A DNA stretch of 64,000 nucleotides from an uncultured Clostridia bacterium (GTDB lineage Bacteria; Bacillota; Clostridia; Monoglobales; Monoglobaceae): the NCBI GenBank assembly GCA_947589045.1, contig CANQBQ010000001.1:62001-126000 (forward strand), written 5' to 3'. The notes below the pieces were generated by a model. It worked only from the letters and a program-made list of their open reading frames with translations, was not told where the DNA came from and made no database searches. The first letter of the stretch is position 1. Each line of letters opens with the position of its first letter. Below are positions 1-64,000 of this stretch, piece by piece. The position numbers and the translations under genes were made by a program.

Positions 1-57
1 AACAGCGTTCTCATTACGTCGGGCGACCCGTTTCTTCTGACGAGGTATAAGGATTAG
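1..57 (+). CDS. C-terminal end of probable methionine aminopeptidase (partial)
   Basis: Frame 1 is open from the window edge to a TAG and encodes NSVLITSGDPFLLTRYKD. This resembles the C-terminal strand of type I methionine aminopeptidases, which commonly end in a (T)V(L/V)IT-x-(D/G)-x-x-x-LT pattern. Position supports the reading: map usually lies just upstream of infA in Firmicutes ribosomal operons. Only 18 residues are visible, so the name rests mainly on gene order; a short KOW-type RNA-binding protein is the other common neighbour at this place. Confidence 0.45.
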   Translation, partial: NSVLITSGDPFLLTRYKD

Positions 58-96
58 AATAAAACAAAATGCCAGGCGGCGCGGGAGGTGAATTTT

Positions 97-315
97 ATGG
101 CAAAGGACGGAGTTTTGGAGGTAGAAGGCACTGTGCTTGAAGCACTGCCGAACGCTATGTTTCAGGTGGAACTGGAAAACGGACATCAGATTTTGGCGCA
201 TATATCGGGCAAGCTCAGGATGCACTATATAAAGATTTTGCCCGGCGACAAGGTTACGGTTGAGATATCGCCTTACGACCTCACAAAGGGTCGAATTACC
301 TGGCGTGCAAAATAA
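97..315 (+). CDS. infA: Translation initiation factor IF-1
   Basis: A 72-residue protein of the S1/OB-fold type that binds the 30S A site during initiation. The sequence is canonical from [11 protein letters not shown] through [16 protein letters not shown] to the C-terminal GRITWRAK. I place the start at the ATG at 97 rather than the in-frame GTG at 88, because a GGAGGTG Shine-Dalgarno at 84-90 gives normal spacing only to 97 and IF-1 normally begins MAK. It is followed by rpmJ and rpsM as in most Gram-positive genomes. Confidence 0.97.
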
Positions 316-339
316 TTAAAGTTTGTACGCGAAAAATGC

Positions 340-368
340 TTGACATAAGCAAATTTTGGTGGTATAAT
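340..368 (+). promoter_or_regulatory. Consensus vegetative promoter inside the ribosomal operon, before rpmJ
   Basis: A perfect TTGACA (340-345) and a perfect TATAAT (363-368) are separated by exactly 17 bases. This is a full sigma-A consensus lying between infA and rpmJ, so the rpmJ-rpsM-rpsK-rpsD-rpoA-rplQ part can be transcribed separately from the upstream ribosomal operon. The resulting leader of roughly 50 bases carries the rpmJ ribosome-binding site AGGAGGTG near 411. Confidence 0.85.
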
Positions 369-423
369 AATTCAGTTAAGTATCGCCGGACGGCGTTACA
401 ACAATTTATAGGAGGTGAAGGCT

Positions 424-537
424 GTGAAAGTAAAACCTTCAGTTAAACCTATTTGCGAAAAATGCAAGGTCATCAAGAGGAAAGGCAGAGTTATGGTGAT
501 TTGTGAAAATCCGCGCCACAAGCAGAAGCAGGGCTGA
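424..537 (+). CDS. rpmJ: 50S ribosomal protein L36 (bL36)
   Basis: A 37-residue basic protein with a GTG start, [20 protein letters not shown] onward, ending in [10 protein letters not shown]. The four zinc ligands of the zinc-binding L36 form are present (Cys11, Cys14, Cys27, His32). Start choice is fixed by the AGGAGGTG box about 411-418. L36 is a small component of the 50S subunit. Its place between infA and rpsM is the standard order. Confidence 0.97.
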
Positions 538-566
538 TTTTTATGAGTCGGACATAACAAACAAAA

Positions 567-635
567 CGGAACAGGGTCAGACTTATCTGCCACAATGATA
601 TGATAAGTTTACCGCCAGGGTGAAATTCTGTTCCG
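567..635 (+). promoter_or_regulatory. Two-stem RNA structure in the leader of rpsM
   Basis: An outer 8-bp helix pairs 567-574 (CGGAACAG) with 628-635 (CTGTTCCG). Inside it a 7-bp helix pairs 581-587 (ACTTATC) with 602-608 (GATAAGT). The outer helix ends about 15 bases before the rpsM Shine-Dalgarno GGAGGTG. No long U-tract follows, so it is not a plain terminator. Ribosomal-protein operons often carry autoregulatory mRNA structures here (the E. coli alpha-operon site precedes rpsM), but this one does not match any family I recognise; a regulatory role is inference. Confidence 0.5.
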
Positions 636-663
636 CAAAAATTTTTACGGAGGTGAATTTATT

Positions 664-1032
664 ATGGCTCGTATTGCAGGTGTTGATTTGCCGAACGAAA
701 AGAGAGTTGAAATCGGACTTACCTATATTTTCGGTATAGGACTTTCTTCGTCAAAGAAAATTCTTGAGGAGACGGGTGTAAACCCCGACACAAGAGTTAA
801 GAATTTGACCGAGGAAGAAGTTTCAAAGCTCAGAGCGGTTATCGACGAAAAGTATCAGGTGGAGGGCGACCTTCGCCGTGATATTGCGCTTGACATCAAG
901 CGTCTTATGGAAATAAACTGCTATCGCGGTCTTCGTCACAGAAGAGGCTTGCCGGTTCGCGGTCAGCGTTCAAAGACAAACGCGAGAACACGCAAGGGTC
1001 CGAGAAGGACTATTGCCAACAAGAAGAAGTAA
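664..1032 (+). CDS. rpsM: 30S ribosomal protein S13
   Basis: A 122-residue basic protein beginning [20 protein letters not shown], with the conserved [20 protein letters not shown] segment and the lysine/arginine-rich C-terminal tail [11 protein letters not shown] that contacts tRNA on the 30S head. Length and sequence are typical. The ATG at 664 follows a GGAGGTG ribosome-binding site. The 126-base gap to rpmJ contains a structured RNA segment, listed separately. Confidence 0.98.
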
Positions 1033-1120
1033 TTTTTGAGTGCGCGGCTTGCGTATCTCAAAGGCGCGGTGTCTTTATCCGCGAAACTCGGGGGCTTCGC
1101 CCTCATTGAACAGAAAATAG

Positions 1121-1140
1121 GCTTTGCCGTAAGGCAGAGC
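1121..1140 (+). promoter_or_regulatory. GNRA-type hairpin directly upstream of the rpsK ribosome-binding site
   Basis: GCTTTGCC (1121-1128) pairs with GGCAGAGC (1133-1140) around a GTAA loop, and the AGGAGGTGAT box of rpsK starts immediately afterwards. Further small inverted repeats (CGCGG...CCGCG about 1065-1084, GGGC-TTC-GCCC about 1092-1102) fill the 124-base rpsM-rpsK spacer, which is much longer than the usual few bases at this junction. No promoter or U-tract is evident. A translational control site is possible but unproven. Confidence 0.4.
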
Positions 1141-1156
1141 AGGAGGTGATATTACC

Positions 1157-1552
1157 ATGGCAAAGACGACAGCTAAGAGAAGCAGACGTCGTAAGGAAAA
1201 AAAGCATATTGAACGTGGAGCGGCACACATCAAATCCACTTTTAATAATACTATCGTTACAATTACCGATACAGCGGGCAACGCGCTGTCATGGGCATCG
1301 GCGGGCGGTTTGGGCTTTAAAGGTTCGAGAAAAAGCACTCCGTTTGCGGCTCAGATGGCGGCGGAAACCGCGGCAAAAGCCGCTATGGAACACGGACTCA
1401 AGTACGTTGAAGTTTACGTTAAGGGTCCCGGAGCAGGTCGTGAGGCAGCAATTCGTGCGCTTCAGGTTGCGGGTCTTGAGGTTAATATGATTAAAGATGT
1501 TACCCCGATACCGCATAACGGTTGCAGACCGCCGAAGAGAAGAAGAGTGTAA
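1157..1552 (+). CDS. rpsK: 30S ribosomal protein S11
   Basis: A 131-residue protein with the S11 hallmarks: [15 protein letters not shown] near residue 24, the glycine-rich [35 protein letters not shown], and the invariant C-terminal [19 protein letters not shown]11 forms part of the 30S platform and the mRNA exit region. The ATG at 1157 follows AGGAGGTGATATTACC. rpsD follows after 15 bases. Confidence 0.98.
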
Positions 1553-1567
1553 GGAGGTTAAAGGATA

Positions 1568-2161
1568 ATGGCAAAGAATATGCAGCCCATACTCAAAAGA
1601 TGCAGAACTTTGGGCATCGAGCCTTCTGTTATGGGCGTTGACAAAAGCTCCCGTAAAAACCCCGGCTCTAATCGCAGAAAGCAGTCGGAATACGGTATGC
1701 AGCTCAACGAAAAGCAGAAAGTTAAATTTATATACGGCGTTTTGGAAAAGCAGTTCTCGAAGTACTACGTTATGTCTACAAAGAGAAGCGGCATTACCGG
1801 TGAAAACCTGCTGCAAATTCTCGAATCGAGACTTGATAACGTTGTTTACAGACTCGGACTTGCAAACACCAGACGCGAGGCAAGACAGGTTGTAAACCAC
1901 GGACATATTCTCGTTAACGGTAAAAAGGTTGACATTCCTTCCTACCTTGTCAAGCCGGGCGAAGTTATCTCGGTCAAGGAAAAGACTGCCAACAGCGAGC
2001 ATATGAAGGCGGTTGTTGAGAGGAATTCGTCAAGAGGTGTTCCCAAATGGCTTGATATGGACAGAAATACTCTTCAGGGTACTGTTGTTGCGCTCGCAAG
2101 CAGAGATGATATCGATTATCCGGTTGAGGAACATCTTATCGTCGAGTTGTACAGCAAATAA
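1568..2161 (+). CDS. rpsD: 30S ribosomal protein S4
   Basis: A 197-residue primary 16S-rRNA-binding protein. It has an N-terminal S4 domain and a C-terminal RNA-binding fold with [20 protein letters not shown] and [18 protein letters not shown]. Only one cysteine is seen in the N-terminal region, so this is the zinc-free form rather than the four-cysteine form. In many Firmicutes rpsD is unlinked; here it sits between rpsK and rpoA as in most Clostridia. S4 is the autorepressor of this operon in E. coli, relevant to the structured leaders upstream. Confidence 0.97.
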
Positions 2162-2246
2162 TGCTTCGTTTTGGAGCGTTTTACTTGCGAAAGCCCTGTT
2201 TTCTGTATAAGAAAACTGTATATTGAATTTTAAAGGAGGGCTATAA

Positions 2247-3197
2247 ATGATTGAAATAGAAAAACCCAGAGTTGAAATCGTTGAGGTTTCGGACGATGAG
2301 AAGTACGGACGCATTGTTATAGAGCCTTTGGAGCGCGGCTACGGTCTTACGCTCGGCAACTCTCTGAGACGAATTTTGCTCTCGTCTCTTCCGGGCGTTG
2401 CGGCAAACAGCATCAAAATAGACGGTGTGCTTCACGAGTTCTCTACAATTCCGGGTGTTAAAGAGGATGTAACCGAGATAATCCTGAATATCAAGAGCCT
2501 TGCTATGAAAATGCATGGTGACGGACCGAGAACGATGTATATCGACCGTCAGGGCGCCGGTAATATTTGCGCCCGGGACATCAGCCACGACTCGGATATA
2601 GAAATTATAAACGAGGACTGCCATATAGCTACGCTCAATGATGACGCGAAGCTCTATATGGAGATTACGGTCGACAAAGGACGCGGCTACATTTCGGCTG
2701 ACAGAAACAAGCAAATTCTTCAGCCCGCAATCGGCATTCTGCCCGTAGACTCGATTTTCACGCCTGTAAATAAGGTAAATTATCAGGTTGAGAACACGAG
2801 AATAGGCAACGTGACCGATTACGAAAAGCTCACCATAGAGATATGGACAAACGGAACTATCAGCCCGACCGGAGCGGTAAGCCTGGGAGCGAAAATTATA
2901 AACGAACACTTAAATCTTCTTATCGACCTTTCGGAGAGCGGAAAGAACGCCGAGATTATGGTTGAGAAGGAAGAGAGCAAGAAGGAAAAGGCGCTTGAAA
3001 CTATTATCGAAGAACTCGACTTGTCGGTTCGTTCGTATAACTGTCTCAAGAGAGCCGGTATAAATACCGTTCAGGACCTTATGACAAGGTCGGAAAACGA
3101 TATGATGAAGGTCAGAAACCTGGGACGCAAGTCGCTTGAGGAGGTCATCGCCAAGCTCGACGCTATGGGACTTTCTCTCGCCAAGGACGATGACTAA
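2247..3197 (+). CDS. rpoA: DNA-directed RNA polymerase subunit alpha
   Basis: A 316-residue alpha subunit. The N-terminal assembly domain spans about residues 1-230, with the family signature [20 protein letters not shown] near residues 31-50 and the segment [20 protein letters not shown] near 205-224. The C-terminal helix-hairpin-helix domain occupies about 250-310 ([33 protein letters not shown]) and contacts UP-element DNA and activators. A GGAGGG box precedes the ATG. It lies between rpsD and rplQ as expected. Confidence 0.98.
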
Positions 3198-3235
3198 GGT
3201 TCTGCCTACCCACTATTTGAAAATGAGGTGATACT

Positions 3236-3577
3236 ATGGCAACCCAGAGAAAATTGGGACGACCGACCGACCAGAGAATGGCGATGCTCAGAAATCTCAC
3301 GACCTCGGTTTTGGAGAACGGCAAAATTGAGACGACCGTTACCCGTGCGAAAGAGGTTAAGAGACTCGCGGATAAAATGGTTACGCTCGGAAAGAAAAAC
3401 GATTTGCACGCAAGACGTCAGGCTCTCTCGTTTATAACGAAGGAGGACGTTGTGACAAAGCTCTTCGAGGAAATCGCGCCTAAGTATTCGGAGCGCAACG
3501 GCGGATATACGAGAATAATGAAGCTCGGACCGCGCCGCGGCGACGCTGCCGAAATGGCAATTCTTGAATTGGTTTAA
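3236..3577 (+). CDS. rplQ: 50S ribosomal protein L17
   Basis: A 113-residue L17, last gene of the operon. It starts [20 protein letters not shown] and contains [20 protein letters not shown] near the C-terminus. The start at 3236 uses a GAGGTGAT box. It is followed by a 17-bp stem-loop that probably ends the operon, and then base composition shifts to the AT-rich island. Confidence 0.98.
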
Positions 3578-3649
3578 TAAGCAAATGAAAATTGCACCCC
3601 GTAAGACGGCATAATCAATAATTTTATGACAGTCTGTCGGACGGGGCTT

Positions 3650-3690
3650 GAGAAACGGCATATCGCTTGAATTGCGATATGCCGTTTCTC
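3650..3690 (+). terminator. Probable transcription terminator after rplQ
   Basis: A perfect 17-bp stem (3650-3666 with 3674-3690, arm GAGAAACGGCATATCGC) closes a 7-base loop about 70 bases after rplQ. No clear U-tract follows, so an intrinsic terminator is likely but not certain; a processing site is the alternative. Confidence 0.6.
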
Positions 3691-3773
3691 TGTATATGCC
3701 CCAATCGTTATCTTTTGAAGATATATCCGTTGAAAATGCGAATATTGTTACAGACCCTTCGGTTGATTGTATC

Positions 3774-4340
3774 TTATTTTAACTCGATGATTTCACGCGA
3801 GCATTTGGGAATATACCCATCACAATCTTCCCACTCTTCCAAGAAATCGTCAATAGGAGTGAACTTCTTTATTAGATTATATCCTTTTTGAATAGTTATC
3901 ATTTCAGAAAACCATGTACTAATTTCAAAGGATATTTCACGAGAATCTTCTAACACGAAGATAATACCAACAGTGGAACTAAACTTGTACAGTTTTTTTT
4001 CATGTTCTATCGTCTGAAAGTCATTAACCACAAAAATAGTTTCAATTTTACTGTCTACCGGAGTATCAAGCATTTCTCCGTCGACCATAAATGTTTTTAT
4101 GTTATCATCTGTTGTTTCGGATATTCGTAATTCTGCCACTTCGTCTGTTTCTAAAAATCTTGAAACTTTTTTCAACAATGAAGTGATTTTAATGGGTTTT
4201 CCATCAATATATATTCCGATAATTCCATAAACCATAGGGCTATTGATAAAAGGATCACATTTGTATTTATTAAAAGTTTTACCAACCATACTCTTTAATA
4301 AATCAAGTTCCTCAGCAGAAATAATAGTTGAAGTGTTCAT
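3774..4340 (-). CDS. Hypothetical protein, probable immunity partner of the upstream toxin-like gene
   Basis: A 188-residue protein I do not recognise. It is soluble, acidic and without signal peptide or membrane segment. Its ATG at 4340 abuts the stop codon of the upstream toxin-like gene (4341-4343), with an AGGAGGGG ribosome-binding site inside that gene's 3' end, so the two are translationally coupled. Polymorphic toxin genes are usually followed directly by their immunity gene, and that order is the only reason for the functional guess. It does not show the usual SUKH/Smi1 pattern. The region is AT-rich compared with flanking genes. Confidence 0.6.
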   Translation of the reverse strand: MNTSTIISAEELDLLKSMVGKTFNKYKCDPFINSPMVYGIIGIYIDGKPIKITSLLKKVSRFLETDEVAELRISETTDDNIKTFMVDGEMLDTPVDSKIETIFVVNDFQTIEHEKKLYKFSSTVGIIFVLEDSREISFEISTWFSEMITIQKGYNLIKKFTPIDDFLEEWEDCDGYIPKCSREIIELK

Positions 4341-4727
4341 TTACTTCCCCTCCTGTATAAAATGAATTTTTTGTCGTTTAATACCTCCGGTGTGACCACT
4401 CCTTGAGATATTTATCTCAACTACTGATGAGCCATCCGATGTTGAAGATTTTCGCCATGTAATAACTGTACCGTCTGACATTTGTGTAATTCGTCTATTT
4501 CCATTATTATAAATTTTTTCTGTTCCACCCAAGGCAATCTTGTTATAAAAATCCGTTGCGGTCGCTATATTATCGCTTGAAGCAATATTTCTTGTTCTGC
4601 TTCCTGTGCTTGGACTACTTTCCCCAAAATATCCGTTTGAATACTTATAGGATTTTGATGTAATTAGAATGTTTTGACTTATGCTGTGGTATTTTACCGT
4701 TCCGCCTTTATATAAACTTGTCCCCAT
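4341..4727 (-). CDS. Toxin-domain-like protein (polymorphic toxin C-terminal type)
   Basis: A 128-residue protein. The N-terminal half (MGTSLYKGGTVKYHS, SPSTGSRTRNIASSDN) is low-complexity and linker-like. The C-terminal half has TDFYNKIALGGTEKIY, then MSDGTVITWRKSSTSDGSSV, then GIKRQKIHF. From memory, the D-G-T-x-I-T-(W/Y)-R-x-x-S-x-S-D-G-x-x-x-(V/I)-(D/E)-I-N-I ... IK-x-QKIHF pattern is that of nuclease-like C-terminal domains in LXG, RHS and phage-head-linked polymorphic toxins. Here it is free-standing, with no delivery domain. I prefer the ATG at 4727 over the in-frame GTG at 4733. It overlaps or abuts the DUF4417 gene upstream and the putative immunity gene downstream. Confidence 0.6.
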   Translation of the reverse strand: MGTSLYKGGTVKYHSISQNILITSKSYKYSNGYFGESSPSTGSRTRNIASSDNIATATDFYNKIALGGTEKIYNNGNRRITQMSDGTVITWRKSSTSDGSSVVEINISRSGHTGGIKRQKIHFIQEGK

Positions 4728-4729
4728 TA

Positions 4730-5380
4730 TCACACCGCCTTTTCGTGGGTTCTTTCAAACCAGCTTTTATAACGGTGGAAGTTGGCAACTGAAGAAAACT
4801 CGCCAAACACACTTTCGGGCATATATCCGTGAATCAGCACATCGGTTGGATGCAACTCGTCAATCATTGCCCAAAGACCCTTTTTGAACATATCTTTTTG
4901 TTCATTTGAATGAATGCAGCCGTGCGTGCTGACCGATACAATAGAATTCTTGGGAATGCCTAAAAAGCAATATTCAAAACTGCTTTCATCGCTCCAGCGA
5001 ATGTTCGGAATAACCGGTATACCATTCTTTTGCAAATAAAATCCCACAGCCCTGTTTAAATATGTATTGGTCTGTTGCAAACAAGGCGATTGACCTATGA
5101 GAAGCGAACAATCCGGCGTTATAACTCCGTCAAATTGCTTCAGTAGATTTAAATACTTAGTTGTTGATGTCAAGACATCTGCAAAATATTTATCATGCAT
5201 ATAAAAATGCACATACTGTCGTTTATTTTTTGCGTGTTTTGCCTTTTCAAACGGGATTATATCTTTGGGAATCTGAACATTCCTCAAATCCATAAGCATT
5301 GGAATTCCGGGCTCTCCGACAACAGTCGCCCCTTCAACAAGATAGCTATGAAAACCATCATCGTATTTAGTTTTTCTCAT
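4730..5380 (-). CDS. DUF4417 domain protein
   Basis: A 216-residue protein resembling the DUF4417 family, found mainly on phages, plasmids and integrated elements. Family-like segments are YLNRAVGFYLQKNGIPVIPN, RWSDESSFEYCFLGIPKNSI and VSVSTHGC. No biochemical function is established for the family. A GGAGGT box 8 bases before the ATG supports the start. It is the first gene of a three-gene minus-strand unit with the toxin-like and immunity-like genes; the stop region overlaps the start region of the toxin-like gene. The link between DUF4417 and the toxin is inference. Confidence 0.75.
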   Translation of the reverse strand: MRKTKYDDGFHSYLVEGATVVGEPGIPMLMDLRNVQIPKDIIPFEKAKHAKNKRQYVHFYMHDKYFADVLTSTTKYLNLLKQFDGVITPDCSLLIGQSPCLQQTNTYLNRAVGFYLQKNGIPVIPNIRWSDESSFEYCFLGIPKNSIVSVSTHGCIHSNEQKDMFKKGLWAMIDELHPTDVLIHGYMPESVFGEFSSVANFHRYKSWFERTHEKAV

Positions 5381-5455
5381 TAAAATAGACCTCCATAATT
5401 AAAAATTTTCGTTTGCATCTGTAAAAATTTCTTGCAACCTCTTGATTTTTAACTA

Positions 5456-5505
5456 CGGATATGCTAAACTATACTTATGCTAAGGTTATGCGTTTAGCAT
5501 ATCCG
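5456..5505. promoter_or_regulatory. Long dyad, probable operator
   Basis: CGGATATGCTAAAC (5456-5469) is repeated in inverted orientation at 5492-5505 (GTTTAGCATATCCG), and a third related half-site TATGCTAAG begins at 5477. The dyad lies between the XRE/ImmA genes and the DUF4417 unit, where a repressor operator would be expected. It could alternatively be an RNA hairpin, because a promoter-like and a terminator-like sequence flank it on the plus strand. Confidence 0.5.
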
Positions 5506-5560
5506 GATTAAACACATTAAATCGCTGTTCCCAGTAGCCTTTTAATGTGTTTTTTCTTTT
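5477..5560 (+). ncRNA. Candidate small RNA between ImmA and DUF4417 genes
   Basis: On the plus strand a TTGATT (5442-5447) and TAAACT (5465-5470) with 17-base spacing could start a transcript near 5477. An 11-bp hairpin (5511-5521 with 5541-5551, arm AACACATTAAA) followed by a U-rich run (5552-5560) is a terminator that works only in the plus direction, although all neighbouring genes are on the minus strand. This implies an RNA of roughly 80 bases with no open frame. Existence is inferred from the orientation of the terminator. Confidence 0.35.
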
Positions 5561-5592
5561 TGATTAAAAACAATCAATTCGCATCACCACCT

Positions 5593-6117
5593 TCAATATG
5601 TTAATCTCTTTGCCGCAAAACCTTTTGACACGCCATATGTACTAATAATTTCACTTTCCGTCATTCCACGCGTTTCCTCATATGGCATCATAACCTCGCC
5701 GCAGAGAGCTTTTGCTTGCCATTCCACGCTGCAATACGGAGCAATTTCATTATTTCCGAATTGTCTGTTGAAAATAGGCGTAAAACCTATTTTGAATAGG
5801 AACACATGACAAATCTCATGACAAATAAACCCTCTGTATGCGCCAATCTCTTTTTCGTAGGCGCCTTTGTACACGGAATTTTTTACTTCAACCGTGAAAT
5901 TCCCATTTTCGTTCGGAGAACAACGTGCGGGAATATTTGCAGGCAATTCATTATCTTCGACAATTGTACAAACTGTATCTTCAAAAGTTTCCGGCAATTT
6001 TTCGAATGCTTTCAAAACATCAAATTTCCCGGTTATGCCGGATTTGAATACTATTCTGAAAATCTTCGACAAACTGCGTAATTGTATACGACTTGTCGGC
6101 TTTGTAATATAATCCAT
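5593..6117 (-). CDS. ImmA/IrrE family metallo-endopeptidase
   Basis: A 174-residue protein with the zinc-protease motif HEICH (His100, Glu101, His104) in the context GAYRGFICHEICHVFLFKIG, and the C-terminal helix-turn-helix-like VSKGFAAKRLTY common in ImmA proteins. In ICEBs1 and prophages this family cleaves a cognate XRE repressor and thereby induces the element. Its ATG (6117) directly follows the stop codon of the XRE gene (6118-6120), the standard repressor-protease arrangement. What it induces here is unknown; the DUF4417/toxin unit downstream on the same strand is the obvious candidate. Confidence 0.85.
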   Translation of the reverse strand: MDYITKPTSRIQLRSLSKIFRIVFKSGITGKFDVLKAFEKLPETFEDTVCTIVEDNELPANIPARCSPNENGNFTVEVKNSVYKGAYEKEIGAYRGFICHEICHVFLFKIGFTPIFNRQFGNNEIAPYCSVEWQAKALCGEVMMPYEETRGMTESEIISTYGVSKGFAAKRLTY

Positions 6118-6483
6118 TTAATTATTGTCACTCCTCTCAAGTATCTCCATTATCTTATTTGCCGTTTCATCATCCATATCTTCAAACGAGCGTGCAAATT
6201 GTAAAGCCGCATTTCGTTTTTGATTTGACGAGTTGATTAAACTTAATTTCATTTGCGTTTTAGAGTCCTCAATGGATTGTAAAAGATTTTTTTCCTCTTG
6301 TTCATTCAAATTATAGTAAGCAACTATTTTTTTTACCCATTCCTGCGGTACGTTTTTTTTCCCGGTTTCCACTGCCGAGAGAAACGGAAGCGATGTGCCG
6401 AGCATTCGCGCCATATCTCCCATAATTTCATGATGTTTTATTCGTAGGATTCTTACAAATTCGCCAAATTTTGTATAACCCAT
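6118..6483 (-). CDS. XRE-family repressor (ImmR-like)
   Basis: A 121-residue DNA-binding protein. A helix-turn-helix domain covers about residues 5-65 (FGEFVRILRIKHHEIMGDMA, MLGTSLPFLSAVETGKKNVP), and a charged helical tail (residues 75-121) probably contacts the ImmA protease encoded next. A perfect consensus promoter lies just upstream with a small dyad in its spacer, which suggests autorepression. Compared with ICE and prophage systems it most resembles ImmR/ImmA pairs; a stand-alone stress-response pair is the alternative. Confidence 0.85.
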   Translation of the reverse strand: MGYTKFGEFVRILRIKHHEIMGDMARMLGTSLPFLSAVETGKKNVPQEWVKKIVAYYNLNEQEEKNLLQSIEDSKTQMKLSLINSSNQKRNAALQFARSFEDMDDETANKIMEILERSDNN

Positions 6484-6508
6484 AAAAACAACCCCTTTCT
6501 AATTATGT

Positions 6509-6537
6509 ATTATATAACAGTTTATCCTGTTTGTCAA
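6509..6537 (-). promoter_or_regulatory. Promoter and probable operator of the XRE-ImmA genes
   Basis: Read on the minus strand: TTGACA (6537-6532), 17-base spacer, TATAAT (6514-6509), a full consensus. The spacer holds the dyad AACAG-N6-CTGTT (6516-6531), well placed for a repressor that blocks polymerase, probably the XRE protein itself. Confidence 0.75.
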
Positions 6538-6578
6538 GAAATATTTTAATCTTTTTTTGGTTAATTTAATTATACATT

Positions 6579-6868
6579 TTATTTCGCCATCTCTTTATAT
6601 ATTCTCATAAAATTTACGACGCAAGAGACATAGGTTGTTTTAACGTCAAAATTGTTCCCGTTATATCGGAGCAAGCGCAGGATTTCCTTCATTGCCGGCA
6701 TATCAAGTTTTACGATTAAGCCGTTAATCGCCATTTTACGTAGATACGCGCTCATATTGACGTAGCCGCTCTGCTTCATATTTTGTTGAATAAGGTCATA
6801 TTTGTCCTGTGAAACTCTAAGATGTATTTGCTGTAATTTAACTATACCGATTTGATACTGCTTGAATA
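6579..6868 (-). pseudogene. MobC-like mobilisation protein remnant
   Basis: Reading from about 6868, the frame encodes a ribbon-helix-helix segment typical of MobC-type relaxosome accessory proteins (IHLRVSQDKYDLIQQNMKQS, then YVNMSAYLRKMAINGLIVKL and LRLLRYNGNN), but the usual (N)QIAKRVN motif after the NGNN is absent or altered. There is no start codon near the expected N-terminus; the frame runs upstream into sequence that belongs to an HD-GYP gene on the other strand. I read it as a 5'-truncated gene left by a mobilisable element. Downstream relaxase (MobA) is not present. Confidence 0.6.
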
Positions 6869-6871
6869 CAT

Positions 6872-7051
6872 ATGCAGGTTGCGGACGCGTATGGCGCGAT
6901 GACCTCAACCAGAAGCTACCGCGATATATTGCCGCAGGAGAAGGTCAGAGCAGAGTTTGTAAGGTGCAGCGGCACTCAGTTCGATCCCAAATTTGCCGAC
7001 ATAATGATAAAGCTTATCGACAATGACCCGGATTACAAAATGAAAGGATAA
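6872..7051 (+). pseudogene. 3' stump of an HD-GYP domain gene
   Basis: The plus strand encodes MQVADAYGAMTSTRSYRDIL, then PQEKVRAEFVRCSGTQFDPK and FADIMIKLIDNDPDYKMKG, ending in TAA. This is the C-terminal part of an HD-GYP cyclic-di-GMP phosphodiesterase (VADAYDAMTS, RSYR, and GTQFDP are family landmarks). Upstream of 6871 the frame is closed and the sequence belongs to the AT-rich island, so the first part of the gene is missing. The usual Asp of VADAYD is Gly here. It cannot make an active enzyme, as the catalytic HD and GYP motifs lie upstream in intact members. Confidence 0.8.
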
Positions 7052-7108
7052 AGCCGCGCTGTCGTATTTTGCGGCAGTGAGTGTGTTTTTTCGAAAAGAG
7101 GGCACTTC

Positions 7109-7143
7109 AAAAAGCCGCACCCCCTACGGGGAGCGGCTTTTTT
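7109..7143. terminator. Bidirectional terminator
   Basis: AAAAGCCGC...CCCC-loop-GGGG...GCGGCTTTT forms a strong hairpin flanked by A and T runs on both sides. It separates the HD-GYP stump (plus) from the convergent GNAT gene (minus) and can serve both. Confidence 0.9.
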
Positions 7144-7152
7144 GCGCGGCGG

Positions 7153-7653
7153 TTAATCGTCGGTCGTGTATCTGTAAACGAAGTCGTCCATATAATATCC
7201 GCAGCCGATGTCATTTTTCTCTTTGCCGACCCGTTTAAAGCCGAGCCGCTCATATGCCGCTATCGCGTCGTTTCGCTTGTTCACGTTCAGACTTATCGAG
7301 GTAAACCCGCACTCCCGCGTTTTCTCAATCACAAATCTGAGCATATCTTTGGAAATGCCCTTGCCGCGCATATCCTTGCGCAGATAAAATTTGCTTATAT
7401 ACATCTCGTCCTCTTTGGGGTAAAACGCCAGAAAGCCCGCGTCGCTTCCGTCGTCGTTTGCGACAAAGTAGTACAGATAGCCGTGGTCAAGCTGCTCTTT
7501 AATCGCCTTCTCCGACTGAAACATATTTATCATATAGCTGTTTTGCACCTCGCCGACTATGGGGTCGTAATGCTCCCGCACAATCCCGGAGGCAAGGTCG
7601 GACATTCTCTTTATTGCCTCTCGGTCGTTTTTATCCAAAAATATATATTTCAT
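7153..7653 (-). CDS. GNAT family N-acetyltransferase
   Basis: A 166-residue GCN5-related acetyltransferase. The acetyl-CoA pyrophosphate loop is RKDMRGKGISKDM (motif A, about residues 92-104) and the C-terminal motif B is NVNKRNDAIAAYERLGF. The substrate cannot be read from sequence; homologues with this layout acetylate small molecules or peptide N-termini. It lies 24 bases downstream of addA on the same strand and ends at the bidirectional terminator, so it is probably the last gene of that transcription unit. Confidence 0.85.
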   Translation of the reverse strand: MKYIFLDKNDREAIKRMSDLASGIVREHYDPIVGEVQNSYMINMFQSEKAIKEQLDHGYLYYFVANDDGSDAGFLAFYPKEDEMYISKFYLRKDMRGKGISKDMLRFVIEKTRECGFTSISLNVNKRNDAIAAYERLGFKRVGKEKNDIGCGYYMDDFVYRYTTDD

Positions 7654-7677
7654 ACGTTCCTCCTAAAATGCCGCATT

Positions 7678-10600
7678 TCAGCTTATTTCTACGGTTTCGT
7701 CACAATTTAAAAAGTAGAGATATTTTCCCGTGACGGGCTTTCCGAGTATCTGCGTAAGACCTCTCGCGTAGTAGTCGAGCTGAGCCCTGTAATGCTCGGC
7801 ACGCCGATAAACGCGCTCGCCGCTCACGTTGTCGGTCTTGTAGTCCAGTATCACTATCCCGTCGCCCTCGGTAAAGAAGCAGTCCACAACTCCCTGAAGA
7901 AGTATAGTGCCGCCGCCGCTTGCCGCGTCGGGGTAAAGCTCCGCCGCGGGAAGCTCAATATAGAATTTAAACTCGCGCCTTACCTCGTCGGCCGCCTTTA
8001 GCCGCTTGCCTATCTCGCTGCCGAAGAACCGCGCGGCTGCTTCCGCGTCCACAGTCTGAGCCTGCTCGCGGGTCAGCATACCCTCGTCAATCATCTTTTC
8101 TATTTGCCGCGAAACAAGCTCGGGCGTGTCCGACGCGTTTATATTAAGGTGCTGCATAACGAAGTGGGTCACGGTGCCGCGCTCCCGCCCTTTTTCGGCG
8201 GAGGGGCGTTTTAAAGTTATGTCCTCTATGTCGGACAATTTCGGCACATAAACATCGTCGTCCGCCATCTGAGAACGTTTTATTTCGCTCACCGACATTT
8301 TCGCGGGGATTTTGCCGAGCTCGGTGTGCGGATATACGTAGGCGAGCCGCTCCTCCAGCTTAACGCGGTCAAATTCGCAGACCGCTTTGTCGGTACGGTC
8401 TTCGTCGACCTCCGAAGAAAACGGATTTGATATGTCGGCGTTTTGTATCACATATACGCTCGACGCGAAGCCGTCCGCCGCTTTCGGAGCCTTGCCCGCT
8501 TCGATTTTTTCGTCAAAATCGCCCACGTCGTCAAGTACGGCGGGCAAAATCCAGTCGCGGCAGCACATACAGCTCTTTACATAGCTTTCGGTGAGAGCGT
8601 CGTCCGCCTTTACCGCGAGAGACAGCTTTTTGTTTCTTCCGCCGTGTCCGCAGAATATTATCAGCTTTTCCTTTGCGCGGGTCATAGCCACATATAAAAG
8701 GCGCATTTCCTCGGACAGCGCTTCGCGCTTTATTTGCGCGCCGACCACCAACTTCGGCATCGACGGATAGCGTATGCGCCTGTCGGTGTCAACATAGTCA
8801 AGACCGATACCGTATTCTTCGTGCCATACTATGCTTGCCGAGGAGTCGAAATTGAACTTTGCAAACGTGTCGGCAAGAATGACGACCGGAAATTCCAGAC
8901 CCTTCGACTTGTGGAAAGTCATTATCTGCACCGCGTTGTTTTCAAGCTCCTTGGCGGGGGTCAAATCAGCGCCCGAAGTCTTCAGGGTTTCGAGATAATT
9001 CATAAAGTTGAACAGCCCGCAAAGGCGGGTGCGCTCAAAGTCTGCGGCGTGACTTTGCAAAAGGCGCAGATTGCTCTGCTTTAAGCTGCCGTCTTCCATA
9101 GCCCCTGCCGCGAAGTAGTAACCGAAGTCGTTTAAAATATACCATATCAGCGTATCGACCGATGTGTCCTCCGAAAGCTCCCGCAGACGGGTCAGCTTTT
9201 CGATAAAGTCAGCCGCACGGGCGTTGCCGCCCTCCGACGCCGCTTTGAGCGCGGTATAGAAGTTGCCGCTTCGGTGAGGAGCGCGTATGTGCGAAAGCTC
9301 GTCCGCCGTAAAGCCGAACATCGGGGAGCGCAGTACCGCCAGAAGCGGTATGTCCTGATACGGATTGTCTATTATCTGCAAAAACGAGAGCACGGTCTGC
9401 ACCTCAACGGTGTTTAAAAAACTGTTCCCCGCCTCGGTATATACCGGAATACCCAGCGCGCTCATCGCGTCGGCATACTCTCCCGCACGCTTTTTCCCGC
9501 GCATTAAGAGCGCGATGTCGCGGTACTCTATCGGACGCATTTTTTGCAGATCGCGGTCAAATACGAGCATACCGTCCTCGCAGACGAGCTTTTTGATACG
9601 CGCCGCCACGATGCCCGCCTCGACGGTGCGCGAAACGCCGCGCCCGTCGTTTACGTCGGCTATAATTATCTCGGTTTCATCGTCGCGCTCTCTCGCCGGA
9701 GGATACTCCGCTCCGCAAAATAGCATTTCGTCGGCGTTGTACGTCACGTCGCCGACCTCTCGGCTCATTATTTTGCTAAATATGTAATTCACGGTGTCGA
9801 CTATGTTTTGACGGCTTCTGAAGTTTCGGCTCAGACGCAAAAGAGTGCCGTCCTCGCCGTTTATCGGGTCATATTGGCTGTACTTTTCGAGAAAGAGCCT
9901 CGGCGAGGCGTTGCGGAAGCCGTAGATGCTCTGCTTCATATCCCCTACCATAAATTTGTTGTTGCCGGGGGACAGCATATTGAAGATTGCCTCCTGCAAA
10001 TTGCTGGTGTCCTGGTATTCGTCTATTAAAATCTCGCTGAATTTGTCTCGGAGCTTGAGCGCAATCTCGCTCGGATTTCCGTGTCCGTCCGACAAAAGCG
10101 CGAGAGTTTCATGCTCTAAGTCGTTAAAATCCAGATAGTTCCCGCTTCGCTTGAGCTTTTTATGCTTTCTCGAAACTGCCAGAACGATATTTTTCAGAGT
10201 TTTTACAACGGGGTATGACTTTTCGAGCCGAACTCTCATCTCTTCAACGCTCACCGGCATATTGTCCGAGAGAAACGCCTTTAACCCGTCCTTCGCACTC
10301 TTTCGCAGAGACTTTATTTGCTCTCCCGTCTTTCGCTCGTCCTCGGACGCGCCCCGAACGGAGGGCAGTCTGTTGCCGAGAGCCGCCAAAAGGCGCGTAA
10401 TATGCGCCGGTATCTCTTCAAGGTGCATTTCATTCGGGATCAGGTCGAACGCGGGATATTCCTCCTCGGTTATGCGTTGGACATAGGGGTGGTCGCTTGA
10501 AAGGTTATTCTTTATCAGACTTAAAATACAGTCGTAGTTGCTTTTTGCGCTTTCAATCTGTTTTTTTGCCATTTCGCAGAGTTTCTCTTCCCAGACCGAG

Positions 10601-11205
10601 GAGCTTTTATACATATCTACCGCGCCGCACAGCCATTTTGACGGGTCGGGCATACTCTTTACGAATTTATAGAGCTTTATTATGGTGCCTCTGAGGCTGT
10701 TGTCGCTTTTTGTGCCGCCGTAGCCGAGAGTGAGCGAGGAGAAGCCGTGCAGAATGTCGATTTTCGCGTAGTAGCGGTTTAGCACCTCGTCTACCGCGCG
10801 ATTTAAAAGGATGCCGTTTTCAATCTCATCTATTATCGAGAAGTCGGCGGGAATGTCGCAAAGCTGAATATTGTCCTTCAAAAGCTCCATACAGAAGGAG
10901 TGTACGGTCGATATGTGCGCCTGAGCAAGCAAGAGCCGCTGACGCTTCAAATGCTCGCTTTTCGGGTTTTCGGACAGCGCCTTCGTGAGCGCGTCCGAGA
11001 TTTTTCTCTGCATATCGCTCGCCGCCGCATCGGTAAAGGTGAGCGCGAGAACAGAGTCTATCGACACGGGATTTTCGGGGTCTGTCAGCCTGTCGATAAC
11101 GCGCTCGACCAAAACTGCGGTCTTTCCCGAGCCTGCCGCCGCCGATAAAAGGACGCTGCCGCCCGAATATTTAATTGCCCTTTTTTGCTCAATGGTCCAT
11201 TCCAT
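7678..11205 (-). CDS. addA: ATP-dependent helicase/nuclease subunit A (AddA)
   Basis: A 1175-residue UvrD-type helicase with a C-terminal RecB-like nuclease, the subunit of AddAB that processes double-strand breaks for recombination. Visible motifs: Walker A AAAGSGKT (22-29), LALTFTDAAASDM (53-65), DEYQDT (395-400), GDMKQSIYGFR (421-431), KGLEFPVVILADTFAKFN, LLYVAMTRAKEKL, and the nuclease motif VILDYKTD (1118-1125). Length matches B. subtilis AddA closely. The partner addB, normally directly upstream, is absent here: the upstream gene is an RNA pseudouridine synthase. Confidence 0.95.
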   Translation of the reverse strand: MEWTIEQKRAIKYSGGSVLLSAAAGSGKTAVLVERVIDRLTDPENPVSIDSVLALTFTDAAASDMQRKISDALTKALSENPKSEHLKRQRLLLAQAHISTVHSFCMELLKDNIQLCDIPADFSIIDEIENGILLNRAVDEVLNRYYAKIDILHGFSSLTLGYGGTKSDNSLRGTIIKLYKFVKSMPDPSKWLCGAVDMYKSSSVWEEKLCEMAKKQIESAKSNYDCILSLIKNNLSSDHPYVQRITEEEYPAFDLIPNEMHLEEIPAHITRLLAALGNRLPSVRGASEDERKTGEQIKSLRKSAKDGLKAFLSDNMPVSVEEMRVRLEKSYPVVKTLKNIVLAVSRKHKKLKRSGNYLDFNDLEHETLALLSDGHGNPSEIALKLRDKFSEILIDEYQDTSNLQEAIFNMLSPGNNKFMVGDMKQSIYGFRNASPRLFLEKYSQYDPINGEDGTLLRLSRNFRSRQNIVDTVNYIFSKIMSREVGDVTYNADEMLFCGAEYPPARERDDETEIIIADVNDGRGVSRTVEAGIVAARIKKLVCEDGMLVFDRDLQKMRPIEYRDIALLMRGKKRAGEYADAMSALGIPVYTEAGNSFLNTVEVQTVLSFLQIIDNPYQDIPLLAVLRSPMFGFTADELSHIRAPHRSGNFYTALKAASEGGNARAADFIEKLTRLRELSEDTSVDTLIWYILNDFGYYFAAGAMEDGSLKQSNLRLLQSHAADFERTRLCGLFNFMNYLETLKTSGADLTPAKELENNAVQIMTFHKSKGLEFPVVILADTFAKFNFDSSASIVWHEEYGIGLDYVDTDRRIRYPSMPKLVVGAQIKREALSEEMRLLYVAMTRAKEKLIIFCGHGGRNKKLSLAVKADDALTESYVKSCMCCRDWILPAVLDDVGDFDEKIEAGKAPKAADGFASSVYVIQNADISNPFSSEVDEDRTDKAVCEFDRVKLEERLAYVYPHTELGKIPAKMSVSEIKRSQMADDDVYVPKLSDIEDITLKRPSAEKGRERGTVTHFVMQHLNINASDTPELVSRQIEKMIDEGMLTREQAQTVDAEAAARFFGSEIGKRLKAADEVRREFKFYIELPAAELYPDAASGGGTILLQGVVDCFFTEGDGIVILDYKTDNVSGERVYRRAEHYRAQLDYYARGLTQILGKPVTGKYLYFLNCDETVEIS

Positions 11206-11229
11206 AATTTTGTATCTCCGTATTAAAAT

Positions 11230-12132
11230 TTAAGCCTCTATCGTCTTGTGGTTTAAGTAGTCGAGCGCACAGCTCTCTTTAAAGTTGAATTTTATCTTGT
11301 AAGCGCGCAGGTTCTGAAAATCCCGTTTCCCGTTTTTGGGTGCGCCGTATTTTACGTCGCCCTCTATGGGATGCCCTATGTGCGCCATATGAACGCGTAT
11401 CTGGTGGGTGCGCCCCGTTATCAGCCGCACCTCGACTCTCGCGCCGCTTTCCGTCTTTCCTATGACTTTGTATTCCGTCACGGCGCGCCGCGCGCCATCT
11501 GTGCCTTGAGAGACGCTTACGGCGTTTGTTTTGCCGTCCTTTTTAAGATACGTTTCGATAACTCCGCTCTTTCTCTCGGGCACGCCTATAACCGTGCAGA
11601 CATAATATTTTTCAACCTCGCGTCGGCGTATTTTTTCGTTCATAACTCTGAGTGCCGCCGCATTTTTCGCCGCAATTATAAGCCCGCTCGTGTTGCGGTC
11701 AAGCCGATTGCAAAGCGCGGGCGCAAAGGTGTTTTCGCTCGACGGGTCGAACTCCCCGTTTTTGAAAAGATAGGCTGTTATGCGAGAGATAAGGGTGTCG
11801 TCTCCGCTGTTTCCGCCGCTGTGGCAGGGCAGACCGCTCGGCTTGTCGGCGACAAGAATGTTGTCGTCCTCGTAAACTATTTTTATTTCGGAGGGCTTGC
11901 CTTCGTACTTGGCGCCGCCCTTGTCCTCGAAAAACTCGTCGTTTATATAGAGGTCGATTTTGTCTCCCTCGCTCAGATGGTAGGAAATGTCGGCGCGCTT
12001 GCCGTTTACCTTTACCCTCTTTTTCCGTATAGCCTTATACAGCATACCCGCGGGCATAGATTTGAAAAGTTTTCCGAGAAATTTATCCAGCCTTTGACCC
12101 GCGTCGTTGCCGTTTACCGTGACCGTCCTCAT
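11230..12132 (-). CDS. RluA-family 23S rRNA pseudouridine synthase
   Basis: A 300-residue enzyme with an N-terminal S4 RNA-binding domain (about 12-60) and a RluA-type catalytic domain. The catalytic aspartate is Asp145 in CNRLDRNTSG; the usual His before RLDR is Asn. GRTHQIRVHMAHIGHPIEGD is the conserved C-terminal block. The two-domain form suggests RluC/RluD-like action on 23S rRNA, exact site unknown. Its ATG overlaps the metH stop codon (ATGA, 12129-12132), so it is the last coupled gene of the methionine operon. The linkage to methionine genes has no obvious functional reason. Confidence 0.92.
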   Translation of the reverse strand: MRTVTVNGNDAGQRLDKFLGKLFKSMPAGMLYKAIRKKRVKVNGKRADISYHLSEGDKIDLYINDEFFEDKGGAKYEGKPSEIKIVYEDDNILVADKPSGLPCHSGGNSGDDTLISRITAYLFKNGEFDPSSENTFAPALCNRLDRNTSGLIIAAKNAAALRVMNEKIRRREVEKYYVCTVIGVPERKSGVIETYLKKDGKTNAVSVSQGTDGARRAVTEYKVIGKTESGARVEVRLITGRTHQIRVHMAHIGHPIEGDVKYGAPKNGKRDFQNLRAYKIKFNFKESCALDYLNHKTIEA

Positions 12133-14504
12133 TTTACTCCGAACACCTCGTTTGCGATATTCACGCCCGCCTGTCCGTCCTTGGAGTAGTAGTCCGCGCC
12201 CACAAATTTTACATATTCCTCGTTGAGCACCGCGCCGCCGACCATAACCTTGCAGTCGGGCTTTGCGGTTTTGAGCGCGGTTATTGTGTCCTTCATATTT
12301 CTGACCGTGGTTGTCATAAGTGCCGAAAGACCGACGAGCTTTATGTCACGCTCGACCGCGGCAGACACGACGTCCTCGGCGGGTACGTCCTTGCCGAGAT
12401 CTATCACCTCAAAGCCGTAGTTTTCGAGAAGCATTTTTGCGATATTTTTTCCTATATCGTGAATGTCGCCCTTGACCGTGGCGACGATTATCTTACCCTT
12501 GGACGCTCTCTCGTCGGGCGGCACCGAGGCTTTCAGCACCTCAAAGCCGCATTTTACGGTTTCGGCGGAGCGCATAAGCTGAGGGAGAAACAAAACTCCT
12601 TTTTCGTACTGCTCGCCGACGACGTTGAGCGCGGGAACAAAGTATTCGTCTATTATTTCGACTGCGGACTTCGTTTTTAAAAGTTCGGCGACCGCGTCCT
12701 CGGCAGAGCCGAGCTGTCCGTCGATTATTATTTGCTTAAGGTCGGACGGCTCCGTCCGACGCTCGGGTGCGGCGGGGGCCGAGGTCTCTCCGTAGCGGTT
12801 TATATATTCCTCCGCCGATTTGTCCTGATTGTTTATTACCCTGAACGCATGTACCGCGCGCATAACATCGTCCGAGAGGGGGTTTATGATAGGCGCGTTA
12901 AGCCCTGCGCCCAGTGCCGCCGCGAGGAAAACGCCGTTCATAATGCCGCGCGCGGGCAAGCCGAACGACACGTTGCTGACTCCCAGCACCGTTTTAAGAC
13001 CAAGCCTTGAGCGCACCAGCTTGATGGCTTTCAGCGTTTCAAGCACAACATCCTGCTGTGCCGACGCGGTGAGCACAAGGCAATCCACAATAAGACTTTC
13101 GCGCGGTATGCCGTATTTTTCGGCTCCGCGCACAATTTTTTCGGCGATTTTAAATCTGCCCTCCGCGGTATTCGGTATGCCGTCCTCGTCAAGGCACAGG
13201 CAGACCGCGCACGCGCCGTATTTTTTGACTATGGGAAGTATAGCGTCCATACTCTCGCGCTTGCCGTTTACCGAGTTGATTATCGGTCGCCCTCGGTACA
13301 GACGCACAGCCCGCTCGATAGCGGCGGGGTCGCTGCTGTCTATTTGCAGAGGCAGATTTGTAACCGCCTGAACCTCCGCCGACACCTTTGAGAGCACCGC
13401 CACCTCGTCAAGCTCGGGCAGACCCGCGTTGACGTCCAGAATGTCCGCGCCCGCTTGCGTCTGACTTATCGCCTCGCCCGTTATATATCCGTAGTCCGCG
13501 TTTCTGAGAGCCTCTTTGAGGCGTTTTTTGCCCGTCGGGTTTATCCGCTCGCCTATTACCGCGATTTCGTCGCCGTCTATTTCAACCGTCTTAACGCCCG
13601 ACGTAACGGCGGTGCGTTGTTTTACTTCTATATGCGGCTTTTTAACGTCCGCCAAAGCTTCGCGCATTTTTGAGATGTATTCGGGCGTAGTGCCGCAGCA
13701 GCCGCCGAGCACCGATACGCCGAGTTTTGCGTATTCGCGCATAACGGCGGCAAATTCCTCCGCGCTCACGTCGTACACCGTAAGATCGCCGTCCGACTTG
13801 GGAAGTCCCGCGTTGGGCTGAAGCATAACCGGCACGGTGGAATAGTTAAGCGTTTCGCGAACCGCGTCCGCAAGCTGAGCCGGACCGAGCGAGCAGTTTA
13901 TGCCGAGCGCGTCCGCTCCGAGAGCGGACAGGGTTATCGCGGCGGTTTTCGGGTCTGTGCCGACAAAGGTTCTGCCGTCCGCCTGATAGGTCATCGTGCA
14001 GAAAACGGGCAGAGAACAGTTCTCCTTCGCCGCGAGCAGAGCCGCCTTCGCTTCGAGAAGGTCGGAAAAGGTCTCGATAACGATTATGTCCGCGCCCGCC
14101 GCCGCGCCCGCCTTTATCTGCCTTGCAAAGTATTTGTACGCGTCGTCAAAATCCATTGTTCCCATGGGCGGCATAAGCTGACCGAGGGGACCTATGTCGA
14201 GCGCGGTGTATTTTGCGCCCGCCGATTTTGCAAGCCCGACTCCCGCCGTGATTATCTCCTCGACCGAATATCCGCTTGCGCCGAGCTTAAGCTCGCTCGC
14301 CTGAAAGGTGTTCGCGGTTATAACGTCCGCGCCCGCCTCGACGTACTTTTTGTGTATTTTTAAAACTATTTCGGGATTTGTTATGTTGTAGACCTCGGGC
14401 AGACTGCCGACCGCGATGCCCTCCTTTTGGAGCATGGTGCCGAGTCCGCCGTCAAATATAAGAAAATTGTCCTTTAAAAAGTCCTTTATGTTCAAGTCTT
14501 TCAC
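12129..14504 (-). CDS. metH: Cobalamin-dependent methionine synthase, short form without activation domain
   Basis: A 791-residue enzyme that moves a methyl group from methyl-tetrahydrofolate through cobalamin to homocysteine. The homocysteine domain (about 1-295) has the zinc ligands Cys204 (GINCSLGP) and Cys269/Cys270 (GGCCGTTP). The pterin domain covers about 310-575 ([24 protein letters not shown]). The cobalamin cap and binding domains cover about 590-791, with the axial-ligand motif DIHDIG (His682). The C-terminal AdoMet-binding reactivation domain of the 1200-residue enzymes is missing; the neighbouring gene supplies that function. Overlaps the upstream gene by 4 bases. Confidence 0.95.
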
Positions 14505-15160
14505 CTTCTGTACTCACAGTTTTCGCGGTTTTCGCATACACTGCATTTGTCTTTTACGTCTGCCGCCGCTTTGGTAAATCCTATCACCGCAGTGACCGAC
14601 TTTCGGGGTATCATAATATTGTCGGCGGTGACGGTAAGCCCGATTTGTTTTGACGCGTTCAAAGCTGCAATGATTTCGCCCTGATGCTCTAAGGGCAGGT
14701 CGCCGTAGCCCGCGCTGAACCTGAATTTTGTGTTAAAGCCTTCACGCCGTGCCGCCTCTTTGATTTCGCGCTCGGCTGTGTCGCAGACCTTTTCTATGCA
14801 GTCGCTCGCGCACGCGTCCAGCATTACCGCCCGCGTCATACTTCGATGCTCACAGCGGGATATAAGGCTGTCCGCTTCAATTCCGAGAGTCGCCGCCATC
14901 AGTGCGCACCTTTCGCAGCCGCAAAGATGCCTTTTTATGCTCTCGCCGCGCAGTACGACGCCCGACGATATAAGCTCAACGCCCGCGCCGCTTTGACGTA
15001 TGTCAAACAGTCGGTACACAAAGCGCGGTCTTATCGCGCCGAGCATTTCGGATATGCACTCGTCGAGCATTTGCAAAGTTTGCCCGTCAAGCGTTTGTCC
15101 TCGGTGACCGAGATAGCGCAGTACTTCGCTTTTCTCAATTTTTATTTCGGATTTTTCCAT
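14501..15160 (-). CDS. Stand-alone methionine synthase activation-domain protein
   Basis: A 219-residue protein resembling the AdoMet-dependent reactivation domain of MetH (RFSAGYGDLPLEHQ is the characteristic AdoMet-binding block, near residues 145-158). It is thought to re-methylate oxidised cobalamin of the short MetH encoded next, using a flavodoxin-type reductant. The C-terminus carries [14 protein letters not shown], a cysteine cluster seen in several stand-alone members. It overlaps metH by 4 bases (ATGA-type coupling), which fits a fixed stoichiometric partnership. Confidence 0.9.
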   Translation of the reverse strand: MEKSEIKIEKSEVLRYLGHRGQTLDGQTLQMLDECISEMLGAIRPRFVYRLFDIRQSGAGVELISSGVVLRGESIKRHLCGCERCALMAATLGIEADSLISRCEHRSMTRAVMLDACASDCIEKVCDTAEREIKEAARREGFNTKFRFSAGYGDLPLEHQGEIIAALNASKQIGLTVTADNIMIPRKSVTAVIGFTKAAADVKDKCSVCENRENCEYRR

Positions 15161-15162
15161 TA

Positions 15163-16023
15163 TTACAAAAGCCCCTCAGCCAAAAACTCCGCGACCTGCG
15201 GACGGTTCATCGTGTAAATATGTATTCCGCTTGCGCCGTATGACAAAAGCCCGTCGATTTGCTCCTTTGCATACTCCAGCCCCGCCTTTAAGAGGTCGTC
15301 CGCGTTCTCTCCGTATTTGTTGAGCAGTTTAATCATCTTTGACGGAAGCGATGCGCCGCACATAAAAATCATACGTTCTATCTGAGAACGCCCCATCATA
15401 GGCATAATTCCCGCCGAGATAGGAGCTTTTATGCCGCGCTTTGCCGCTAAATCAAGAAATTTATAGAAATGATGGTTGGAAAAGCAAAGCTGAGTTGTGA
15501 AAAACGCCGCGCCCGCGTCCTGCTTTTGCTTTAAATGCTCGATATTTTCCTCGTCGTCTATGCAGTTTATATGTCCCTCGGGGTACGCCGCGCCCGCGGT
15601 GCAAAAGCCCTCGCGGTTTATGTCCGCTATAAGCTCTTTCGCGTATGTGTAGTCGCGGGGCGCGTTTTTGTCAAACCCGTCGGGAATGTCTCCGCGAAGC
15701 GCGAGGACGTTTTCTATGCCGCGCGCCTTCATTTCGTTTGCCGCGCTTTTTATGTCCGATTTTTTCGCCGCGATACAGGTAAGATGAGCCATAGGCTCAA
15801 CGCCGTATTTGCTCTTTATCAGGGCGGACAGCTCTATCGTCTTGTTTCCGCCCGCGCCCGTTCCGCCCGCGCCGCAAGTGACGCTTACAAAGTCGGGCGA
15901 GAGCGCGCATATGCGCTCGAACGTCTCGTAGACGCTTTGGTCGGGAGCGTCTGTCTTTTTCGGCGGGAACACCTCAAAGGATACCACCGTTTTTTTGCTT
16001 TTGTATATTTCCGAAATCCTCAT
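15163..16023 (-). CDS. metF: 5,10-methylenetetrahydrofolate reductase
   Basis: A flavoprotein TIM barrel of about 286 residues that makes the methyl-tetrahydrofolate used by MetH. Landmarks: VVSFEVFPPK at the N-terminus with the catalytic Glu, TCGAGGTG, AHLTC, NVLALRGDIP and FFTTQLCF. I choose the ATG at 16023 (MRISEIYKSK) over the upstream in-frame ATG at 16083 because a GGAGAG box lies before it, the extra residues are atypical, and the promoter -10 box overlaps the upstream start. First gene of the metF-activator-metH-rluA unit. Confidence 0.95.
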   Translation of the reverse strand: MRISEIYKSKKTVVSFEVFPPKKTDAPDQSVYETFERICALSPDFVSVTCGAGGTGAGGNKTIELSALIKSKYGVEPMAHLTCIAAKKSDIKSAANEMKARGIENVLALRGDIPDGFDKNAPRDYTYAKELIADINREGFCTAGAAYPEGHINCIDDEENIEHLKQKQDAGAAFFTTQLCFSNHHFYKFLDLAAKRGIKAPISAGIMPMMGRSQIERMIFMCGASLPSKMIKLLNKYGENADDLLKAGLEYAKEQIDGLLSYGASGIHIYTMNRPQVAEFLAEGLL

Positions 16024-16062
16024 ATTTTTAATATCTCTCCATATCTTACCGAAATTATATAT

Positions 16063-16091
16063 ATTATAAAATGCGCGGCACAATTTGTCAA
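16063..16091 (-). promoter_or_regulatory. Consensus promoter of the metF operon
   Basis: On the minus strand TTGACA (16091-16086), 17-base spacer, TATAAT (16068-16063). The transcript would start near 16056, leaving a leader of only about 33 bases, too short for a SAM or cobalamin riboswitch. Regulation, if any, must be at the DNA level or elsewhere. Confidence 0.85.
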
Positions 16092-16102
16092 GGCAAAGAA
16101 AG

Positions 16103-16132
16103 CGACAGCCGCGAGAGAATTCGCGGCTGTCG
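16103..16132 (-). terminator. Terminator of the VanW-family gene
   Basis: CGACAGCCGCGA (16103-16114) and its exact complement (16121-16132) enclose a 6-base loop. Read on the minus strand the stem is followed by CTTTCTTTG. It ends the VanW gene and insulates the metF promoter immediately downstream. Confidence 0.85.
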
Positions 16133-16148
16133 GTATATGCTTAATATT

Positions 16149-18290
16149 TTAATCAAAGTCTAAGTCCTCGGGGCTTATGCTTGCCGAGGAAGATGCGGCT
16201 GACGGAGCCGCGGTCGGAGCGGGAGAAGTGCTCGGAGTCGGACTCGGGCTCGGAGTCGGGTCGGGCTCTATCGCGTTGTAATGACTTCCGCTGAGCTTTT
16301 CACGCTTAATTTCAACGCCGTTTTTATACACTATTCTCTGCGAAGCGACCGAAAAGCTGCCGTCGTCCGCTTTGTTTGTGATGTTGTGTTCCAGTTCAAC
16401 GCTGATTCCGTCCTCTTTGGTGCCTATAATAGAGCAGGACACCGTGGAGCTTCCCGCGCTTGCCACGATTTTAACGGGGTACTCGGTGTTGTTTCGGAAT
16501 TTAAAGTCAATGGAGCCCTCCGCAATCGTGGCGTCCTGACCCGCGGGCAGATAGCTTACGGGCAGGGAGTGTGACGTTCGGCTCACGATTTCAAGATTTG
16601 CATAGAGCACCGCCGAGTAGAGGGTGGAGGAGGTCTGGCAAATTCCGCCGCCCACGCCTACGTCAACCTTGTTGTTGGTATAGACGTTTGCCTCTTTGTA
16701 GCCGTTCGCGGTCGTTCTCGTGCCGATGGTTTTGTCATACGAAAACGTCTCGCCGGGGAGAAGCACCGTTCCGTTGATACGCTCAGCCGCAAGACGTACG
16801 TTACTGCTTCTTGCAGAGTTGCCCGAGCTGAACGAGGTCTTGTAACTGCCCATCGTATCTCGGAACATAAGCGCGAGAAGCTCCTCCTCGGATTTTCCGA
16901 CCGTCTGTGTCACACATTCCACCGGGACGCGGTCGTTTTCTTCGAGCTCTTTAATTGCGCGCTCCACCTCGGACTTCTCGATGTCAACGTGGGGCTTGCC
17001 TTTTTTGATAACGATGCCGTTGTCGCCGCGTGCATACGATGCCGCAACAGCCTCCGAGGTTAAGTCGCCGAACACCTCGTCCGCGTTGAGCGGAGCGGGG
17101 TCGGAAAGCGCGGGGGTAAGCGTGACGTTCATAGATGAAGGCTGTGAAAATTCGGATATTATTTCAGCCTTAGCCGCGTCGCGGTCTACATATAAGCCCT
17201 TTTCGCCGCGTATGAACGTAACGAGGTTATCGCCTATCTCGTAGCTGTCCGCCGAATAGTTTTCATAGGGCGACACGAGCCCGTCGAGCATAGAACCGAG
17301 CATATCTTCGTCTATGTTCATATCAAGCCGAAGGTCCTCGTCGGGCAGACCTTTGAAAATGACATTTTTTATTTTCTTGAATATGCCGTCCTGCCTTCCG
17401 ATGTTATAGGCGTTTTCAACGGTTTCATCGATTTTGAAGGATGCGCCCAGCACGGTCGGGTCAAGCTCGATAAACGCGTCCTCACAGGTGACGGTTATAT
17501 TCGGAATACCCTCGTCTTTGTATTTCGCGCGAAGCTCGTCTTGCGCTTCCTCACGCGTCATACCGCCGACATCCTCGCCCATTATCGTTATATTGGGATA
17601 TATTTTATTGTAAGAGCTTGCGTAGACCGAAGCTCCGCCAATAAAAAGCACCGGGACGGCCGCCGCCGCTATTATTGCCGTAACCGTGCGTCGGCGCGCC
17701 TTTGACGTGCGTCGGCTCTTAAACTTTTTCTTCTCCAATGGCTTTTTCTCCTCGTTCTCAGTTTCGTATGTATATGTCTCCGCATCGTCGATTTGCTCCG
17801 CAAGCTCGTCGGTGCCTTTGAACAGACTTTCGTCAATTTCGTAAATTTCGGGCCGAGCCATAGCGTCCTCGATTATTTCACGCCGAGCTTCTTCCGAAAT
17901 AACTGGTGTTTCCTCCGCGGGCTCGCTCTCTGCAACAGGCGTGACAGTCTCCTGCACAGGCTCGCTCTCCTCAATGGGTGTGACAAACTCCTGTACGGGT
18001 TCGCTCTCTGTAACGGGCGCGACAGTCTCTTGCGCGGGTTCGATCTCTGCAACAGGCGCGACCGCTTCTTCGGCAAGGACGCTCTCCGTGTCGGGGCGAG
18101 GCTTCCTGCCGCGTATTTTTTTGACCGAATTTTTGTCGCTGTTATCGTGGCTTTGCACCGCCCTTTTTGCCTTTACGTCGGACGCTTTGATAAGCGGCGA
18201 AGGTTTAACTTCGGACTCGCGCTCTCGGGGCGCGTCCTCGGCGGCGAATGTCTGCCGCGTCGAAGGACTTTGCTCCTGCGTGAATTTCAT
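16149..18290 (-). CDS. VanW-family cell-wall protein with long cytoplasmic N-terminal tail
   Basis: A 713-residue membrane-anchored protein starting at the ATG at 18290 (AGGAG box 8 bases upstream; the frame extends to 18317 but lacks a site there). Residues 1-200 are charged and cytoplasmic, with four imperfect 13-residue repeats at about 78-125 (pattern A-P-V-x-E-x-E-P-x-Q-E-x-V). A transmembrane helix lies at 202-222. Outside are peptidoglycan-binding-4-like segments (about 230-470), the VanW domain (485-610, with VGGGICQTSSTLY), a G5-like strand region, and a Pro/Ser/Thr tail. VanW proteins occur in Clostridia cell envelopes; molecular role unknown. Confidence 0.9.
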   Translation of the reverse strand: MKFTQEQSPSTRQTFAAEDAPRERESEVKPSPLIKASDVKAKRAVQSHDNSDKNSVKKIRGRKPRPDTESVLAEEAVAPVAEIEPAQETVAPVTESEPVQEFVTPIEESEPVQETVTPVAESEPAEETPVISEEARREIIEDAMARPEIYEIDESLFKGTDELAEQIDDAETYTYETENEEKKPLEKKKFKSRRTSKARRRTVTAIIAAAAVPVLFIGGASVYASSYNKIYPNITIMGEDVGGMTREEAQDELRAKYKDEGIPNITVTCEDAFIELDPTVLGASFKIDETVENAYNIGRQDGIFKKIKNVIFKGLPDEDLRLDMNIDEDMLGSMLDGLVSPYENYSADSYEIGDNLVTFIRGEKGLYVDRDAAKAEIISEFSQPSSMNVTLTPALSDPAPLNADEVFGDLTSEAVAASYARGDNGIVIKKGKPHVDIEKSEVERAIKELEENDRVPVECVTQTVGKSEEELLALMFRDTMGSYKTSFSSGNSARSSNVRLAAERINGTVLLPGETFSYDKTIGTRTTANGYKEANVYTNNKVDVGVGGGICQTSSTLYSAVLYANLEIVSRTSHSLPVSYLPAGQDATIAEGSIDFKFRNNTEYPVKIVASAGSSTVSCSIIGTKEDGISVELEHNITNKADDGSFSVASQRIVYKNGVEIKREKLSGSHYNAIEPDPTPSPSPTPSTSPAPTAAPSAASSSASISPEDLDFD
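17919..18070 (-). repeat. Four imperfect 39-bp tandem repeats in the VanW gene
   Basis: Direct repeats of 39 bp with the core GGCTCGCTCTCTGCAACAGG encode the acidic 13-residue repeats of the VanW protein's cytoplasmic tail. Copies differ at scattered, mostly third-position sites. Copy number could vary between strains by slippage. Confidence 0.8.
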
Positions 18291-18317
18291 AATCTTCACT
18301 CCTAATAGTATTGTCAA

Positions 18318-18740
18318 TTTACCTATTATACATTATGCCACGTTTTTACAAAAAATGCAATATTATGCGCGAATTTATTACCGAAAAATTTTTACGAAAA
18401 TGCTGCGGCAAAAAATTTTGCCGCAAAACCGTAACACAAAATTTCAAAGCACATATTATACAGTGTGAAAGGAAAACAGGAGGTTAACGCAATCGCGTTA
18501 ACACCCCCGACAGAGTTGGTCGTCCGTCCCCGCGCCGAGCGGAAACCGTTTGGATTTTTTCGGGCGGGGTATAGGGACGCAAAAATCCCCCTATCCGTTT
18601 TCTCCGCAAACAGGGGGATTGGATGAAGGCTTGCGCCGTGCGGAGCGGCACAATGGGCTTTCGGCGGCTGACCGCCGCCGAAAGCCGGATGTATACTTAA
18701 ATTGTTAAAATCGAGGCTGTCGAAAGGAGGTGCAACGCTT
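18318..18740. other. Structured non-coding spacer between the VanW and Cys-rich peptide genes
   Basis: 423 bases without a convincing gene other than the leader of the small peptide. The left part is AT-rich. From 18483 it is GC-rich and full of perfect inverted repeats: GTTAACGC/GCGTTAAC (18483-18502, 4-base loop), AATCCCCCT/AGGGGGATT (18584-18592 with 18612-18620), and a 12-bp stem 18656-18667 with 18675-18686 (arm GGCTTTCGGCGG). A CATATTATA (18452-18460) fits the -10 box of mother-cell sporulation sigma factors; a GTAACA lies 17 bases before TATTAT. The structured part would be a 5' leader of about 270 bases for the peptide. No known riboswitch recognised. Confidence 0.5.
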
Positions 18741-18854
18741 ATGTTCGGAGGAGGCTGTGGAAACAACGGTTGTCTTTGGATAATCATTCTCATCATAATC
18801 CTTTGCTGCTGCTGCGGCAACAACAACGATAACGGCTGCGGCTGCGGTTGCTGA
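18741..18854 (+). CDS. 37-residue cysteine-rich single-span membrane peptide
   Basis: MFGGGCGNNGCLWIIILIII then LCCCCGNNNDNGCGCGC. Nine of 37 residues are Cys, four of them consecutive after a hydrophobic stretch (residues 12-21) long enough for a short membrane span. A near-perfect AAAGGAGGTG ribosome-binding site (18723-18732) and a strong terminator 26 bases downstream show it is a real gene. It resembles in style, not in clear homology, the YjcZ-like small spore or membrane peptides of Firmicutes. Function unknown; spore coat or envelope is a guess from composition and the possible sporulation promoter. Confidence 0.75.
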   Translation: MFGGGCGNNGCLWIIILIIILCCCCGNNNDNGCGCGC

Positions 18855-18879
18855 TACGTCACGCGGTAGTTTATGCAAT

Positions 18880-18911
18880 AAAAAAGGGCGGCTTACGCCG
18901 CCCTTTTTTTT
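18880..18911 (+). terminator. Strong intrinsic terminator after the Cys-rich peptide gene
   Basis: AAAAAAGGGCGGC, loop TTAC, GCCGCCC, then eight T. Canonical rho-independent terminator. Confidence 0.95.
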
Positions 18912-18984
18912 GCGCGGATACACTCACGCGAAAACTTAAATAGAAACGGTAAAGTTGGGCAACAACTTTACCGTCCGTCGGGTT

Positions 18985-19044
18985 GTCAGGGCAGAGCCCT
19001 GACCGTTCTTTTCGTACTTTTCTTACGTAAGAAAAGTACATAAC
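18985..19044 (+). repeat. Intergenic repeat family 1, copy A
   Basis: A GC hairpin (GTCAGGGC-AGA-GCCCTGAC), then TTCTTTTC, then the perfect palindrome GTACTTTTCTTAC/GTAAGAAAAGTAC at 19014-19039. The same order of parts occurs inverted at 42810-42874, where the GC hairpin has a different sequence. A conserved palindrome with a compensated hairpin suggests an element with RNA or DNA structure, REP-like. Confidence 0.7.
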
Positions 19045-19089
19045 AACAAGTTTCACTTTACAAATCGGCGGCTGTATGGTAAACTAAAA

Positions 19090-19192
19090 ATTGTCAGATA
19101 ACTTAAAAAGACACGCACCAATTTACCTTTTGGTAAAAATGTGTGCTCCTTTTTCGTGTGCGTGTTTTTTGCTCGAAAAGTTATCTGACAAT
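19090..19192. repeat. 103-bp inverted-repeat element, MITE-like or long hairpin
   Basis: Perfect 15-bp terminal inverted repeats (19090-19104 ATTGTCAGATAACTT and 19178-19192) enclose a nested 8-bp pair (ACACGCAC 19111-19118 with GTGCGTGT 19158-19165) and a central 6-bp TTTACC/GGTAAA pair. It has no coding capacity. No target-site duplication is evident to me. It could be a miniature transposable element or a transcribed stem-loop. Confidence 0.6.
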
Positions 19193-19214
19193 AACCGGAG
19201 CGGCACGTTTTTAC

Positions 19215-19240
19215 GCGCGGCTTCGTGCCGCGCATTTTTT
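19215..19240 (+). terminator. Terminator-like hairpin
   Basis: GCGCGGC, loop TTCGT, GCCGCGC, then A and six T. It has intrinsic terminator form on the plus strand, but no gene lies directly upstream except the inverted-repeat element, so it may end a transcript through that element. Confidence 0.6.
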
Positions 19241-19400
19241 GTTTATAAGAAGTGATATATTCAAAATATCCAGAAATTGCGCGAAAAAATATATATCTGC
19301 GTGCGATAAAAGGAGGGATATTGAAAGCACGGTATCTTTGATGTCAAGCATTGCCATAATTAAAACCCCGCGTAATTTCTGTGCGGGGTTTGCCTATAGT

Positions 19401-19480
19401 TCGGTGCGTCGAGGGCGCCGCACCCTACAAAAGAAAATTGCTTCAGTATGGTTGTAGGGGACGGCGCCCTCGACGTCCCG
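19401..19480. repeat. Intergenic repeat family 2, copy A (imperfect inverted repeat)
   Basis: The left arm begins TCGGTGCGTCGAGGGCGCC and covers 19401-19430; the right arm (19452-19480) is its complement with about four mismatches in 28. The left arm is identical over 30 bases to 49285-49314, and a diverged inverted copy is at 43041-43060. The match across three intergenic sites marks a dispersed repeat. Confidence 0.75.
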
Positions 19481-19509
19481 TCCGCGCGGCGCGCGGGTAA
19501 AAAACTTAA

Positions 19510-19944
19510 TTATAAATATTGGCAGATTTCGTCGGGCTGACGCTCCATAAGATTTATGAGCCGCTTCGCGATATTCTTGGATTTTTCATCGGCCGCCGCG
19601 TACTCGTTTAAGTAGCGGTTCAGCGATTTTACGCCCATATTGCAGCCGTCGGTCATAAGGTCGGCTATTGCCGCGTCGCTCTCCATCGTGTTCAGCTTCA
19701 TATTTGTTTTCATCCACGACATACACCTCGCCGCCGCGCTCGGGTCCTTGCCGTCGTCGCCGTACTCGGCGAGCAAAGACTGCATTTCGCTTTGCAGGTC
19801 GTTGTACTCCTTTTTATAGCCGTCCAGCTTTTCGCGCAGACTGTCGCTGTCGGTATGCCCAATCACGTCGTCAAGAGACGCGGTGCCCATTTTTATGCCC
19901 GCGTCGCACTCCCTGAGCAGCTTTACGGTGTCCTGTTCTATCAT
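19510..19944 (-). CDS. Helical-bundle hypothetical protein (DUF2383/ferritin-like)
   Basis: A 144-residue all-helical soluble protein. The pattern TVKLLRECDAGIKMGTASLD at the N-terminus, SWMKTNMKLN and DLMTDGCNMGVKSLNRYLNE in the second half recurs in Clostridia hypothetical proteins that I associate with ferritin-like four-helix DUF2383 relatives. I prefer the ATG at 19944 (AAGGAG box 9 bases upstream) over an in-frame TTG at 19953. No metal-binding set can be named with confidence and function is unknown. It diverges from the pectate lyase operon. Confidence 0.75.
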   Translation of the reverse strand: MIEQDTVKLLRECDAGIKMGTASLDDVIGHTDSDSLREKLDGYKKEYNDLQSEMQSLLAEYGDDGKDPSAAARCMSWMKTNMKLNTMESDAAIADLMTDGCNMGVKSLNRYLNEYAAADEKSKNIAKRLINLMERQPDEICQYL

Positions 19945-20069
19945 AAAAATCAACTCCTTTTAAGATTAACGTTAGTATTCCCGCCGCTCAAAATTTTATT
20001 ATGACGGCGGAATTGCGAAATTTTTTAAATATACGAAAAATACCCCTTTATTTTTTTAAGAAACCGTGA

Positions 20070-20109
20070 TATAATTTTTATATATGTGTTTAAAAGTGTG
20101 ATTTTAAAC
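20070..20109 (+). promoter_or_regulatory. Promoter -10 box and dyad operator of the pectate lyase operon
   Basis: TATAAT at 20070-20075 with only a weak -35 (TTTATT, 20047-20052) suggests an activated promoter. An 8-bp dyad GTTTAAAA-N6-TTTTAAAC (20088-20109) lies just downstream of the expected start site and upstream of the GGAGG box of the first lyase, a good repressor position. The regulator is not identified in this window. Confidence 0.5.
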
Positions 20110-20126
20110 GACTGGAGGAATTTGTA

Positions 20127-23100
20127 ATGAAAAAGAAGCTGTTAAGTTTAGTATGTGCGGCGGCGTTGATTGCGGCAAGCTCGGTTTTCCCGACCTGCGT
20201 TTTCAGCGACGACGTGAGTGTTGCGGCAACGTCCTTGCCCGCGTTCCCCGGGGCTGAGGGCGGCGGTATGTACACAACCGGCGCGAGAGCCTCGTCCTCG
20301 GCGACTATTGTTCACGTTACCAACCTGAACGATAAGGGCACCGGCTCGCTTCGAGAAGCGGTTTCAAAGGGCAACCGAGTAGTCGTGTTTGATGTGGCGG
20401 GTACCATAAAGCTGGAAGACTCGCTCAGCATTTCAAACGATAACCTTACAATTCTCGGACAGACTGCCCCCGGAGACGGAATTTGCATAAGGGGCGCGGA
20501 TACATATGTCACGGGAGATAATATTATAATACGCTATATTCGTTTCAGAATGGGAACGACAAACGAAACTCAGGAGCTTAACAGCGCTGCTGACGTTCTT
20601 GCATATATAAACGGCCGTAAGGTTTATGAGGACGCGTTCGGCGCGAAGGGCAGTACAAATCTTATTATCGACCACTGCAGTATGTCGTGGTCGACCGACG
20701 AGTGCTGCTCGGTTTACGCGGTCAAGAACGCAACGGTACAGTGGTGCCTGATAGGAGAGGGTCTTAACAGGTCGGTTCACGTTGAGAACGGCGACGACTG
20801 GCAGGAGCACAGCTACGGCGGTATAGTCGGAGGTCAGAACCTGTCGTATCACCACAACCTTATTGCGAACTGTAAAGGACGTTTCCCGCGTGTAGGCACG
20901 AGCGAAACGGTATCCTCGTATAACGGACAGGCGGATAAGGACGGACTGGTTGATATTCGTAACAACGTAATGTATAACTGGAGCGCGACGGGTACCTACG
21001 GCGGCGAGAACGGAATGAGAGTAAATCTCGTCAACAATTACTATAAAGAGGGCTCGAATACCTCCAAAAAGAACATATTCTATCAGATGTCGGCGGGAAA
21101 GAAAGCCGGAACCTCGGGATGGGGAACCGACATAGCTCTCTCGGGCAACTACTATGAGCCGCTCAGGGCGAGCAGTACGATAAACCAAATAAATGAAGAC
21201 AACAAGAAGGGCGTAGATCTCGACAAGGCGACGACGTCCAACGTCGTTCCCTATGACGACTCCGACGCATCGCACGGAGAATACATAAAAGATTATCCGA
21301 TAACCACGAACACCGCGCAGGACGCGTACACGCTGGTAATCGAGCGCGCGGGCGCAAGCCTTGTGCGCGACAGCGTTGATACCCGTCTTGCAGACGACGC
21401 GAAGAACGGCACGACCACGGCGGGAACAAAGGGACTTATAAACTTCCCCGGAAACCTGCTTGACCCGCCCACGAACAACTCAGACCCGAAGGCGTGGCCC
21501 GAGCTTACCGGCACAAAGAAGACCGATACCGACAACGACGGAATACCGGACGATTGGGAGGACGCACACGGACTTAACAAAAACAGCGCCGCCGACGCTC
21601 TGACCAAAAATTCGGAGGGCTATTTGAACATAGAAGCATATGCGAACGACCTCGTAGAGCTTCCTGACCCCGATGCGGCGGACAAGACCGAGCTCAATGC
21701 CGCGATAGCGCGTGCGGAGCAGGTGGTTGAGGAGTCGGTTACGCCCGAATCGTGGGCGGAGCTTACCGAGGCACTCAAAAAGGCAAAGGATATTGCTATC
21801 TCCATTTCGTCAACGCAGGAGGAGGTAGATGCGATGACCTCGGCACTTGAGGACGTGCTCAGCCGCCTTGTGCCGAACAACAAGTATGAGCTTGGAGTTA
21901 AGATTAAAGAGGGCGAGAGTTATTCGGAGGGGTACACTCCGCTCAGCCTTAAGCGTCTGTCCGACGCGCTCACGAAGGGCAGAGAGGTATACAGCGCCGC
22001 AAATCCGCCGCTTAGCGATATAAACGCGGCGGTTGACGCAATCGACAAGGCGATAGAAAACCTCTTGAACGTTCCTGTTATTGAGAGCGAGGGCGAACTC
22101 GTTAACCTCGACTTTAACGACGGAACGGCGGGAGCCGCCATTCCGACCAAGGACGACGCGGACGCGAAGTTCTACAATGAGGGCAACAAGGACACCGAGA
22201 TTACCTATGAGCCAAAAAGCACTGAAAATCCGGAAGATTTAGCCGTATATCTCAGAGATAACTCCGGTTCTCTCGCCGCGATTATGGCGGTGCCGATTGC
22301 AACGCAAAAGAGCGGTAAAATCGAGATAAGCGCGGATTTGATGATGGAGGACAAGGGCTCGAAAATGGACATTTTCTCGCTCTTGGATGACTCGGGCAGA
22401 TATGTTCTGTCGGTCGGAACTCCGGAAAAAGGAAGCGACGATTGGTCACTGCACGAGTTTGATGACGAAGGCGCGGTTTCAAAATTTGTCGCGATAACAC
22501 GAAGCAGTGAGGGCAAGCTCCAAAAGAATAAGTGGTACACGGTAAAAATAACTCTTGATTTGGATAATGAAACCGTTTCGGTTTCGTCGAACGGCTTTGA
22601 AGGATTGACCGACTATGCCTATGAGAGCGTTATAAGCAACATAAGCAGCATAACCTTTAAGGGCTCTTTGAGCAGTACGTCAAGGCATATCTGGGTTGAC
22701 AACGTAGTAGTATACGGCACGTCGTCCGCTCCCGATACCTCGCTTGACACCGCACAGCTTCAGGCGGCAATCGAGAGAGCGACAGGGCTTTTGAGCGGCG
22801 GCGATGACGCAAATCTGCGCGCGGCTCTGACCGACGCGGAGACGGTTATGAGCGCGGACGAGAAGTATCAGACCGACGTGGATTGGGCGCTTAAAAATCT
22901 GAACGAAGCCCTCGCTTCGTACGGAATTACCCCGTCACCTTCGCCGAGTGCGACGACCGACCCCGAAAACAGATTTTTGCTGACGGCGGAGATAGTTGGT
23001 TCTATGGTAAACGCAAAGATAGAGAACACCACCGATCAAACCTATGACGACGCATTTTTCGCGATAGTTTCGTATGACGCAACCGGCAAGATGCTGGACT

Positions 23101-23231
23101 GCAAGCCTCAGATAATAGATATAACGAAAGATTATATAAAGGAATTTAAGGAAAGCGTTAAAGAGGGCGCAAAGACAAAGATTTTTGTATGGAGCAAAGA
23201 GCTTGCGCCGCTTTTGATAAAAGAATTTTAA
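20127..23231 (+). CDS. Secreted multidomain pectate lyase, PL1 family (first of three)
   Basis: A 1034-residue exported protein. Signal peptide about 1-27. The PL1-type parallel beta-helix covers about 36-440 with FPGAEGGGMYTTGAR, LTILGQTAPGDGICIRG, IIDHCSMSWSTDE and HHNLIANCKGRFPRVG, typical of calcium-dependent pectate lyases cleaving polygalacturonan by beta-elimination. A calcium-loop motif DTDNDGIPDDWED sits near 466-478. Three FIVAR-like helical modules (about 519-585, 585-650, 871-935) flank a LamG-like beta-sandwich (658-863). The C-terminus (950-1034) is the shared module described in the findings, ending TKIFVWSKELAPLLIKEF. First gene of a three-lyase operon. Confidence 0.93.
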   Translation: MKKKLLSLVCAAALIAASSVFPTCVFSDDVSVAATSLPAFPGAEGGGMYTTGARASSSATIVHVTNLNDKGTGSLREAVSKGNRVVVFDVAGTIKLEDSLSISNDNLTILGQTAPGDGICIRGADTYVTGDNIIIRYIRFRMGTTNETQELNSAADVLAYINGRKVYEDAFGAKGSTNLIIDHCSMSWSTDECCSVYAVKNATVQWCLIGEGLNRSVHVENGDDWQEHSYGGIVGGQNLSYHHNLIANCKGRFPRVGTSETVSSYNGQADKDGLVDIRNNVMYNWSATGTYGGENGMRVNLVNNYYKEGSNTSKKNIFYQMSAGKKAGTSGWGTDIALSGNYYEPLRASSTINQINEDNKKGVDLDKATTSNVVPYDDSDASHGEYIKDYPITTNTAQDAYTLVIERAGASLVRDSVDTRLADDAKNGTTTAGTKGLINFPGNLLDPPTNNSDPKAWPELTGTKKTDTDNDGIPDDWEDAHGLNKNSAADALTKNSEGYLNIEAYANDLVELPDPDAADKTELNAAIARAEQVVEESVTPESWAELTEALKKAKDIAISISSTQEEVDAMTSALEDVLSRLVPNNKYELGVKIKEGESYSEGYTPLSLKRLSDALTKGREVYSAANPPLSDINAAVDAIDKAIENLLNVPVIESEGELVNLDFNDGTAGAAIPTKDDADAKFYNEGNKDTEITYEPKSTENPEDLAVYLRDNSGSLAAIMAVPIATQKSGKIEISADLMMEDKGSKMDIFSLLDDSGRYVLSVGTPEKGSDDWSLHEFDDEGAVSKFVAITRSSEGKLQKNKWYTVKITLDLDNETVSVSSNGFEGLTDYAYESVISNISSITFKGSLSSTSRHIWVDNVVVYGTSSAPDTSLDTAQLQAAIERATGLLSGGDDANLRAALTDAETVMSADEKYQTDVDWALKNLNEALASYGITPSPSPSATTDPENRFLLTAEIVGSMVNAKIENTTDQTYDDAFFAIVSYDATGKMLDCKPQIIDITKDYIKEFKESVKEGAKTKIFVWSKELAPLLIKEF

Positions 23232-23252
23232 AGAAAAGAGGTTAATGCGGAA

Positions 23253-26200
23253 ATGAAAAAGAGAATCTTAAGTTTGTTATGCTCTGTGGCTATGCTCGCG
23301 TCGGTTTCGGTCTGCGCGGCGGACAATTCGGCAGGAGACGTTGACGTTGCCGATGCGGCCGCAAAGGTAGCCGCGTTTCCCGGCGCGGAGGGCGGCGGTA
23401 TGTGGACAACCGGCGCGCGCGGCGCACTCGAGAGCGGAGAGAGCATAGAGGTTTACCACGTCACAAGCCTTGCCGACAGCGGCGAAGGCTCGTTCCGCGA
23501 CGCGGTATCAAAGGGCAACCGAATTGTGGTATTCGACGTTTCGGGATATATTGATTTAAGCTCGAACGTCAACATCAGTCACGATAATATGACGATACTC
23601 GGTCAGACCGCGCCGGGCGACGGAATTACGTTTCGCGGAAACAATATAAAGGTCGGCGCAAACAATGTTATTCTGCGCTACCTGCGCTTCAGAGTCGGCT
23701 CAAAGCTCGCTGACGGAAGCGACACCCGCGCACAGGACGGTCTGGAGGTTCCCGACAACGGCACCAACATCATAATCGACCACTGCTCGGTATCGTGGGG
23801 TACCGACGAGAACCTTGCGGCGTATGCGGTCAAAGACCTGACCGTGCAGTACAGCATAATTTCGGAGGCGCTCAACCAGTCGGTACACGATAAGGGAGAG
23901 CACGGCTACGCGGCAATATGGGGCGGCGTTAATATGTCGGTTCATCATAACTTAATCGCGAGCCACAAGAGCCGAAACCCGAAAATAGGAACCTCCGAAA
24001 CGGTTGCTATGACGGCGGGCTACACCGACGCCCAGACTTTGGTCGATATGAAGAACAATGTGTTCTACAACTGGGGCGACAAGTGCGGCTACGGCACCGA
24101 GAACGGAGCCAAGACGTATATCAGAAATAATATCTACCGCCCCGGTCCCGCAACTCCCGCGGGCAAGAGAGCGAGAATTTTCGAGCTGAGCGTGGGTCAG
24201 AAGTATCAGAAGGATATGCTGGGCAGCGTTTACGCGGTCGGCAACAAGATAGACGTTGATGCGGGCGACCCCGATTATGAGACTGCCCAAAAGGTCAACG
24301 AGAACAACTGGCAGGACGATTTGCACACCGGCGTTTATGTTGATACCAAGTTCTATAATTCAGCCGATAAGAGCAAGATGGTAATTGCCGAGCCTGACGA
24401 ACAGTACAAGCAGTATGAGGCGGATTACCCGATTACTCTTGACCCCGTCGACAGCGTTTACGAGGATGTTTTAAATAACGCGGGAGCCACCTTGCCCAAG
24501 CGCGACAAGGTTGATGAGAGAGTTATAAACGAGGTCAGGACCCGCACCGCACCGAGCGGCAGTAAGGGCAGCGTCGGTCTTTTGGACGACCCGCTTGACG
24601 GCGTTCCCGACGGGGCGGAGGCGGAGTACGACGACCGCGGCTACCCGATATTCTCAAACGAGACCCGTCCCGCGGATTATGATACCGACGGCGACGGAAT
24701 AGCCGACTCGTGGGAGGACAAGATGGGGCTTAACAAGGACAACAAGTTTGACAGCCTTAAGATAGGTCCCGACGGATACACCTGGCTTGAGCTTTTCGTT
24801 GAGGAGAGTATAGCGGGCGGCAAGGAGCCCGCAGGTCTCACGCTCAGCGCCGAGGACAAGTATTACACGACAAGCGACACTGTAACCGTGACTGCGGCCG
24901 AGGACAAGAGCGGCGCGGCTCCTTCAAATTCGTGGGTGACATCCTACGAAAACGGAGTTGTGACGGTTGACCCGTCGGCAGAGTATGACACGGCGGCGGC
25001 TGTTGTCGCTTCGTATGACGCGAACAATAATTTGATAGACAGCAAGGGTGCGGAGGTTGACAAAGCCTCGGGCAGTGCAAATGTGGGAGAAGTTGCTCCG
25101 GGTTCTGTCACCAAGGTATATCTTTGGAGCAATCTCGATGCGATAGAGCCTCTGTGCGAGCCGTACACGGTCGGCGGCGGCGGCTCAATAAGCACGGGAA
25201 ACATTACCGACGTTGAGATATATTGCAACGACAAAGTCGTGGCGCAGGCCGAGAAAACGGGCGACGCGTGGACGGCGAATTTGACCGCGCTTCCCACAGG
25301 CGACAATGTGCTGACAGCCAAGGCGGAAATGAGAGACGGCACATACAGCTTCAGTCCGATAAAAACCGTCCATGTGATTGGCGCGCAAGCGGCAGAGGGC
25401 TGGACAGCCGAAGGAGAGGCGTCGTTTGACGGCGAGTGCTACACTCTGACGGCGGGATCGACTCTGACTCAGAGCAAGAGCGGCGACTTTAAGCTGGTTT
25501 GCAGAATTGAGGAAACAGGCGAGTCGGGTGTCGGACTCACGGCTTATGACAAAAATTCCGATGGATTTATTGTTCAATCGTATAAAAGCGTAGGAGATAA
25601 CGGAACGGAAATCACTTATTCTTCCGCAAACGACATCTCGGAATGGACCCCCGCGAGCGGCAGTGCGGATGACTACGATTTGTTTGAGATTGAGAGATCG
25701 GGCAATACGCTGAGCTTATATGCCGGAACAAGTCTTGCCGACCTTGAAAACGAAAGCAATAAGATAACACAGATCGAAGTTACCGCCGGAACTTTGGAAG
25801 TCGGCGCGGGAATGGACAGTATGAGCACCTCAGCTGTATATCCAAACCTCGAAAATCCGCTTTCCGTTTCAAAGCTCAGTATGCTGAAGCTTATAGAGAC
25901 GGCGACAAATCCCAAGGTTGAGATAACCAATATAAACGACAATGACAGAATAGATATAGTGGGCTCGGAAGTTAAACTCAATGTAACTTCGGACGGCGAC
26001 ACTCCCGTGACCGAAATATGGGTATATTTAAACGGAGAGGCTATTGCCCAAAGCAATGTGAACATAGTCGGTGCGCAGGAGGTTGCGATACCGCTCGAGT
26101 TTACGGCGCCTACAAAGGGAGCCCTTACGGTTTACGCCTTTGACGAAAACTTAGGCAGAGGCGAAAAGACCTTAAACGTCGTAATTTCGGCAGACCCGAC

Positions 26201-27845
26201 CCCGTGGCTCGTCGCCGACATAGGCGGCACGGGCGGCGGATTTCCGTCCTACGTCGAGGTTGCCGAAACCGAGCAGTATAAGAACGAGACATACAAGATA
26301 AATTCGATAGACGGAAGCATAGGCGGCACGTCCGACAACTTCAGCTATCTGTATCAGAAGTTTACGGGCGACCACATAGTGTATTACCGAAGCAGACTTC
26401 AGGGAAGCAAGCAGTTCGGCATAGTGTTAAAGAGCGATTTGGACGCGGACGGCGCGACCTACTTCTTCGGCGGAGACACTACGCAGGGTGCCGTGGCTTA
26501 CGCTCTCAAAGCGCGCTCTGCAAAGGGCGGTGAGATGAGCGTCGTAAGCGACGTGACGGGAACCACCGGCGGCTCGCAGAATTTGTACTTTGCCGCTGAA
26601 AAGAAGGGCAACACGTTAAACATCTATCAGACGGCGGCGGGCGCGACGGTCTATACCGAAAAGACCCTGCTCGCGAGTGTTGACGTGTCCGCGCTCGGCG
26701 ACGAGTACTATATGGGCTTCGGCGCGGTAAACAGCAGCGACAACCCGCCCGACGTGGGTTGGATGGAGCTTGACGGCATATCGGGCGATGAGTCTGTTTC
26801 GTACAAATGGGATTTCGACAACGGAATTGACTGGTACTGGCAGCACCAGGAGAAGAAGGTGCTCGAGTCGGTATGGAGCGAGGAAGAGATAGGCGGCAAC
26901 ACAAGCGGAAAGGCTTTGCTCGAGCCTGACGAAAATTATTCGAGCGAGAGGTACCTGTTCCGAGAATATTTAATTCCGCAGAACGAGACTTTGGTGATGA
27001 GCGGCAGCTTTGATATTGTGCTTTCGGGTGAGGAGCCTGCGTTTAACGCATACTTTAAGACCAAGGCGGGCGGCAAGTCGTTTAAGGTCAGCTTTACCGA
27101 GGACGGCAACATAACCGCGGGCGACAATGTTATAGGCACTTACGAAAAGTCGAAGTGGTACACCGTCGGCATTTCGTCGGATATGGGACGAGACAGCGAT
27201 TCCTGCAGCATAACCGTTACCGAGACGGGCGGCAGAAGCGTGGCTTCGGCTGAAAACGTTGCGGCTTCGGATATGCGTGAGCAGAAAAATATTGTAAAGA
27301 AAACCGACATTATCGGCGGTATGTTCTTTGAACCCGTGTCCGGCGCGGACGGCAGATATTATATAGATAATGTTTCGGTCATCGGAACTCCGTCGAGCGT
27401 TCGTATCGAAAAGGAGACGAGCTGGTACACGTTCAATAAGATAAGCGCTATCAGCGGAGCTTTCACGGTTGACGGAACCACCACGCTAAACGGCGATGTT
27501 ACGAGCGGCGATAAGATGAGCGTTGCCGCGGGAGCGGAGCTTAAGACAGGAAACAAGTCATTGGGATCTTTGGGCTTCACCAACAGGATACGCATCAATG
27601 GCAGCAAAGGTAAGCTCACCGTTCCGGTTAAAAGCGGCTCGGTTGTGACGGTTTACGCAGCGTCAGCCAGCTCTTCGGAAGCGCGAGCGCTGATAATAAA
27701 CGGTCAAACCTCTAATGTTCAGGCTTTGACAGCTGTAACATATAACTACACCGGAGCAGACGGAACGATTGAGATTTCGAGCGGCAGCAATATTGAAATC
27801 TCCGCGGTTTCGGTCGAGAAAGTTACGATTACGTCCAACAATTAA
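23253..27845 (+). CDS. Secreted multidomain pectate lyase, PL1 family (second of three)
   Basis: A 1530-residue exported protein. Signal peptide about 1-22. PL1 domain about 40-440 (FPGAEGGGMWTTGARG, MTILGQTAPGDGITFRG, IIDHCSVSWGTDE). Calcium loop DTDGDGIADSWED near 475. Then the shared Ig-like module (about 555-640, ending KVYLWSNLDAIEPLCEP) in an internal position, Ig-like strands (645-710, 887-980), carbohydrate-binding-like beta-sandwiches (710-880, 980-1170, 1185-1380), and a C-terminal domain of the kind often found with pectinases (about 1390-1530, LTVPVKSGSVVTVYAA). No anchor is seen, so it is probably released or bound by its modules. Begins 21 bases after the first lyase. Confidence 0.92.
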   Translation: MKKRILSLLCSVAMLASVSVCAADNSAGDVDVADAAAKVAAFPGAEGGGMWTTGARGALESGESIEVYHVTSLADSGEGSFRDAVSKGNRIVVFDVSGYIDLSSNVNISHDNMTILGQTAPGDGITFRGNNIKVGANNVILRYLRFRVGSKLADGSDTRAQDGLEVPDNGTNIIIDHCSVSWGTDENLAAYAVKDLTVQYSIISEALNQSVHDKGEHGYAAIWGGVNMSVHHNLIASHKSRNPKIGTSETVAMTAGYTDAQTLVDMKNNVFYNWGDKCGYGTENGAKTYIRNNIYRPGPATPAGKRARIFELSVGQKYQKDMLGSVYAVGNKIDVDAGDPDYETAQKVNENNWQDDLHTGVYVDTKFYNSADKSKMVIAEPDEQYKQYEADYPITLDPVDSVYEDVLNNAGATLPKRDKVDERVINEVRTRTAPSGSKGSVGLLDDPLDGVPDGAEAEYDDRGYPIFSNETRPADYDTDGDGIADSWEDKMGLNKDNKFDSLKIGPDGYTWLELFVEESIAGGKEPAGLTLSAEDKYYTTSDTVTVTAAEDKSGAAPSNSWVTSYENGVVTVDPSAEYDTAAAVVASYDANNNLIDSKGAEVDKASGSANVGEVAPGSVTKVYLWSNLDAIEPLCEPYTVGGGGSISTGNITDVEIYCNDKVVAQAEKTGDAWTANLTALPTGDNVLTAKAEMRDGTYSFSPIKTVHVIGAQAAEGWTAEGEASFDGECYTLTAGSTLTQSKSGDFKLVCRIEETGESGVGLTAYDKNSDGFIVQSYKSVGDNGTEITYSSANDISEWTPASGSADDYDLFEIERSGNTLSLYAGTSLADLENESNKITQIEVTAGTLEVGAGMDSMSTSAVYPNLENPLSVSKLSMLKLIETATNPKVEITNINDNDRIDIVGSEVKLNVTSDGDTPVTEIWVYLNGEAIAQSNVNIVGAQEVAIPLEFTAPTKGALTVYAFDENLGRGEKTLNVVISADPTPWLVADIGGTGGGFPSYVEVAETEQYKNETYKINSIDGSIGGTSDNFSYLYQKFTGDHIVYYRSRLQGSKQFGIVLKSDLDADGATYFFGGDTTQGAVAYALKARSAKGGEMSVVSDVTGTTGGSQNLYFAAEKKGNTLNIYQTAAGATVYTEKTLLASVDVSALGDEYYMGFGAVNSSDNPPDVGWMELDGISGDESVSYKWDFDNGIDWYWQHQEKKVLESVWSEEEIGGNTSGKALLEPDENYSSERYLFREYLIPQNETLVMSGSFDIVLSGEEPAFNAYFKTKAGGKSFKVSFTEDGNITAGDNVIGTYEKSKWYTVGISSDMGRDSDSCSITVTETGGRSVASAENVAASDMREQKNIVKKTDIIGGMFFEPVSGADGRYYIDNVSVIGTPSSVRIEKETSWYTFNKISAISGAFTVDGTTTLNGDVTSGDKMSVAAGAELKTGNKSLGSLGFTNRIRINGSKGKLTVPVKSGSVVTVYAASASSSEARALIINGQTSNVQALTAVTYNYTGADGTIEISSGSNIEISAVSVEKVTITSNN

Positions 27846-27872
27846 TTCAATTCAAGAAAGAAGGAAAAAGGT

Positions 27873-30800
27873 ATGAGTATGAGTTTAAAACGTGTTTCTT
27901 CAATAATAATAGCTATCGCGATGATAGCCGCTTTCGCTCCCGCGGCTTTTGCCGAGGACGGCGCGGCTTCTGCGGGCGACGCTCTTATGACGCCCGAGCA
28001 GGCGGCGGCACTTGACCTGCCCGCGTTCCCCGGCGCGGAGGGCGGCGGTAAGTACACAACAGGAGGACGCGGCGGCGAGGTTTACCACGTTACCAACTTA
28101 AACGACGACGGCGCGGGCTCTCTGCGCGACGCGGTAAGCCAGCCGAACCGCACCATCGTGTTTGACGTTTCGGGTACAATTCACTTAAAGTCGGATTTGA
28201 GAATGGAGCAGCCCAACATTACGATTGCGGGTCAGACCGCGCCCGGCGACGGAATTTGTCTCGGCGACTATAATCTGATGATTTACACCGATAACGTTAT
28301 AGTACGCTATATCCGCGTGCGCCCCGGCGACATTTCCAAAACCGAGAACGACGCTATATTTGCGAGGTACTATAAGGACATAATCATCGACCACTGCTCA
28401 ACGAGCTGGTCTACCGACGAAACAATGTCTCTCTACGGCGTTGCGAACACCACCGTTCAGTGGTGCTTTATAACCGAGAGTTTGACTCTCGCCCGTCACG
28501 CCAAGGGCAGACACGGCTACGGCGGCATTTGGGGCGGCTACAACACCACCTACCATCACAATCTGGTGGCGACCCACACGAGCCGTCTGCCAAGGTACCA
28601 CGGCGTAAAGGACTCCCACCCCGATTATAAGACAAGCGACACCGAGGCGCTCAGCAGTAACGACGAGGTGAACAACGTCATATACAACTGGGGCTTCAAC
28701 AACGGCTACGGCGGCGGCGGAGTTACCCTCAACTTTATGAACAACTATTATAAGAGCGGTCCCATAACCAATAAGGACGTGCTCGACCGAATTTGGAATC
28801 CCGGCGGCACCACGATGTACTGCGCGGGCAACGTGCTGGAGGGCAACGAGGAAGTAACAAAAGACAATATGAAGGGCATAGACCCTGACGAGGGCAGCGA
28901 GTCGGTATTTTTGGACGCGCCCACTTATGAAAACGGCTTGATTAAGCTCGACAACATAGATACCGCCGAGGAAGCATACGAAAAAGTTCTGGCTTCCGCG
29001 GGCGCGACCGTTCCGAGGCGCGACAGCTATGACGCGAGAATAGTAAACGACGTAAAGAACGGCACCGGACGCTCGATAAACAACGAGGCGGAGGTAGGCG
29101 GCTGGCCTGAGCTTAAATCGGGCGAGTTAAAGCCCGACACCGACCAAGACGGTATGCCCGATGAGTACGAGGACGCAAACGGTCTTGACAAAAACAACGC
29201 GTCGGACGGCAGTGCATATGCCGAAAACGGCTATACCAATCTTGAAAACTATATGAACGGCATAGTTGCGAACGCGAGCGCACCCGCCAACCCCAACGTG
29301 GAGCTTAATATCGATAACAACGCCATTTACGCATACGGTGCGGCAATAGATATGAAGGCGGACGCTTCGGCAAACGAGGGAAGAAGCATAGAGGCGGTTC
29401 AGTTCTTCAGAAACGACGAGCTTTTGTCCACCGACAGCTCCGCGCCTTATGAGTACAGTTACAGCGGCGCGCCCGAGGGAATATCCTTCCTGTCCGCAAG
29501 GGCAATCGACAGCGCGGGAGAGGCAACGACCTCCGCGATAAAGGTTATAAACGTCAACTACACCGATCCCGTGGGCGACTGGAAAACCATGGACATAGGC
29601 GAGGCGACAATGCCCGGAAGTTACTCCCTCCGCGACGGAGTTTATACCGTCAAGAGCAGCGGACTTATCGGAGCGGGCAACGAGTTTAATGTTATGGACG
29701 GCGACGAGGGAACCGACGCGTTCAGCTATATGTATAAGGAAGCCGACACCAACGCCGTGCTTTCAACGAAAATAGACTCGGTTTCAAAGTATAACAATAA
29801 CTGCGTAAGCGGAATTATGTTCCGCGACGAGCTTACCGACACGTCCGATTTCGTAATGGTAAATTACGAGCACGAAAAGGGCGGCGCGGGACTGTCGTTT
29901 AAGTACAGAATTGACGGCAAGATGACCAAAAACTTCATAGTTCTTTCCGAACTGCCGAGATATATCAAGCTCGTGAAAATCGGCAACACCGTTACGGGTT
30001 ACCACAGCATTAACGGAATTGACTGGGAGTATTTCGACAGCGTGGAAATGAGCTTTGACGGAATCAACTACGGCGGCATTGCTCAGGACGGCAACAAGGA
30101 GACAAACCAAATCTCGACCTACGCGTGGGGCAAGTTTACCGACCTGAATTTTGAAAACTACGGCGAGAACAAGCTCCCCGATATTGAGATGCGTACCGGC
30201 ACGGCAGGCGAGCAGAACGGTGTCAATTCCAGTATAGTAAATTGGGAGGATAAATCCCAATTCAATGCGGGCGACAGAGTAGACCTCAAGATTGCTTCGA
30301 GCGAGCTTGAGACTGCCGAAAAGCTCGAGATATATCTGGACGGCGAGTTGTACAAGAGTTCCGACGTTGTTTACGAGCTTGAGTCGGTCACGATTGACAC
30401 CCCCGGAAACCACTATATCACCGCGGTTATCTACGACGCGGACGGTGCGAAGAACAGCGCAACCCAGAATGTGGGCGTGTCGAGCGTCAGCGACGGCTGG
30501 CAGGTATCCGAGATACACTATCCCAAGGATATTCAGGCGAACGGCACGACTATCCGCCACGGCGCGTTTGAGCTGAGCGGAAACACGCTCAAAATTACCG
30601 GCACGGGTTACGGCATAGAGGGCGTTGAAAACGAGGAATACCCGATGATGTACAAGACTATGACGGGCGATTTTGAGGCTTCGTTCAAGGTAGATGAGCA
30701 AACACTCGCCGACTACGACCATATGGGCTTTGTTGTCAAGAACTCCCTCGACCCGCAGGAGGACGGCACGTCATATGCGGCGTACCACGAGATATACTAT

Positions 30801-31628
30801 GGTGAGATGTTCAGAAAGACGGGCGAGTACGGCAAGACCTACGAGCTTATCGGTCAGCAGAAATATAAGAAGCTCCCGACGTGGATACGCCTCACAAAGA
30901 CCGGAAAGACCCTCAAAATGGACTACTCGCAGAACGGCACCGACTGGATAGACGTTGGCACAGAGGAAAACTGCAATATTAACGACACCTATTATCTGGG
31001 CGTGTTCGGAGCCTCGAACGAGGAGTTCAAAATCTCGAACTTCGTTATGAGCGACTTCAGCGTCAAGACCTCGGAGGGCGCGGGCTATGTTGACCTCGCG
31101 GGCTACGACTGGGCTGTTCCCGCGATAAACGGACTGACCGAGCTGGGCGTTGTAAACGGCGAAATAAATCAGACGAGCGGCGAGAGATACTTCCTCCCCG
31201 GTAACAGCGTTACCCGCGCCGAGTTTGCGAAGATGGTGCTCGGAGCCGCGGAAATAACCGCGTCCTTCACCGACAAAAAGTTTGCGGACGTGGACGACTC
31301 CGCGTGGTACGCTCCGTATATTTATGCGGCGTATGCCGCCGGTTTGGTTCAGGGCACGAGCGACACGACGTTTGAGCCCGACGCGCTCATCACGCGCGAG
31401 GAAATGGCGGTTATGATAAGCCGTATGCTTGAGACCGACGGTCTTTATATGACGCAGCTTCCGTATGACGATATTGCGGAAATTTCGGATTGGGCGGTCG
31501 AAGGCGTTGCAAAGGTCACAATCAACGACATTATGCAGGGCGACGAAAACAACCTGTTCGCACCGAAAAAGTCGGCGGACCGTGCCGAGGCGGCGACGGT
31601 AATTTATCGCATAATAAATAAAAAATAA
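27873..31628 (+). CDS. SLH-anchored multidomain pectate lyase, PL1 family (third of three)
   Basis: A 1251-residue exported protein. Signal peptide about 1-27 (cut after AFA). PL1 domain about 48-410 (FPGAEGGGKYTTGGRGG, ITIAGQTAPGDGICLGD, IIDHCSTSWSTDE). Calcium loop DTDQDGMPDEYED near 420. Ig-like modules (about 472-562 and 780-870) alternate with two DUF1349/LamG-like beta-sandwiches (565-765 and 875-1065). Three SLH repeats (about 1070-1251; AINGLTELGVV, FADVDDSAWYAPYIYAAYAA, ISDWAVEGVAKVTINDIMQG) attach it to pyruvylated wall polymer. It is the only one of the three with SLH repeats, so it should be fixed on the cell while the others diffuse. Gap to the second gene is 27 bases. Confidence 0.93.
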   Translation: MSMSLKRVSSIIIAIAMIAAFAPAAFAEDGAASAGDALMTPEQAAALDLPAFPGAEGGGKYTTGGRGGEVYHVTNLNDDGAGSLRDAVSQPNRTIVFDVSGTIHLKSDLRMEQPNITIAGQTAPGDGICLGDYNLMIYTDNVIVRYIRVRPGDISKTENDAIFARYYKDIIIDHCSTSWSTDETMSLYGVANTTVQWCFITESLTLARHAKGRHGYGGIWGGYNTTYHHNLVATHTSRLPRYHGVKDSHPDYKTSDTEALSSNDEVNNVIYNWGFNNGYGGGGVTLNFMNNYYKSGPITNKDVLDRIWNPGGTTMYCAGNVLEGNEEVTKDNMKGIDPDEGSESVFLDAPTYENGLIKLDNIDTAEEAYEKVLASAGATVPRRDSYDARIVNDVKNGTGRSINNEAEVGGWPELKSGELKPDTDQDGMPDEYEDANGLDKNNASDGSAYAENGYTNLENYMNGIVANASAPANPNVELNIDNNAIYAYGAAIDMKADASANEGRSIEAVQFFRNDELLSTDSSAPYEYSYSGAPEGISFLSARAIDSAGEATTSAIKVINVNYTDPVGDWKTMDIGEATMPGSYSLRDGVYTVKSSGLIGAGNEFNVMDGDEGTDAFSYMYKEADTNAVLSTKIDSVSKYNNNCVSGIMFRDELTDTSDFVMVNYEHEKGGAGLSFKYRIDGKMTKNFIVLSELPRYIKLVKIGNTVTGYHSINGIDWEYFDSVEMSFDGINYGGIAQDGNKETNQISTYAWGKFTDLNFENYGENKLPDIEMRTGTAGEQNGVNSSIVNWEDKSQFNAGDRVDLKIASSELETAEKLEIYLDGELYKSSDVVYELESVTIDTPGNHYITAVIYDADGAKNSATQNVGVSSVSDGWQVSEIHYPKDIQANGTTIRHGAFELSGNTLKITGTGYGIEGVENEEYPMMYKTMTGDFEASFKVDEQTLADYDHMGFVVKNSLDPQEDGTSYAAYHEIYYGEMFRKTGEYGKTYELIGQQKYKKLPTWIRLTKTGKTLKMDYSQNGTDWIDVGTEENCNINDTYYLGVFGASNEEFKISNFVMSDFSVKTSEGAGYVDLAGYDWAVPAINGLTELGVVNGEINQTSGERYFLPGNSVTRAEFAKMVLGAAEITASFTDKKFADVDDSAWYAPYIYAAYAAGLVQGTSDTTFEPDALITREEMAVMISRMLETDGLYMTQLPYDDIAEISDWAVEGVAKVTINDIMQGDENNLFAPKKSADRAEAATVIYRIINKK

Positions 31629-31670
31629 AATAAATTTATTGTAATTCGTTAGAATTTATTGAAAATTTTT

Positions 31671-31713
31671 CTCGGCATTGTGTCCGTTTTTTCGGCACAA
31701 TGCCGAGTTTTTT
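31671..31713 (+). terminator. Terminator of the pectate lyase operon
   Basis: CTCGGCATTGTG (31671-31682) pairs with CACAATGCCGAG (31696-31707), followed by six T. The loop can pair further (CCG/CGG). It ends the 20127-31628 transcription unit. Confidence 0.95.
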
Positions 31714-31759
31714 GCCGTTTTTCGGAATAATAAATCTTTTTTTGAAAATTTTAAAAATT

Positions 31760-31875
31760 TTACACAAATATACTTGACATCTTTTTGTGAAAATTGTATA
31801 ATAATGATAAGTGATTTAATGATTAGTTGTTTATTTTCACAAGCTTGCTTCGTATTTGTTTGTGTAAATTACACA
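31760..31875. promoter_or_regulatory. Candidate repressor sites around the importer promoter
   Basis: Two pairs of inverted half-sites bracket the promoter. TTGTGAAAAT (31785-31794, inside the -35/-10 spacer) matches the complement of ATTTTCACAA (31833-31842). TTACACA (31760-31766, upstream of -35) matches one arm of the near-perfect palindrome TGTGTAAATTACACA (31861-31875) in the leader. Spaced pairs like these suit a dimeric or looping repressor of LacI/GntR type. No regulator gene is adjacent. Confidence 0.45.
31774..31802 (+). promoter_or_regulatory. Consensus promoter of the importer/galacturonate operon
   Basis: TTGACA (31774-31779), 17-base spacer, TATAAT (31797-31802), a full consensus. 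A promoter this strong before catabolic genes is normally held by a repressor. Candidate operators are listed in the next entry. The transcript has a leader of about 115 bases before the TTG start of the permease gene. Confidence 0.85.
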
Positions 31876-31923
31876 ACTGTATCTTTTAAATTTGGGAAAT
31901 AAGTTTTTGAAGGAGGAATTTAT

Positions 31924-32943
31924 TTGGCAAAGGCAGACACTACATTAAAGGCGGCCGCTCCGAGCGGCACAAAGGAAAGCAAGGGCATTATCGGTTACTT
32001 TAAAAAAGAATGCGGTAAATTTTCCAAGGGAAAATTCTTGCTGTTGCTTATGATTCCGGGCGTTGTATACTTTGCAATATTCCACTACTGGCCTTTCTAC
32101 GGCTTGCTGGCGGCGTTCAAAGATTACAAGCCCAAGATGGGTATTCTGGGAAGCCCTTGGGCTGACCAGTACGGTTTCGCGGAGTTTATCAGGTTCTTTA
32201 CAATTCCCGATGTATGGAACTACATATGGAACACCATAGCGCTTAGTATTTTGCACATTATATGGCTGTTCCCGTTTGCGATACTCCTTGCTCTGTTTAT
32301 CAACGAGCTTCGTTCGCAGAAGTTTAAGAAAGTCGTTCAGACTATTTCTTATCTTCCTCACTTCGTATCGGTTGCGGCTATCTGCGGCATGTTGACGTTG
32401 TTCCTACAATCTCAAGAGACTGTGGGCGGCGACCTTGCCAACGAAGGTATTATCAACCAGATACTTATTAAATTGGGTGCGGGACACGGTATCGACTTCC
32501 TCGCTCACGCAAACTGGTTCAGAACGATTTACATCGCATCTGACGTTTGGGCAAGTATCGGTTGGAGTGCAATTATTTACATAGCGGCTCTCTCCGCTGT
32601 TGATCAGGAGCTTTACGAAGCGGCTACAATCGACGGCGCGAGCAGAATTCAGAAAATGTGGCACATATCGGTTCAGCTTATCAGACCTACAATCGTTATC
32701 CTTCTGATTATGCAAATAGGTAAGATAATGTCTCTCGGTGCGGATAAAGCGTTGCTCTTGCAGCGACCCGATACCTACACCAAGTCGCAGATACTCAGTA
32801 CCTACATTTACAATCAGGGTCTTACACAGGGCGAGCTTTCGTTCTCTACCGCGGTTGGTCTGTTTAACTCGATTATCAACGTAATCCTTGTTATCGGAGC
32901 AAACTTCATTTCGAGAAAGCTCACAGACACAGGCTTGTTCTAA
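31924..32943 (+). CDS. ABC sugar/oligogalacturonide transporter permease (LplB-like)
   Basis: A 339-residue inner-membrane permease with about six transmembrane helices and the EAA loop YEAATIDGASRIQKMWHISV that contacts the ATPase. The sequence is of the LplB/YteP type, which in Bacillus and Clostridia pairs with LplC-type permeases for oligosaccharide uptake, often from pectin. It uses a TTG start with AAGGAGG 7 bases upstream. A cytoplasmic N-terminal extension of about 35 residues precedes the first helix. The flanking pectinase genes make oligogalacturonides the likely cargo; that is inference. Confidence 0.92.
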   Translation: MAKADTTLKAAAPSGTKESKGIIGYFKKECGKFSKGKFLLLLMIPGVVYFAIFHYWPFYGLLAAFKDYKPKMGILGSPWADQYGFAEFIRFFTIPDVWNYIWNTIALSILHIIWLFPFAILLALFINELRSQKFKKVVQTISYLPHFVSVAAICGMLTLFLQSQETVGGDLANEGIINQILIKLGAGHGIDFLAHANWFRTIYIASDVWASIGWSAIIYIAALSAVDQELYEAATIDGASRIQKMWHISVQLIRPTIVILLIMQIGKIMSLGADKALLLQRPDTYTKSQILSTYIYNQGLTQGELSFSTAVGLFNSIINVILVIGANFISRKLTDTGLF

Positions 32944-32962
32944 GAGAAGGGGGAATAATTTA

Positions 32963-33874
32963 ATGGTAAAAGACAATTCAGTATCATCGGTTGTATTGGA
33001 TATAGTAATATATGTGTTCCTTATATTGCTCATGATTGTAATATTGTATCCGATTATTTACATCTTGTCGGTATCGCTGTCAAGCTCTGATGCGTTCAAC
33101 GCAGGTAAGGTCGTTCTGTGGCCGGTTACCAGCAGCGGCAGCTTCGGCTTTGACTTTGAAGCGTATAAGGAAATCATAACGGGTAGAACGGTTCCGATGT
33201 CGTTCTTGCAGTCGGTTATAAACACAATTTTGTACACTGTTATATCGCTTGCATTCACGACGACGCTCGCATATCCGCTGTCGCGTTCCAAGGATCGAGT
33301 TCCGTTCCACGGATTTATAACAAAGATTATCGTGTTCACGATGTTCTTTACAGCAGGTATGATTCCTGTTTACTTGATTGTTCAGAAGCTCGGTCTTCTC
33401 AACACAAGATGGTCAATGATTTTGCCGGCGGCAATTTCTACATATAACCTTGTGGTTATGCGTTCGTTCTTTGAGAGCGTTCCCGTTGAGCTTGAGGAAG
33501 CGGCGTTTATCGACGGCGCAAACGAGCTTACGATTTTCGTGAAGATTATTCTTCCGCTTTCAAAGGCGGCTTTGGCTACGGTCGGTCTGTTCTACGGCGT
33601 TTATATGTGGAACCAGTGGTTCAGCGCAATGCTTTACCTGAGCGACAGAGCTAAAGACCTGTATCCGCTGCAGTATATTATAAGACAGATAGTTATGGAG
33701 AACCAGCTTGCTGCCGAGGCGGCTGCCGCGGGCGAAATTAACACCGTCCAAGTCAGCACCGCATCTCTTAAATACGCTACGCTGTTCATCTCTATCCTGC
33801 CCATGCTGTGCGTATATCCGTTCATCCAGAAGTACTTCGTTAAGGGCGTTATGGTTGGTTCGGTTAAGGGTTAA
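32963..33874 (+). CDS. ABC sugar/oligogalacturonide transporter permease (LplC/YtcP-like)
   Basis: A 303-residue second permease of the CUT1 type. It starts at the ATG at 32963 (AAGGGGGAAT box), not at earlier in-frame codons inside the previous gene. The EAA loop is LEEAAFIDGANELTIFVKII, and the C-terminus PFIQKYFVKGVMVGSVKG is typical of LplC-type proteins. It should form a heterodimer with the preceding permease. No ATP-binding subunit gene is in the operon, so a shared MsmX/UgpC-type ATPase encoded elsewhere is expected. Confidence 0.92.
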   Translation: MVKDNSVSSVVLDIVIYVFLILLMIVILYPIIYILSVSLSSSDAFNAGKVVLWPVTSSGSFGFDFEAYKEIITGRTVPMSFLQSVINTILYTVISLAFTTTLAYPLSRSKDRVPFHGFITKIIVFTMFFTAGMIPVYLIVQKLGLLNTRWSMILPAAISTYNLVVMRSFFESVPVELEEAAFIDGANELTIFVKIILPLSKAALATVGLFYGVYMWNQWFSAMLYLSDRAKDLYPLQYIIRQIVMENQLAAEAAAAGEINTVQVSTASLKYATLFISILPMLCVYPFIQKYFVKGVMVGSVKG

Positions 33875-33946
33875 TTCGCTTGAAGTTATTGTTTAAATTT
33901 GTAATTTAAGCATATTATAATCTAAGAGATAGGAGGATATTTCTTT

Positions 33947-35674
33947 ATGAAATTCGGATTAAAAAAGATTGTCGCTCTCACGGCGGCAACCGTTTTAACC
34001 GTTTCGTGCCTTGCGTCGTGCGGTGAAGCGAACCGCCAGTCGTTTGAGGAAGACGGTCAAACTTACTACTCATATTGGCTCAATATGTACACTCAAGACA
34101 GCCGCGGCTATGCCGAGGGCGAAGAGGCAAACTTTGCAAAGGTTATAAAGAACAAGTTTAATGTAGTGCTCAACTACGACAGAATTCCGAGAGGCGACTG
34201 GGAAACCAAGACAAACCTTTCGTACGCTGTCGGAAACGAGGCTGACATCACCACAGGCGGTAAAGAGCCGCAGTACAAGAAGTGGGCTACCGAGGGTTAT
34301 CTCGATCCCATTCCCGAAGAGGCATACACCGGTGACGACTGTATCCTGAAAGACTGGAAAGCTCTCTGGAGCGAGGAAGACTTCCAGAAGGTGCTTTCTC
34401 TGGCAAAGAGCTCGGACGGTCAACTCTACTATCTGCCTACACTCCGTCAGGAGAAGGCTCAGATGTGCTGGGTATACAGAAAAGACGTATTTGACAAGCT
34501 GGGCATCAAGGAGTTCCCGAAGACTATCGACGAGCTGTATGATGTTTGCGTTAAGATAAAGGCGGCTTATCCCGATAAGGTTATCATTTCGTGTAACGGT
34601 ATGGGTACCACCTCTCCGGGTTCTGCTATTACGGGCTTCTGCCAGGCTTACTGGATCCCCGAGCTTATTATGCAGCAGCATTCGTTTGTTGACCCTGTTA
34701 CCGGTGAGTATGTGCCTTATGCTCTTACCTCGGACAGAGCGAGAGAAATGTATAAGACCATCAAGAAGTTTAACGACGCGGGTCTTATCGACAAGCAGCT
34801 GTTCTCTATCGACAAGGACGGCTTCTCCAGCAGACTTGCTAACGACAACTGCTTCATAGCTTACGACTATGTATATAACATCGAGGACTTCACAAAGAAG
34901 ACCAAGGGTACAAACGCAGACAAGAACTGCGAGTGGGCTTGGAGCGCTAATATGGTTACCGCGTATCCCGAAAAGGGTACCATCTATAAGAGAGACCCGC
35001 TGTACTCCAACTGGGGTCCCGCGTTCAGCGACGGCATAGATGAGGATATGGACAGATATAACGCTATTCTCAAGATGTTTAACTGGTTCGCAACAGAGGA
35101 AGGTCAGCTTTACAACACCTACGGTGTTAAGGCAGACGATCCCGAAGAAATCAAAGACGGCGTTGCTGAGGACAATTACAGCTACTATATGGATGAAGAC
35201 GGAAATCCGCACTTCAACCCGGGCTGGTACGATGAGAGTAACGCCAAGACCGATAAGAAGACGGATAAGCTCCTGACTCTTGAATACGGTTCGATGGGTT
35301 CGCAGTTCAAGAAGGAACAGTTTATGTTCGACAGCATTCGCGGTAAGAAGGTAGAGGCTCTGTTTGATGCGTTCAGCGCACAGCCGAAGTATTTCTACTT
35401 CGACCAGATACCTATGAGATACAACGAGGACGAGGAGCAGGAGTTCGCCGACCTCGAAGTTGCTCTTAACGCTAAGCGCGACGAGTACATCCAGAGATTT
35501 TTCTCGGGTGATGTTGACGCTAACAACGACGCTAACTGGAATCAGTACCTCTCTGATATGAACAAGGTCGGTCTTCAGGATTTCATCAATATCCAGACCA
35601 CCGTTTATGAGAGAACCAAGGCTGCTGTTGAGCAGGAAGAAGCTGCACTCAAAGCTGCCGAAGCTGCTGAGTAA
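33947..35674 (+). CDS. Extracellular solute-binding lipoprotein of the importer
   Basis: A 575-residue family-1-type substrate-binding protein (LplA-like, larger than monosaccharide binders, as usual for oligosaccharide importers). The signal peptide ends in lipobox LASC with Cys25 the probable lipid-modified residue. Binding-cleft features are distributed and cannot be assigned by eye. A C-terminal Ala/Glu-rich helix ends the protein (EQEEAALKAAEAAE). A GGAGGA box precedes the ATG. It lies directly after the two permease genes and before the intracellular pectin enzymes. Confidence 0.92.
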   Translation: MKFGLKKIVALTAATVLTVSCLASCGEANRQSFEEDGQTYYSYWLNMYTQDSRGYAEGEEANFAKVIKNKFNVVLNYDRIPRGDWETKTNLSYAVGNEADITTGGKEPQYKKWATEGYLDPIPEEAYTGDDCILKDWKALWSEEDFQKVLSLAKSSDGQLYYLPTLRQEKAQMCWVYRKDVFDKLGIKEFPKTIDELYDVCVKIKAAYPDKVIISCNGMGTTSPGSAITGFCQAYWIPELIMQQHSFVDPVTGEYVPYALTSDRAREMYKTIKKFNDAGLIDKQLFSIDKDGFSSRLANDNCFIAYDYVYNIEDFTKKTKGTNADKNCEWAWSANMVTAYPEKGTIYKRDPLYSNWGPAFSDGIDEDMDRYNAILKMFNWFATEEGQLYNTYGVKADDPEEIKDGVAEDNYSYYMDEDGNPHFNPGWYDESNAKTDKKTDKLLTLEYGSMGSQFKKEQFMFDSIRGKKVEALFDAFSAQPKYFYFDQIPMRYNEDEEQEFADLEVALNAKRDEYIQRFFSGDVDANNDANWNQYLSDMNKVGLQDFINIQTTVYERTKAAVEQEEAALKAAEAAE

Positions 35675-35697
35675 TTCAGATTTTGCGGATAATATGG

Positions 35698-35725
35698 AAC
35701 TGCCGAATAGAAATATTCGGCAGTT
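35698..35725 (+). terminator. Hairpin after the binding-protein gene (attenuator or stabiliser)
   Basis: AACTGCCGAATA and its exact complement enclose a GAAA tetraloop; only TCTCAT follows, so termination is probably partial. Such hairpins after binding-protein genes usually protect the upstream mRNA and lower expression of downstream genes. Confidence 0.7.
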
Positions 35726-35774
35726 CTCATATACAGGCATTTTGATATATACCGCGCGGCGCGGGAGGTAGGCT

Positions 35775-36662
35775 ATGACGATTTGTGTCAGAAAAGATTT
35801 TAAAACGATAGGCGAGGCGGTCGCCGCTGCGAAGGACGGAGATACAATAGTTGTTTCTTCGGGCATATACCGCGAAAAGATTTACATAAAGCAGAAAAAC
35901 TTGACGTTGCTCGGCGACGGACACGTTACGATTACCTATGATGCGGGTTCGGGAAACCCGCGTCCTGACGGCGAGCTTTACGACACCTTCACGTCGGCTA
36001 CGGTGACGGTGGAGGCTTCGGCTGAAAATTTCAGAGCCGAAAATATTATATTTGAGAATAACTATAACCGTGAAAATCCCGACATAAGCGTTACGCAGGC
36101 GCTTGCGATGAGCTGCGGCGCGGACGCGTATTTTGAAAACTGCTCGTTTTTGGGGTGGCAGGATACGCTCTATGTCAACGGAAAGACGAAGCAGTATTTT
36201 AAGAACTGCTACATAGAAGGCTCGGTGGACTTTGTTTTCGGCGATGCGGGCGCGGTGTTTGACGAGTGTCATATCAACTGCGTGCGCGCCGGCTCGTATA
36301 TTTCGGCGGCGAATACCGACAAGACCTCGGAGTACGGTTTGGTTTTTTATAAATGCAACATTACCGCGAACTGCGGCTGTGGCGGGATATATCTCGGCAG
36401 ACCGTGGCGGGCGGAGTATGAAAACGTGCGCTCGCACACCGCGTTTATAGAGTGCGTGTACGACTTTGACGATAAGCCGTGCGGCTGGCTCAGATGGCAC
36501 GCGCCCGAGGGTATGGAGCTTGACCGAATACGCTATGAGGAATATGGAAATGTCCGCCCGGACGGCAGTGCGGTTTCGACTGCCGGGCGCGCGCCGTTCA
36601 GCCGCGAAATAAGCCGCGAAGAGGCGGCGGAACTTTGCAAAAAATGCTTGCGTAAAAGCTGA
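35775..36662 (+). CDS. Intracellular pectin methylesterase (CE8)
   Basis: A 295-residue right-handed beta-helix esterase that removes methyl groups from homogalacturonan. CE8 motifs: GWQDTLYVNG and GSVDFVFGDAG carry the two catalytic aspartates, and YLGRPWRAEYENV carries the substrate-binding Arg. There is no signal peptide: the protein starts MTICVRKDFKTIGEAV, directly with the first strand. It therefore probably de-esterifies imported oligogalacturonides in the cytoplasm. The ATG at 35775 follows GGGAGG. It lies in the importer operon ahead of the GH28 gene. Confidence 0.93.
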   Translation: MTICVRKDFKTIGEAVAAAKDGDTIVVSSGIYREKIYIKQKNLTLLGDGHVTITYDAGSGNPRPDGELYDTFTSATVTVEASAENFRAENIIFENNYNRENPDISVTQALAMSCGADAYFENCSFLGWQDTLYVNGKTKQYFKNCYIEGSVDFVFGDAGAVFDECHINCVRAGSYISAANTDKTSEYGLVFYKCNITANCGCGGIYLGRPWRAEYENVRSHTAFIECVYDFDDKPCGWLRWHAPEGMELDRIRYEEYGNVRPDGSAVSTAGRAPFSREISREEAAELCKKCLRKS

Positions 36663-36758
36663 TTTTATATTACAATGAGGTTAGGAATAATTTGTATTTA
36701 AGAGCGGTTGATTTTTTGAAAATCACGGTCGTATCTTAACCTGTTTGGAGGGTTTGAA

Positions 36759-38216
36759 ATGCAGAATTTGAACGCTGTTTTTGATGTGACAAATTACGGT
36801 GTTGCGGGTGACGGAAAAACCAACAATACCGCAAAAATCGCCGAGGTTATCGGTCTTGCCGAAAAGGCGGGCGGCGGAATTATTTACTTCCCGCCCGGAG
36901 AGTATGTTTCGGGTACGATTGAGCTTAAGAGCAATATGACGCTCTATCTTTCGGCGGGCACCGTAATTCTCGGAAGCGAGAACCGCGAGGACTATCCGAT
37001 GATAACGAGCGACACGCTCGAGGGCTACACGCGCGGAGGTCATTCGGGTCTTATCAAGGCTATGAACGCCGAGAACGTGACGGTTACGGGTCGCGGCGTG
37101 CTTGACGGACGCGGCTATAACTGGTGGGGCGAGCCTAAGAACGAGCATCGCCCGCGCGCAATTCAGATGTTTTTGTGCAAAAACGTTCGCATAAGCGGAA
37201 TTTCAATAATAAACTCGGCTATGTGGACGCTTCACCCCGTCTGCTGTGACAACGTGACGATTGACGGAATTACTATTAAGAACCCCGCAAACTCGCCCAA
37301 CACCGACGGCATAAATCCCGAAAGCTGCCGCAATGTGCGTATCGCCAACTGCCACGTTGACGTGGGCGACGACTGCATAACCTTGAAGTCGGGAACCGAA
37401 AATGACCTGCTTCAGAAGCAGTACCCGTGCGAAAATATTACGGTCACGAACTGCACTATGATAAACGGACACGGCGGCGTGGTTATCGGAAGCGAGATGT
37501 CGGGCGGAGTGCGAAACGTGGTAATTTCAAACTGCGTGTTCGGCGGCACCGACCGCGGAATAAGAATAAAGACGCGCAGAAAGCGCGGCGGCACGGTAGA
37601 GGATATACGCGTCAACAACATTATGATGTCGAACGTGTTTGCGCCGTTTGTTATGAACGGATATTATCAGTGCGAGGCGTCGCCCGACGATATGGAGCTT
37701 TTCTCCCTTGACAAACGCCCTCTCTCGGATGATACGCCCGTTTTCAGAAACATATACATAAGCAACGTCACCGCGAGGAACGTGGTCGCGTCGGCGGCAT
37801 ATCTCTACGGAATACCCGAAATGCCGATTGACGGACTTTATATAGACAACTTTGTTGCGGAGGTCGTAGGCTCGGACGAGGAAATACGCGAGAAGCCGAT
37901 TATGGCGTATCACGCGCCCAAGACCAACGGCGAGGGCTTCTTCGCGGCGAATGTCCGCAACGCGAGCCTCAGGAACATGCATATCAACGTTAAGCGCGGC
38001 GCAGCGCTGACTCTTGAAAACGCCGAGGATGTGTCGGTTTCGGGGCTGTCCTCAAACACAAAGGAAACCGAGATAAAGGTGAGCGGCTCAAAGGGCGTTT
38101 TCGTAAGCGCGATAAGAGCGAGCAGCGGCGCGAAGGGTCTGCTTGAGAATACCGACGGCTCGGATGCCGTAATAAGCGGCTGTTACGTCGGGGAAAACCA
38201 GAAAGAGGTTCTTTGA
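36759..38216 (+). CDS. Intracellular GH28 polygalacturonase / exo-galacturonidase
   Basis: A 485-residue parallel beta-helix hydrolase. The GH28 motifs are all present: SPNTDGINPESC, VGDDCITLKSG (catalytic Asp pair), GHGGVVIGSEMSGG (catalytic-site His) and RGIRIKTRR. It starts MQNLNAVFDVTNYGVAGDGK with no signal peptide, so it acts in the cytoplasm, most likely as an exo-enzyme releasing galacturonate from short oligomers delivered by the ABC importer. Together with the CE8 enzyme it forms an intracellular finishing step. The ATG is preceded by GGAGGG. Confidence 0.94.
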   Translation: MQNLNAVFDVTNYGVAGDGKTNNTAKIAEVIGLAEKAGGGIIYFPPGEYVSGTIELKSNMTLYLSAGTVILGSENREDYPMITSDTLEGYTRGGHSGLIKAMNAENVTVTGRGVLDGRGYNWWGEPKNEHRPRAIQMFLCKNVRISGISIINSAMWTLHPVCCDNVTIDGITIKNPANSPNTDGINPESCRNVRIANCHVDVGDDCITLKSGTENDLLQKQYPCENITVTNCTMINGHGGVVIGSEMSGGVRNVVISNCVFGGTDRGIRIKTRRKRGGTVEDIRVNNIMMSNVFAPFVMNGYYQCEASPDDMELFSLDKRPLSDDTPVFRNIYISNVTARNVVASAAYLYGIPEMPIDGLYIDNFVAEVVGSDEEIREKPIMAYHAPKTNGEGFFAANVRNASLRNMHINVKRGAALTLENAEDVSVSGLSSNTKETEIKVSGSKGVFVSAIRASSGAKGLLENTDGSDAVISGCYVGENQKEVL

Positions 38217-38278
38217 GCGGCGGACTTGCTCTTATTTAAAAACGTAAAAATTAACTTTTAATATAAGGAGGAAAAACA

Positions 38279-39649
38279 ATGGAAAGACTTAAAAGGAAAG
38301 AGGCTTCGGGGCTTACCGAAAAAGTTCTGCAGTTTGGAGAAGGCAACTTTTTGCGCGGCTTTGTTGACTGGATGATTGACAAGCTCAACAAGGAGGCGGG
38401 CTGGAACGGCGGAGTTGCGGTCGTTCAACCGCTGCCGACAGGTCTTATTCCGATGCTCAACGAGCAGGACGGATTGTACAGCCTTTATCTGCGCGGACTT
38501 CTCGACGGCAAAAAGGTGGAGGAAACATCGGTAATCGAGTGTATCACAAGAGGCATAGACCCTTATAAAAACACCGACGAGTACCTCGCGTGCGCGAAAA
38601 ATCCCGACCTCAGATTTATTATTTCAAATACCACCGAGGCGGGCATTGAGTACAAAAAGGGTCAGGACCCGAACGACTTTGCTTCGCTTACGTTCCCCGC
38701 AAGACTTACTCTGCTTATGAAGGAGAGATTTGACTCGGGACTGCGCGGCTTTATTCTTATCCCGTGCGAGCTTATCGACAAGAACGGCGATAACCTCAAG
38801 GCTTGCATTTTGAAGTATGCGGCTGACTGGGGATACGGCGACAAGTTCGCGGAGTGGGTTGAAAAGGAAAACCACTTCACCAACACCCTCGTTGACAGAA
38901 TAGTAACCGGCTATCCGCGCGACAACGCGGCTGAGATGGAGAAGGAGTTCGGCTATCTCGACAATCTGATTGACACCGCCGAGATTTTCCACCTTTGGGT
39001 AATCGAGGGCGACAAGTCTCTTGCCGACGAAATCCCGTTCCACAAGATAGGTCTTAACGTGCTTTGGACAGATGACGTAACTCCGTATAAAAAGAGAAAG
39101 GTTCGCATATTGAACGGTGCGCACACAATGATGGTGCTTGCGGCTCGTCTGGCAGGACTTTCCATTGTTCGCGAGGCTATGGAGGATGAACTGGTATTCT
39201 CGTTTATGAAGAAGGGTATATTCGAGGAGATAATACCCACTCTCGACCTGCCCAAGGAGGAGCTTGTTCAGTTTGCGAACGACGTAATAGAGAGATTTAA
39301 GAACCCGTTTATCGCTCACAGACTTCTGGACATCGCGCTCAACTCGGTTTCCAAGTTCCAGGTTCGCGTGCTTCCGTCCATTCAGGAGTACATAAAGACT
39401 ATGGGCAAGGAGCCTGCGGCTCTCGTATTCTCTCTTGCCGCTCTTATCGCGTTCTACCGCACCGACGAGGCGCGTGACAGCGAGGAGGTAACCAAGTTTA
39501 TGAAGACCGCTTCGGTTGACGATATTCTCTCAAAGACCGATTACTGGGGAGAGGATCTCTCCTACCTCGGCGACAGCGTTAAGGCGGGTCTTAAGGCTAT
39601 CGACGAAAAGGGCATCAGAGCGGCTATGCAGGATATAGTTAACGCGTAA
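38279..39649 (+). CDS. uxaB: Tagaturonate reductase
   Basis: A 456-residue NAD-dependent member of the long-chain mannitol dehydrogenase family that reduces D-tagaturonate to D-altronate. The N-terminal nucleotide-binding segment is VLQFGEGNFLRGFVDWMID. The catalytic-domain signature KRKVRILNGAHTMMVL contains the family Lys-x6-Asn-x2-His set. Length is slightly below E. coli UxaB (483). The GGAGG box is 8 bases before the ATG. It is followed by uxaA with 19 bases between, matching the biochemical order. Confidence 0.95.
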   Translation: MERLKRKEASGLTEKVLQFGEGNFLRGFVDWMIDKLNKEAGWNGGVAVVQPLPTGLIPMLNEQDGLYSLYLRGLLDGKKVEETSVIECITRGIDPYKNTDEYLACAKNPDLRFIISNTTEAGIEYKKGQDPNDFASLTFPARLTLLMKERFDSGLRGFILIPCELIDKNGDNLKACILKYAADWGYGDKFAEWVEKENHFTNTLVDRIVTGYPRDNAAEMEKEFGYLDNLIDTAEIFHLWVIEGDKSLADEIPFHKIGLNVLWTDDVTPYKKRKVRILNGAHTMMVLAARLAGLSIVREAMEDELVFSFMKKGIFEEIIPTLDLPKEELVQFANDVIERFKNPFIAHRLLDIALNSVSKFQVRVLPSIQEYIKTMGKEPAALVFSLAALIAFYRTDEARDSEEVTKFMKTASVDDILSKTDYWGEDLSYLGDSVKAGLKAIDEKGIRAAMQDIVNA

Positions 39650-39668
39650 CGCGTCGGGAGGACTGGAT

Positions 39669-41084
39669 ATGAAAACACATAAAATACATGAGCGCGACAA
39701 CGTAGCCGTATGTCTTGACGGTGAGCTTCGCGGTCATAAGATTGCCCTCCGCGACATTAAGGCGGGCGAGGACATAATAAAGTACGGCTATCCGATAGGT
39801 CACGCGTTGGTTGATATAAAAGAGGGGGAGCATATTCACACTCACAATATAAAAACCAACCTCGGAGACAACCTCGAATATACATATGAGCCGAAACGCA
39901 CGCCGATACCCAAGGCGAACGACAAAAGGACGTTTGACGGCTATGTGCGCGAGGACGGCTCGGTCGGCATAAGAAACGAGATTTGGATAGTCAATACCGT
40001 CGGCTGTATCAATAAGACGTCGGAGCTTCTGGCTCGCCGCGCAAACGAAAAGTTTGCGGGCAGAGTGGACGGCATATATAACTTCGTGCATCCGTTCGGC
40101 TGCTCTCAGCTCGGCGACGACCATCAGACAACGCAGAAAATTCTGAAGGGTCTTGTCAACCATCCGAACGCGGCGGGCGTGCTGGTTCTGGGTCTTGGCT
40201 GTGAGAACAACAATATCCCCGAGTTTCAGAAGGTTTTGGGCGAGACCAATCCCAAGCGCGTAAAATTTATGAGCGCACAGGAATATGACGATGAGATTGA
40301 GCAGGGCTTAAAGCTCATCGGCGAGCTGGTTGAATATGCGGAGGGCTTTAAAAGACAGCCCTGCGACCTCTCAAAGCTCGTTGTGGGTCTTAAATGCGGC
40401 GGCAGCGACGGATTTTCGGGTCTTACCGCGAACCCGCTTGTCGGCAGCTTTTCGGATTTGCTCATCTCTCACGGCGGAAGTACGATTTTGACCGAGGTTC
40501 CCGAAATGTTCGGTGCGGAGACAATTCTTATGAACCGCGCCGAGAACGAGGAGGTTTTCGGAAAGACCGTCGAGCTTATAAATAACTTTAAGGATTATTT
40601 CCGCCGCCATAATCAGGTGGTTTACGAGAACCCGTCCCCCGGCAACAAAAAAGGCGGTATAACCACGCTGGAGGATAAGTCGCTCGGCTGTGTTCAAAAG
40701 GGCGGCACCGCAGATGTTGTGGACGTAATTCAAATCGGTGAGCACGTTAAAAAGCAGGGCTTGAACCTGCTTACGGGTCCCGGCAACGACATTGTCGCGG
40801 TTACGAATTTGACCGCTTCGGGCTGTCATTTGATTTTGTTCACAACGGGTCGCGGAACGCCTGTCGGCGCTCCCGTTCCGACTGTCAAGATTGCCACAAA
40901 TTCGGACTTGGCAAAGCGCAAGCCGCACTGGATTGACTTTAACGCGGGTCCTCTGATAGACGGCGAGGAGCTTCGCGACAAGCTGTTTGAATATGTGATT
41001 TCGGTCGCTTCGGGCGAGCGCACAAACAACGAGAAAAACGGCTACCGTGAAATTTCTATTTTCAAGGACGGCGTAGTTTTGTAA
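39669..41084 (+). CDS. uxaA: Altronate dehydratase
   Basis: A 471-residue enzyme converting D-altronate to 2-keto-3-deoxygluconate. An N-terminal SAF-type domain (about 8-80, ALRDIKAGEDIIKYGYPIG, HTHNIKT) precedes the catalytic domain with VGIRNEIWIVNTVGCINKTS, FGCSQLGDDHQTT, LKCGGSDGFSG and the C-terminal LITGP-like LTGPGNDIVAVT. These match UxaA/GarD dehydratases, which use iron. With UxaB it covers two of the three Ashwell-pathway steps; uxaC, kdgK and kdgA are outside the window. Confidence 0.96.
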   Translation: MKTHKIHERDNVAVCLDGELRGHKIALRDIKAGEDIIKYGYPIGHALVDIKEGEHIHTHNIKTNLGDNLEYTYEPKRTPIPKANDKRTFDGYVREDGSVGIRNEIWIVNTVGCINKTSELLARRANEKFAGRVDGIYNFVHPFGCSQLGDDHQTTQKILKGLVNHPNAAGVLVLGLGCENNNIPEFQKVLGETNPKRVKFMSAQEYDDEIEQGLKLIGELVEYAEGFKRQPCDLSKLVVGLKCGGSDGFSGLTANPLVGSFSDLLISHGGSTILTEVPEMFGAETILMNRAENEEVFGKTVELINNFKDYFRRHNQVVYENPSPGNKKGGITTLEDKSLGCVQKGGTADVVDVIQIGEHVKKQGLNLLTGPGNDIVAVTNLTASGCHLILFTTGRGTPVGAPVPTVKIATNSDLAKRKPHWIDFNAGPLIDGEELRDKLFEYVISVASGERTNNEKNGYREISIFKDGVVL

Positions 41085-41092
41085 TTAAATGA

Positions 41093-41129
41093 AAAATTTT
41101 GGCAGGAGAATTGCTCCTGCCAAAATTTT
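41093..41129 (+). terminator. Terminator after uxaA
   Basis: A perfect 16-bp stem (41093-41108 with 41114-41129) whose 3' arm ends in AAAATTTTG; it marks the end of the importer-galacturonate operon. Confidence 0.85.
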
Positions 41130-41186
41130 GAATACGCATATTTTTGTGTGAGAGTTATTTGAGAGTTATTTGAAAGGAAGATTGTT

Positions 41187-42800
41187 CTGGAGAGTAATAC
41201 GCTTTATATTGCGCTTGTGCTTGCGGCGGCGGTTATGGTATGCTGTATAGCGTCATATAAAATGTCGGGCAAGCTGGGAATACCCGCGCTTTTGCTTTTT
41301 ATCATTGTGGGAATGTTATTCGGCTCGGAGGGGATTTTCAAAATTCAGTTCGAGGATTACGAATTTGCGGAGTATATATGCAAGGTCGCGCTGCTGTTTA
41401 TAATGTTCTACGGCGGCTTCGGCACTAACTGGTCGCACGCGAAACCGGTGTTCGCGAAGGCGGTCACGATGTCTACCCTCGGCGTGGTTTTGACTACCGC
41501 GGCGGTGGGTTTGTTTTGTCATTTTGTGCTGAAAATCGGGCTTATCGAGAGCTTTTTGCTCGGCTCGGTAATTTCCTCGACCGACGCCGCGTCGGTGTTC
41601 TCGATTTTGCGTTCAAAGAAGCTCAACCTCAAGCACGGACTTGCGTCTCTTTTGGAGGTCGAGAGCGGAAGTAACGACCCGTTTTCATATATGCTTACGA
41701 TGATATTCCTCGAGATTATGTCGGCAAGCGGTCAGACCGAGCCGATATGGCGTATGGTCATAGAGGAAATTGCGCTGGGCGCGTTCGGCGGATTTTTGAT
41801 TGCCTTTTTGGGCAGATATTTGCTCAGACGGCTCAGAATTAAAAACGCGGGAATGAATATGATTTTTATGGCGGCACTGGCTGTTTTGTCGTTCGCGCTT
41901 CCGATGCTTGTGGGCGGAAACGGCTTCCTCAGCGTCTACATAGCGGGAATGATACTCGGTAACAGTAAAATCAGGTACAAGGCGGAGCTGGTGCATTTCT
42001 TTGACGGCGTTACTTGTTTTATGCAGATTATAGTGTTCTTCCTGCTCGGACTTTTGTCGGTGCCGTCGAATATATGGAGTGTGGCGCTTCCGTCGGTTTT
42101 GATTGCCCTGTTTTTAACATTTATCGCGCGTCCGATTTCCACACTGCTGCTTATGTCGCCGTTTCGTATGCCGATAAAGCAACAGGCGTTGGTGGCGTGG
42201 TCGGGACTTCGCGGCGCGGCGTCGGTGCTTTTTGCAATCATAGTTATGGTCAGCGGAGTTAAGACGCAGAATAATTTTTATCATATAGTGCTTCTGATTT
42301 CGATGCTGTCGGTTATGTTTCAGGGCTCGCTTCTTCCTATGGTGGCGCGTAAGCTCGACCTTGTGGATGACGACGAGAGCGTAATGAAGACCTTTAACGA
42401 CTATCAGGACGAGGGAGACGTCAGCTTTGTCGAGATGAAGGTGTGGAACAACAGCGCGTGGGTAGGCCGTTCGCTCGAACAGATAAAAATTCCTCGCGAC
42501 AGGCTTGTTGTGCTTGTGAAGCGCGAGGATGAAAATATAGTTCCCGACGGCAGTACCGTAATTGAAGCGGGCGACGTTCTGGTGTTTGCGTGTATGGCTT
42601 ACCGCGCCGAGGATGACGTGGGTCTTACCGAGGTGGAAATCACGGGCGGACATAAGTGGAGAAATAAGCCGGTTTGCGAGCTCGATTTGCCGCAGGGTGC
42701 GCTTGTGGTGATGATAAAGCGCGACACGGGCGCGGTTATCGCGGGCGGCAACACGGTTATAAAAAAGAACGATACATTGGTGCTGAGTATGCCAAAATAA
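41187..42800 (+). CDS. Cation/proton antiporter with RCK-C domains (CvrA/NhaP2-like)
   Basis: A CPA1-type membrane antiporter with about 12 transmembrane helices (SSTDAASVFSIL is the ion-path segment) followed by two TrkA-C/RCK-C regulatory domains (VWNNSAWVGRSLEQIKIPRD; TVIEAGDVLVFA; TVIKKNDTLVLSM). It resembles potassium/proton antiporters of the CvrA/NhaP2 group. The first common start codon is GTG at 41217, but alignment by eye with NhaP2-type N-termini needs about ten more residues, and a CTG at 41187 sits 6-7 bases after AAAGGAAG; I take this rare start as likely. It is separated from the pectin operon by a terminator. Confidence 0.9.
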   Translation: MESNTLYIALVLAAAVMVCCIASYKMSGKLGIPALLLFIIVGMLFGSEGIFKIQFEDYEFAEYICKVALLFIMFYGGFGTNWSHAKPVFAKAVTMSTLGVVLTTAAVGLFCHFVLKIGLIESFLLGSVISSTDAASVFSILRSKKLNLKHGLASLLEVESGSNDPFSYMLTMIFLEIMSASGQTEPIWRMVIEEIALGAFGGFLIAFLGRYLLRRLRIKNAGMNMIFMAALAVLSFALPMLVGGNGFLSVYIAGMILGNSKIRYKAELVHFFDGVTCFMQIIVFFLLGLLSVPSNIWSVALPSVLIALFLTFIARPISTLLLMSPFRMPIKQQALVAWSGLRGAASVLFAIIVMVSGVKTQNNFYHIVLLISMLSVMFQGSLLPMVARKLDLVDDDESVMKTFNDYQDEGDVSFVEMKVWNNSAWVGRSLEQIKIPRDRLVVLVKREDENIVPDGSTVIEAGDVLVFACMAYRAEDDVGLTEVEITGGHKWRNKPVCELDLPQGALVVMIKRDTGAVIAGGNTVIKKNDTLVLSMPK

Positions 42801-42809
42801 AATAAATAT

Positions 42810-42874
42810 TTTTATGTACTTTTCTTAATGTTAAGAAAAGTACGAAAAGAAGCATTTAGGGGCAAGCCCCTAAA
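42810..42874 (-). repeat. Intergenic repeat family 1, copy B
   Basis: Palindrome GTACTTTTCTTA/TAAGAAAAGTAC at 42816-42843, then GAAAAGAA, then the hairpin TTTAGGGGC-AA-GCCCCTAAA (42855-42874). It is the reverse-complement arrangement of 18985-19044. The palindrome is conserved while the GC hairpin differs in sequence but not in shape. Confidence 0.7.
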
Positions 42875-42993
42875 AACCCCGCCGCGCATAAGACTGATGT
42901 CTAAAATGCGCGGCTAAAACCCAAGGACGGTAAGGTTGATACCTGATTTTATCGTTTCTAAATTAAGTTTTCGTATGATTGCATCCACGACGG

Positions 42994-43016
42994 GCGAACA
43001 CGGTTCGCCCCTACAT
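42994..43016 (+). repeat. Intergenic repeat family 3, copy A
   Basis: A 23-base stretch containing GCGAACACGGTTCGCC and ending CCCTACAT, identical to 49441-49463. It forms a small hairpin (GCGAAC/GTTCGC). In both places a family 2 copy is close by, but their relative orientation differs. Confidence 0.75.
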
Positions 43017-43075
43017 CAGCGCAACTCGCGTTTTGCGACGAGCGCCCTCGACACACCGAGCGATAAATAATTTTG

Positions 43076-43107
43076 CCCCGCGCAACCGCGCGGGGTAAGT
43101 TTTTTGT
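43076..43107 (+). terminator. Intrinsic terminator before the first LRR leader
   Basis: CCCCGCGC (43076-43083), loop AACC, GCGCGGGG (43088-43095), then TAAG and six T. It insulates the LRR promoter that begins two bases later. Confidence 0.85.
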
Positions 43108-43108
43108 G

Positions 43109-43468
43109 TTGATTTTTCTCAATAGTGTGGTATAATAACATTACCACATTTTTTATTATTATATAATTTAATAACGCTATATTGGCTTTGAACTTCACAA
43201 CTTTAAACCTGTTGTGTAAAAGTTTGTGTTTTGTTAAAAACGCAGGCTGAAATTTTATAGAGATACTTTTGCACACAAGGTTTTTGGTTGAGCAGCGTTT
43301 CTTTATATAATAATAAAAATGTGTGGTAACATTAAATCTAAGCTGCGTTTTTGGTGCGTGGCGTAGATTTATGCCCGCATTTTTTGTTTGCGTGAGTTTT
43401 TCGGAAAGGAGACGCGGCACGCAAACCGTAATTTGCGGAAAAGATTTACAAAAGAAAGGACAGAGCTT
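43109..43468 (+). promoter_or_regulatory. Promoter and attenuator-like leader of the first LRR gene (copy A)
   Basis: Promoter TTGATT (43109-43114), 16-base spacer, TATAAT (43131-43136). The leader of about 330 bases folds as a long closing helix (43141-43166 with 43303-43329, about 25 bp), an inner hairpin CACAAC/GTTGTG (43196-43216) and a conserved TTAAAAACGC near 43233. Then comes a switch: AAATCTA (43334-43340) can pair with TAGATTT (43364-43370), or TGCGTGGC (43355-43362) can pair with GCCCGCA (43373-43379) followed by six T, an intrinsic terminator. A 9-bp helix GTTTGCGTG/CACGCAAAC (43386-43394 with 43418-43426) competes with CGCAAA/TTTGCG. The same layout precedes the second LRR gene. 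The ligand or sensor is unknown. Confidence 0.65.
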
Positions 43469-45337
43469 ATGAAAAAATTTTTATCGGTAATTTTATGCGC
43501 GATTATGATTTTGCCGGCAATTCCAATCACGGTGGGTGCGGAAACTCAAGGATATTATACCTATAAGATTTCAGACGGTAAAGCAACAATTACGGATGTT
43601 GATACATCAATTTCCGGTAATGTAATTATACCGCAAATTCTTGGGGGTTGCCCTGTCACGGGTATAGGCTTTAGTTCATTTGCGCAATGCAAAAATATTG
43701 TAAATGTCGTTATACCAAATGGCGTTACAAATATAGAGCAAACCGCATTTTCGAGTTGTAGCAAATTGGAAAAAGTTACCATTCCTGATAGTGTAATCAA
43801 TATAGGACCTGGAGCGTTTCAGCTTACAAAAATAGCAAATGACAAAAATAATTGGCAGAATGGTGGTTTGTATATCGGAAAATATCTTATAACGGTTGGA
43901 GACGTGCCTAAAGACGAGGTGGAAACATTTGAAATAAAAAACGGAACTCGTTGTATTGCTGGAGGAGCCTTTTCCGGCTGTACCAATCTTAAAAATATAA
44001 GCGTGCCAAACAGTGTAATAGGAATTGGCGATAGTGCATTTTCTGGTTGTGCAAGTCTTACAAGCATAGACATACCACGCGGCTTAATAAACATCGGCTA
44101 TAAAGCGTTTGCTTCTTGTTGTAGCTTGGAAAACATAACAATCCCCGACAGCGTAACGAGCATTGGCGATGGCGCTTTTAGCGGGTGCATTAATCTTACA
44201 AGCATAAATATATCAAATGGTGTAAATAGTATTGGCAAGAATGCATTTGCCGATTGCAGTGGATTGATAAGTGTGATAATCCCCGACAGCGTAACAAGTA
44301 TTGGTTATGATGCGTTTTCCGGATGTACTGGTTTACAAAATGTTACTCTTTCAGGAAATATTAATGTTTTAAGCGCTTTAGGTTTTGAAACATGTGAAAA
44401 TCTTAAAAGTGTTGTTATAGGCGACGGAACAACAATTATTGAACATGGAGCATTCTACGGATGTAAAAGTATTAAGGAAGTAAAAGTTCCGAAAAGCGTA
44501 CAAACGATAAATGATATAGCTTTTGCAAATTGCGGAAATTTAAATATAACAGTAGAGGAAAATAACCCGTATTACAGCAGTATAGAAGGGGTATTGTTTA
44601 ATAAAGACAAAACCAAGATAATAGCATATGCCAAAGATAAATCACAACCCAAATATTCAATACCAGTCAGTACTACAAGCATTGATAGGTATGCGTTTGA
44701 CGATTGCAGTAGTTTAACAAGTGTCACAATACCGAACAGCGTCACAAGCATTGGCGAGAGTGCGTTTTACGGTTGCAATAATTTAATCAACATAACTATA
44801 CCGAATGGAGTTACAGAAATTTTGGAATATACATTTACTGATTGCTCAAGTCTTAAAAAAATAGCTTTGCCTAAAAGCCTAAAAACGGTTGGGCGTGTAG
44901 CGTTTGATGGCTGTCTCAGTTTAACAGATGTATATTACGACGGAAGCGAGGAAGAATGGAATAAAATTGAAATAAGCAGAGGTACAACAGAACTTGGCGG
45001 AGATAATAGCACCTTGACCAATGCCACGATACATTATAATTCGGGAACAGATACCGAGCCGACAAAGTTTGCCGGTGTGCCGACGGTGAGTGCGGGAAAC
45101 GGAGTATATAACGTTTCGGCTACGCTTCAGGATATAGACAAAAGCTGTGTTATGGTAGCGGCTGTATATAACGGCAGGAAGCTGGCGGGAGTAAAAATTA
45201 TAAATTTATCCAAGGGGCAGACAAGTGCGGTCGCTTCGGTGAGCGCTGTCCGCGCGGACACCGCAAAAGTGTGCATATGGGACAGTGCAAAAAATATGAA
45301 GCCGCTATGCGAGCCGAAAATAATTACTATAAAATAA
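43469..45337 (+). CDS. Secreted BspA-type leucine-rich-repeat protein (first copy)
   Basis: A 622-residue exported protein. It starts at the ATG at 43469 (AAAGAAAGGA box), giving signal peptide MKKFLSVILCAIMILPAIPI followed by TVGAET. Many 23-residue LRR_5 repeats (pattern I-P-x-S-V-T-S-I-G-x-x-A-F-x-G-C-x-x-L) fill residues about 45-520, ending with the usual BspA cap VYYDGSEEEWNKI. The C-terminal 85 residues are the shared module ending KVCIWDSAKNMKPLCEPK. BspA proteins bind host or microbial surface molecules in Bacteroides and Trichomonas; the ligand here is unknown. It is AT-rich relative to neighbours, which suggests acquisition or relaxed codon use. Confidence 0.9.
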   Translation: MKKFLSVILCAIMILPAIPITVGAETQGYYTYKISDGKATITDVDTSISGNVIIPQILGGCPVTGIGFSSFAQCKNIVNVVIPNGVTNIEQTAFSSCSKLEKVTIPDSVINIGPGAFQLTKIANDKNNWQNGGLYIGKYLITVGDVPKDEVETFEIKNGTRCIAGGAFSGCTNLKNISVPNSVIGIGDSAFSGCASLTSIDIPRGLINIGYKAFASCCSLENITIPDSVTSIGDGAFSGCINLTSINISNGVNSIGKNAFADCSGLISVIIPDSVTSIGYDAFSGCTGLQNVTLSGNINVLSALGFETCENLKSVVIGDGTTIIEHGAFYGCKSIKEVKVPKSVQTINDIAFANCGNLNITVEENNPYYSSIEGVLFNKDKTKIIAYAKDKSQPKYSIPVSTTSIDRYAFDDCSSLTSVTIPNSVTSIGESAFYGCNNLINITIPNGVTEILEYTFTDCSSLKKIALPKSLKTVGRVAFDGCLSLTDVYYDGSEEEWNKIEISRGTTELGGDNSTLTNATIHYNSGTDTEPTKFAGVPTVSAGNGVYNVSATLQDIDKSCVMVAAVYNGRKLAGVKIINLSKGQTSAVASVSAVRADTAKVCIWDSAKNMKPLCEPKIITIK

Positions 45338-45374
45338 ATATATTGTGGAAATGAAAATTCAAAATAATACAAAG

Positions 45375-45405
45375 AACTCGGAGCGGAAATCCGCTCCGAG
45401 TTTTT
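45375..45405. terminator. Bidirectional terminator between convergent genes
   Basis: AACTCGGAGCGG pairs with CCGCTCCGAGTT around AAAT, with T residues on the plus side and A residues upstream. It serves the LRR gene (plus) and possibly the small minus-strand gene. Confidence 0.85.
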
Positions 45406-45413
45406 AGGTGCTT

Positions 45414-45698
45414 TTACGCCACAAAGGAGCTTTTTTCAAAGTCGGCAATTCTCTCGTCCGCCTGTTCGCGCGTGAGATAGCCGCAAAGGACAAGTAAATC
45501 GAGGTTATTCAAAAGCGTTCCCATAACGCTTTCTTTATATTCGTTGTACTTCCCGAATGTCTTTGCGATTTGCCACGGCGTTTTTCCGCTTTCAATCAGC
45601 CCTTCGACCTCGGCTTCCGAAAGGTTTATTATTTTTGCAAGACGCGATACTGCGCTGTCCGCATTTTCCGAGCGATAAATACTTTTGTTTTCGTCCAT
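45414..45698 (-). CDS. Small hypothetical protein
   Basis: A 94-residue acidic, helical, soluble protein. The middle has LSEAEVEGLIESGKTPWQIA, a pattern seen in DUF2680-like repeats where short helices follow an ESGKT(P/L)-x-QIA turn, and the C-terminus YLTREQADERIADFEKS fits the same type. No signal peptide in this frame. The ATG at 45698 follows a GGAGGC-type box. Function unknown; the family resemblance is weak. Confidence 0.65.
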   Translation of the reverse strand: MDENKSIYRSENADSAVSRLAKIINLSEAEVEGLIESGKTPWQIAKTFGKYNEYKESVMGTLLNNLDLLVLCGYLTREQADERIADFEKSSFVA

Positions 45699-45838
45699 AT
45701 TCCTTCGCCTCCAGATTTTGTAAATGTCTTTATATATATATTAACCAAAATGTGTTAATAAAATATGAAATATATATTAAAACAAGCTAAAATTTTTTTA
45801 TCATTTTTGTTACATATTTACAGAAAACTTCAAAAAAT

Positions 45839-45867
45839 TTGCATTATCATAAGTTTTGTGATACAAT
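45839..45867 (+). promoter_or_regulatory. Promoter of the GH73 gene
   Basis: TTGCAT (45839-45844), 17-base spacer, TACAAT (45862-45867). The predicted start near 45874 leaves a leader of about 50 bases that contains the 22-base repeat at 45886-45907. Confidence 0.7.
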
Positions 45868-45885
45868 ATAGTCAAATTTTTTTCA

Positions 45886-45907
45886 AAGGCAAATAAAGCC
45901 GATATTT
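45886..45907. repeat. 22-base repeat shared with the FMN-riboswitch region, copy A
   Basis: Exact match to 49061-49082. The core GGCAAATAAAGCC is a 3-bp mini-hairpin. This copy is in the 5' leader of the GH73 gene just before the ribosome-binding site; the other lies between the riboswitch aptamer and its terminator, in antisense orientation to that transcript. Confidence 0.7.
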
Positions 45908-45925
45908 AAGGAAGTGATTTGAGAC

Positions 45926-46903
45926 TTGAATACAAAGACTGTTTTTAAGAAAATTACAAAGATAATTATAGCGGTGCTTGTCATTGCGGGCTCGATTACC
46001 AATATAATATCTGCTACGGCGGGTTCCGTTACTTTGGATGTTGCGGCTTCAAATTCGGCGATTTCGGTGGACGGTATCCCCACGATGCTGTCAGGCTACA
46101 AGATTGGCGGCAGCAACTACTGCAAGATACGCGACATAGCTTCGGTTATGAACGGCACCACGGGCGAGTTTGACGTTTCGTATTCGCAAGAATACGGCAC
46201 ACTGATAAATGCGGCAACCCCGTATCTCGGCGAGGTAAACGAGCTGAAAAAGCCTGACGCGGCAAGCAGCGTAACTCCTCATACCTCGACGGTTACGTTA
46301 AACGGTGAGCAGGTTTTGAGCTTATCGACGTTTTTGATTGACGGCGAGTACTATTACAAGCTGAAGGATATAGCCGACTGCCTCGGTTACGAGCTTGTGA
46401 CGGCCGACTCCATAAGTGTGGACATCATAACCAAAAACAGCATTTGCGCGACGGCGGTATTGCCGCAGGCAAGCCCTACATATGACGCGTTTTCAAAGAC
46501 CAATCTTTCGGCGGCTCAGTTTGAAAAAATGGTCTACGGAACCGGTCTTGCGGGACTCGGACCTTGTTTTTACGCGATGGAGCGGGACGCGGACATAAAC
46601 GGACTTTTTGCGCTCGCGGTAGCCTGTGAGGAGTCCGGCTCGGGTACGAGCGGTCTTGCGCGCGAGGATAACAATTTTTACGGTCTGACCGCGCTCGGCG
46701 GCGGCTGGCGTTCTTTCCCGACAAGGAGCGAGGGAATACAGTATTTTAAGACATACATAACTTCAAGCCTTTACGCGGGCAAGAGCATTTATGAAATATC
46801 TCAGACCTATTGCCCCGGCAACGATGAGTGGGTGGGAAAGATACAGAGGTTTATGCTTGAAAAGTACGCTCTGATCGACCCGTCTGTATTGGAAACCGAT
46901 TAA
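45926..46903 (+). CDS. Secreted GH73-type N-acetylglucosaminidase with stalk domain
   Basis: A 325-residue exported autolysin-type protein. It uses a TTG start; an alternative is not evident. Signal anchor about 8-32 (IIIAVLVIAGSITNIISATA). Residues about 45-180 resemble the copper-amine-oxidase N-terminal/stalk fold seen in Clostridia envelope proteins (YCKIRDIASVM, YYKLKDIADCLGYEL). The C-terminal domain (about 195-320) is glucosaminidase-like, with the catalytic Glu in ACEESGSGTSGLA near residue 234 and NNFYGLTA. It should hydrolyse peptidoglycan glycan strands during growth or separation. Confidence 0.87.
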   Translation: MNTKTVFKKITKIIIAVLVIAGSITNIISATAGSVTLDVAASNSAISVDGIPTMLSGYKIGGSNYCKIRDIASVMNGTTGEFDVSYSQEYGTLINAATPYLGEVNELKKPDAASSVTPHTSTVTLNGEQVLSLSTFLIDGEYYYKLKDIADCLGYELVTADSISVDIITKNSICATAVLPQASPTYDAFSKTNLSAAQFEKMVYGTGLAGLGPCFYAMERDADINGLFALAVACEESGSGTSGLAREDNNFYGLTALGGGWRSFPTRSEGIQYFKTYITSSLYAGKSIYEISQTYCPGNDEWVGKIQRFMLEKYALIDPSVLETD

Positions 46904-46941
46904 GAATATTATAAATAATCGAATTTTTTGGGGGAATAAAA

Positions 46942-48315
46942 ATGAAAAAGATAATTTCGGTTTTGCTTTCTGCGGCGATGCTTTTGTCGTTTGCAATTTC
47001 GGCATCGGCGGAGCCTGAGCCGGCGCCTCAGATAAAGGTCGTTATCGACGGCTCGGAAATGACCTTCGGCGATGACATTCCGATGAGCGACGACTTCCAC
47101 ACTCTCATACCTGTCCGCGCGATTTTTGAAAAGCTCGGCGCGGCGGTAAGATGGGAGAATGACACCGAGACGGTCGTGGCTTCGACCGAGGACAAGACGG
47201 TTACGGTGCAGGTTGACAGTATGACGATGGTCGTGAACGACGAAGTTGTGACGCTCGACGTTCCCGCGCGTCTTATAGGCGAATTTACATATATTCCGCT
47301 CCGCGCGGTGTTTGAAGCATTTGACGCGGATGTTCAGTGGGACGAGGACAGTCAGACGGTCACTATAACAACGCTTGAAAATCAGGCTATCCCGAACAAT
47401 TTGCCGACCTCGATAAGCGACGGCGACGACGTGCTTATCAAGGTTGGAAACACAGAGATAACCAAGCAGGATTTCAGGCAGTACCTGGTTCGGGCGAACT
47501 CGCAGATATATAACGAGTTTATCATCAAGAACCAAATATCCGACGAGCACGAGCTGGACAGCAAGTTCTCGTGGACCGACGAAAACATAAGCCGTGCGAA
47601 GGAAATCGCGCTTAAAGATGCAACCGACGCGGCGGTTCTTTTAGATCTTGCCGAGCAGAACGGCGTAACTCTTTCGGATGAGGACAAGGCGACCATAGAC
47701 AGCTATGTGGAGAGCATAAAGGAGTACTACGGAAGCGACTACGAGAACGCGGTCAAGTCAAACGGATTTGCCACCGAAGAGGACTTCGTAAAGGCGCTGC
47801 AGCGTTCTCATATTGCGGGTGATATGGCGGCGAAGATTTCCGAGAACCCCGAAAAATACACAGGCGGCAAGGACGTATCGAAATATGCCGACGAAAGCAC
47901 GGTTTCGGCTCAGCACGTTCTCATAGCGTTTGACTACACCGACGAGAACGGCAAGGACGCCGAGAGGACTGACGAGGAGGCTCTTTCGCTCGCAAAAACT
48001 GTAAAGAAAAAGGCAGACGGCGGCGAGAACTTCGGCAAGCTGATGGAGAAGTATAACGACGATCCCGGCGAGCCTGAGGAGGGCTACACCTTCGGAAAGG
48101 GCGAAATGGTGCCCGAATTTGAGGACGCGGCTTTCGCGCTTAAAATAGGCGAAATAAGCGACCCCGTTAAAACGATATATGGTTATCATATAATAAAGCG
48201 TGTTGCGGGAATAAACGAGATTTTGGGCTTTATCGAGGAAAATACCAAGGTTGAGGTCGATAACGACGCTCTCGCAGGCATACCGATTGAGCTTGCGGCC
48301 GAAAGACCGTACTAA
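46942..48315 (+). CDS. Exported parvulin-type peptidyl-prolyl isomerase (PrsA-like) with stalk domain
   Basis: A 457-residue exported foldase. Signal peptide about 1-23 (no lipobox, unlike B. subtilis PrsA). Copper-amine-oxidase N-terminal-like domain about 30-145 (TLIPVRAIFEKLGAAVRWEN; TYIPLRAVFEAFDADVQWDE). SurA-type chaperone helices about 165-305. Rotamase domain about 320-425 (SAQHVLIAFDY, MEKYNDDPGE, GYTFGKGEMVPEFEDAAFAL, GYHIIKRV). It probably helps folding of the large exported enzymes. It starts 38 bases after the GH73 gene, likely co-transcribed, and ends at a strong terminator. Confidence 0.9.
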   Translation: MKKIISVLLSAAMLLSFAISASAEPEPAPQIKVVIDGSEMTFGDDIPMSDDFHTLIPVRAIFEKLGAAVRWENDTETVVASTEDKTVTVQVDSMTMVVNDEVVTLDVPARLIGEFTYIPLRAVFEAFDADVQWDEDSQTVTITTLENQAIPNNLPTSISDGDDVLIKVGNTEITKQDFRQYLVRANSQIYNEFIIKNQISDEHELDSKFSWTDENISRAKEIALKDATDAAVLLDLAEQNGVTLSDEDKATIDSYVESIKEYYGSDYENAVKSNGFATEEDFVKALQRSHIAGDMAAKISENPEKYTGGKDVSKYADESTVSAQHVLIAFDYTDENGKDAERTDEEALSLAKTVKKKADGGENFGKLMEKYNDDPGEPEEGYTFGKGEMVPEFEDAAFALKIGEISDPVKTIYGYHIIKRVAGINEILGFIEENTKVEVDNDALAGIPIELAAERPY

Positions 48316-48335
48316 AAAAATAGAAATAAAAAAAT

Positions 48336-48366
48336 AAAAATGCTCGGCATTCAGCCGAGCATTTTT
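48336..48366. terminator. Terminator between PrsA-like and ribU genes
   Basis: AAAAATGCTCGGC, loop ATTCA, GCCGAGCATTTTT; usable in both directions for the two convergent genes. Confidence 0.95.
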
Positions 48367-48377
48367 GCGTGCGTCAT

Positions 48378-48995
48378 TTACTGCTTTATCAAAATATTTT
48401 TCAGCCTCTTGTATGTGAAGAAGGTGAGGATTGACAAAGCGCCGTATTTTACAAGGTTAAACGGCAGTACCGAGAAAATCATAAGCGTAAACAGGTTTGT
48501 GATATGGCTGTTTATCGCGGTTCCCATTCCCACGATTGCATCGAGAGGTATGCCGTAGAGCGTCGAATAAAACGGAAAATTCAAAAAGAGATTTACGAAT
48601 ATCGACACTATCGAAACGAATACCGTTCCGCACGCAAGGGACAGCACCGCGCCGCTCTTGCCCTTTTTGAAGCGGTAGACAAGCGCGCACGACCAGAGAT
48701 ATGCGAGGGTCACGATAAAGTCCGCAATCTCGCCCACAAACATAGTTGTCGTGCCTTTAAACACGAGCTTTAGCAGAATTTTAATGAGTGCGGTGGCTGT
48801 ACCGGCGATAGGTCCGAGGATGAATGTCGAGAGAATGACCGCTAAATTTGAAAAGTCCATCTCCAGAAACGACGGCGCAAACGGGAGCGGAAATTCGAGC
48901 ACCACCATCAAAACCGCGCCGACCGCGCCGAATACCGCGACCATCACCATATTTTTCGTTGAAAATTTCTTTTTTCTTTGCAGTTCGTTTTCCAT
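48378..48995 (-). CDS. ribU: Riboflavin ECF transporter substrate-binding protein
   Basis: A 205-residue membrane S-component with six predicted helices. Early residues VMVAVFGAVGAVLMVVLEFP and FLEMDFSNLAVILSTFILGP match the RibU type (the D-F-S-N/D-L motif follows helix 1). It binds riboflavin and works with the shared EcfA-EcfA'-EcfT module encoded elsewhere. The FMN riboswitch immediately upstream confirms the substrate class. A GGAGGC box precedes the ATG at 48995. Confidence 0.93.
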   Translation of the reverse strand: MENELQRKKKFSTKNMVMVAVFGAVGAVLMVVLEFPLPFAPSFLEMDFSNLAVILSTFILGPIAGTATALIKILLKLVFKGTTTMFVGEIADFIVTLAYLWSCALVYRFKKGKSGAVLSLACGTVFVSIVSIFVNLFLNFPFYSTLYGIPLDAIVGMGTAINSHITNLFTLMIFSVLPFNLVKYGALSILTFFTYKRLKNILIKQ

Positions 48996-49013
48996 AAGTC
49001 TGCCTCCTGAAAT

Positions 49014-49054
49014 AAAAAATTCGCATCTGAAAGAGGATGTCTTTCGAGTGCGAA
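49014..49054 (-). terminator. Expression-platform terminator of the FMN riboswitch
   Basis: On the minus strand TTCGCA-CTC-GAAAGA pairs with TCTTTC-AGA-TGCGAA, followed by six T. It lies between the aptamer and the ribU start, so FMN binding would end transcription here. Confidence 0.8.
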
Positions 49055-49060
49055 AAAATT

Positions 49061-49082
49061 AAGGCAAATAAAGCCGATATTT
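49061..49082. repeat. 22-base repeat, copy B
   Basis: Identical to 45886-45907. It is located between the FMN aptamer and its terminator. An exact 22-base match between two unrelated leaders is unlikely by chance. Confidence 0.7.
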
Positions 49083-49083
49083 T

Positions 49084-49218
49084 ATCTTCTTCCATCCAGA
49101 CTATACTGTTGGTTTTGGAATTTCACCAAATCCTGACTTGAACCTCTGCCAAGTCCTGCGCCGAAACGCTCGCGGACTGTACCGCCAATCGGGAATTTCA
49201 CCCTGCCCCGAAGACATA
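49084..49218 (-). promoter_or_regulatory. FMN riboswitch (RFN element)
   Basis: Read on the minus strand it begins TCTTCGGGGCAGGGTGAAAT and contains CCGATTGGCGGTACAGTCCG, GGATTTGGTGAAATTCC, CCAACAGTATAGTCTGGATG and ends GGAAGAAGAT. These are the conserved blocks of the RFN aptamer, including the closing helix TCTTC/GAAGA. It controls ribU by premature termination at the hairpin at 49014-49054. Confidence 0.97.
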
Positions 49219-49237
49219 CTATTCAGTTGTTAATATA

Positions 49238-49266
49238 ATTATATACCATATGCGGCATATTGTCAA
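49238..49266 (-). promoter_or_regulatory. Consensus promoter of the FMN riboswitch-ribU transcript
   Basis: On the minus strand TTGACA (49266-49261), 17-base spacer, TATAAT (49243-49238), about 20 bases before the aptamer. Confidence 0.88.
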
Positions 49267-49284
49267 CAAATAATTATTTATCAT

Positions 49285-49463
49285 TCGGTGCGTCGAGGGC
49301 GCCGCACCCTACAACCAAATTAGCGCGCTTTATTTTAACCGACAAAAATCCGAAGATTTTTGTCGGAGAGGAGCAAGTTTCCCGTAAAAGCGCAGACGCT
49401 CGCTTGCGGGCGGCGAAGCATAAAGGGAAACTTGCGACGAGCGAACACGGTTCGCCCCTACAT
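49285..49463. repeat. Composite structured intergenic repeat (families 2 and 3)
   Basis: It starts with the 30-base family 2 arm (49285-49314) and ends with the 23-base family 3 unit (49441-49463). Between them are a perfect 12-bp hairpin with CGAA loop (49339-49350 with 49355-49366, arm CCGACAAAAATC) and an 11-bp pair GCAAGTTTCCC (49373-49383) with GGGAAACTTGC (49425-49435). No coding capacity. Its two ends recur at 42994-43060 and at 19401. A dispersed, strongly folded element of unknown nature. Confidence 0.65.
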
Positions 49464-49526
49464 TAGAAAAATGTAACCGCTAAGTGTAGCGCGAAAAATA
49501 TTTAAGTATCGGGCAAAAAACAAGGC

Positions 49527-49557
49527 GACCGCGCGGAATTTTTGGTTCCGCGCGGTC
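49527..49557 (-). terminator. Terminator of the aquaporin gene
   Basis: A 12-bp stem GACCGCGCGGAA (49527-49538) with its complement (49546-49557); on the minus strand it is followed by GCCTTGTTTTTTG. Confidence 0.85.
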
Positions 49558-49589
49558 TGCCGAGTTAAATGCTTAATATTATTCCGATA

Positions 49590-50303
49590 TTATTCGTCGT
49601 CCGAAGCGAGAGCTTTGTAAACCAAAGCCGCCAAAATTCCGCCAACGAGGGGAGCGAGTATGAACACCCATACCTGCGCCATAGGAGCGTTGTCGCCCGC
49701 GAACAGCATCATAAGAGCGGGACCGAAGCTTCTGGCGGGGTTTACCGAGGTTCCCGTAAACGGAATACCGAGTATGTGAACCAGAGTAAGGGTAAGACCT
49801 ATAACTATGCCCGTCGTGGGAGCGTTCTCGGATTTCGAGGTAACGCCGATTATAGCGATAACGAAAACGAAGGTCAGAATAACCTCAACAAGCACAGCCT
49901 GCCACATATTTATGCCGAGCGCGCTCGCGTCTCCGAAGCCGTTTTGTCCGAGACCGTTCTGCGTACCTACGAGAGCGGTAAGGATAGCCGCGCCCGCGAT
50001 ACCGCCGAGGAACTGGGCGATTATGTAGCCGACAAAATCCTTGCCCGACATTCTGCCCGCCGCAAAGAGACCTATCGAAACAGCGGGGTTGATGTGGCAG
50101 CCCGAAATGTTACCGATAGAGTATGCCATCGCAACGATAACCAGTCCGAAAGCGAAAGCGATAAGGAGCGTCGAGAGCGCCAGCGCACTGCCCGAGCCCG
50201 CGATGCCCGCTTCACCGATAAGGGTGTTCGCCGCAACCGCGCTTCCGCAACCGAAGATTACCAATACCGCCGTACCGATAAATTCAGCCAAATACTTTTT
50301 CAT
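49590..50303 (-). CDS. Aquaporin / MIP family channel
   Basis: A 237-residue six-helix channel with both pore motifs, GCHINPAVS (first NPA) and TSVNPARSFGPAL (second NPA with the selectivity Arg). Sequence character (AEFIGTAVLVIFGCGSAVAA at the N-terminus, small residues at the narrow region) suits a water-type AqpZ rather than a glycerol facilitator, but substrate cannot be settled by eye. The start is the ATG at 50303 (GGAGG box) rather than the in-frame ATG at 50318. A promoter TTGAAT-16-TATAAT is present upstream on the minus strand (50365-50338). Confidence 0.93.
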   Translation of the reverse strand: MKKYLAEFIGTAVLVIFGCGSAVAANTLIGEAGIAGSGSALALSTLLIAFAFGLVIVAMAYSIGNISGCHINPAVSIGLFAAGRMSGKDFVGYIIAQFLGGIAGAAILTALVGTQNGLGQNGFGDASALGINMWQAVLVEVILTFVFVIAIIGVTSKSENAPTTGIVIGLTLTLVHILGIPFTGTSVNPARSFGPALMMLFAGDNAPMAQVWVFILAPLVGGILAALVYKALASDDE

Positions 50304-50425
50304 TTTAAAAACCTCCATAAACAGATTTTATATAAATATTATACAATATTTTCAAAAAAATTCAACTAATTTTGTTAAGATTTTACTATTTTTTAACACA
50401 AATGTAATGTAGGAGTGCGGTTATA

Positions 50426-51748
50426 TTATTTAAGAACCTTTATACGCTGTCCCGCGAGACGTTTTGAAGCATACCGTCCTATTATTTGCCCCGGGATTAA
50501 AATTGCCGCGCCGGGCGGGCATACCGAGACGATTTCGCCGCAGACACGTCCGACCGCTTCTTCGGCGGGTATTTTTTCAACGTCTTTGTCGTATGCGGCG
50601 TGCGGCGGCATCGCAAGATTGACGGACGGCAGAGGTATGTTTTTTTCTCTGCTGCATTCGCGCCTTTCGAGCGAGTTAAGACCGCGTATGAGCAGGTCGA
50701 ACTCCTCGTCGGTGTTGCCGATTGATGAGACGCAGACGATATATCTGTTATCAGCCGTTTCGGTGTATATTCCGAAGCGTTTGCGAAGCTCCTCCGCCGT
50801 GTCCGCGCCCGTTCGGTTGAGCTTTGATACGTCAAAGACAAGCCGCGTCGGGTCGTCGTTTTCAAGCATAGTCACGCCGCCGCTCAGACGTTTTGGAATG
50901 AGCGCGGTTTTGTCAAGCAGTCCGCTGAGTCTGCCGTCCGAGATTTCGGTTATGGAGTTGTCGAGCGCCGCCATAAGAGCGTAGGACGGGCTGGTGGTCT
51001 GGAGCAGCTTCAACCTGTCAAACACCCTTTCGCCGTCTATGCGCGAAGTCTTTGATATGTGGAGCAGGGAGCATTGAGTCGGGCAGGGGAGAGTTTTGTG
51101 CGCGCTTATAACCGACGCGTCCGCTCCGCACTCGATTGCCGTTTTCGGCAGTTTTTTGCTGAATTTGAAGTGCGCGCCGTGAGCCTCGTCAACAATTAAA
51201 AATTTGCCGAGGGCGTGAAGAATTGCCGCGATTTCGGATATGGGGGAGCAGACCCCGAAGTAGCTCGGCGAGGTCAGCACCGCGCCCGCCGCGTCGGGAT
51301 TTTCGCGCAGGGCGTTCTCTATTGCGGCGGGCAAAACGCCTCTGTATATTTCGCGCTCCGCGTCAAAGTGCGGCTCGACGAAAATCGGCTCAAGCCCGCC
51401 CAAGATTACCGCCGAGATTACCGAGCGGTGGGCGCACCTGTCAATCAAAATTTTGTCGCCGCGTTTGGTCGCGCCCAAAATCGCCGTCTCAAGCCCGACC
51501 GTACTTCCGTTTAGCAAAAAGAAGGTCTGCTTCGCTCCGAATACGGCGGCGGCGCGCTCCTGCGCGTCCTTTAGTATGCCGGACGGACACATAAGGTTGT
51601 CGGTGCCGTCAAGCTCGGTCAAATCAATTAAAAAGGGGAAGCCGTCGCCAAGCGCGGTGACGGCTCTCCCCTTTTTATGACCGGGAACAAAAAAGTTCGC
51701 CTTGATTTTATTGCTCTGCTCCAAAAGCTCGCGATAAAGTCTGCTCAT
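50426..51748 (-). CDS. PLP-dependent Orn/Lys/Arg decarboxylase family protein
   Basis: A 440-residue fold-type I decarboxylase of the short Gram-positive type (YaaO/SpeA-like). PLP Lys218 lies in SVISAHKTLPC, the cofactor aspartate in VDEAHGAH (187-193), and the N-terminal FFVPGHKKG is a family mark. Likely substrate is arginine, lysine or ornithine; the sequence alone does not decide. Its start codon overlaps the glyQS stop by one base (TAATG), so it is translated with it. In B. subtilis yaaO lies near tmk; here the partner is different. Confidence 0.88.
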   Translation of the reverse strand: MSRLYRELLEQSNKIKANFFVPGHKKGRAVTALGDGFPFLIDLTELDGTDNLMCPSGILKDAQERAAAVFGAKQTFFLLNGSTVGLETAILGATKRGDKILIDRCAHRSVISAVILGGLEPIFVEPHFDAEREIYRGVLPAAIENALRENPDAAGAVLTSPSYFGVCSPISEIAAILHALGKFLIVDEAHGAHFKFSKKLPKTAIECGADASVISAHKTLPCPTQCSLLHISKTSRIDGERVFDRLKLLQTTSPSYALMAALDNSITEISDGRLSGLLDKTALIPKRLSGGVTMLENDDPTRLVFDVSKLNRTGADTAEELRKRFGIYTETADNRYIVCVSSIGNTDEEFDLLIRGLNSLERRECSREKNIPLPSVNLAMPPHAAYDKDVEKIPAEEAVGRVCGEIVSVCPPGAAILIPGQIIGRYASKRLAGQRIKVLK

Positions 51749-53130
51749 TAAAATTTAATTCCTTTTCTGATGTATTCGGTCAAATCCTCAATCTTGATGC
51801 GCTCCTGCTCCATCGTGTCACGGTGGCGTATTGTTACCGCGCCGTCTTCCTCCGACTCAAAATCGTAGGTTATGCAAAACGGCGTGCCTATCTCGTCCTG
51901 TCTGCGGTATCTCTTTCCGATAGAACCCGCCTCGTCGTACTCGCACATAAACTCGGACGCGAGCATTTTGTATATCTTGCCCGCTCCCTCCGACAGCTTC
52001 TTTGAAAGCGGAAGCACCGCCGCCTTAACAGGCGCGAGCGCGGGGTGGAGGTGCATAACAACTCTGGTGTCGTTCTTCTCCGCGTCGATTACTTCCTCAT
52101 CGTATGCGTCAACCAAAAACGCGAGCGTCACGCGGTCTGCGCCGAGCGACGGCTCAATGCAGTACGGAATGTACTTTTCGCCCGTTTCGGGGTCGTTGTA
52201 GTCGAGCCTCTCTCCCGAATGTTCGCTGTGACGGCTGAGGTCGAAGTCGGTTCTGTCCGCAACTCCCCAAAGCTCGCCCCAACCGAACGGGAACATAAAC
52301 TCTATGTCGGTGGTCGCGTTTGAATAGTGCGACAGCTCCTCTTTTTCGTGGTCGCGCAGACGCATATTTTCCTCTTTTATTCCGAGGGAGAGCAGGAAGT
52401 CGCGGCAGTAGTTTTTCCAATATGTGAACCACTCGAGGTCGGTGCCGGGCTTGCAGAAAAATTCAAGCTCCATCTGCTCAAACTCACGCGTTCTGAAAAT
52501 GAAGTTGCCCGGAGTTATTTCGTTGCGGAACGATTTTCCTATCTGACCTATGCCGAACGGTATCTTCTTGCGGGAGGTGCGCTGTACGTTTTTGAAGTTT
52601 ACGAAAATACCCTGCGCGGTTTCGGGGCGCAAAAAGATTTCGTTTTTCGCGTCCTCGGTAACTCCCTGGAAGGTTTTGAACATAAGGTTGAACTTGCGTA
52701 TGTCGGTAAAGTTGTGCTTGCCGCAGTTCGGGCAGTTTATATTGTTGTCGTCTATAAACTGCATCATCTTTTCGTTGGACCAGCCGTCCGCGCTCTTGCC
52801 GGTAAAGTCCTCTATCAGCTTGTCGGCGCGGAAACGCTCGTGACACTCCTTGCAGTCCATAAGCGGGTCCGAAAAGCCTCCGACGTGACCCGAAGCCACC
52901 CAGGTTTCGGGGTTCATAAGTATAGCCGAGTCCAGACCGACGTTATACGGGCTCTCCTGCACAAACTTTTTCCACCACGCGCGCTTTACGTTGTTTTTAA
53001 GCTCAACGCCGAGCGGACCGTAGTCCCAGGAGTTGGCAAGACCGCCGTAAATCTCCGAGCCGGGGTATATAAATCCGCGTCCCTTACACAACGCAACGAT
53101 TTTATCCATGGTTTTTTCACTGTTCTGCAT
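51748..53130 (-). CDS. glyQS: Glycyl-tRNA synthetase (alpha-2, eukaryote-like type)
   Basis: A 460-residue class II aminoacyl-tRNA synthetase. Motif 1-like [20 protein letters not shown], motif 2 [19 protein letters not shown], motif 3 [16 protein letters not shown]. The insert has [11 protein letters not shown] and CPNCGKHNF, a plausible zinc site. The C-terminal anticodon-binding domain is about 350-460. No T-box leader is seen in the short upstream gap. Confidence 0.97.
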
Positions 53131-53186
53131 AAGTTATTCATCCTTTCAAATTGTTAAATTTGCCATATATCACATAATATTTCGCG

Positions 53187-53432
53187 TCAACCGCCAAGCG
53201 CCTCGTAGAGGGTGGAAGCGTCGCCCTTGGGCACGGTCTCGCGCACGTCGGTGACTTTTATTTTGAGGGTTCGGCTGCCGAGCGTTATCTCAAGTATGTC
53301 GCCCACCTTAACGTCGTAAGACGCCTTCGCGGTTTTGCCGTTTACAATCACTCTGCCGCCGTCGCACGCCTCGTTTGCCACGGTGCGCCTCTTTATGAGA
53401 CGCGAAACCTTTAAATATTTGTCAAGCCTCAT
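53187..53432 (-). CDS. rqcP: S4-domain RNA-binding protein RqcP (YabO)
   Basis: An 81-residue protein that is almost only an S4 domain: MRLDKYLKVSRLIKRRTVAN, then GRVIVNGKTAKASYDVKVGD. It matches B. subtilis YabO/RqcP, which acts with RqcH in ribosome-associated quality control. It follows mazG by 2 bases, the same order as B. subtilis yabM-yabN-yabO. Confidence 0.93.
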   Translation of the reverse strand: MRLDKYLKVSRLIKRRTVANEACDGGRVIVNGKTAKASYDVKVGDILEITLGSRTLKIKVTDVRETVPKGDASTLYEALGG

Positions 53433-53434
53433 AA

Positions 53435-54124
53435 TTATTCCTCTATTTCATCTATAAATTTGTCGGTGTACTCGCTCAGGGCAAGTTCCGGCTCGATTTT
53501 AAGACTGCGCGATATGGAAGCCATTTCAAACAAAAGGCGACCTATATACAGCTTTGCAGTGTCCTCATCCATACCTGATTTTAAAAGCCGCAGGATATTT
53601 TTTACGTTTTCGCACACGCTGTCTATCTCGTTGAACATATACCCGTGCTTTATAGCCTTTTTCTGTATCTTTTCGGCGCGCATAAGAGAGGGCAGATAGT
53701 GCGACACGCCCTGAAGCTCCTCTCTGATATTAGCTTGTCCGCGTTCGCCGCGCTTTATAGCGTCCCAGTTTTCGAGCACTTCTTCGGAATTTGCCACTTT
53801 CACGTCGCCGAAAACGTGCGGGTGGCGGCGTATCAGCTTTCGGCATACCGTGTCGGTAACGTTGTCTATGTTGTACTCGCCCTCGGTTCGTCCGATGTCG
53901 GCGTGGAACACGATTTGAAGCAGCAAATCGCCGCTCTCGTCGGCAATTTTTGCGCCGTCTCCGCTGTCCAGCGCCTCAACAAGCTCATAGCCCTCCTCGA
54001 TAATGTTGCGCTTTAGGCTCTCGTGCGTCTGCTCAATGTCCCACGGACACCCGCCGGGCGCGCGCAGCTTCGCCACAATTTCAAGCAAATCCTCAAAGGT
54101 ATATTTTTCGTTTTCACCTTTCAT
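53435..54124 (-). CDS. mazG: MazG-type nucleoside triphosphate pyrophosphohydrolase (YabN C-terminal type)
   Basis: A 229-residue all-helical NTP pyrophosphohydrolase. Motif GGCPWDIEQTHESLKRNIIE followed by EGYELVEALDSGDG, ESGDLLLQIVFHADIG gives the EEx-ExxD metal site. B. subtilis YabN has an additional N-terminal methylase-like domain that is absent here. It cleans non-canonical NTPs. It lies between the YabM-type and YabO-type genes. Confidence 0.92.
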   Translation of the reverse strand: MKGENEKYTFEDLLEIVAKLRAPGGCPWDIEQTHESLKRNIIEEGYELVEALDSGDGAKIADESGDLLLQIVFHADIGRTEGEYNIDNVTDTVCRKLIRRHPHVFGDVKVANSEEVLENWDAIKRGERGQANIREELQGVSHYLPSLMRAEKIQKKAIKHGYMFNEIDSVCENVKNILRLLKSGMDEDTAKLYIGRLLFEMASISRSLKIEPELALSEYTDKFIDEIEE

Positions 54125-54199
54125 TTTTTAACTCCGCTCCTTGTTTTTTTATATATCTGTATGTCTATCCTTAAAAACGATTTTTAAAACCGTTTGTTG

Positions 54200-55951
54200 T
54201 TATCTTATGAGCTTAAACCGCTCAAGCACCGCGGCTATTTTTTCGCCCTTTGGAAGATTGAGAACGTCCTCGCGTCTGACCGCTCTCACAACAAAAATCA
54301 TAATAATATATATTACCGCGCAAGCCGCTATTTCAAACAGCGTCATAATTCCCGATGAGGGGAGCACTCTCGCGAGGAAAAGCCCCGCCGCGCCCATAAC
54401 CGCCGCCGCGGCAAGCGGCTTTATAAGGGTGTTCACCGCGCCGAACTTTATCTTTGCCAGAGCCACTATTTCGACGGTGTTGATAACCGCGATTATGAGG
54501 TAGCATATAAACGTGCCTATCGGCGCGCCCTCTATGCCCAAAAACGGTATCGCAAAATAGTTGAATATGACCTTTGCCGCGCCGCCTATCAGCATATTCA
54601 CAACGGGGTAGTACACCTTGCCGTAGGCTTGCAGTATCGCGTTGGTGACCTGAACCGCCGCGACCGGGATTATGGCGAGCGAAAGTATGCTCAGCACCGT
54701 TTTGGCGTTGTCGGTATGGTAGAGAAGATTTAAAACGCCGCCCGACAGCACCGACATTCCCACCGCGCAGGGTATGCCGAACAGCAGAGCGAGACGTATG
54801 GCGCTTTCGGTTATGCCGCGTGCGCGGTTTTTGTCGCCCTTGGCAAGCGAGCCCGAAATCGCGGGAACAACGCTTGTGCCGAGAGCCACGACTATCGTAA
54901 GCGGCAGGTTGAACATCGTAAGCGCCTTGCCCGTGTACATTCCGTAGAGGGTGGTCGCCTTTTGCACGTTTATTTCGGCGAGGTTCCAGCCCTCCTCCGC
55001 GACCTTGCGCGCAAATTCGGTACCCTGTGAGAACATAAACGCGTATCGGTCAAAAACCGCCGGATTTACCACCAGACGGCGGCTTATGGTAGACATATCT
55101 ATGAGCGTCGTAAGGCTGGACACCGACGCGCCTATCGTTATCGGTATCGCGATAAGTACGAGAGCCTTTAATATGCTTCCCCGACCTCTGCTCGCCCCGA
55201 CAGCGGGCGAGATTAGCCTGTGTTCGCGCCTGCGCTTCGCCGTGAACAGATATATGCAGATGAGCAAAAGCGCGGACATAAACGTACCCGCGGTCACGCC
55301 GAGTATCGCACCCGCGGATGCGTAGACGGTTCTGACGTGAGACGAGCGCACAACGCCCGCCGCCGCGTCAAAAACGCTCGGAGCGGACGGGTCTACCGTC
55401 ATATTCATAATGAAGCCCGCCATAAGCAGACCTATTGCCAGCTTGCCCGCCGACTCTATGACCTCCGAAAACGCGGTGGGGTACATATTCTGCCTGCCCT
55501 GAAAGTAACCGCGAAGCGCGGAAGCCATCGAAACGAAGAATATCGCGGGAGCAATCGCCTTGATGCCAAGCTCCGCGTCGGGCATATTTACCGCTCTCGC
55601 AAACGCGCCCGCGAATGTGAACAGCACCACGCTGCCGACAATTCCTATTATAAAGAGCAGCGAAAATGCGGTCTGAAACACTTTCTGTGCGTCACGCTCG
55701 TTGCCCCGCGCCAGACTTTCGGCGACCATTTTTGAAATAGCCACCGGAAATCCCGCCGTAGCCACGATAAACATAAACGTATATATTTGGTAGCCTCCGT
55801 TGAACAGCCCCATACCGTCGTCGTTTATGAGGTTGGTCATCGGGATTTTAAAGAATGCGCCTATCAGCTTAACTATAAGGCTTGCCACTCCCAAAATCAG
55901 CGCGCCTTTTACAAAGCTGCCGCCCGACTTTCCGTGTTTATTTTTAATCAA
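54200..55951 (-). CDS. SpoVB/YabM-type MOP-superfamily flippase
   Basis: A 583-residue membrane protein with about 14 helices, starting MIKNKHGKSGGSFVKGALIL and containing AFFKIPMTNLINDDGMGLFN and the multidrug/oligosaccharide/lipid flippase fold. It belongs with B. subtilis YabM and SpoVB, which move peptidoglycan or spore cortex precursors across the membrane. Gene order with yabN and yabO homologues supports YabM. spoVT, which precedes yabM in B. subtilis, is close by but divergent. Confidence 0.92.
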   Translation of the reverse strand: MIKNKHGKSGGSFVKGALILGVASLIVKLIGAFFKIPMTNLINDDGMGLFNGGYQIYTFMFIVATAGFPVAISKMVAESLARGNERDAQKVFQTAFSLLFIIGIVGSVVLFTFAGAFARAVNMPDAELGIKAIAPAIFFVSMASALRGYFQGRQNMYPTAFSEVIESAGKLAIGLLMAGFIMNMTVDPSAPSVFDAAAGVVRSSHVRTVYASAGAILGVTAGTFMSALLLICIYLFTAKRRREHRLISPAVGASRGRGSILKALVLIAIPITIGASVSSLTTLIDMSTISRRLVVNPAVFDRYAFMFSQGTEFARKVAEEGWNLAEINVQKATTLYGMYTGKALTMFNLPLTIVVALGTSVVPAISGSLAKGDKNRARGITESAIRLALLFGIPCAVGMSVLSGGVLNLLYHTDNAKTVLSILSLAIIPVAAVQVTNAILQAYGKVYYPVVNMLIGGAAKVIFNYFAIPFLGIEGAPIGTFICYLIIAVINTVEIVALAKIKFGAVNTLIKPLAAAAVMGAAGLFLARVLPSSGIMTLFEIAACAVIYIIMIFVVRAVRREDVLNLPKGEKIAAVLERFKLIR

Positions 55952-56038
55952 ACTTCATCACTCCGTACAAAAAACTCCGAAACTGTGCTCAGATATTAAA
56001 GATTATATTACACTTTTCCAAAAATTACAACTATTTTA

Positions 56039-56749
56039 TTAAAAACCGTGTTTTATTTGTAATTCCGACATAATTTTGAGTACGTCCTCGGCGCACATTT
56101 CGCAAAGACCGTCCTCGTCCGACAAAACGCCGCCGCTCGTGTTCCACCTCATTCTTGAAAAGCCCCGCAGATAATCCGCGCCGCGCGAGCTGTCGGGGAA
56201 CCGCTCGCACCATTTCGGGCAGAGCCTTTTCATATACATATTGCAAAGCTCCGCCGCCGCGCCGTCCGACGTGCCGCTTATCTGCACTCCGGGCGGACCG
56301 CAGTGTATAAACGCCGCGCTTTTGTCGCGGCACTCTCCGAGTGCGATTATAACGTGGCTGTCGGACGAGAGAATGTCGCCCGCGCGTATATCGCGCACGC
56401 TGTCGGCGGGCGTGTATTCTCCCCAGCCGAATTTGGAAAATTGTCTTGCCGCCGTGCGCGCCGGAAAGACAAAGCCCTCGCCGCCGTTTTCGCGGCATAG
56501 GGTGTTATATACCGTCCAACCGACGTAGCCCGAGCAGTCCAGCCCGTTTTCGATTTCATAGCGGTGCTTTTTGAAGTCGTAGCTCTCGTCCTGCCCGTCA
56601 AAAAATTTTTCCCATTTAGGGCTTGCGCCGATGCTCACCGCGCTCTCGTCCGCGCCGTCGTCGGCTTTGTTCCAGCCGCCGCCCCAGACGTACAGCGTAC
56701 TGCCGAGCGGGATAAACGCGTTAATAAGCAAATCTTTTATTTGCGGCAT
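56039..56749 (-). CDS. NlpC/P60-like cysteine peptidase fold protein, without signal peptide
   Basis: A 236-residue protein starting at the ATG at 56749 (GAGGTGAT box). YVWGGGWNK (19-27), NGLDCSGYVGWTVYN with probable nucleophile Cys72, and SDSHVIIALG with His132 give an NlpC/P60 Cys-His pair. Proteins of this kind cleave cell-wall stem peptides, yet no signal peptide or anchor is visible, so it may act inside (for example in the forespore or mother cell) or be exported by another route. It stands head-to-head with spoVT. Confidence 0.82.
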   Translation of the reverse strand: MPQIKDLLINAFIPLGSTLYVWGGGWNKADDGADESAVSIGASPKWEKFFDGQDESYDFKKHRYEIENGLDCSGYVGWTVYNTLCRENGGEGFVFPARTAARQFSKFGWGEYTPADSVRDIRAGDILSSDSHVIIALGECRDKSAAFIHCGPPGVQISGTSDGAAAELCNMYMKRLCPKWCERFPDSSRGADYLRGFSRMRWNTSGGVLSDEDGLCEMCAEDVLKIMSELQIKHGF

Positions 56750-56855
56750 AAAATCACCTCGATAATATATATTCAAATTGAATTTTTAAATTATGGATAA
56801 ATTTCGACATATTGCAAATAATAGCAACTGATAAATAATTATTGGAGGAAAAGTA

Positions 56856-57392
56856 ATGAAAGCAACAGGAATAGTAAGAAGAATTGACGACCTCGGTCGT
56901 GTTGTTATACCAAAGGAAATCCGCCGTACAATGAGAATACGGGAGGGCAACCCCCTTGAAATTTTCACCGATAATGACGGCGGCGTAATTTTTAAAAAAT
57001 ATTCTCCGATAGGAGAGCTGGGAGAGTTTGCGGCGCAGTACGCCGAGAGCCTTTCCAAGACTACGGGCATACCCGCCTGCATAACCGATAAGGACAATGT
57101 TATCGCGGTTTCGGGAACCTCGAAGCGGGAGCTTTCGGACAGACCCGTATCGAGCGACATCGAGCGGATTATGGAAAACAAGGTGATGCTTCTGGCGGAC
57201 TCGTCCACCGGCAAGATAAACGTAATCGAGGGCAACGACAAGTACACCGCCGGAGTTGTCGCGCCGATAATTTTTGAGGGCGACAGCATAGGCTCGGTGA
57301 TTTTTCTGACCGACGACGATAAGAAAATCACCGAGGTGGAAACCAAGCTCGCCGAGACCGCCGCAGGCTTTCTCGGTCGCACTATGGAGTAG
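56856..57392 (+). CDS. spoVT: Stage V sporulation transcription regulator SpoVT
   Basis: A 178-residue regulator. N-terminal AbrB-type swapped-hairpin DNA-binding domain (1-50, TGIVRRIDDLGRVVIPKEIR) and C-terminal GAF domain (about 55-178). Match to B. subtilis SpoVT is close across the whole length. SpoVT tunes sigma-G-dependent forespore genes. A GGAGG box precedes the ATG. Presence argues that the organism sporulates. A strong terminator follows. Confidence 0.95.
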   Translation: MKATGIVRRIDDLGRVVIPKEIRRTMRIREGNPLEIFTDNDGGVIFKKYSPIGELGEFAAQYAESLSKTTGIPACITDKDNVIAVSGTSKRELSDRPVSSDIERIMENKVMLLADSSTGKINVIEGNDKYTAGVVAPIIFEGDSIGSVIFLTDDDKKITEVETKLAETAAGFLGRTME

Positions 57393-57427
57393 CGGACGGT
57401 AAGCTCATAGTATGCAAAAAAGTAAAT

Positions 57428-57470
57428 AGCCGCGCGGGGTTTTTGATAAGCTCCGCGCGGCTGTTTTTTT
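57428..57470 (+). terminator. Terminator of spoVT
   Basis: A 12-bp stem (57428-57439 with 57451-57462, arm AGCCGCGCGG) then G and seven T. It also shields the LRR promoter four bases later. Confidence 0.9.
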
Positions 57471-57473
57471 GTG

Positions 57474-57774
57474 TTGATTTTTCTTGATAATGTGGTATAA
57501 TAAAACCGTCCGAAAGGGCACTACCACAATCTCTAAATTAAATAATCAGTTGCAAAGCGAGTGTTGCTAAAAACGCCGGCTTCTATTTTGTTATACTTTG
57601 TAATTGATTATTTAGTATGCAGAGATGTGTGGTAGCATTAAAATCTAAGCCGCGTTTTTGTGCGTGGCGTAGATTTATGCCACGCATTTTTTGTTTGCGT
57701 GAGTTTTTCGGAAAGGAGACGCGGCGCGCAAACCGTAATTTGCGTAAAAATTTACAAAAGAAAGGACAGAGCTT
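57474..57774 (+). promoter_or_regulatory. Promoter and attenuator-like leader of the second LRR gene (copy B)
   Basis: Promoter TTGATT (57474-57479), 16-base spacer, TATAAT (57496-57501), near-identical to copy A. Closing helix: 57521-57534 pairs with 57621-57635 (one bulged G), then 57539-57552 with 57601-57614, then CAAAG (57553-57557) with CTTTG (57596-57600). Conserved inner TAAAAACGCCGGCT lies near 57568. Antiterminator AAATCTA (57641-57647) with TAGATTT (57670-57676) excludes terminator TGCGTGGC (57661-57668) with GCCACGCA (57679-57686) and six T. The downstream alternative helices are kept: GTTTGCGTG now pairs with CGCGCAAAC through a G-U. Helices agree with copy A although the arm sequences differ. 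Confidence 0.65.
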
Positions 57775-59574
57775 ATGAAAAAATTTTTAGCAATGATTTT
57801 ATGCGCGATTATGCTTTTGCCGACAATTCCAATCACCGTCGGCGCGGAAACGCTCGACAGCGGTACTTGCGGAGATAATTTGACGTGGACATTTGACAGC
57901 AGCGGCACGCTCACAATCAGCGGCACAGGCGAGATGGAATATTATCTTATGGTTTATCCTCCTTGGCGTGAGCATTTTTCAGAAATTACAACTCTTGTTA
58001 TAGAGGAGGGCGTAAAACGTATAGGAGAAGGTGCGTTTAAAGAGTGCAATAAGCTGGTAAACATTACCATACCTGACAGCGTGACTTCTATCGGCGAATA
58101 TGCGTTTGGCGGAGATGGTTATACAATGTCTGCTTATTACAGTGATGAATCGAACTGGGAAAACGGCGTATTGTATATAGATAATTGTTTGATTGCTTCA
58201 AAATCAGATATAACGGAGTGTAAAATAAAAGATAGTTGCAAGGTTATTGCCGATATGGCTTTTGACCGACGCAAAGAATTGGCACAAGTAACAATCCCCG
58301 AAGGAGTGAGAAATATCGGGCAACAAGCCTTTTACGAGTGTGAGAATTTAAATAATATTAACATTCCGAATACTGTTGAAAGTGTTGATTTTTACGCCTT
58401 TAAGGATACCGGCTATTATAAAAACGAAGCAAATTGGCAAGGCGACTTAATTTATATAAATCATTGCCTAATCGGTGCAAAAGATGTTGCAACAAAATGC
58501 AATATTAAAGACGGTTGCAAAATTATTTCCGGCGGTGTATTTAAAGAGTGTGATTTTACGGATATTACAATACCTGACAGCATAACATATATCGGTTCTT
58601 ACGCATTTTCAGGCTGTCGTAATTTGACAAGTATAGCCATTCCCGATGGCATAACGGAAATTAAGGAGGAGACCTTTGATTATTGCACAAATTTAAAAAG
58701 TGTTTCTATTCCCGACAGTGTAACCTCTATAGGTTCAAGAGCATTTGACTGTAGCGGTTTAGTCGATATTACACTTCCCAAATATGTGACCGAAATCGGC
58801 GATGGCGCATTTAGTTTTTGTAGAAAATTAAAAAATATTGTAATTCCGGATAGTGTAATAAAAATTGACTACTCTGCGTTTTCCGGTTGTACCGGTTTGG
58901 AAAATATAGCAATATCCAAAAGTGTAGCATATATTAGTATTGGTGCTTTTGACGAGTGTGGAAACTTAAATATAAATGTAAGTCCGTATAATCCCTATTA
59001 TTCCGATATAGACGGTGTTTTATTTAATAAAGAAAAAACCGAAATAATTACATATGCCAAAGATAAAATACAGCCCGAATACTCAATACCAAGCGGCGTC
59101 AAAAACATAGGCGATAAGGCGTTTTATTGGTGCAGTAGTTTAACAAGCGTTACAATACCCGACAGCGTAAAAAGCATTGGTGATAGGGCATTTTATTGGT
59201 GTAGCAGCTTAACAGACGTATATTATGCAGGTAGTGAGGAGCAATGGGAAAATATAACTATCGAAGGCGACAACCATTCTCTGAGAACGGAGATTATACA
59301 TTACAACAGCGACGTGTATCCGAGGATTGAGGTGTCCGAGCCGGTGGTTGAGGGCGGAAGTATAACAATAACCGCTGAAAGAAAAAATATTGGGGGAGAG
59401 GGCGAACTGTTTGCGGTAGGCTACGACGGAAACAAACTCACGGCTTCGGAAAAACTGCAAGGCGGCGCGGCGACTCTGCCCGCCGAGGACGTGAAAACGA
59501 TAAAAGTTTTCTGCTGGGACAGCCTTGACACAATGCGCCCGCTGTGCGAGCCGAAAACAATTACGATAAAATAA
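57775..59574 (+). CDS. Secreted BspA-type leucine-rich-repeat protein (second copy)
   Basis: A 599-residue exported protein. Signal peptide MKKFLAMILCAIMLLPTIPI then TVGAET is nearly identical to the first LRR protein, but the mature N-terminus differs (LDSGTCGDNLTWTFDSSGTL, a Listeria/Bacteroidales-type beta strand repeat). LRR_5 repeats (IPDSVTSIGEYAFGG type) fill about 75-500, then the BspA cap VYYAGSEEQWENITIEG, then the shared C-terminal module (about 515-599, ending IKVFCWDSLDTMRPLCEPK). It has the same leader RNA as the first copy. Probably a surface or secreted adhesin; ligand unknown. Confidence 0.9.
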   Translation: MKKFLAMILCAIMLLPTIPITVGAETLDSGTCGDNLTWTFDSSGTLTISGTGEMEYYLMVYPPWREHFSEITTLVIEEGVKRIGEGAFKECNKLVNITIPDSVTSIGEYAFGGDGYTMSAYYSDESNWENGVLYIDNCLIASKSDITECKIKDSCKVIADMAFDRRKELAQVTIPEGVRNIGQQAFYECENLNNINIPNTVESVDFYAFKDTGYYKNEANWQGDLIYINHCLIGAKDVATKCNIKDGCKIISGGVFKECDFTDITIPDSITYIGSYAFSGCRNLTSIAIPDGITEIKEETFDYCTNLKSVSIPDSVTSIGSRAFDCSGLVDITLPKYVTEIGDGAFSFCRKLKNIVIPDSVIKIDYSAFSGCTGLENIAISKSVAYISIGAFDECGNLNINVSPYNPYYSDIDGVLFNKEKTEIITYAKDKIQPEYSIPSGVKNIGDKAFYWCSSLTSVTIPDSVKSIGDRAFYWCSSLTDVYYAGSEEQWENITIEGDNHSLRTEIIHYNSDVYPRIEVSEPVVEGGSITITAERKNIGGEGELFAVGYDGNKLTASEKLQGGAATLPAEDVKTIKVFCWDSLDTMRPLCEPKTITIK

Positions 59575-59635
59575 TATATAAAATATTGGGAATGAAAGTT
59601 TACATAAAAACCTCGGCGTTGATTTGACCGAGCCG

Positions 59636-59674
59636 AAAAAACTATCCGCCCGCACAGCGGGCGGATAGTTTTTT
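59636..59674. terminator. Bidirectional terminator
   Basis: An 18-bp perfect stem (59636-59653 with 59657-59674, arm containing ACTATCCGCCCGC) flanked by A and T runs, between the convergent LRR and LysR genes. Confidence 0.95.
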
Positions 59675-59683
59675 GACAAAACA

Positions 59684-60583
59684 TTAAATTTTTACCGTCT
59701 CGCCGTCGCCGAATTTTTCGCGCAGTCTCTTTAAAAACAGCTCGGCGGGCTTGGAAAAAGCCTGATGCTTTTTCCAGGCTATGTCTATGTGTATCTTTAT
59801 ATCGGAGGCGAGCGGACGGAAGCATATACTCTTTTTTTCGTTTGTGCGTATGATTTTGTCAATACACAGCGCGTACCCCAAGCCCTCGTCGACCATAAGC
59901 GACGCGTTGTAGAGCAGATTATATGTCGCCACGATGTTCAGCTCCTCGTAATCTCTCTTTATCCATCCGGCAACATCGCGGCTCAGCAGAGTTTGTCTGG
60001 AAAGGATGAGCGGCAAGTCCCAAAGGTCTGAAGGCTCAATAAATTTCTTTTCGGCAAGCGGGCTGTCGCTTCGCATAAGAAGCCCCCACGAGTCGGCGGC
60101 GGGAAGTCTCAAATATTCGTATTTTGCGATATCGGCAAGCTCGACAAAGACGCAAAAGTCCAATATGCCCTTGTTGAGTTTATCCTCTATGTCGTCGCGG
60201 TCGCCGCTGAAAATATGGAAGTGAATATCGGGAAATTCCGAGTGTAATTCGGCGGCGACGCGGGCTATCAGCCGCATAGCGTCGGTCTCTCCGCCGCCGA
60301 TGTAAATGTCGCCGTTTATCATATCGTTTCCCGACGTAAACTCCGATATTGTTTTGTCGGTAAGGTTTACTATATCCTCGGCGCGCCTTTTAAACAGCAC
60401 GCCGTCGCCGGTCAGCGAGAGCCGTTTGCTGCTCCGCACAATCAGCTTTGTGCCGAGTTCTTCCTCCAAATCCATAAGCTGGCGAGACAGCGTGGGCTGG
60501 GTGATATGCAAAACCTCGGCGGCTTTTGAAATGCTCATCTCCCTCGCGACCGCGAGAAAATATTTTAAAACGCGTATTTCCAT
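59684..60583 (-). CDS. LysR-family transcriptional regulator
   Basis: A 299-residue regulator. Winged helix-turn-helix 1-60 (EMSISKAAEVLHITQPTLSR QLM in two parts), effector-binding domain about 90-295 with IYIGGGETDAMRLIARV. It resembles the small-molecule-sensing LysR group next to reductases or oxidoreductases. It diverges from the lipoprotein/DUF362 genes with a dyad in the shared spacer, so it probably controls them. Effector unknown. Confidence 0.93.
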   Translation of the reverse strand: MEIRVLKYFLAVAREMSISKAAEVLHITQPTLSRQLMDLEEELGTKLIVRSSKRLSLTGDGVLFKRRAEDIVNLTDKTISEFTSGNDMINGDIYIGGGETDAMRLIARVAAELHSEFPDIHFHIFSGDRDDIEDKLNKGILDFCVFVELADIAKYEYLRLPAADSWGLLMRSDSPLAEKKFIEPSDLWDLPLILSRQTLLSRDVAGWIKRDYEELNIVATYNLLYNASLMVDEGLGYALCIDKIIRTNEKKSICFRPLASDIKIHIDIAWKKHQAFSKPAELFLKRLREKFGDGETVKI

Positions 60584-60625
60584 TGTAAAATCACTCCTTT
60601 CACTACGCCGTTATTGTACCATAAA

Positions 60626-60650
60626 ATAATATGCCTGTAAAGCATATTAT
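60626..60650. promoter_or_regulatory. Dyad operator in the LysR-lipoprotein spacer
   Basis: ATAATATGC (60626-60634), 7-base gap, GCATATTAT (60642-60650), a perfect 9-bp dyad of the length used by LysR proteins. A promoter for the rightward genes (TTTGTA 60668-60673, 18-base spacer, TATAAT 60692-60697) lies 18 bases further, so the dyad sits just upstream of its -35 box, as in LysR activation. Confidence 0.65.
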
Positions 60651-60772
60651 AATATACAATATAAGTATTTGTATTTTTAAATTTCTGCGGCTATAATATG
60701 TTTAAAGATACATAGCGCGGTAAATTCAGGCATTAAAATACAACAGCAGTGAAACGGAAAGGGGTGCGTGTA

Positions 60773-61246
60773 ATGAAAAAAATAATCTCAATCATTTTGA
60801 CGCTCGTTTTTTGCACGACGTTTATCTCGGCTTGTGCGGCACAGCAAGACGATTTGACAATAACAATGCAGATAGGCAATCCCGTTATGACTGTAAACGG
60901 AGAGGAAAAGGCGATAGACGAGCAGGGGACGGCTCCGGTTATTATAGACAACAGAACTCTCCTTCCCGTGCGCGCAATCGTGGAGGAAATCGGCGGCGGA
61001 GTAGCGTGGGACGAGGAAACCCGGACCGTGTTGCTCGGATATAAGGACGATATAATCATTCTTGAGGCAGACAACCATACCGCATATCTGAACGAAAGCA
61101 AGCGGGAGCTTGACGTAGCCCCGACCGTCATAAACGACCGCACGATGCTCCCGATAAGGTTTATCGCAAACGGCTTCGGGTTTGACGTGGACTGGAACGA
61201 GGACGCTCAAACAGTTACAATTACTCTTAAAGACGAGGGGGTTTAA
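60773..61246 (+). CDS. Lipoprotein with copper-amine-oxidase N-terminal (stalk) domain
   Basis: A 157-residue lipoprotein. It starts at the ATG at 60773 (AAAGGGG box) rather than 60749. The signal peptide ends in lipobox ISAC with Cys21. The remainder is a single stalk-like domain (LLPVRAIVEEIGGGVAWDEE; RTMLPIRFIANGFGFDVDWN), a wall-associated fold common in Clostridia, without copper ligands. The third protein in the window with this domain. It is 6 bases before the DUF362 gene and probably assists it at the cell surface. Confidence 0.85.
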   Translation: MKKIISIILTLVFCTTFISACAAQQDDLTITMQIGNPVMTVNGEEKAIDEQGTAPVIIDNRTLLPVRAIVEEIGGGVAWDEETRTVLLGYKDDIIILEADNHTAYLNESKRELDVAPTVINDRTMLPIRFIANGFGFDVDWNEDAQTVTITLKDEGV

Positions 61247-61252
61247 TGAATT

Positions 61253-63148
61253 ATGAAGAAAATCATATCCGCTGTTGCGGCGCTGGCTCTTTGCGCCGCG
61301 GTGCAGACAAACGCTTTTGCATCCGACGGCTTCCCGCCGCACGAGCCCTACGGTGAGGGCGTGGGCGCGATGCCCGGACGCGTTGTCTGGTCGTATGAGC
61401 CGAGTTCGGTCGATTGGGACGGAAACGGATACTGGTGGGAACCCGATAATTTTGACGAGGGCGTTATCCGCAATATGGTCTCCGAGTCGGTCGCGGCGCT
61501 TGGCGGGGCTTCGACCGCGTCCGAGGGCTGGCGCGCGCTGTTTGAAAACCGCAACGAGCGAAACGGCGAGAGCGGAGGCTACAAATCGGGCGAAAAAATA
61601 GCGATAAAGGCTAACATCAACGGCTCGGCGGTTATGGACGATGACACTTCGGGCGAAACGCAAATGAGCTACACAAACCCTGTGCTTTTAAAGGCGCTGC
61701 TTACCTCGCTCGTCGAGGACGCGGGAGTTACGCCGTCCGACATTACGGTGTACGACGTGTCGCGCCTGTTCCCCGATTATATGGAAAAGATGTGCACCGA
61801 GGGAATACTGAGCGGCGTGAATTTTGTCAACCGCGATAACGGCGTTGCCGACGAAAACGCGCCGATAGTGTGGTCGCACAGCTTCAGCGGCGCGGTGAAC
61901 TATCTTCCGACCTGCGTTACCGAGGCAAAATATATGATAAACTTCGCTAACCTGAAAGGGCACAGCTACGGAATAACGCTGTGCGGCAAAAATCACTTCG
62001 GCTCGTTCATAAACGGGAACGCGATGCGCCCGCCTGAGGGTGCAAATTTACATCAATGGCTGACGAGGAGTGAGATGGGGATTTACAGCCCGCTCGTGGA
62101 TTTAATGGCGAACAGGCATCTCGGCGGCAAGACGGTTTTATATATGCTCGACGCGATTATATGCGCTCCGTCCGAGGGCTCGTCAATTACGATTGACAAT
62201 TCAAAGTGGAGGCAGGAGCCGTTCGGCGGCGATTTTGCGTCAAGCATATTCGTGTCGCAAGACCCCGTCGCAATAGATTCGGTGGGCGCGGATTTTCTTA
62301 TCAACGAGCCGACGGTTACGGACAACAATTATTCAGCGCGCGATACCTCAAGCGAGAATTATCTGCACGAGGCGGGACTTGTCAAAAACTCGCCGTCGGG
62401 CACGGTCTACACCGACAGCTTCGGTGAAACGATTGCCAATTTGGGCGTGCACGAGCATTGGAACAACCCGACCGACAAGCAGTACAGCCGCAACCTCGGC
62501 AAGGACGAGGGCATAGAGCTTGTAAAGGTCGGGTCGGCAGCCGCCGAAGCCGTGCGCGTTGAGTATGACAAGGCGAGCGGAACCGTTACTGTAAGCAACG
62601 CTCCCGAAAACAGTACGCTTATAACCGCGTTTTACAAAGACAATATTTTGTCCGACGTGAAGCTGTATAAGGTGAGCGGCGCGTTCACGGCGAACGTCGG
62701 GGAGGGCGCTCAAAATTCGGATACGGTCAAAATATTTTTATGGGATATGGACACGCTTAAACCGTTTGTCACGGCAAAAACCGATACGGAGGCTGAAACA
62801 AAAATGAACGTTAAAATAGGAGACGCGGTATTTACCGCCACGCTCGAGGATAACGCGGCGGTACGCGAGTTTGTCGATATGATGAAGGATGCGCCCGTCA
62901 CTATTGATATGAGCGATTATTCGGGATTTGAAAAGGTGGGCTCTTTGGGCAGAAGTCTTACGGCGAGCGACAGCCAAATGACGACAAACGCCGGCGACAT
63001 AGTGCTTTACAACAAAAATCAGATAGTTATGTTTTACGGCTCAAACTCGTGGAGCTACACCAAGATAGGGCATATCGACGATTTGAGCGGCTGGAAGGAG
63101 GCGCTCGGTGACGGCAATATCACAGCCGTATTTTCGCTCGCTGAATAG
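61253..63148 (+). CDS. Exported DUF362 protein with shared module and cyclophilin-like domain
   Basis: A 631-residue exported protein. Signal peptide about 1-23 (cut after AFA). DUF362 domain about 40-430 (KIAIKANINGSA, NFANLKGHSYGITLCGKNHF, DPVAIDSVGADFL). DUF362 lacks a proven activity; some members carry ferredoxin domains but this one does not. Residues about 430-515 form the shared Ig-like module (VKIFLWDMDTLKPF). The C-terminal 115 residues resemble the cyclophilin-like domain (KIGDAVFTATLEDNAAVREF; GDIVLYNKNQIVMFYGSNSW). Combination of the three is unusual. Coupled to the lipoprotein gene. Confidence 0.85.
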   Translation: MKKIISAVAALALCAAVQTNAFASDGFPPHEPYGEGVGAMPGRVVWSYEPSSVDWDGNGYWWEPDNFDEGVIRNMVSESVAALGGASTASEGWRALFENRNERNGESGGYKSGEKIAIKANINGSAVMDDDTSGETQMSYTNPVLLKALLTSLVEDAGVTPSDITVYDVSRLFPDYMEKMCTEGILSGVNFVNRDNGVADENAPIVWSHSFSGAVNYLPTCVTEAKYMINFANLKGHSYGITLCGKNHFGSFINGNAMRPPEGANLHQWLTRSEMGIYSPLVDLMANRHLGGKTVLYMLDAIICAPSEGSSITIDNSKWRQEPFGGDFASSIFVSQDPVAIDSVGADFLINEPTVTDNNYSARDTSSENYLHEAGLVKNSPSGTVYTDSFGETIANLGVHEHWNNPTDKQYSRNLGKDEGIELVKVGSAAAEAVRVEYDKASGTVTVSNAPENSTLITAFYKDNILSDVKLYKVSGAFTANVGEGAQNSDTVKIFLWDMDTLKPFVTAKTDTEAETKMNVKIGDAVFTATLEDNAAVREFVDMMKDAPVTIDMSDYSGFEKVGSLGRSLTASDSQMTTNAGDIVLYNKNQIVMFYGSNSWSYTKIGHIDDLSGWKEALGDGNITAVFSLAE

Positions 63149-63187
63149 GACGCGGGCATACTATCGGGAAACAATGGGGAGTGCAAA

Positions 63188-63757
63188 ATGACAACTGAGA
63201 ATTTTTTGGAAAAGATGAGAAACGGAACAACGGCAAAGGGCGGCTCGGATATGCATCTGAAAATGCACGAGTTGAGTCAGCGTGCGCTGAGAATAACGGC
63301 GCGGCTCAACGGCTCGTATCACGAGCCGACCGAGCTTCGCGAAATTTTTTCGGAGCTTATCGGAAAAGAAATCGATGAGAGCTTCGGGCTTTTTCCGCCG
63401 TTTTATACCGACTGCGGCTTGAATACCTCAATAGGCAAAAATGTGTTTATAAATTCGGGCTGCCGCTTTCAGGACTGGGGCGGAATAACAATCGGCGACG
63501 GCGCGCTCATCGGGCATAACGTGGTTATCGCCACTATAAATCACGCCTTATCTCCAAAAGAAAGGCACGACAATATTCCCGCGTCTGTCACGATAGGCAA
63601 AAACGTGTGGATAGGCTCAAACGCGACGGTGCTCCCCGGAGTGACGATAGGCGATAACGCGGTTATTGCCGCGGGCGCGGTCGTGACAAAGGACGTTCCG
63701 CCCGATGTGGTCGCCGCGGGCGTACCCGCAAGGGTGATAAAGAAGATTGAAATGTGA
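63188..63757 (+). CDS. Maltose/galactoside-type sugar O-acetyltransferase
   Basis: A 189-residue left-handed parallel beta-helix enzyme of the LacA/Maa type. The N-terminal helical Mac domain (about 5-60) leads to hexapeptide repeats (IGKNVFINSGC, ITIGDGALIGHNVVIATINH with the catalytic His, VTIGKNVWIGSNATVLPGVT, IGDNAVIAAGAVVTKDV) and VAAGVPARVIKK. It moves acetyl from acetyl-CoA to a sugar hydroxyl, usually a non-metabolised sugar. GGGGAG box before the ATG. Separated by 39 bases from the DUF362 gene, possibly the same transcript. Confidence 0.93.
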   Translation: MTTENFLEKMRNGTTAKGGSDMHLKMHELSQRALRITARLNGSYHEPTELREIFSELIGKEIDESFGLFPPFYTDCGLNTSIGKNVFINSGCRFQDWGGITIGDGALIGHNVVIATINHALSPKERHDNIPASVTIGKNVWIGSNATVLPGVTIGDNAVIAAGAVVTKDVPPDVVAAGVPARVIKKIEM

Positions 63758-63761
63758 GAAG

Positions 63762-63803
63762 AAAATTAAGCGGGACGCCGATGGGGCGCTCCGCTTAATT
63801 TTT
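63762..63803. terminator. Bidirectional terminator
   Basis: AAAATTAAGCGG (63762-63773) pairs with CCGCTTAATTTT (63791-63802), with extra inner pairing of GCC/GGC. It lies between the acetyltransferase and the convergent gene at the window edge. Confidence 0.85.
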
Positions 63804-64000
63804 ATTCGTTCGGAAAGACCGATTTTAAAACCGAGTTGTAGATGTCGTCGGCGTGCTTCTCCATATATTTTGCGACGTTTCTCGCGCTGTCGCGGTCGCC
63901 TATGCGGAGCTTCAGTTCCATAACCGTCTCCTCGCCGTCGGTCACGGTGAGCGCAGAAAAATATTCCCCGCTCTCGGACGGGATAATCTCGCCCGTGCCG
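63802..64000 (-). CDS. C-terminal part of an unidentified protein (partial)
   Basis: The minus strand is open from the window edge to a TAA at 63802-63804 and encodes GTGEIIPSESGEYFSALTVT, then DGEETVMELKLRIGDRDSAR, NVAKYMEKHADDIYNSVLKS, VFPNE. The amphipathic C-terminal helices and codon use look like a genuine gene. No family recognised from 65 residues. Confidence 0.6.
   Translation of the reverse strand, partial: GTGEIIPSESGEYFSALTVTDGEETVMELKLRIGDRDSARNVAKYMEKHADDIYNSVLKSVFPNE

Follow-up and report, generated by a model that had tools for sequence, protein, structure and literature searches.

Leader RNAs in the window

The window, as the whole 64,000-nucleotide stretch of Clostridia DNA analysed here is called, contains two genes for LRR proteins, each preceded by the same cassette (copies A and B, Table 1). 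The cassette consists, in order, of an extended -10 promoter, a closing helix (P1), an inner P2/P3 domain that holds strands S' and S, strand T, an intrinsic terminator and the gene. A sequence-only reading of the window had noted this order of parts, with a near-identical promoter, closing helix, antiterminator and terminator, and all of them were seen in both copies. The window has exactly two occurrences of the terminator core TGCGTGGCGTAGATTTATGCC, in copies A and B, where 0 are expected. A GTTTGCGTG/CACGCAAAC hairpin that follows the terminator is common to the LRR copies and lies outside the wider family. Directly 5' of copy B is an AbrB/SpoVT-type ORF (window 56856-57392, +) with a weak match to the N-terminal half of the AbrB-zinc profile.

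Copies A (43109-43385) and B (57474-57692), each folded from its predicted RNA start to the terminator, gave MFE z values of -6.57 and -7.96, and none of the 200 dinucleotide shuffles was equally stable in either case. Covariance-model scores were 102.8 bits for copy A and 113.4 bits for copy B. The conserved TAAAAACGC, described as unpaired in the earlier reading, is in fact S and pairs either with the upstream GTGTTTT or with the downstream GCGTTTTT just before the terminator. The calculated energy of the S:T duplex in copy A is -13.7 kcal/mol. The AAATCTA/TAGATTT antiterminator of that reading is present but was drawn too short; AAATCTA plus GCTGCGT pair with GCGTGGC plus TAGATTT, giving ~14 bp around one mismatch. 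A third, more divergent copy lies at 19058-19241, with a covariance-model match at 19132-19239 (42.2 bits, E = 3.2e-6).

Table 1. Positions of cassette parts and downstream genes in the window.
Feature	Position	Strand	Details and basis
Copy A promoter	43109-43136	+	-35 TTGATT 43109-43114, extended -10 TG-G-TATAAT 43128-43136; sequence
Copy A closing helix P1, 5' arm	43141-43166	+	At predicted RNA 5' end; fold, family covariation
Copy A S' (GTGTTTT)	43226-43232	+	Local partner of S; folds
Copy A S (AAAAACGCAGGCT)	43236-43248	+	Putative switching strand; duplex energy, pair counts
Copy A P1, 3' arm	43303-43329	+	Fold
Copy A T (AAGCTGCGTTTTT)	43340-43352	+	Partner is S or terminator 5' arm
Copy A antiterminator hairpin (AAATCTAaGCTGCGT / GCGTGGCgTAGATTT)	43334-43370	+	-16.4 kcal/mol
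Copy A intrinsic terminator	43355-43385	+	T-run 43380-43385; -14.7 kcal/mol
Gene after copy A	43469-45337	+	LRR-repeat protein with signal peptide
Copy B promoter	57474-57501	+	TTGATT 57474-57479, TATAAT 57496-57501
Copy B P1-closed domain	57521-57635	+	Arms start TACCACA, end GTGTGGTAG; fold
Copy B S (AAAAACGCCGGCTT)	57569-57582	+	
Copy B T (AAGCCGCGTTTTT)	57647-57659	+	
Copy B antiterminator hairpin	57641-57676	+	Fold; -19.0 kcal/mol
Copy B intrinsic terminator	57661-57692	+	T-run 57687-57692; -19.3 kcal/mol
Gene after copy B	57775-59574	+	BspA-type LRR protein; Pfam LRR_5, E 6.8e-87
Copy 3 promoter	19058-19086	+	TTTACA 19058-19063, TGG-TAAACT to 19086; sequence
Copy 3 P1-closed domain	19091-19193	+	ATTGTCAGATAACTT 19091-19105 / AAGTTATCTGACAAT 19179-19193
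Copy 3 S	19136-19150	+	Inside P1-closed domain
Copy 3 T and terminator	19198-19241	+	T GGAGCGGCACGTTTTT 19198-19213; T-run 19236-19241

Distribution, promoters and target genes

A search with the 3' half of the element recovered a further close copy on contig C14 of the window's genome (locus L020), together with more distant ones. An exact pattern built from the P1 3' arm and T was scanned over 84,980 species genomes and gave 79 matches, ~64 of them full elements in Clostridia assemblies, chiefly of animal-gut origin. The remaining 15 were scattered, were without the parts and were dismissed by eye as chance matches. The invariance of the P1 3' arm and T in this first set is partly ascertainment, because the pattern fixed both. 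The sequence-only reading had proposed a covariance search of Clostridia genomes, and such a search found other copies across them. At E ≤ 0.01, model R1 detected 14 copies in the genome of the window. Within the same family, most genomes of one genus had 10-23 copies. R1 matched in 74/392 Clostridia genomes; the matches among good genomes, 59/354, come from ~20 families. Carriers include the cultured Lachnospiraceae bacterium MD329, with a copy at L106, and L164 has a compact copy. A phylum-wide sample of 250 genomes, the specificity control for R1, had a match only in the window's own genome (0/249 others). The one-contig complete genome G021 is placed in the copy-rich genus g6, yet has 0 copies. 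Carriage by phages or plasmids gave no match with narrow patterns and one BLAST query.

In 110/111 elements a -10 box immediately precedes a segment that is complementary to the sequence on the 5' side of T. It is of the extended type (TGnTATAAT) in 100/110, and a spacing of 5 nt to the P1 arm is commonest (69/110). Because only the best-scoring -10/arm combination per element was kept, a small number of assignments may be incorrect. The P1 arms vary yet remain complementary (TACCAC/GTGGTA, TGCCAC/GTGGCA, TGCTAC/GTAGCA, TGCGAC/GTCGCA, TGTCAC/GTGACA and TGCAAC/GTTGCA), and L022 has a quite different pair, GTCACACAAATGA / TCATTTGTGTGAC. The RNA probably starts within P1, and promoter and RNA appear to form one cassette. 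Tandem cassettes occur, each with its own promoter (three in L175 and two in L177). A promoter palindrome, TGTGGTA...TACCACA, was considered as an operator and rejected; it is missing in many members, and the extended -10 and P1 sequences explain it.

Two arrangements depart from the single complete cassette. L212 (410-630, reverse complement) holds two copies 9 nt apart, the second seemingly without a 5' arm and promoter of its own; it could reuse the P1 5' arm of the first. At L021 3000-3358 (-) and the end of L026, a signal-peptide gene with a comparable leader has its promoter and ...TTACCACATTTTTG immediately followed by the post-terminator leader, as though the entire attenuator had been left out. 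Contigs C9 and C5 seem to overlap at this gene.

Of 107 elements, 88 are followed within 350 nt by an ORF that is co-oriented and has a ribosome site, and 2 have only a convergent ORF. Domain assignment of 78 non-redundant downstream proteins gave LRR_5 in 17, Cu_amine_oxidN1 in 7, CHAP in 4, and DUF6273, a MazE/AbrB-type domain and the YpsA SLOG family in 3 each. LRR genes, the proposed targets of the sequence-only reading, are the commonest class (17/78), but the targets also include many exported proteins of other kinds and a small number of regulators. Proteins of ≥150 aa that had a hydrophobic segment or a lipobox under a simple rule were called exported-like. By this rule 40/59 downstream proteins are exported-like compared with 85/328 other ORFs (p = 1.5e-9, for proteins that are phylogenetically non-independent), and lipoproteins are also among the exported targets. 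Genes for AbrB-like/zinc proteins lie repeatedly downstream of the element (in G000, G006, G017, G025, G029, G035 and G056), and such a gene can have two or three tandem copies in front of it. Copy 3 and the elements of L210 and L212 have a short AAGCACGGCTTCTTTGGTGTCAAGC-like sequence downstream (for copy 3 at window 19320-19375) instead of a long ORF. A ribosome-site-like GGAGGG precedes it in two of the three copies, and it is possibly a small ORF or a further part of the RNA.

Mutually exclusive pairings and covariation

Strand S lies inside P1, has the consensus AAAAACGCAGGCUU and pairs locally with S'. The S' of copy A is GTGTTTT, and other versions matching S are found in L056, L061 and L111. 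Strand T, AAGCCGCGUUUUU, lies after P1 and before the terminator. The 5' arm and loop of the terminator pair with T to form the antiterminator, which shares bases with the terminator. An S:T duplex is present in 67/67 elements of the first set and spans ~13 bp, mostly with one bulged base, for example 5'-AAAAACGC(A)GGCUU-3' with 5'-AAGCCGCGUUUUU-3'. In L113 the letters of both S and T are changed and the pairing is kept (AAAAATACATGG / CCATGTGTTTTT). The S:S', S:T and T:terminator 5' arm pairings thus form a chain of mutually exclusive pairings that runs from S' through S and T to the terminator 5' arm. In several copies, S' freed of S can also pair with a GCATAC/TCATAC-type segment further downstream, which would lengthen P2. 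Pairing of the P1 3' arm with the terminator 3' arm was tried as a second antiterminator. Most copies fit it, by sequence similarity, and it was not adopted because L013 and L038 copies with different terminators misfit.

Pair statistics were calculated from two alignments. In a MAFFT alignment of 45 elements, 96.8% of S:T and terminator cells were paired compared with 35-61% in slid controls, and 15 pairs were changed on both sides compared with 5.2 (sd 1.2) after shuffling (0/500). The second alignment, A4, contained 72 distinct hits fitted to the covariance model and gave 94.7% paired cells, 19 pairs changed on both sides and 217 double-change cells compared with 53 (sd 9); these counts lean towards structure because A4 was aligned to the model. 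Terminator cells were 94-99% paired, with a T-run, in both alignments. Antiterminator cells were 90.3% paired and 22 were changed on both sides compared with 8.5; antiterminator double-change pairs alone were not above shuffles (6 compared with 4.5). When elements were taken singly, 37/111 S:T duplexes beat all 100 shuffles, 81/111 beat at least 95, and 106/111 mapped to S. The selection for RNA structure claimed in the earlier reading is borne out, the copies pairing better than shuffles, S:T and P1 covarying strongly and the terminator covarying as well.

Mean energies were -17.2 kcal/mol for the terminator, -14.8 for the antiterminator, -13.1 for S:T and -5.2 for S':S. The energies of terminator and antiterminator lie close together, and once S:T is added, termination is favoured in almost all elements. 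The shared bases and pairing counts support the attenuation of transcription by competing antiterminator and terminator that had been suggested. Most invariant bases of the family are in S and T, and the internal-loop sequence is conserved only partly. TGnnATA on the 3' side of the P2/P3 internal loop occurs in 28/111 elements against a random expectation of 4.8, and TGTCATA in the loop occurs 10 times against 0.3. The recurring TGnnATA is the leading candidate recognition site.

Proposed mechanism, signal and known RNAs

The RNA is probably a class of cis-acting, strand-exchange transcription attenuator that is absent from Rfam. In the proposed mechanism, P1 would place S beside T. Pairing of S with T across P1, a predicted pseudoknot, would block T from the terminator 5' arm, so that the terminator forms and transcription stops (OFF). 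With S kept on S', T would pair with the terminator 5' arm and loop, and the resulting antiterminator would allow transcription of the gene (ON). Pairing of the freed S' with the GCATAC/TCATAC-type segment would stabilise OFF. The balance would be shifted by a small molecule or protein that acts on P2/P3 as the signal, and many copies per genome would define a regulon of mostly exported proteins. Both states presumably occur in cells, and the energies suggest that OFF would be the default.

Two readings of the signal are finer versions of the attenuator that differ in its source, and each is a tentative possibility. A common metabolite or second messenger could move S by binding the P2/P3 internal loop as an aptamer, and the many copies per genome before exported-protein genes, which resemble second-messenger regulons, the recurrent TGnnATA and the tandem copies all fit such a riboswitch. 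The partial conservation of the loop, with most invariant bases in S and T, speaks against it. Its c-di-GMP version is disfavoured for a general ligand because five of the 25 carrier genomes tested (G029, G066, G123, G281 and G398, completeness 94-98%) are without a GGDEF protein. G021 encodes 14 GGDEF proteins and has 0 copies; five g6 relatives have 11-22 copies and 0-3 GGDEF proteins. An RNA-binding protein could instead hold S':S or S:T and control the regulon, which we consider conceivable to a similar, limited degree. Many dispersed copies that share short invariant sequences and gene targets that recur across families are consistent with protein control, and an AbrB-like/zinc gene behind two or three tandem copies would fit feedback. 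Genomes that do not carry the RNA often encode AbrB-like/zinc proteins as well, so these proteins are not a specific partner, and an obligate partnership was rejected on the same evidence.

The alternatives to a sensory attenuator fare worse. That the element is a dispersed repeat or mobile element, with promoter and terminator falling in its hairpins by chance, is very unlikely. A repeat of this kind would fit the high copy number per genome, the near-identity of leader segments between the LRR copies and the tandem copies, but the arms diverge with compensation and not by neutral decay, the copies lie 5' of co-oriented genes (88 compared with 2 convergent only), and narrow patterns and one BLAST query gave no viral or plasmid match. 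Attenuation by ribosome stalling on a leader peptide is extremely unlikely; the terminator/antiterminator layout resembles that of amino-acid operon leaders, but an ATG frame with a ribosome site is found in only 7/107 leaders and P1 begins at the predicted RNA 5' end.

The RNA would work like a riboswitch-type attenuator; it is a member of no tested family. Like terminator/antiterminator riboswitches and T-box leaders, it lies in a 5' leader, has an antiterminator and a terminator that exclude each other, and occurs in several copies per genome, also in tandem. Unlike these, it has no T-box or known aptamer, its targets are mostly exported proteins, and its S, inside a helix that closes at the 5' end, reaches the antiterminator strand by bulged long-range pairing. 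The c-di-GMP riboswitches GEMM-I and GEMM-II control a multi-copy regulon that includes surface genes in Clostridia. The present RNA differs from them in having no Rfam match and in several carrier genomes that are without GGDEF proteins.

Published candidate motif sets (Weinberg 2010, PMC2864571; Fremin and Bhatt 2021, PMC8040213; PMC8632094; PMC11109978) consist of structured-RNA candidates from bioinformatic searches, some of them from gut Clostridia. The passages of these articles used for the comparison do not describe the arrangement found here. Literature searches, which covered openly readable article texts, yielded no description; an unnamed prior entry in a supplementary motif collection is possible. 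The RNA family is apparently undescribed.

We lean slightly towards a new sensory RNA class, either a riboswitch or a switch that senses a protein, through which many gut Clostridia coordinate their surface and secreted proteins. If this is true, one sensor design would have up to ~20 uses per genome and one common signal. An orphan attenuator in ~1/6 of the sampled Clostridia genomes suggests a shared signal governing display and secretion. Ligand searches could use the conserved S, T and inner loop as a compact, testable RNA, and any genome can be annotated for the family with the covariance model.

Rfam 15 scans of the window, the homologues and compact copies assigned the element to no family and returned only sub-threshold chance matches there. 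This agrees with the earlier statement that it is no known riboswitch and no T-box; RF00230 was unmatched at the gathering threshold in the window and 13 loci, and in E-value scans. The window's only Rfam match is an FMN riboswitch aptamer at 49080-49219 (-), with a score of 108.7 bits.
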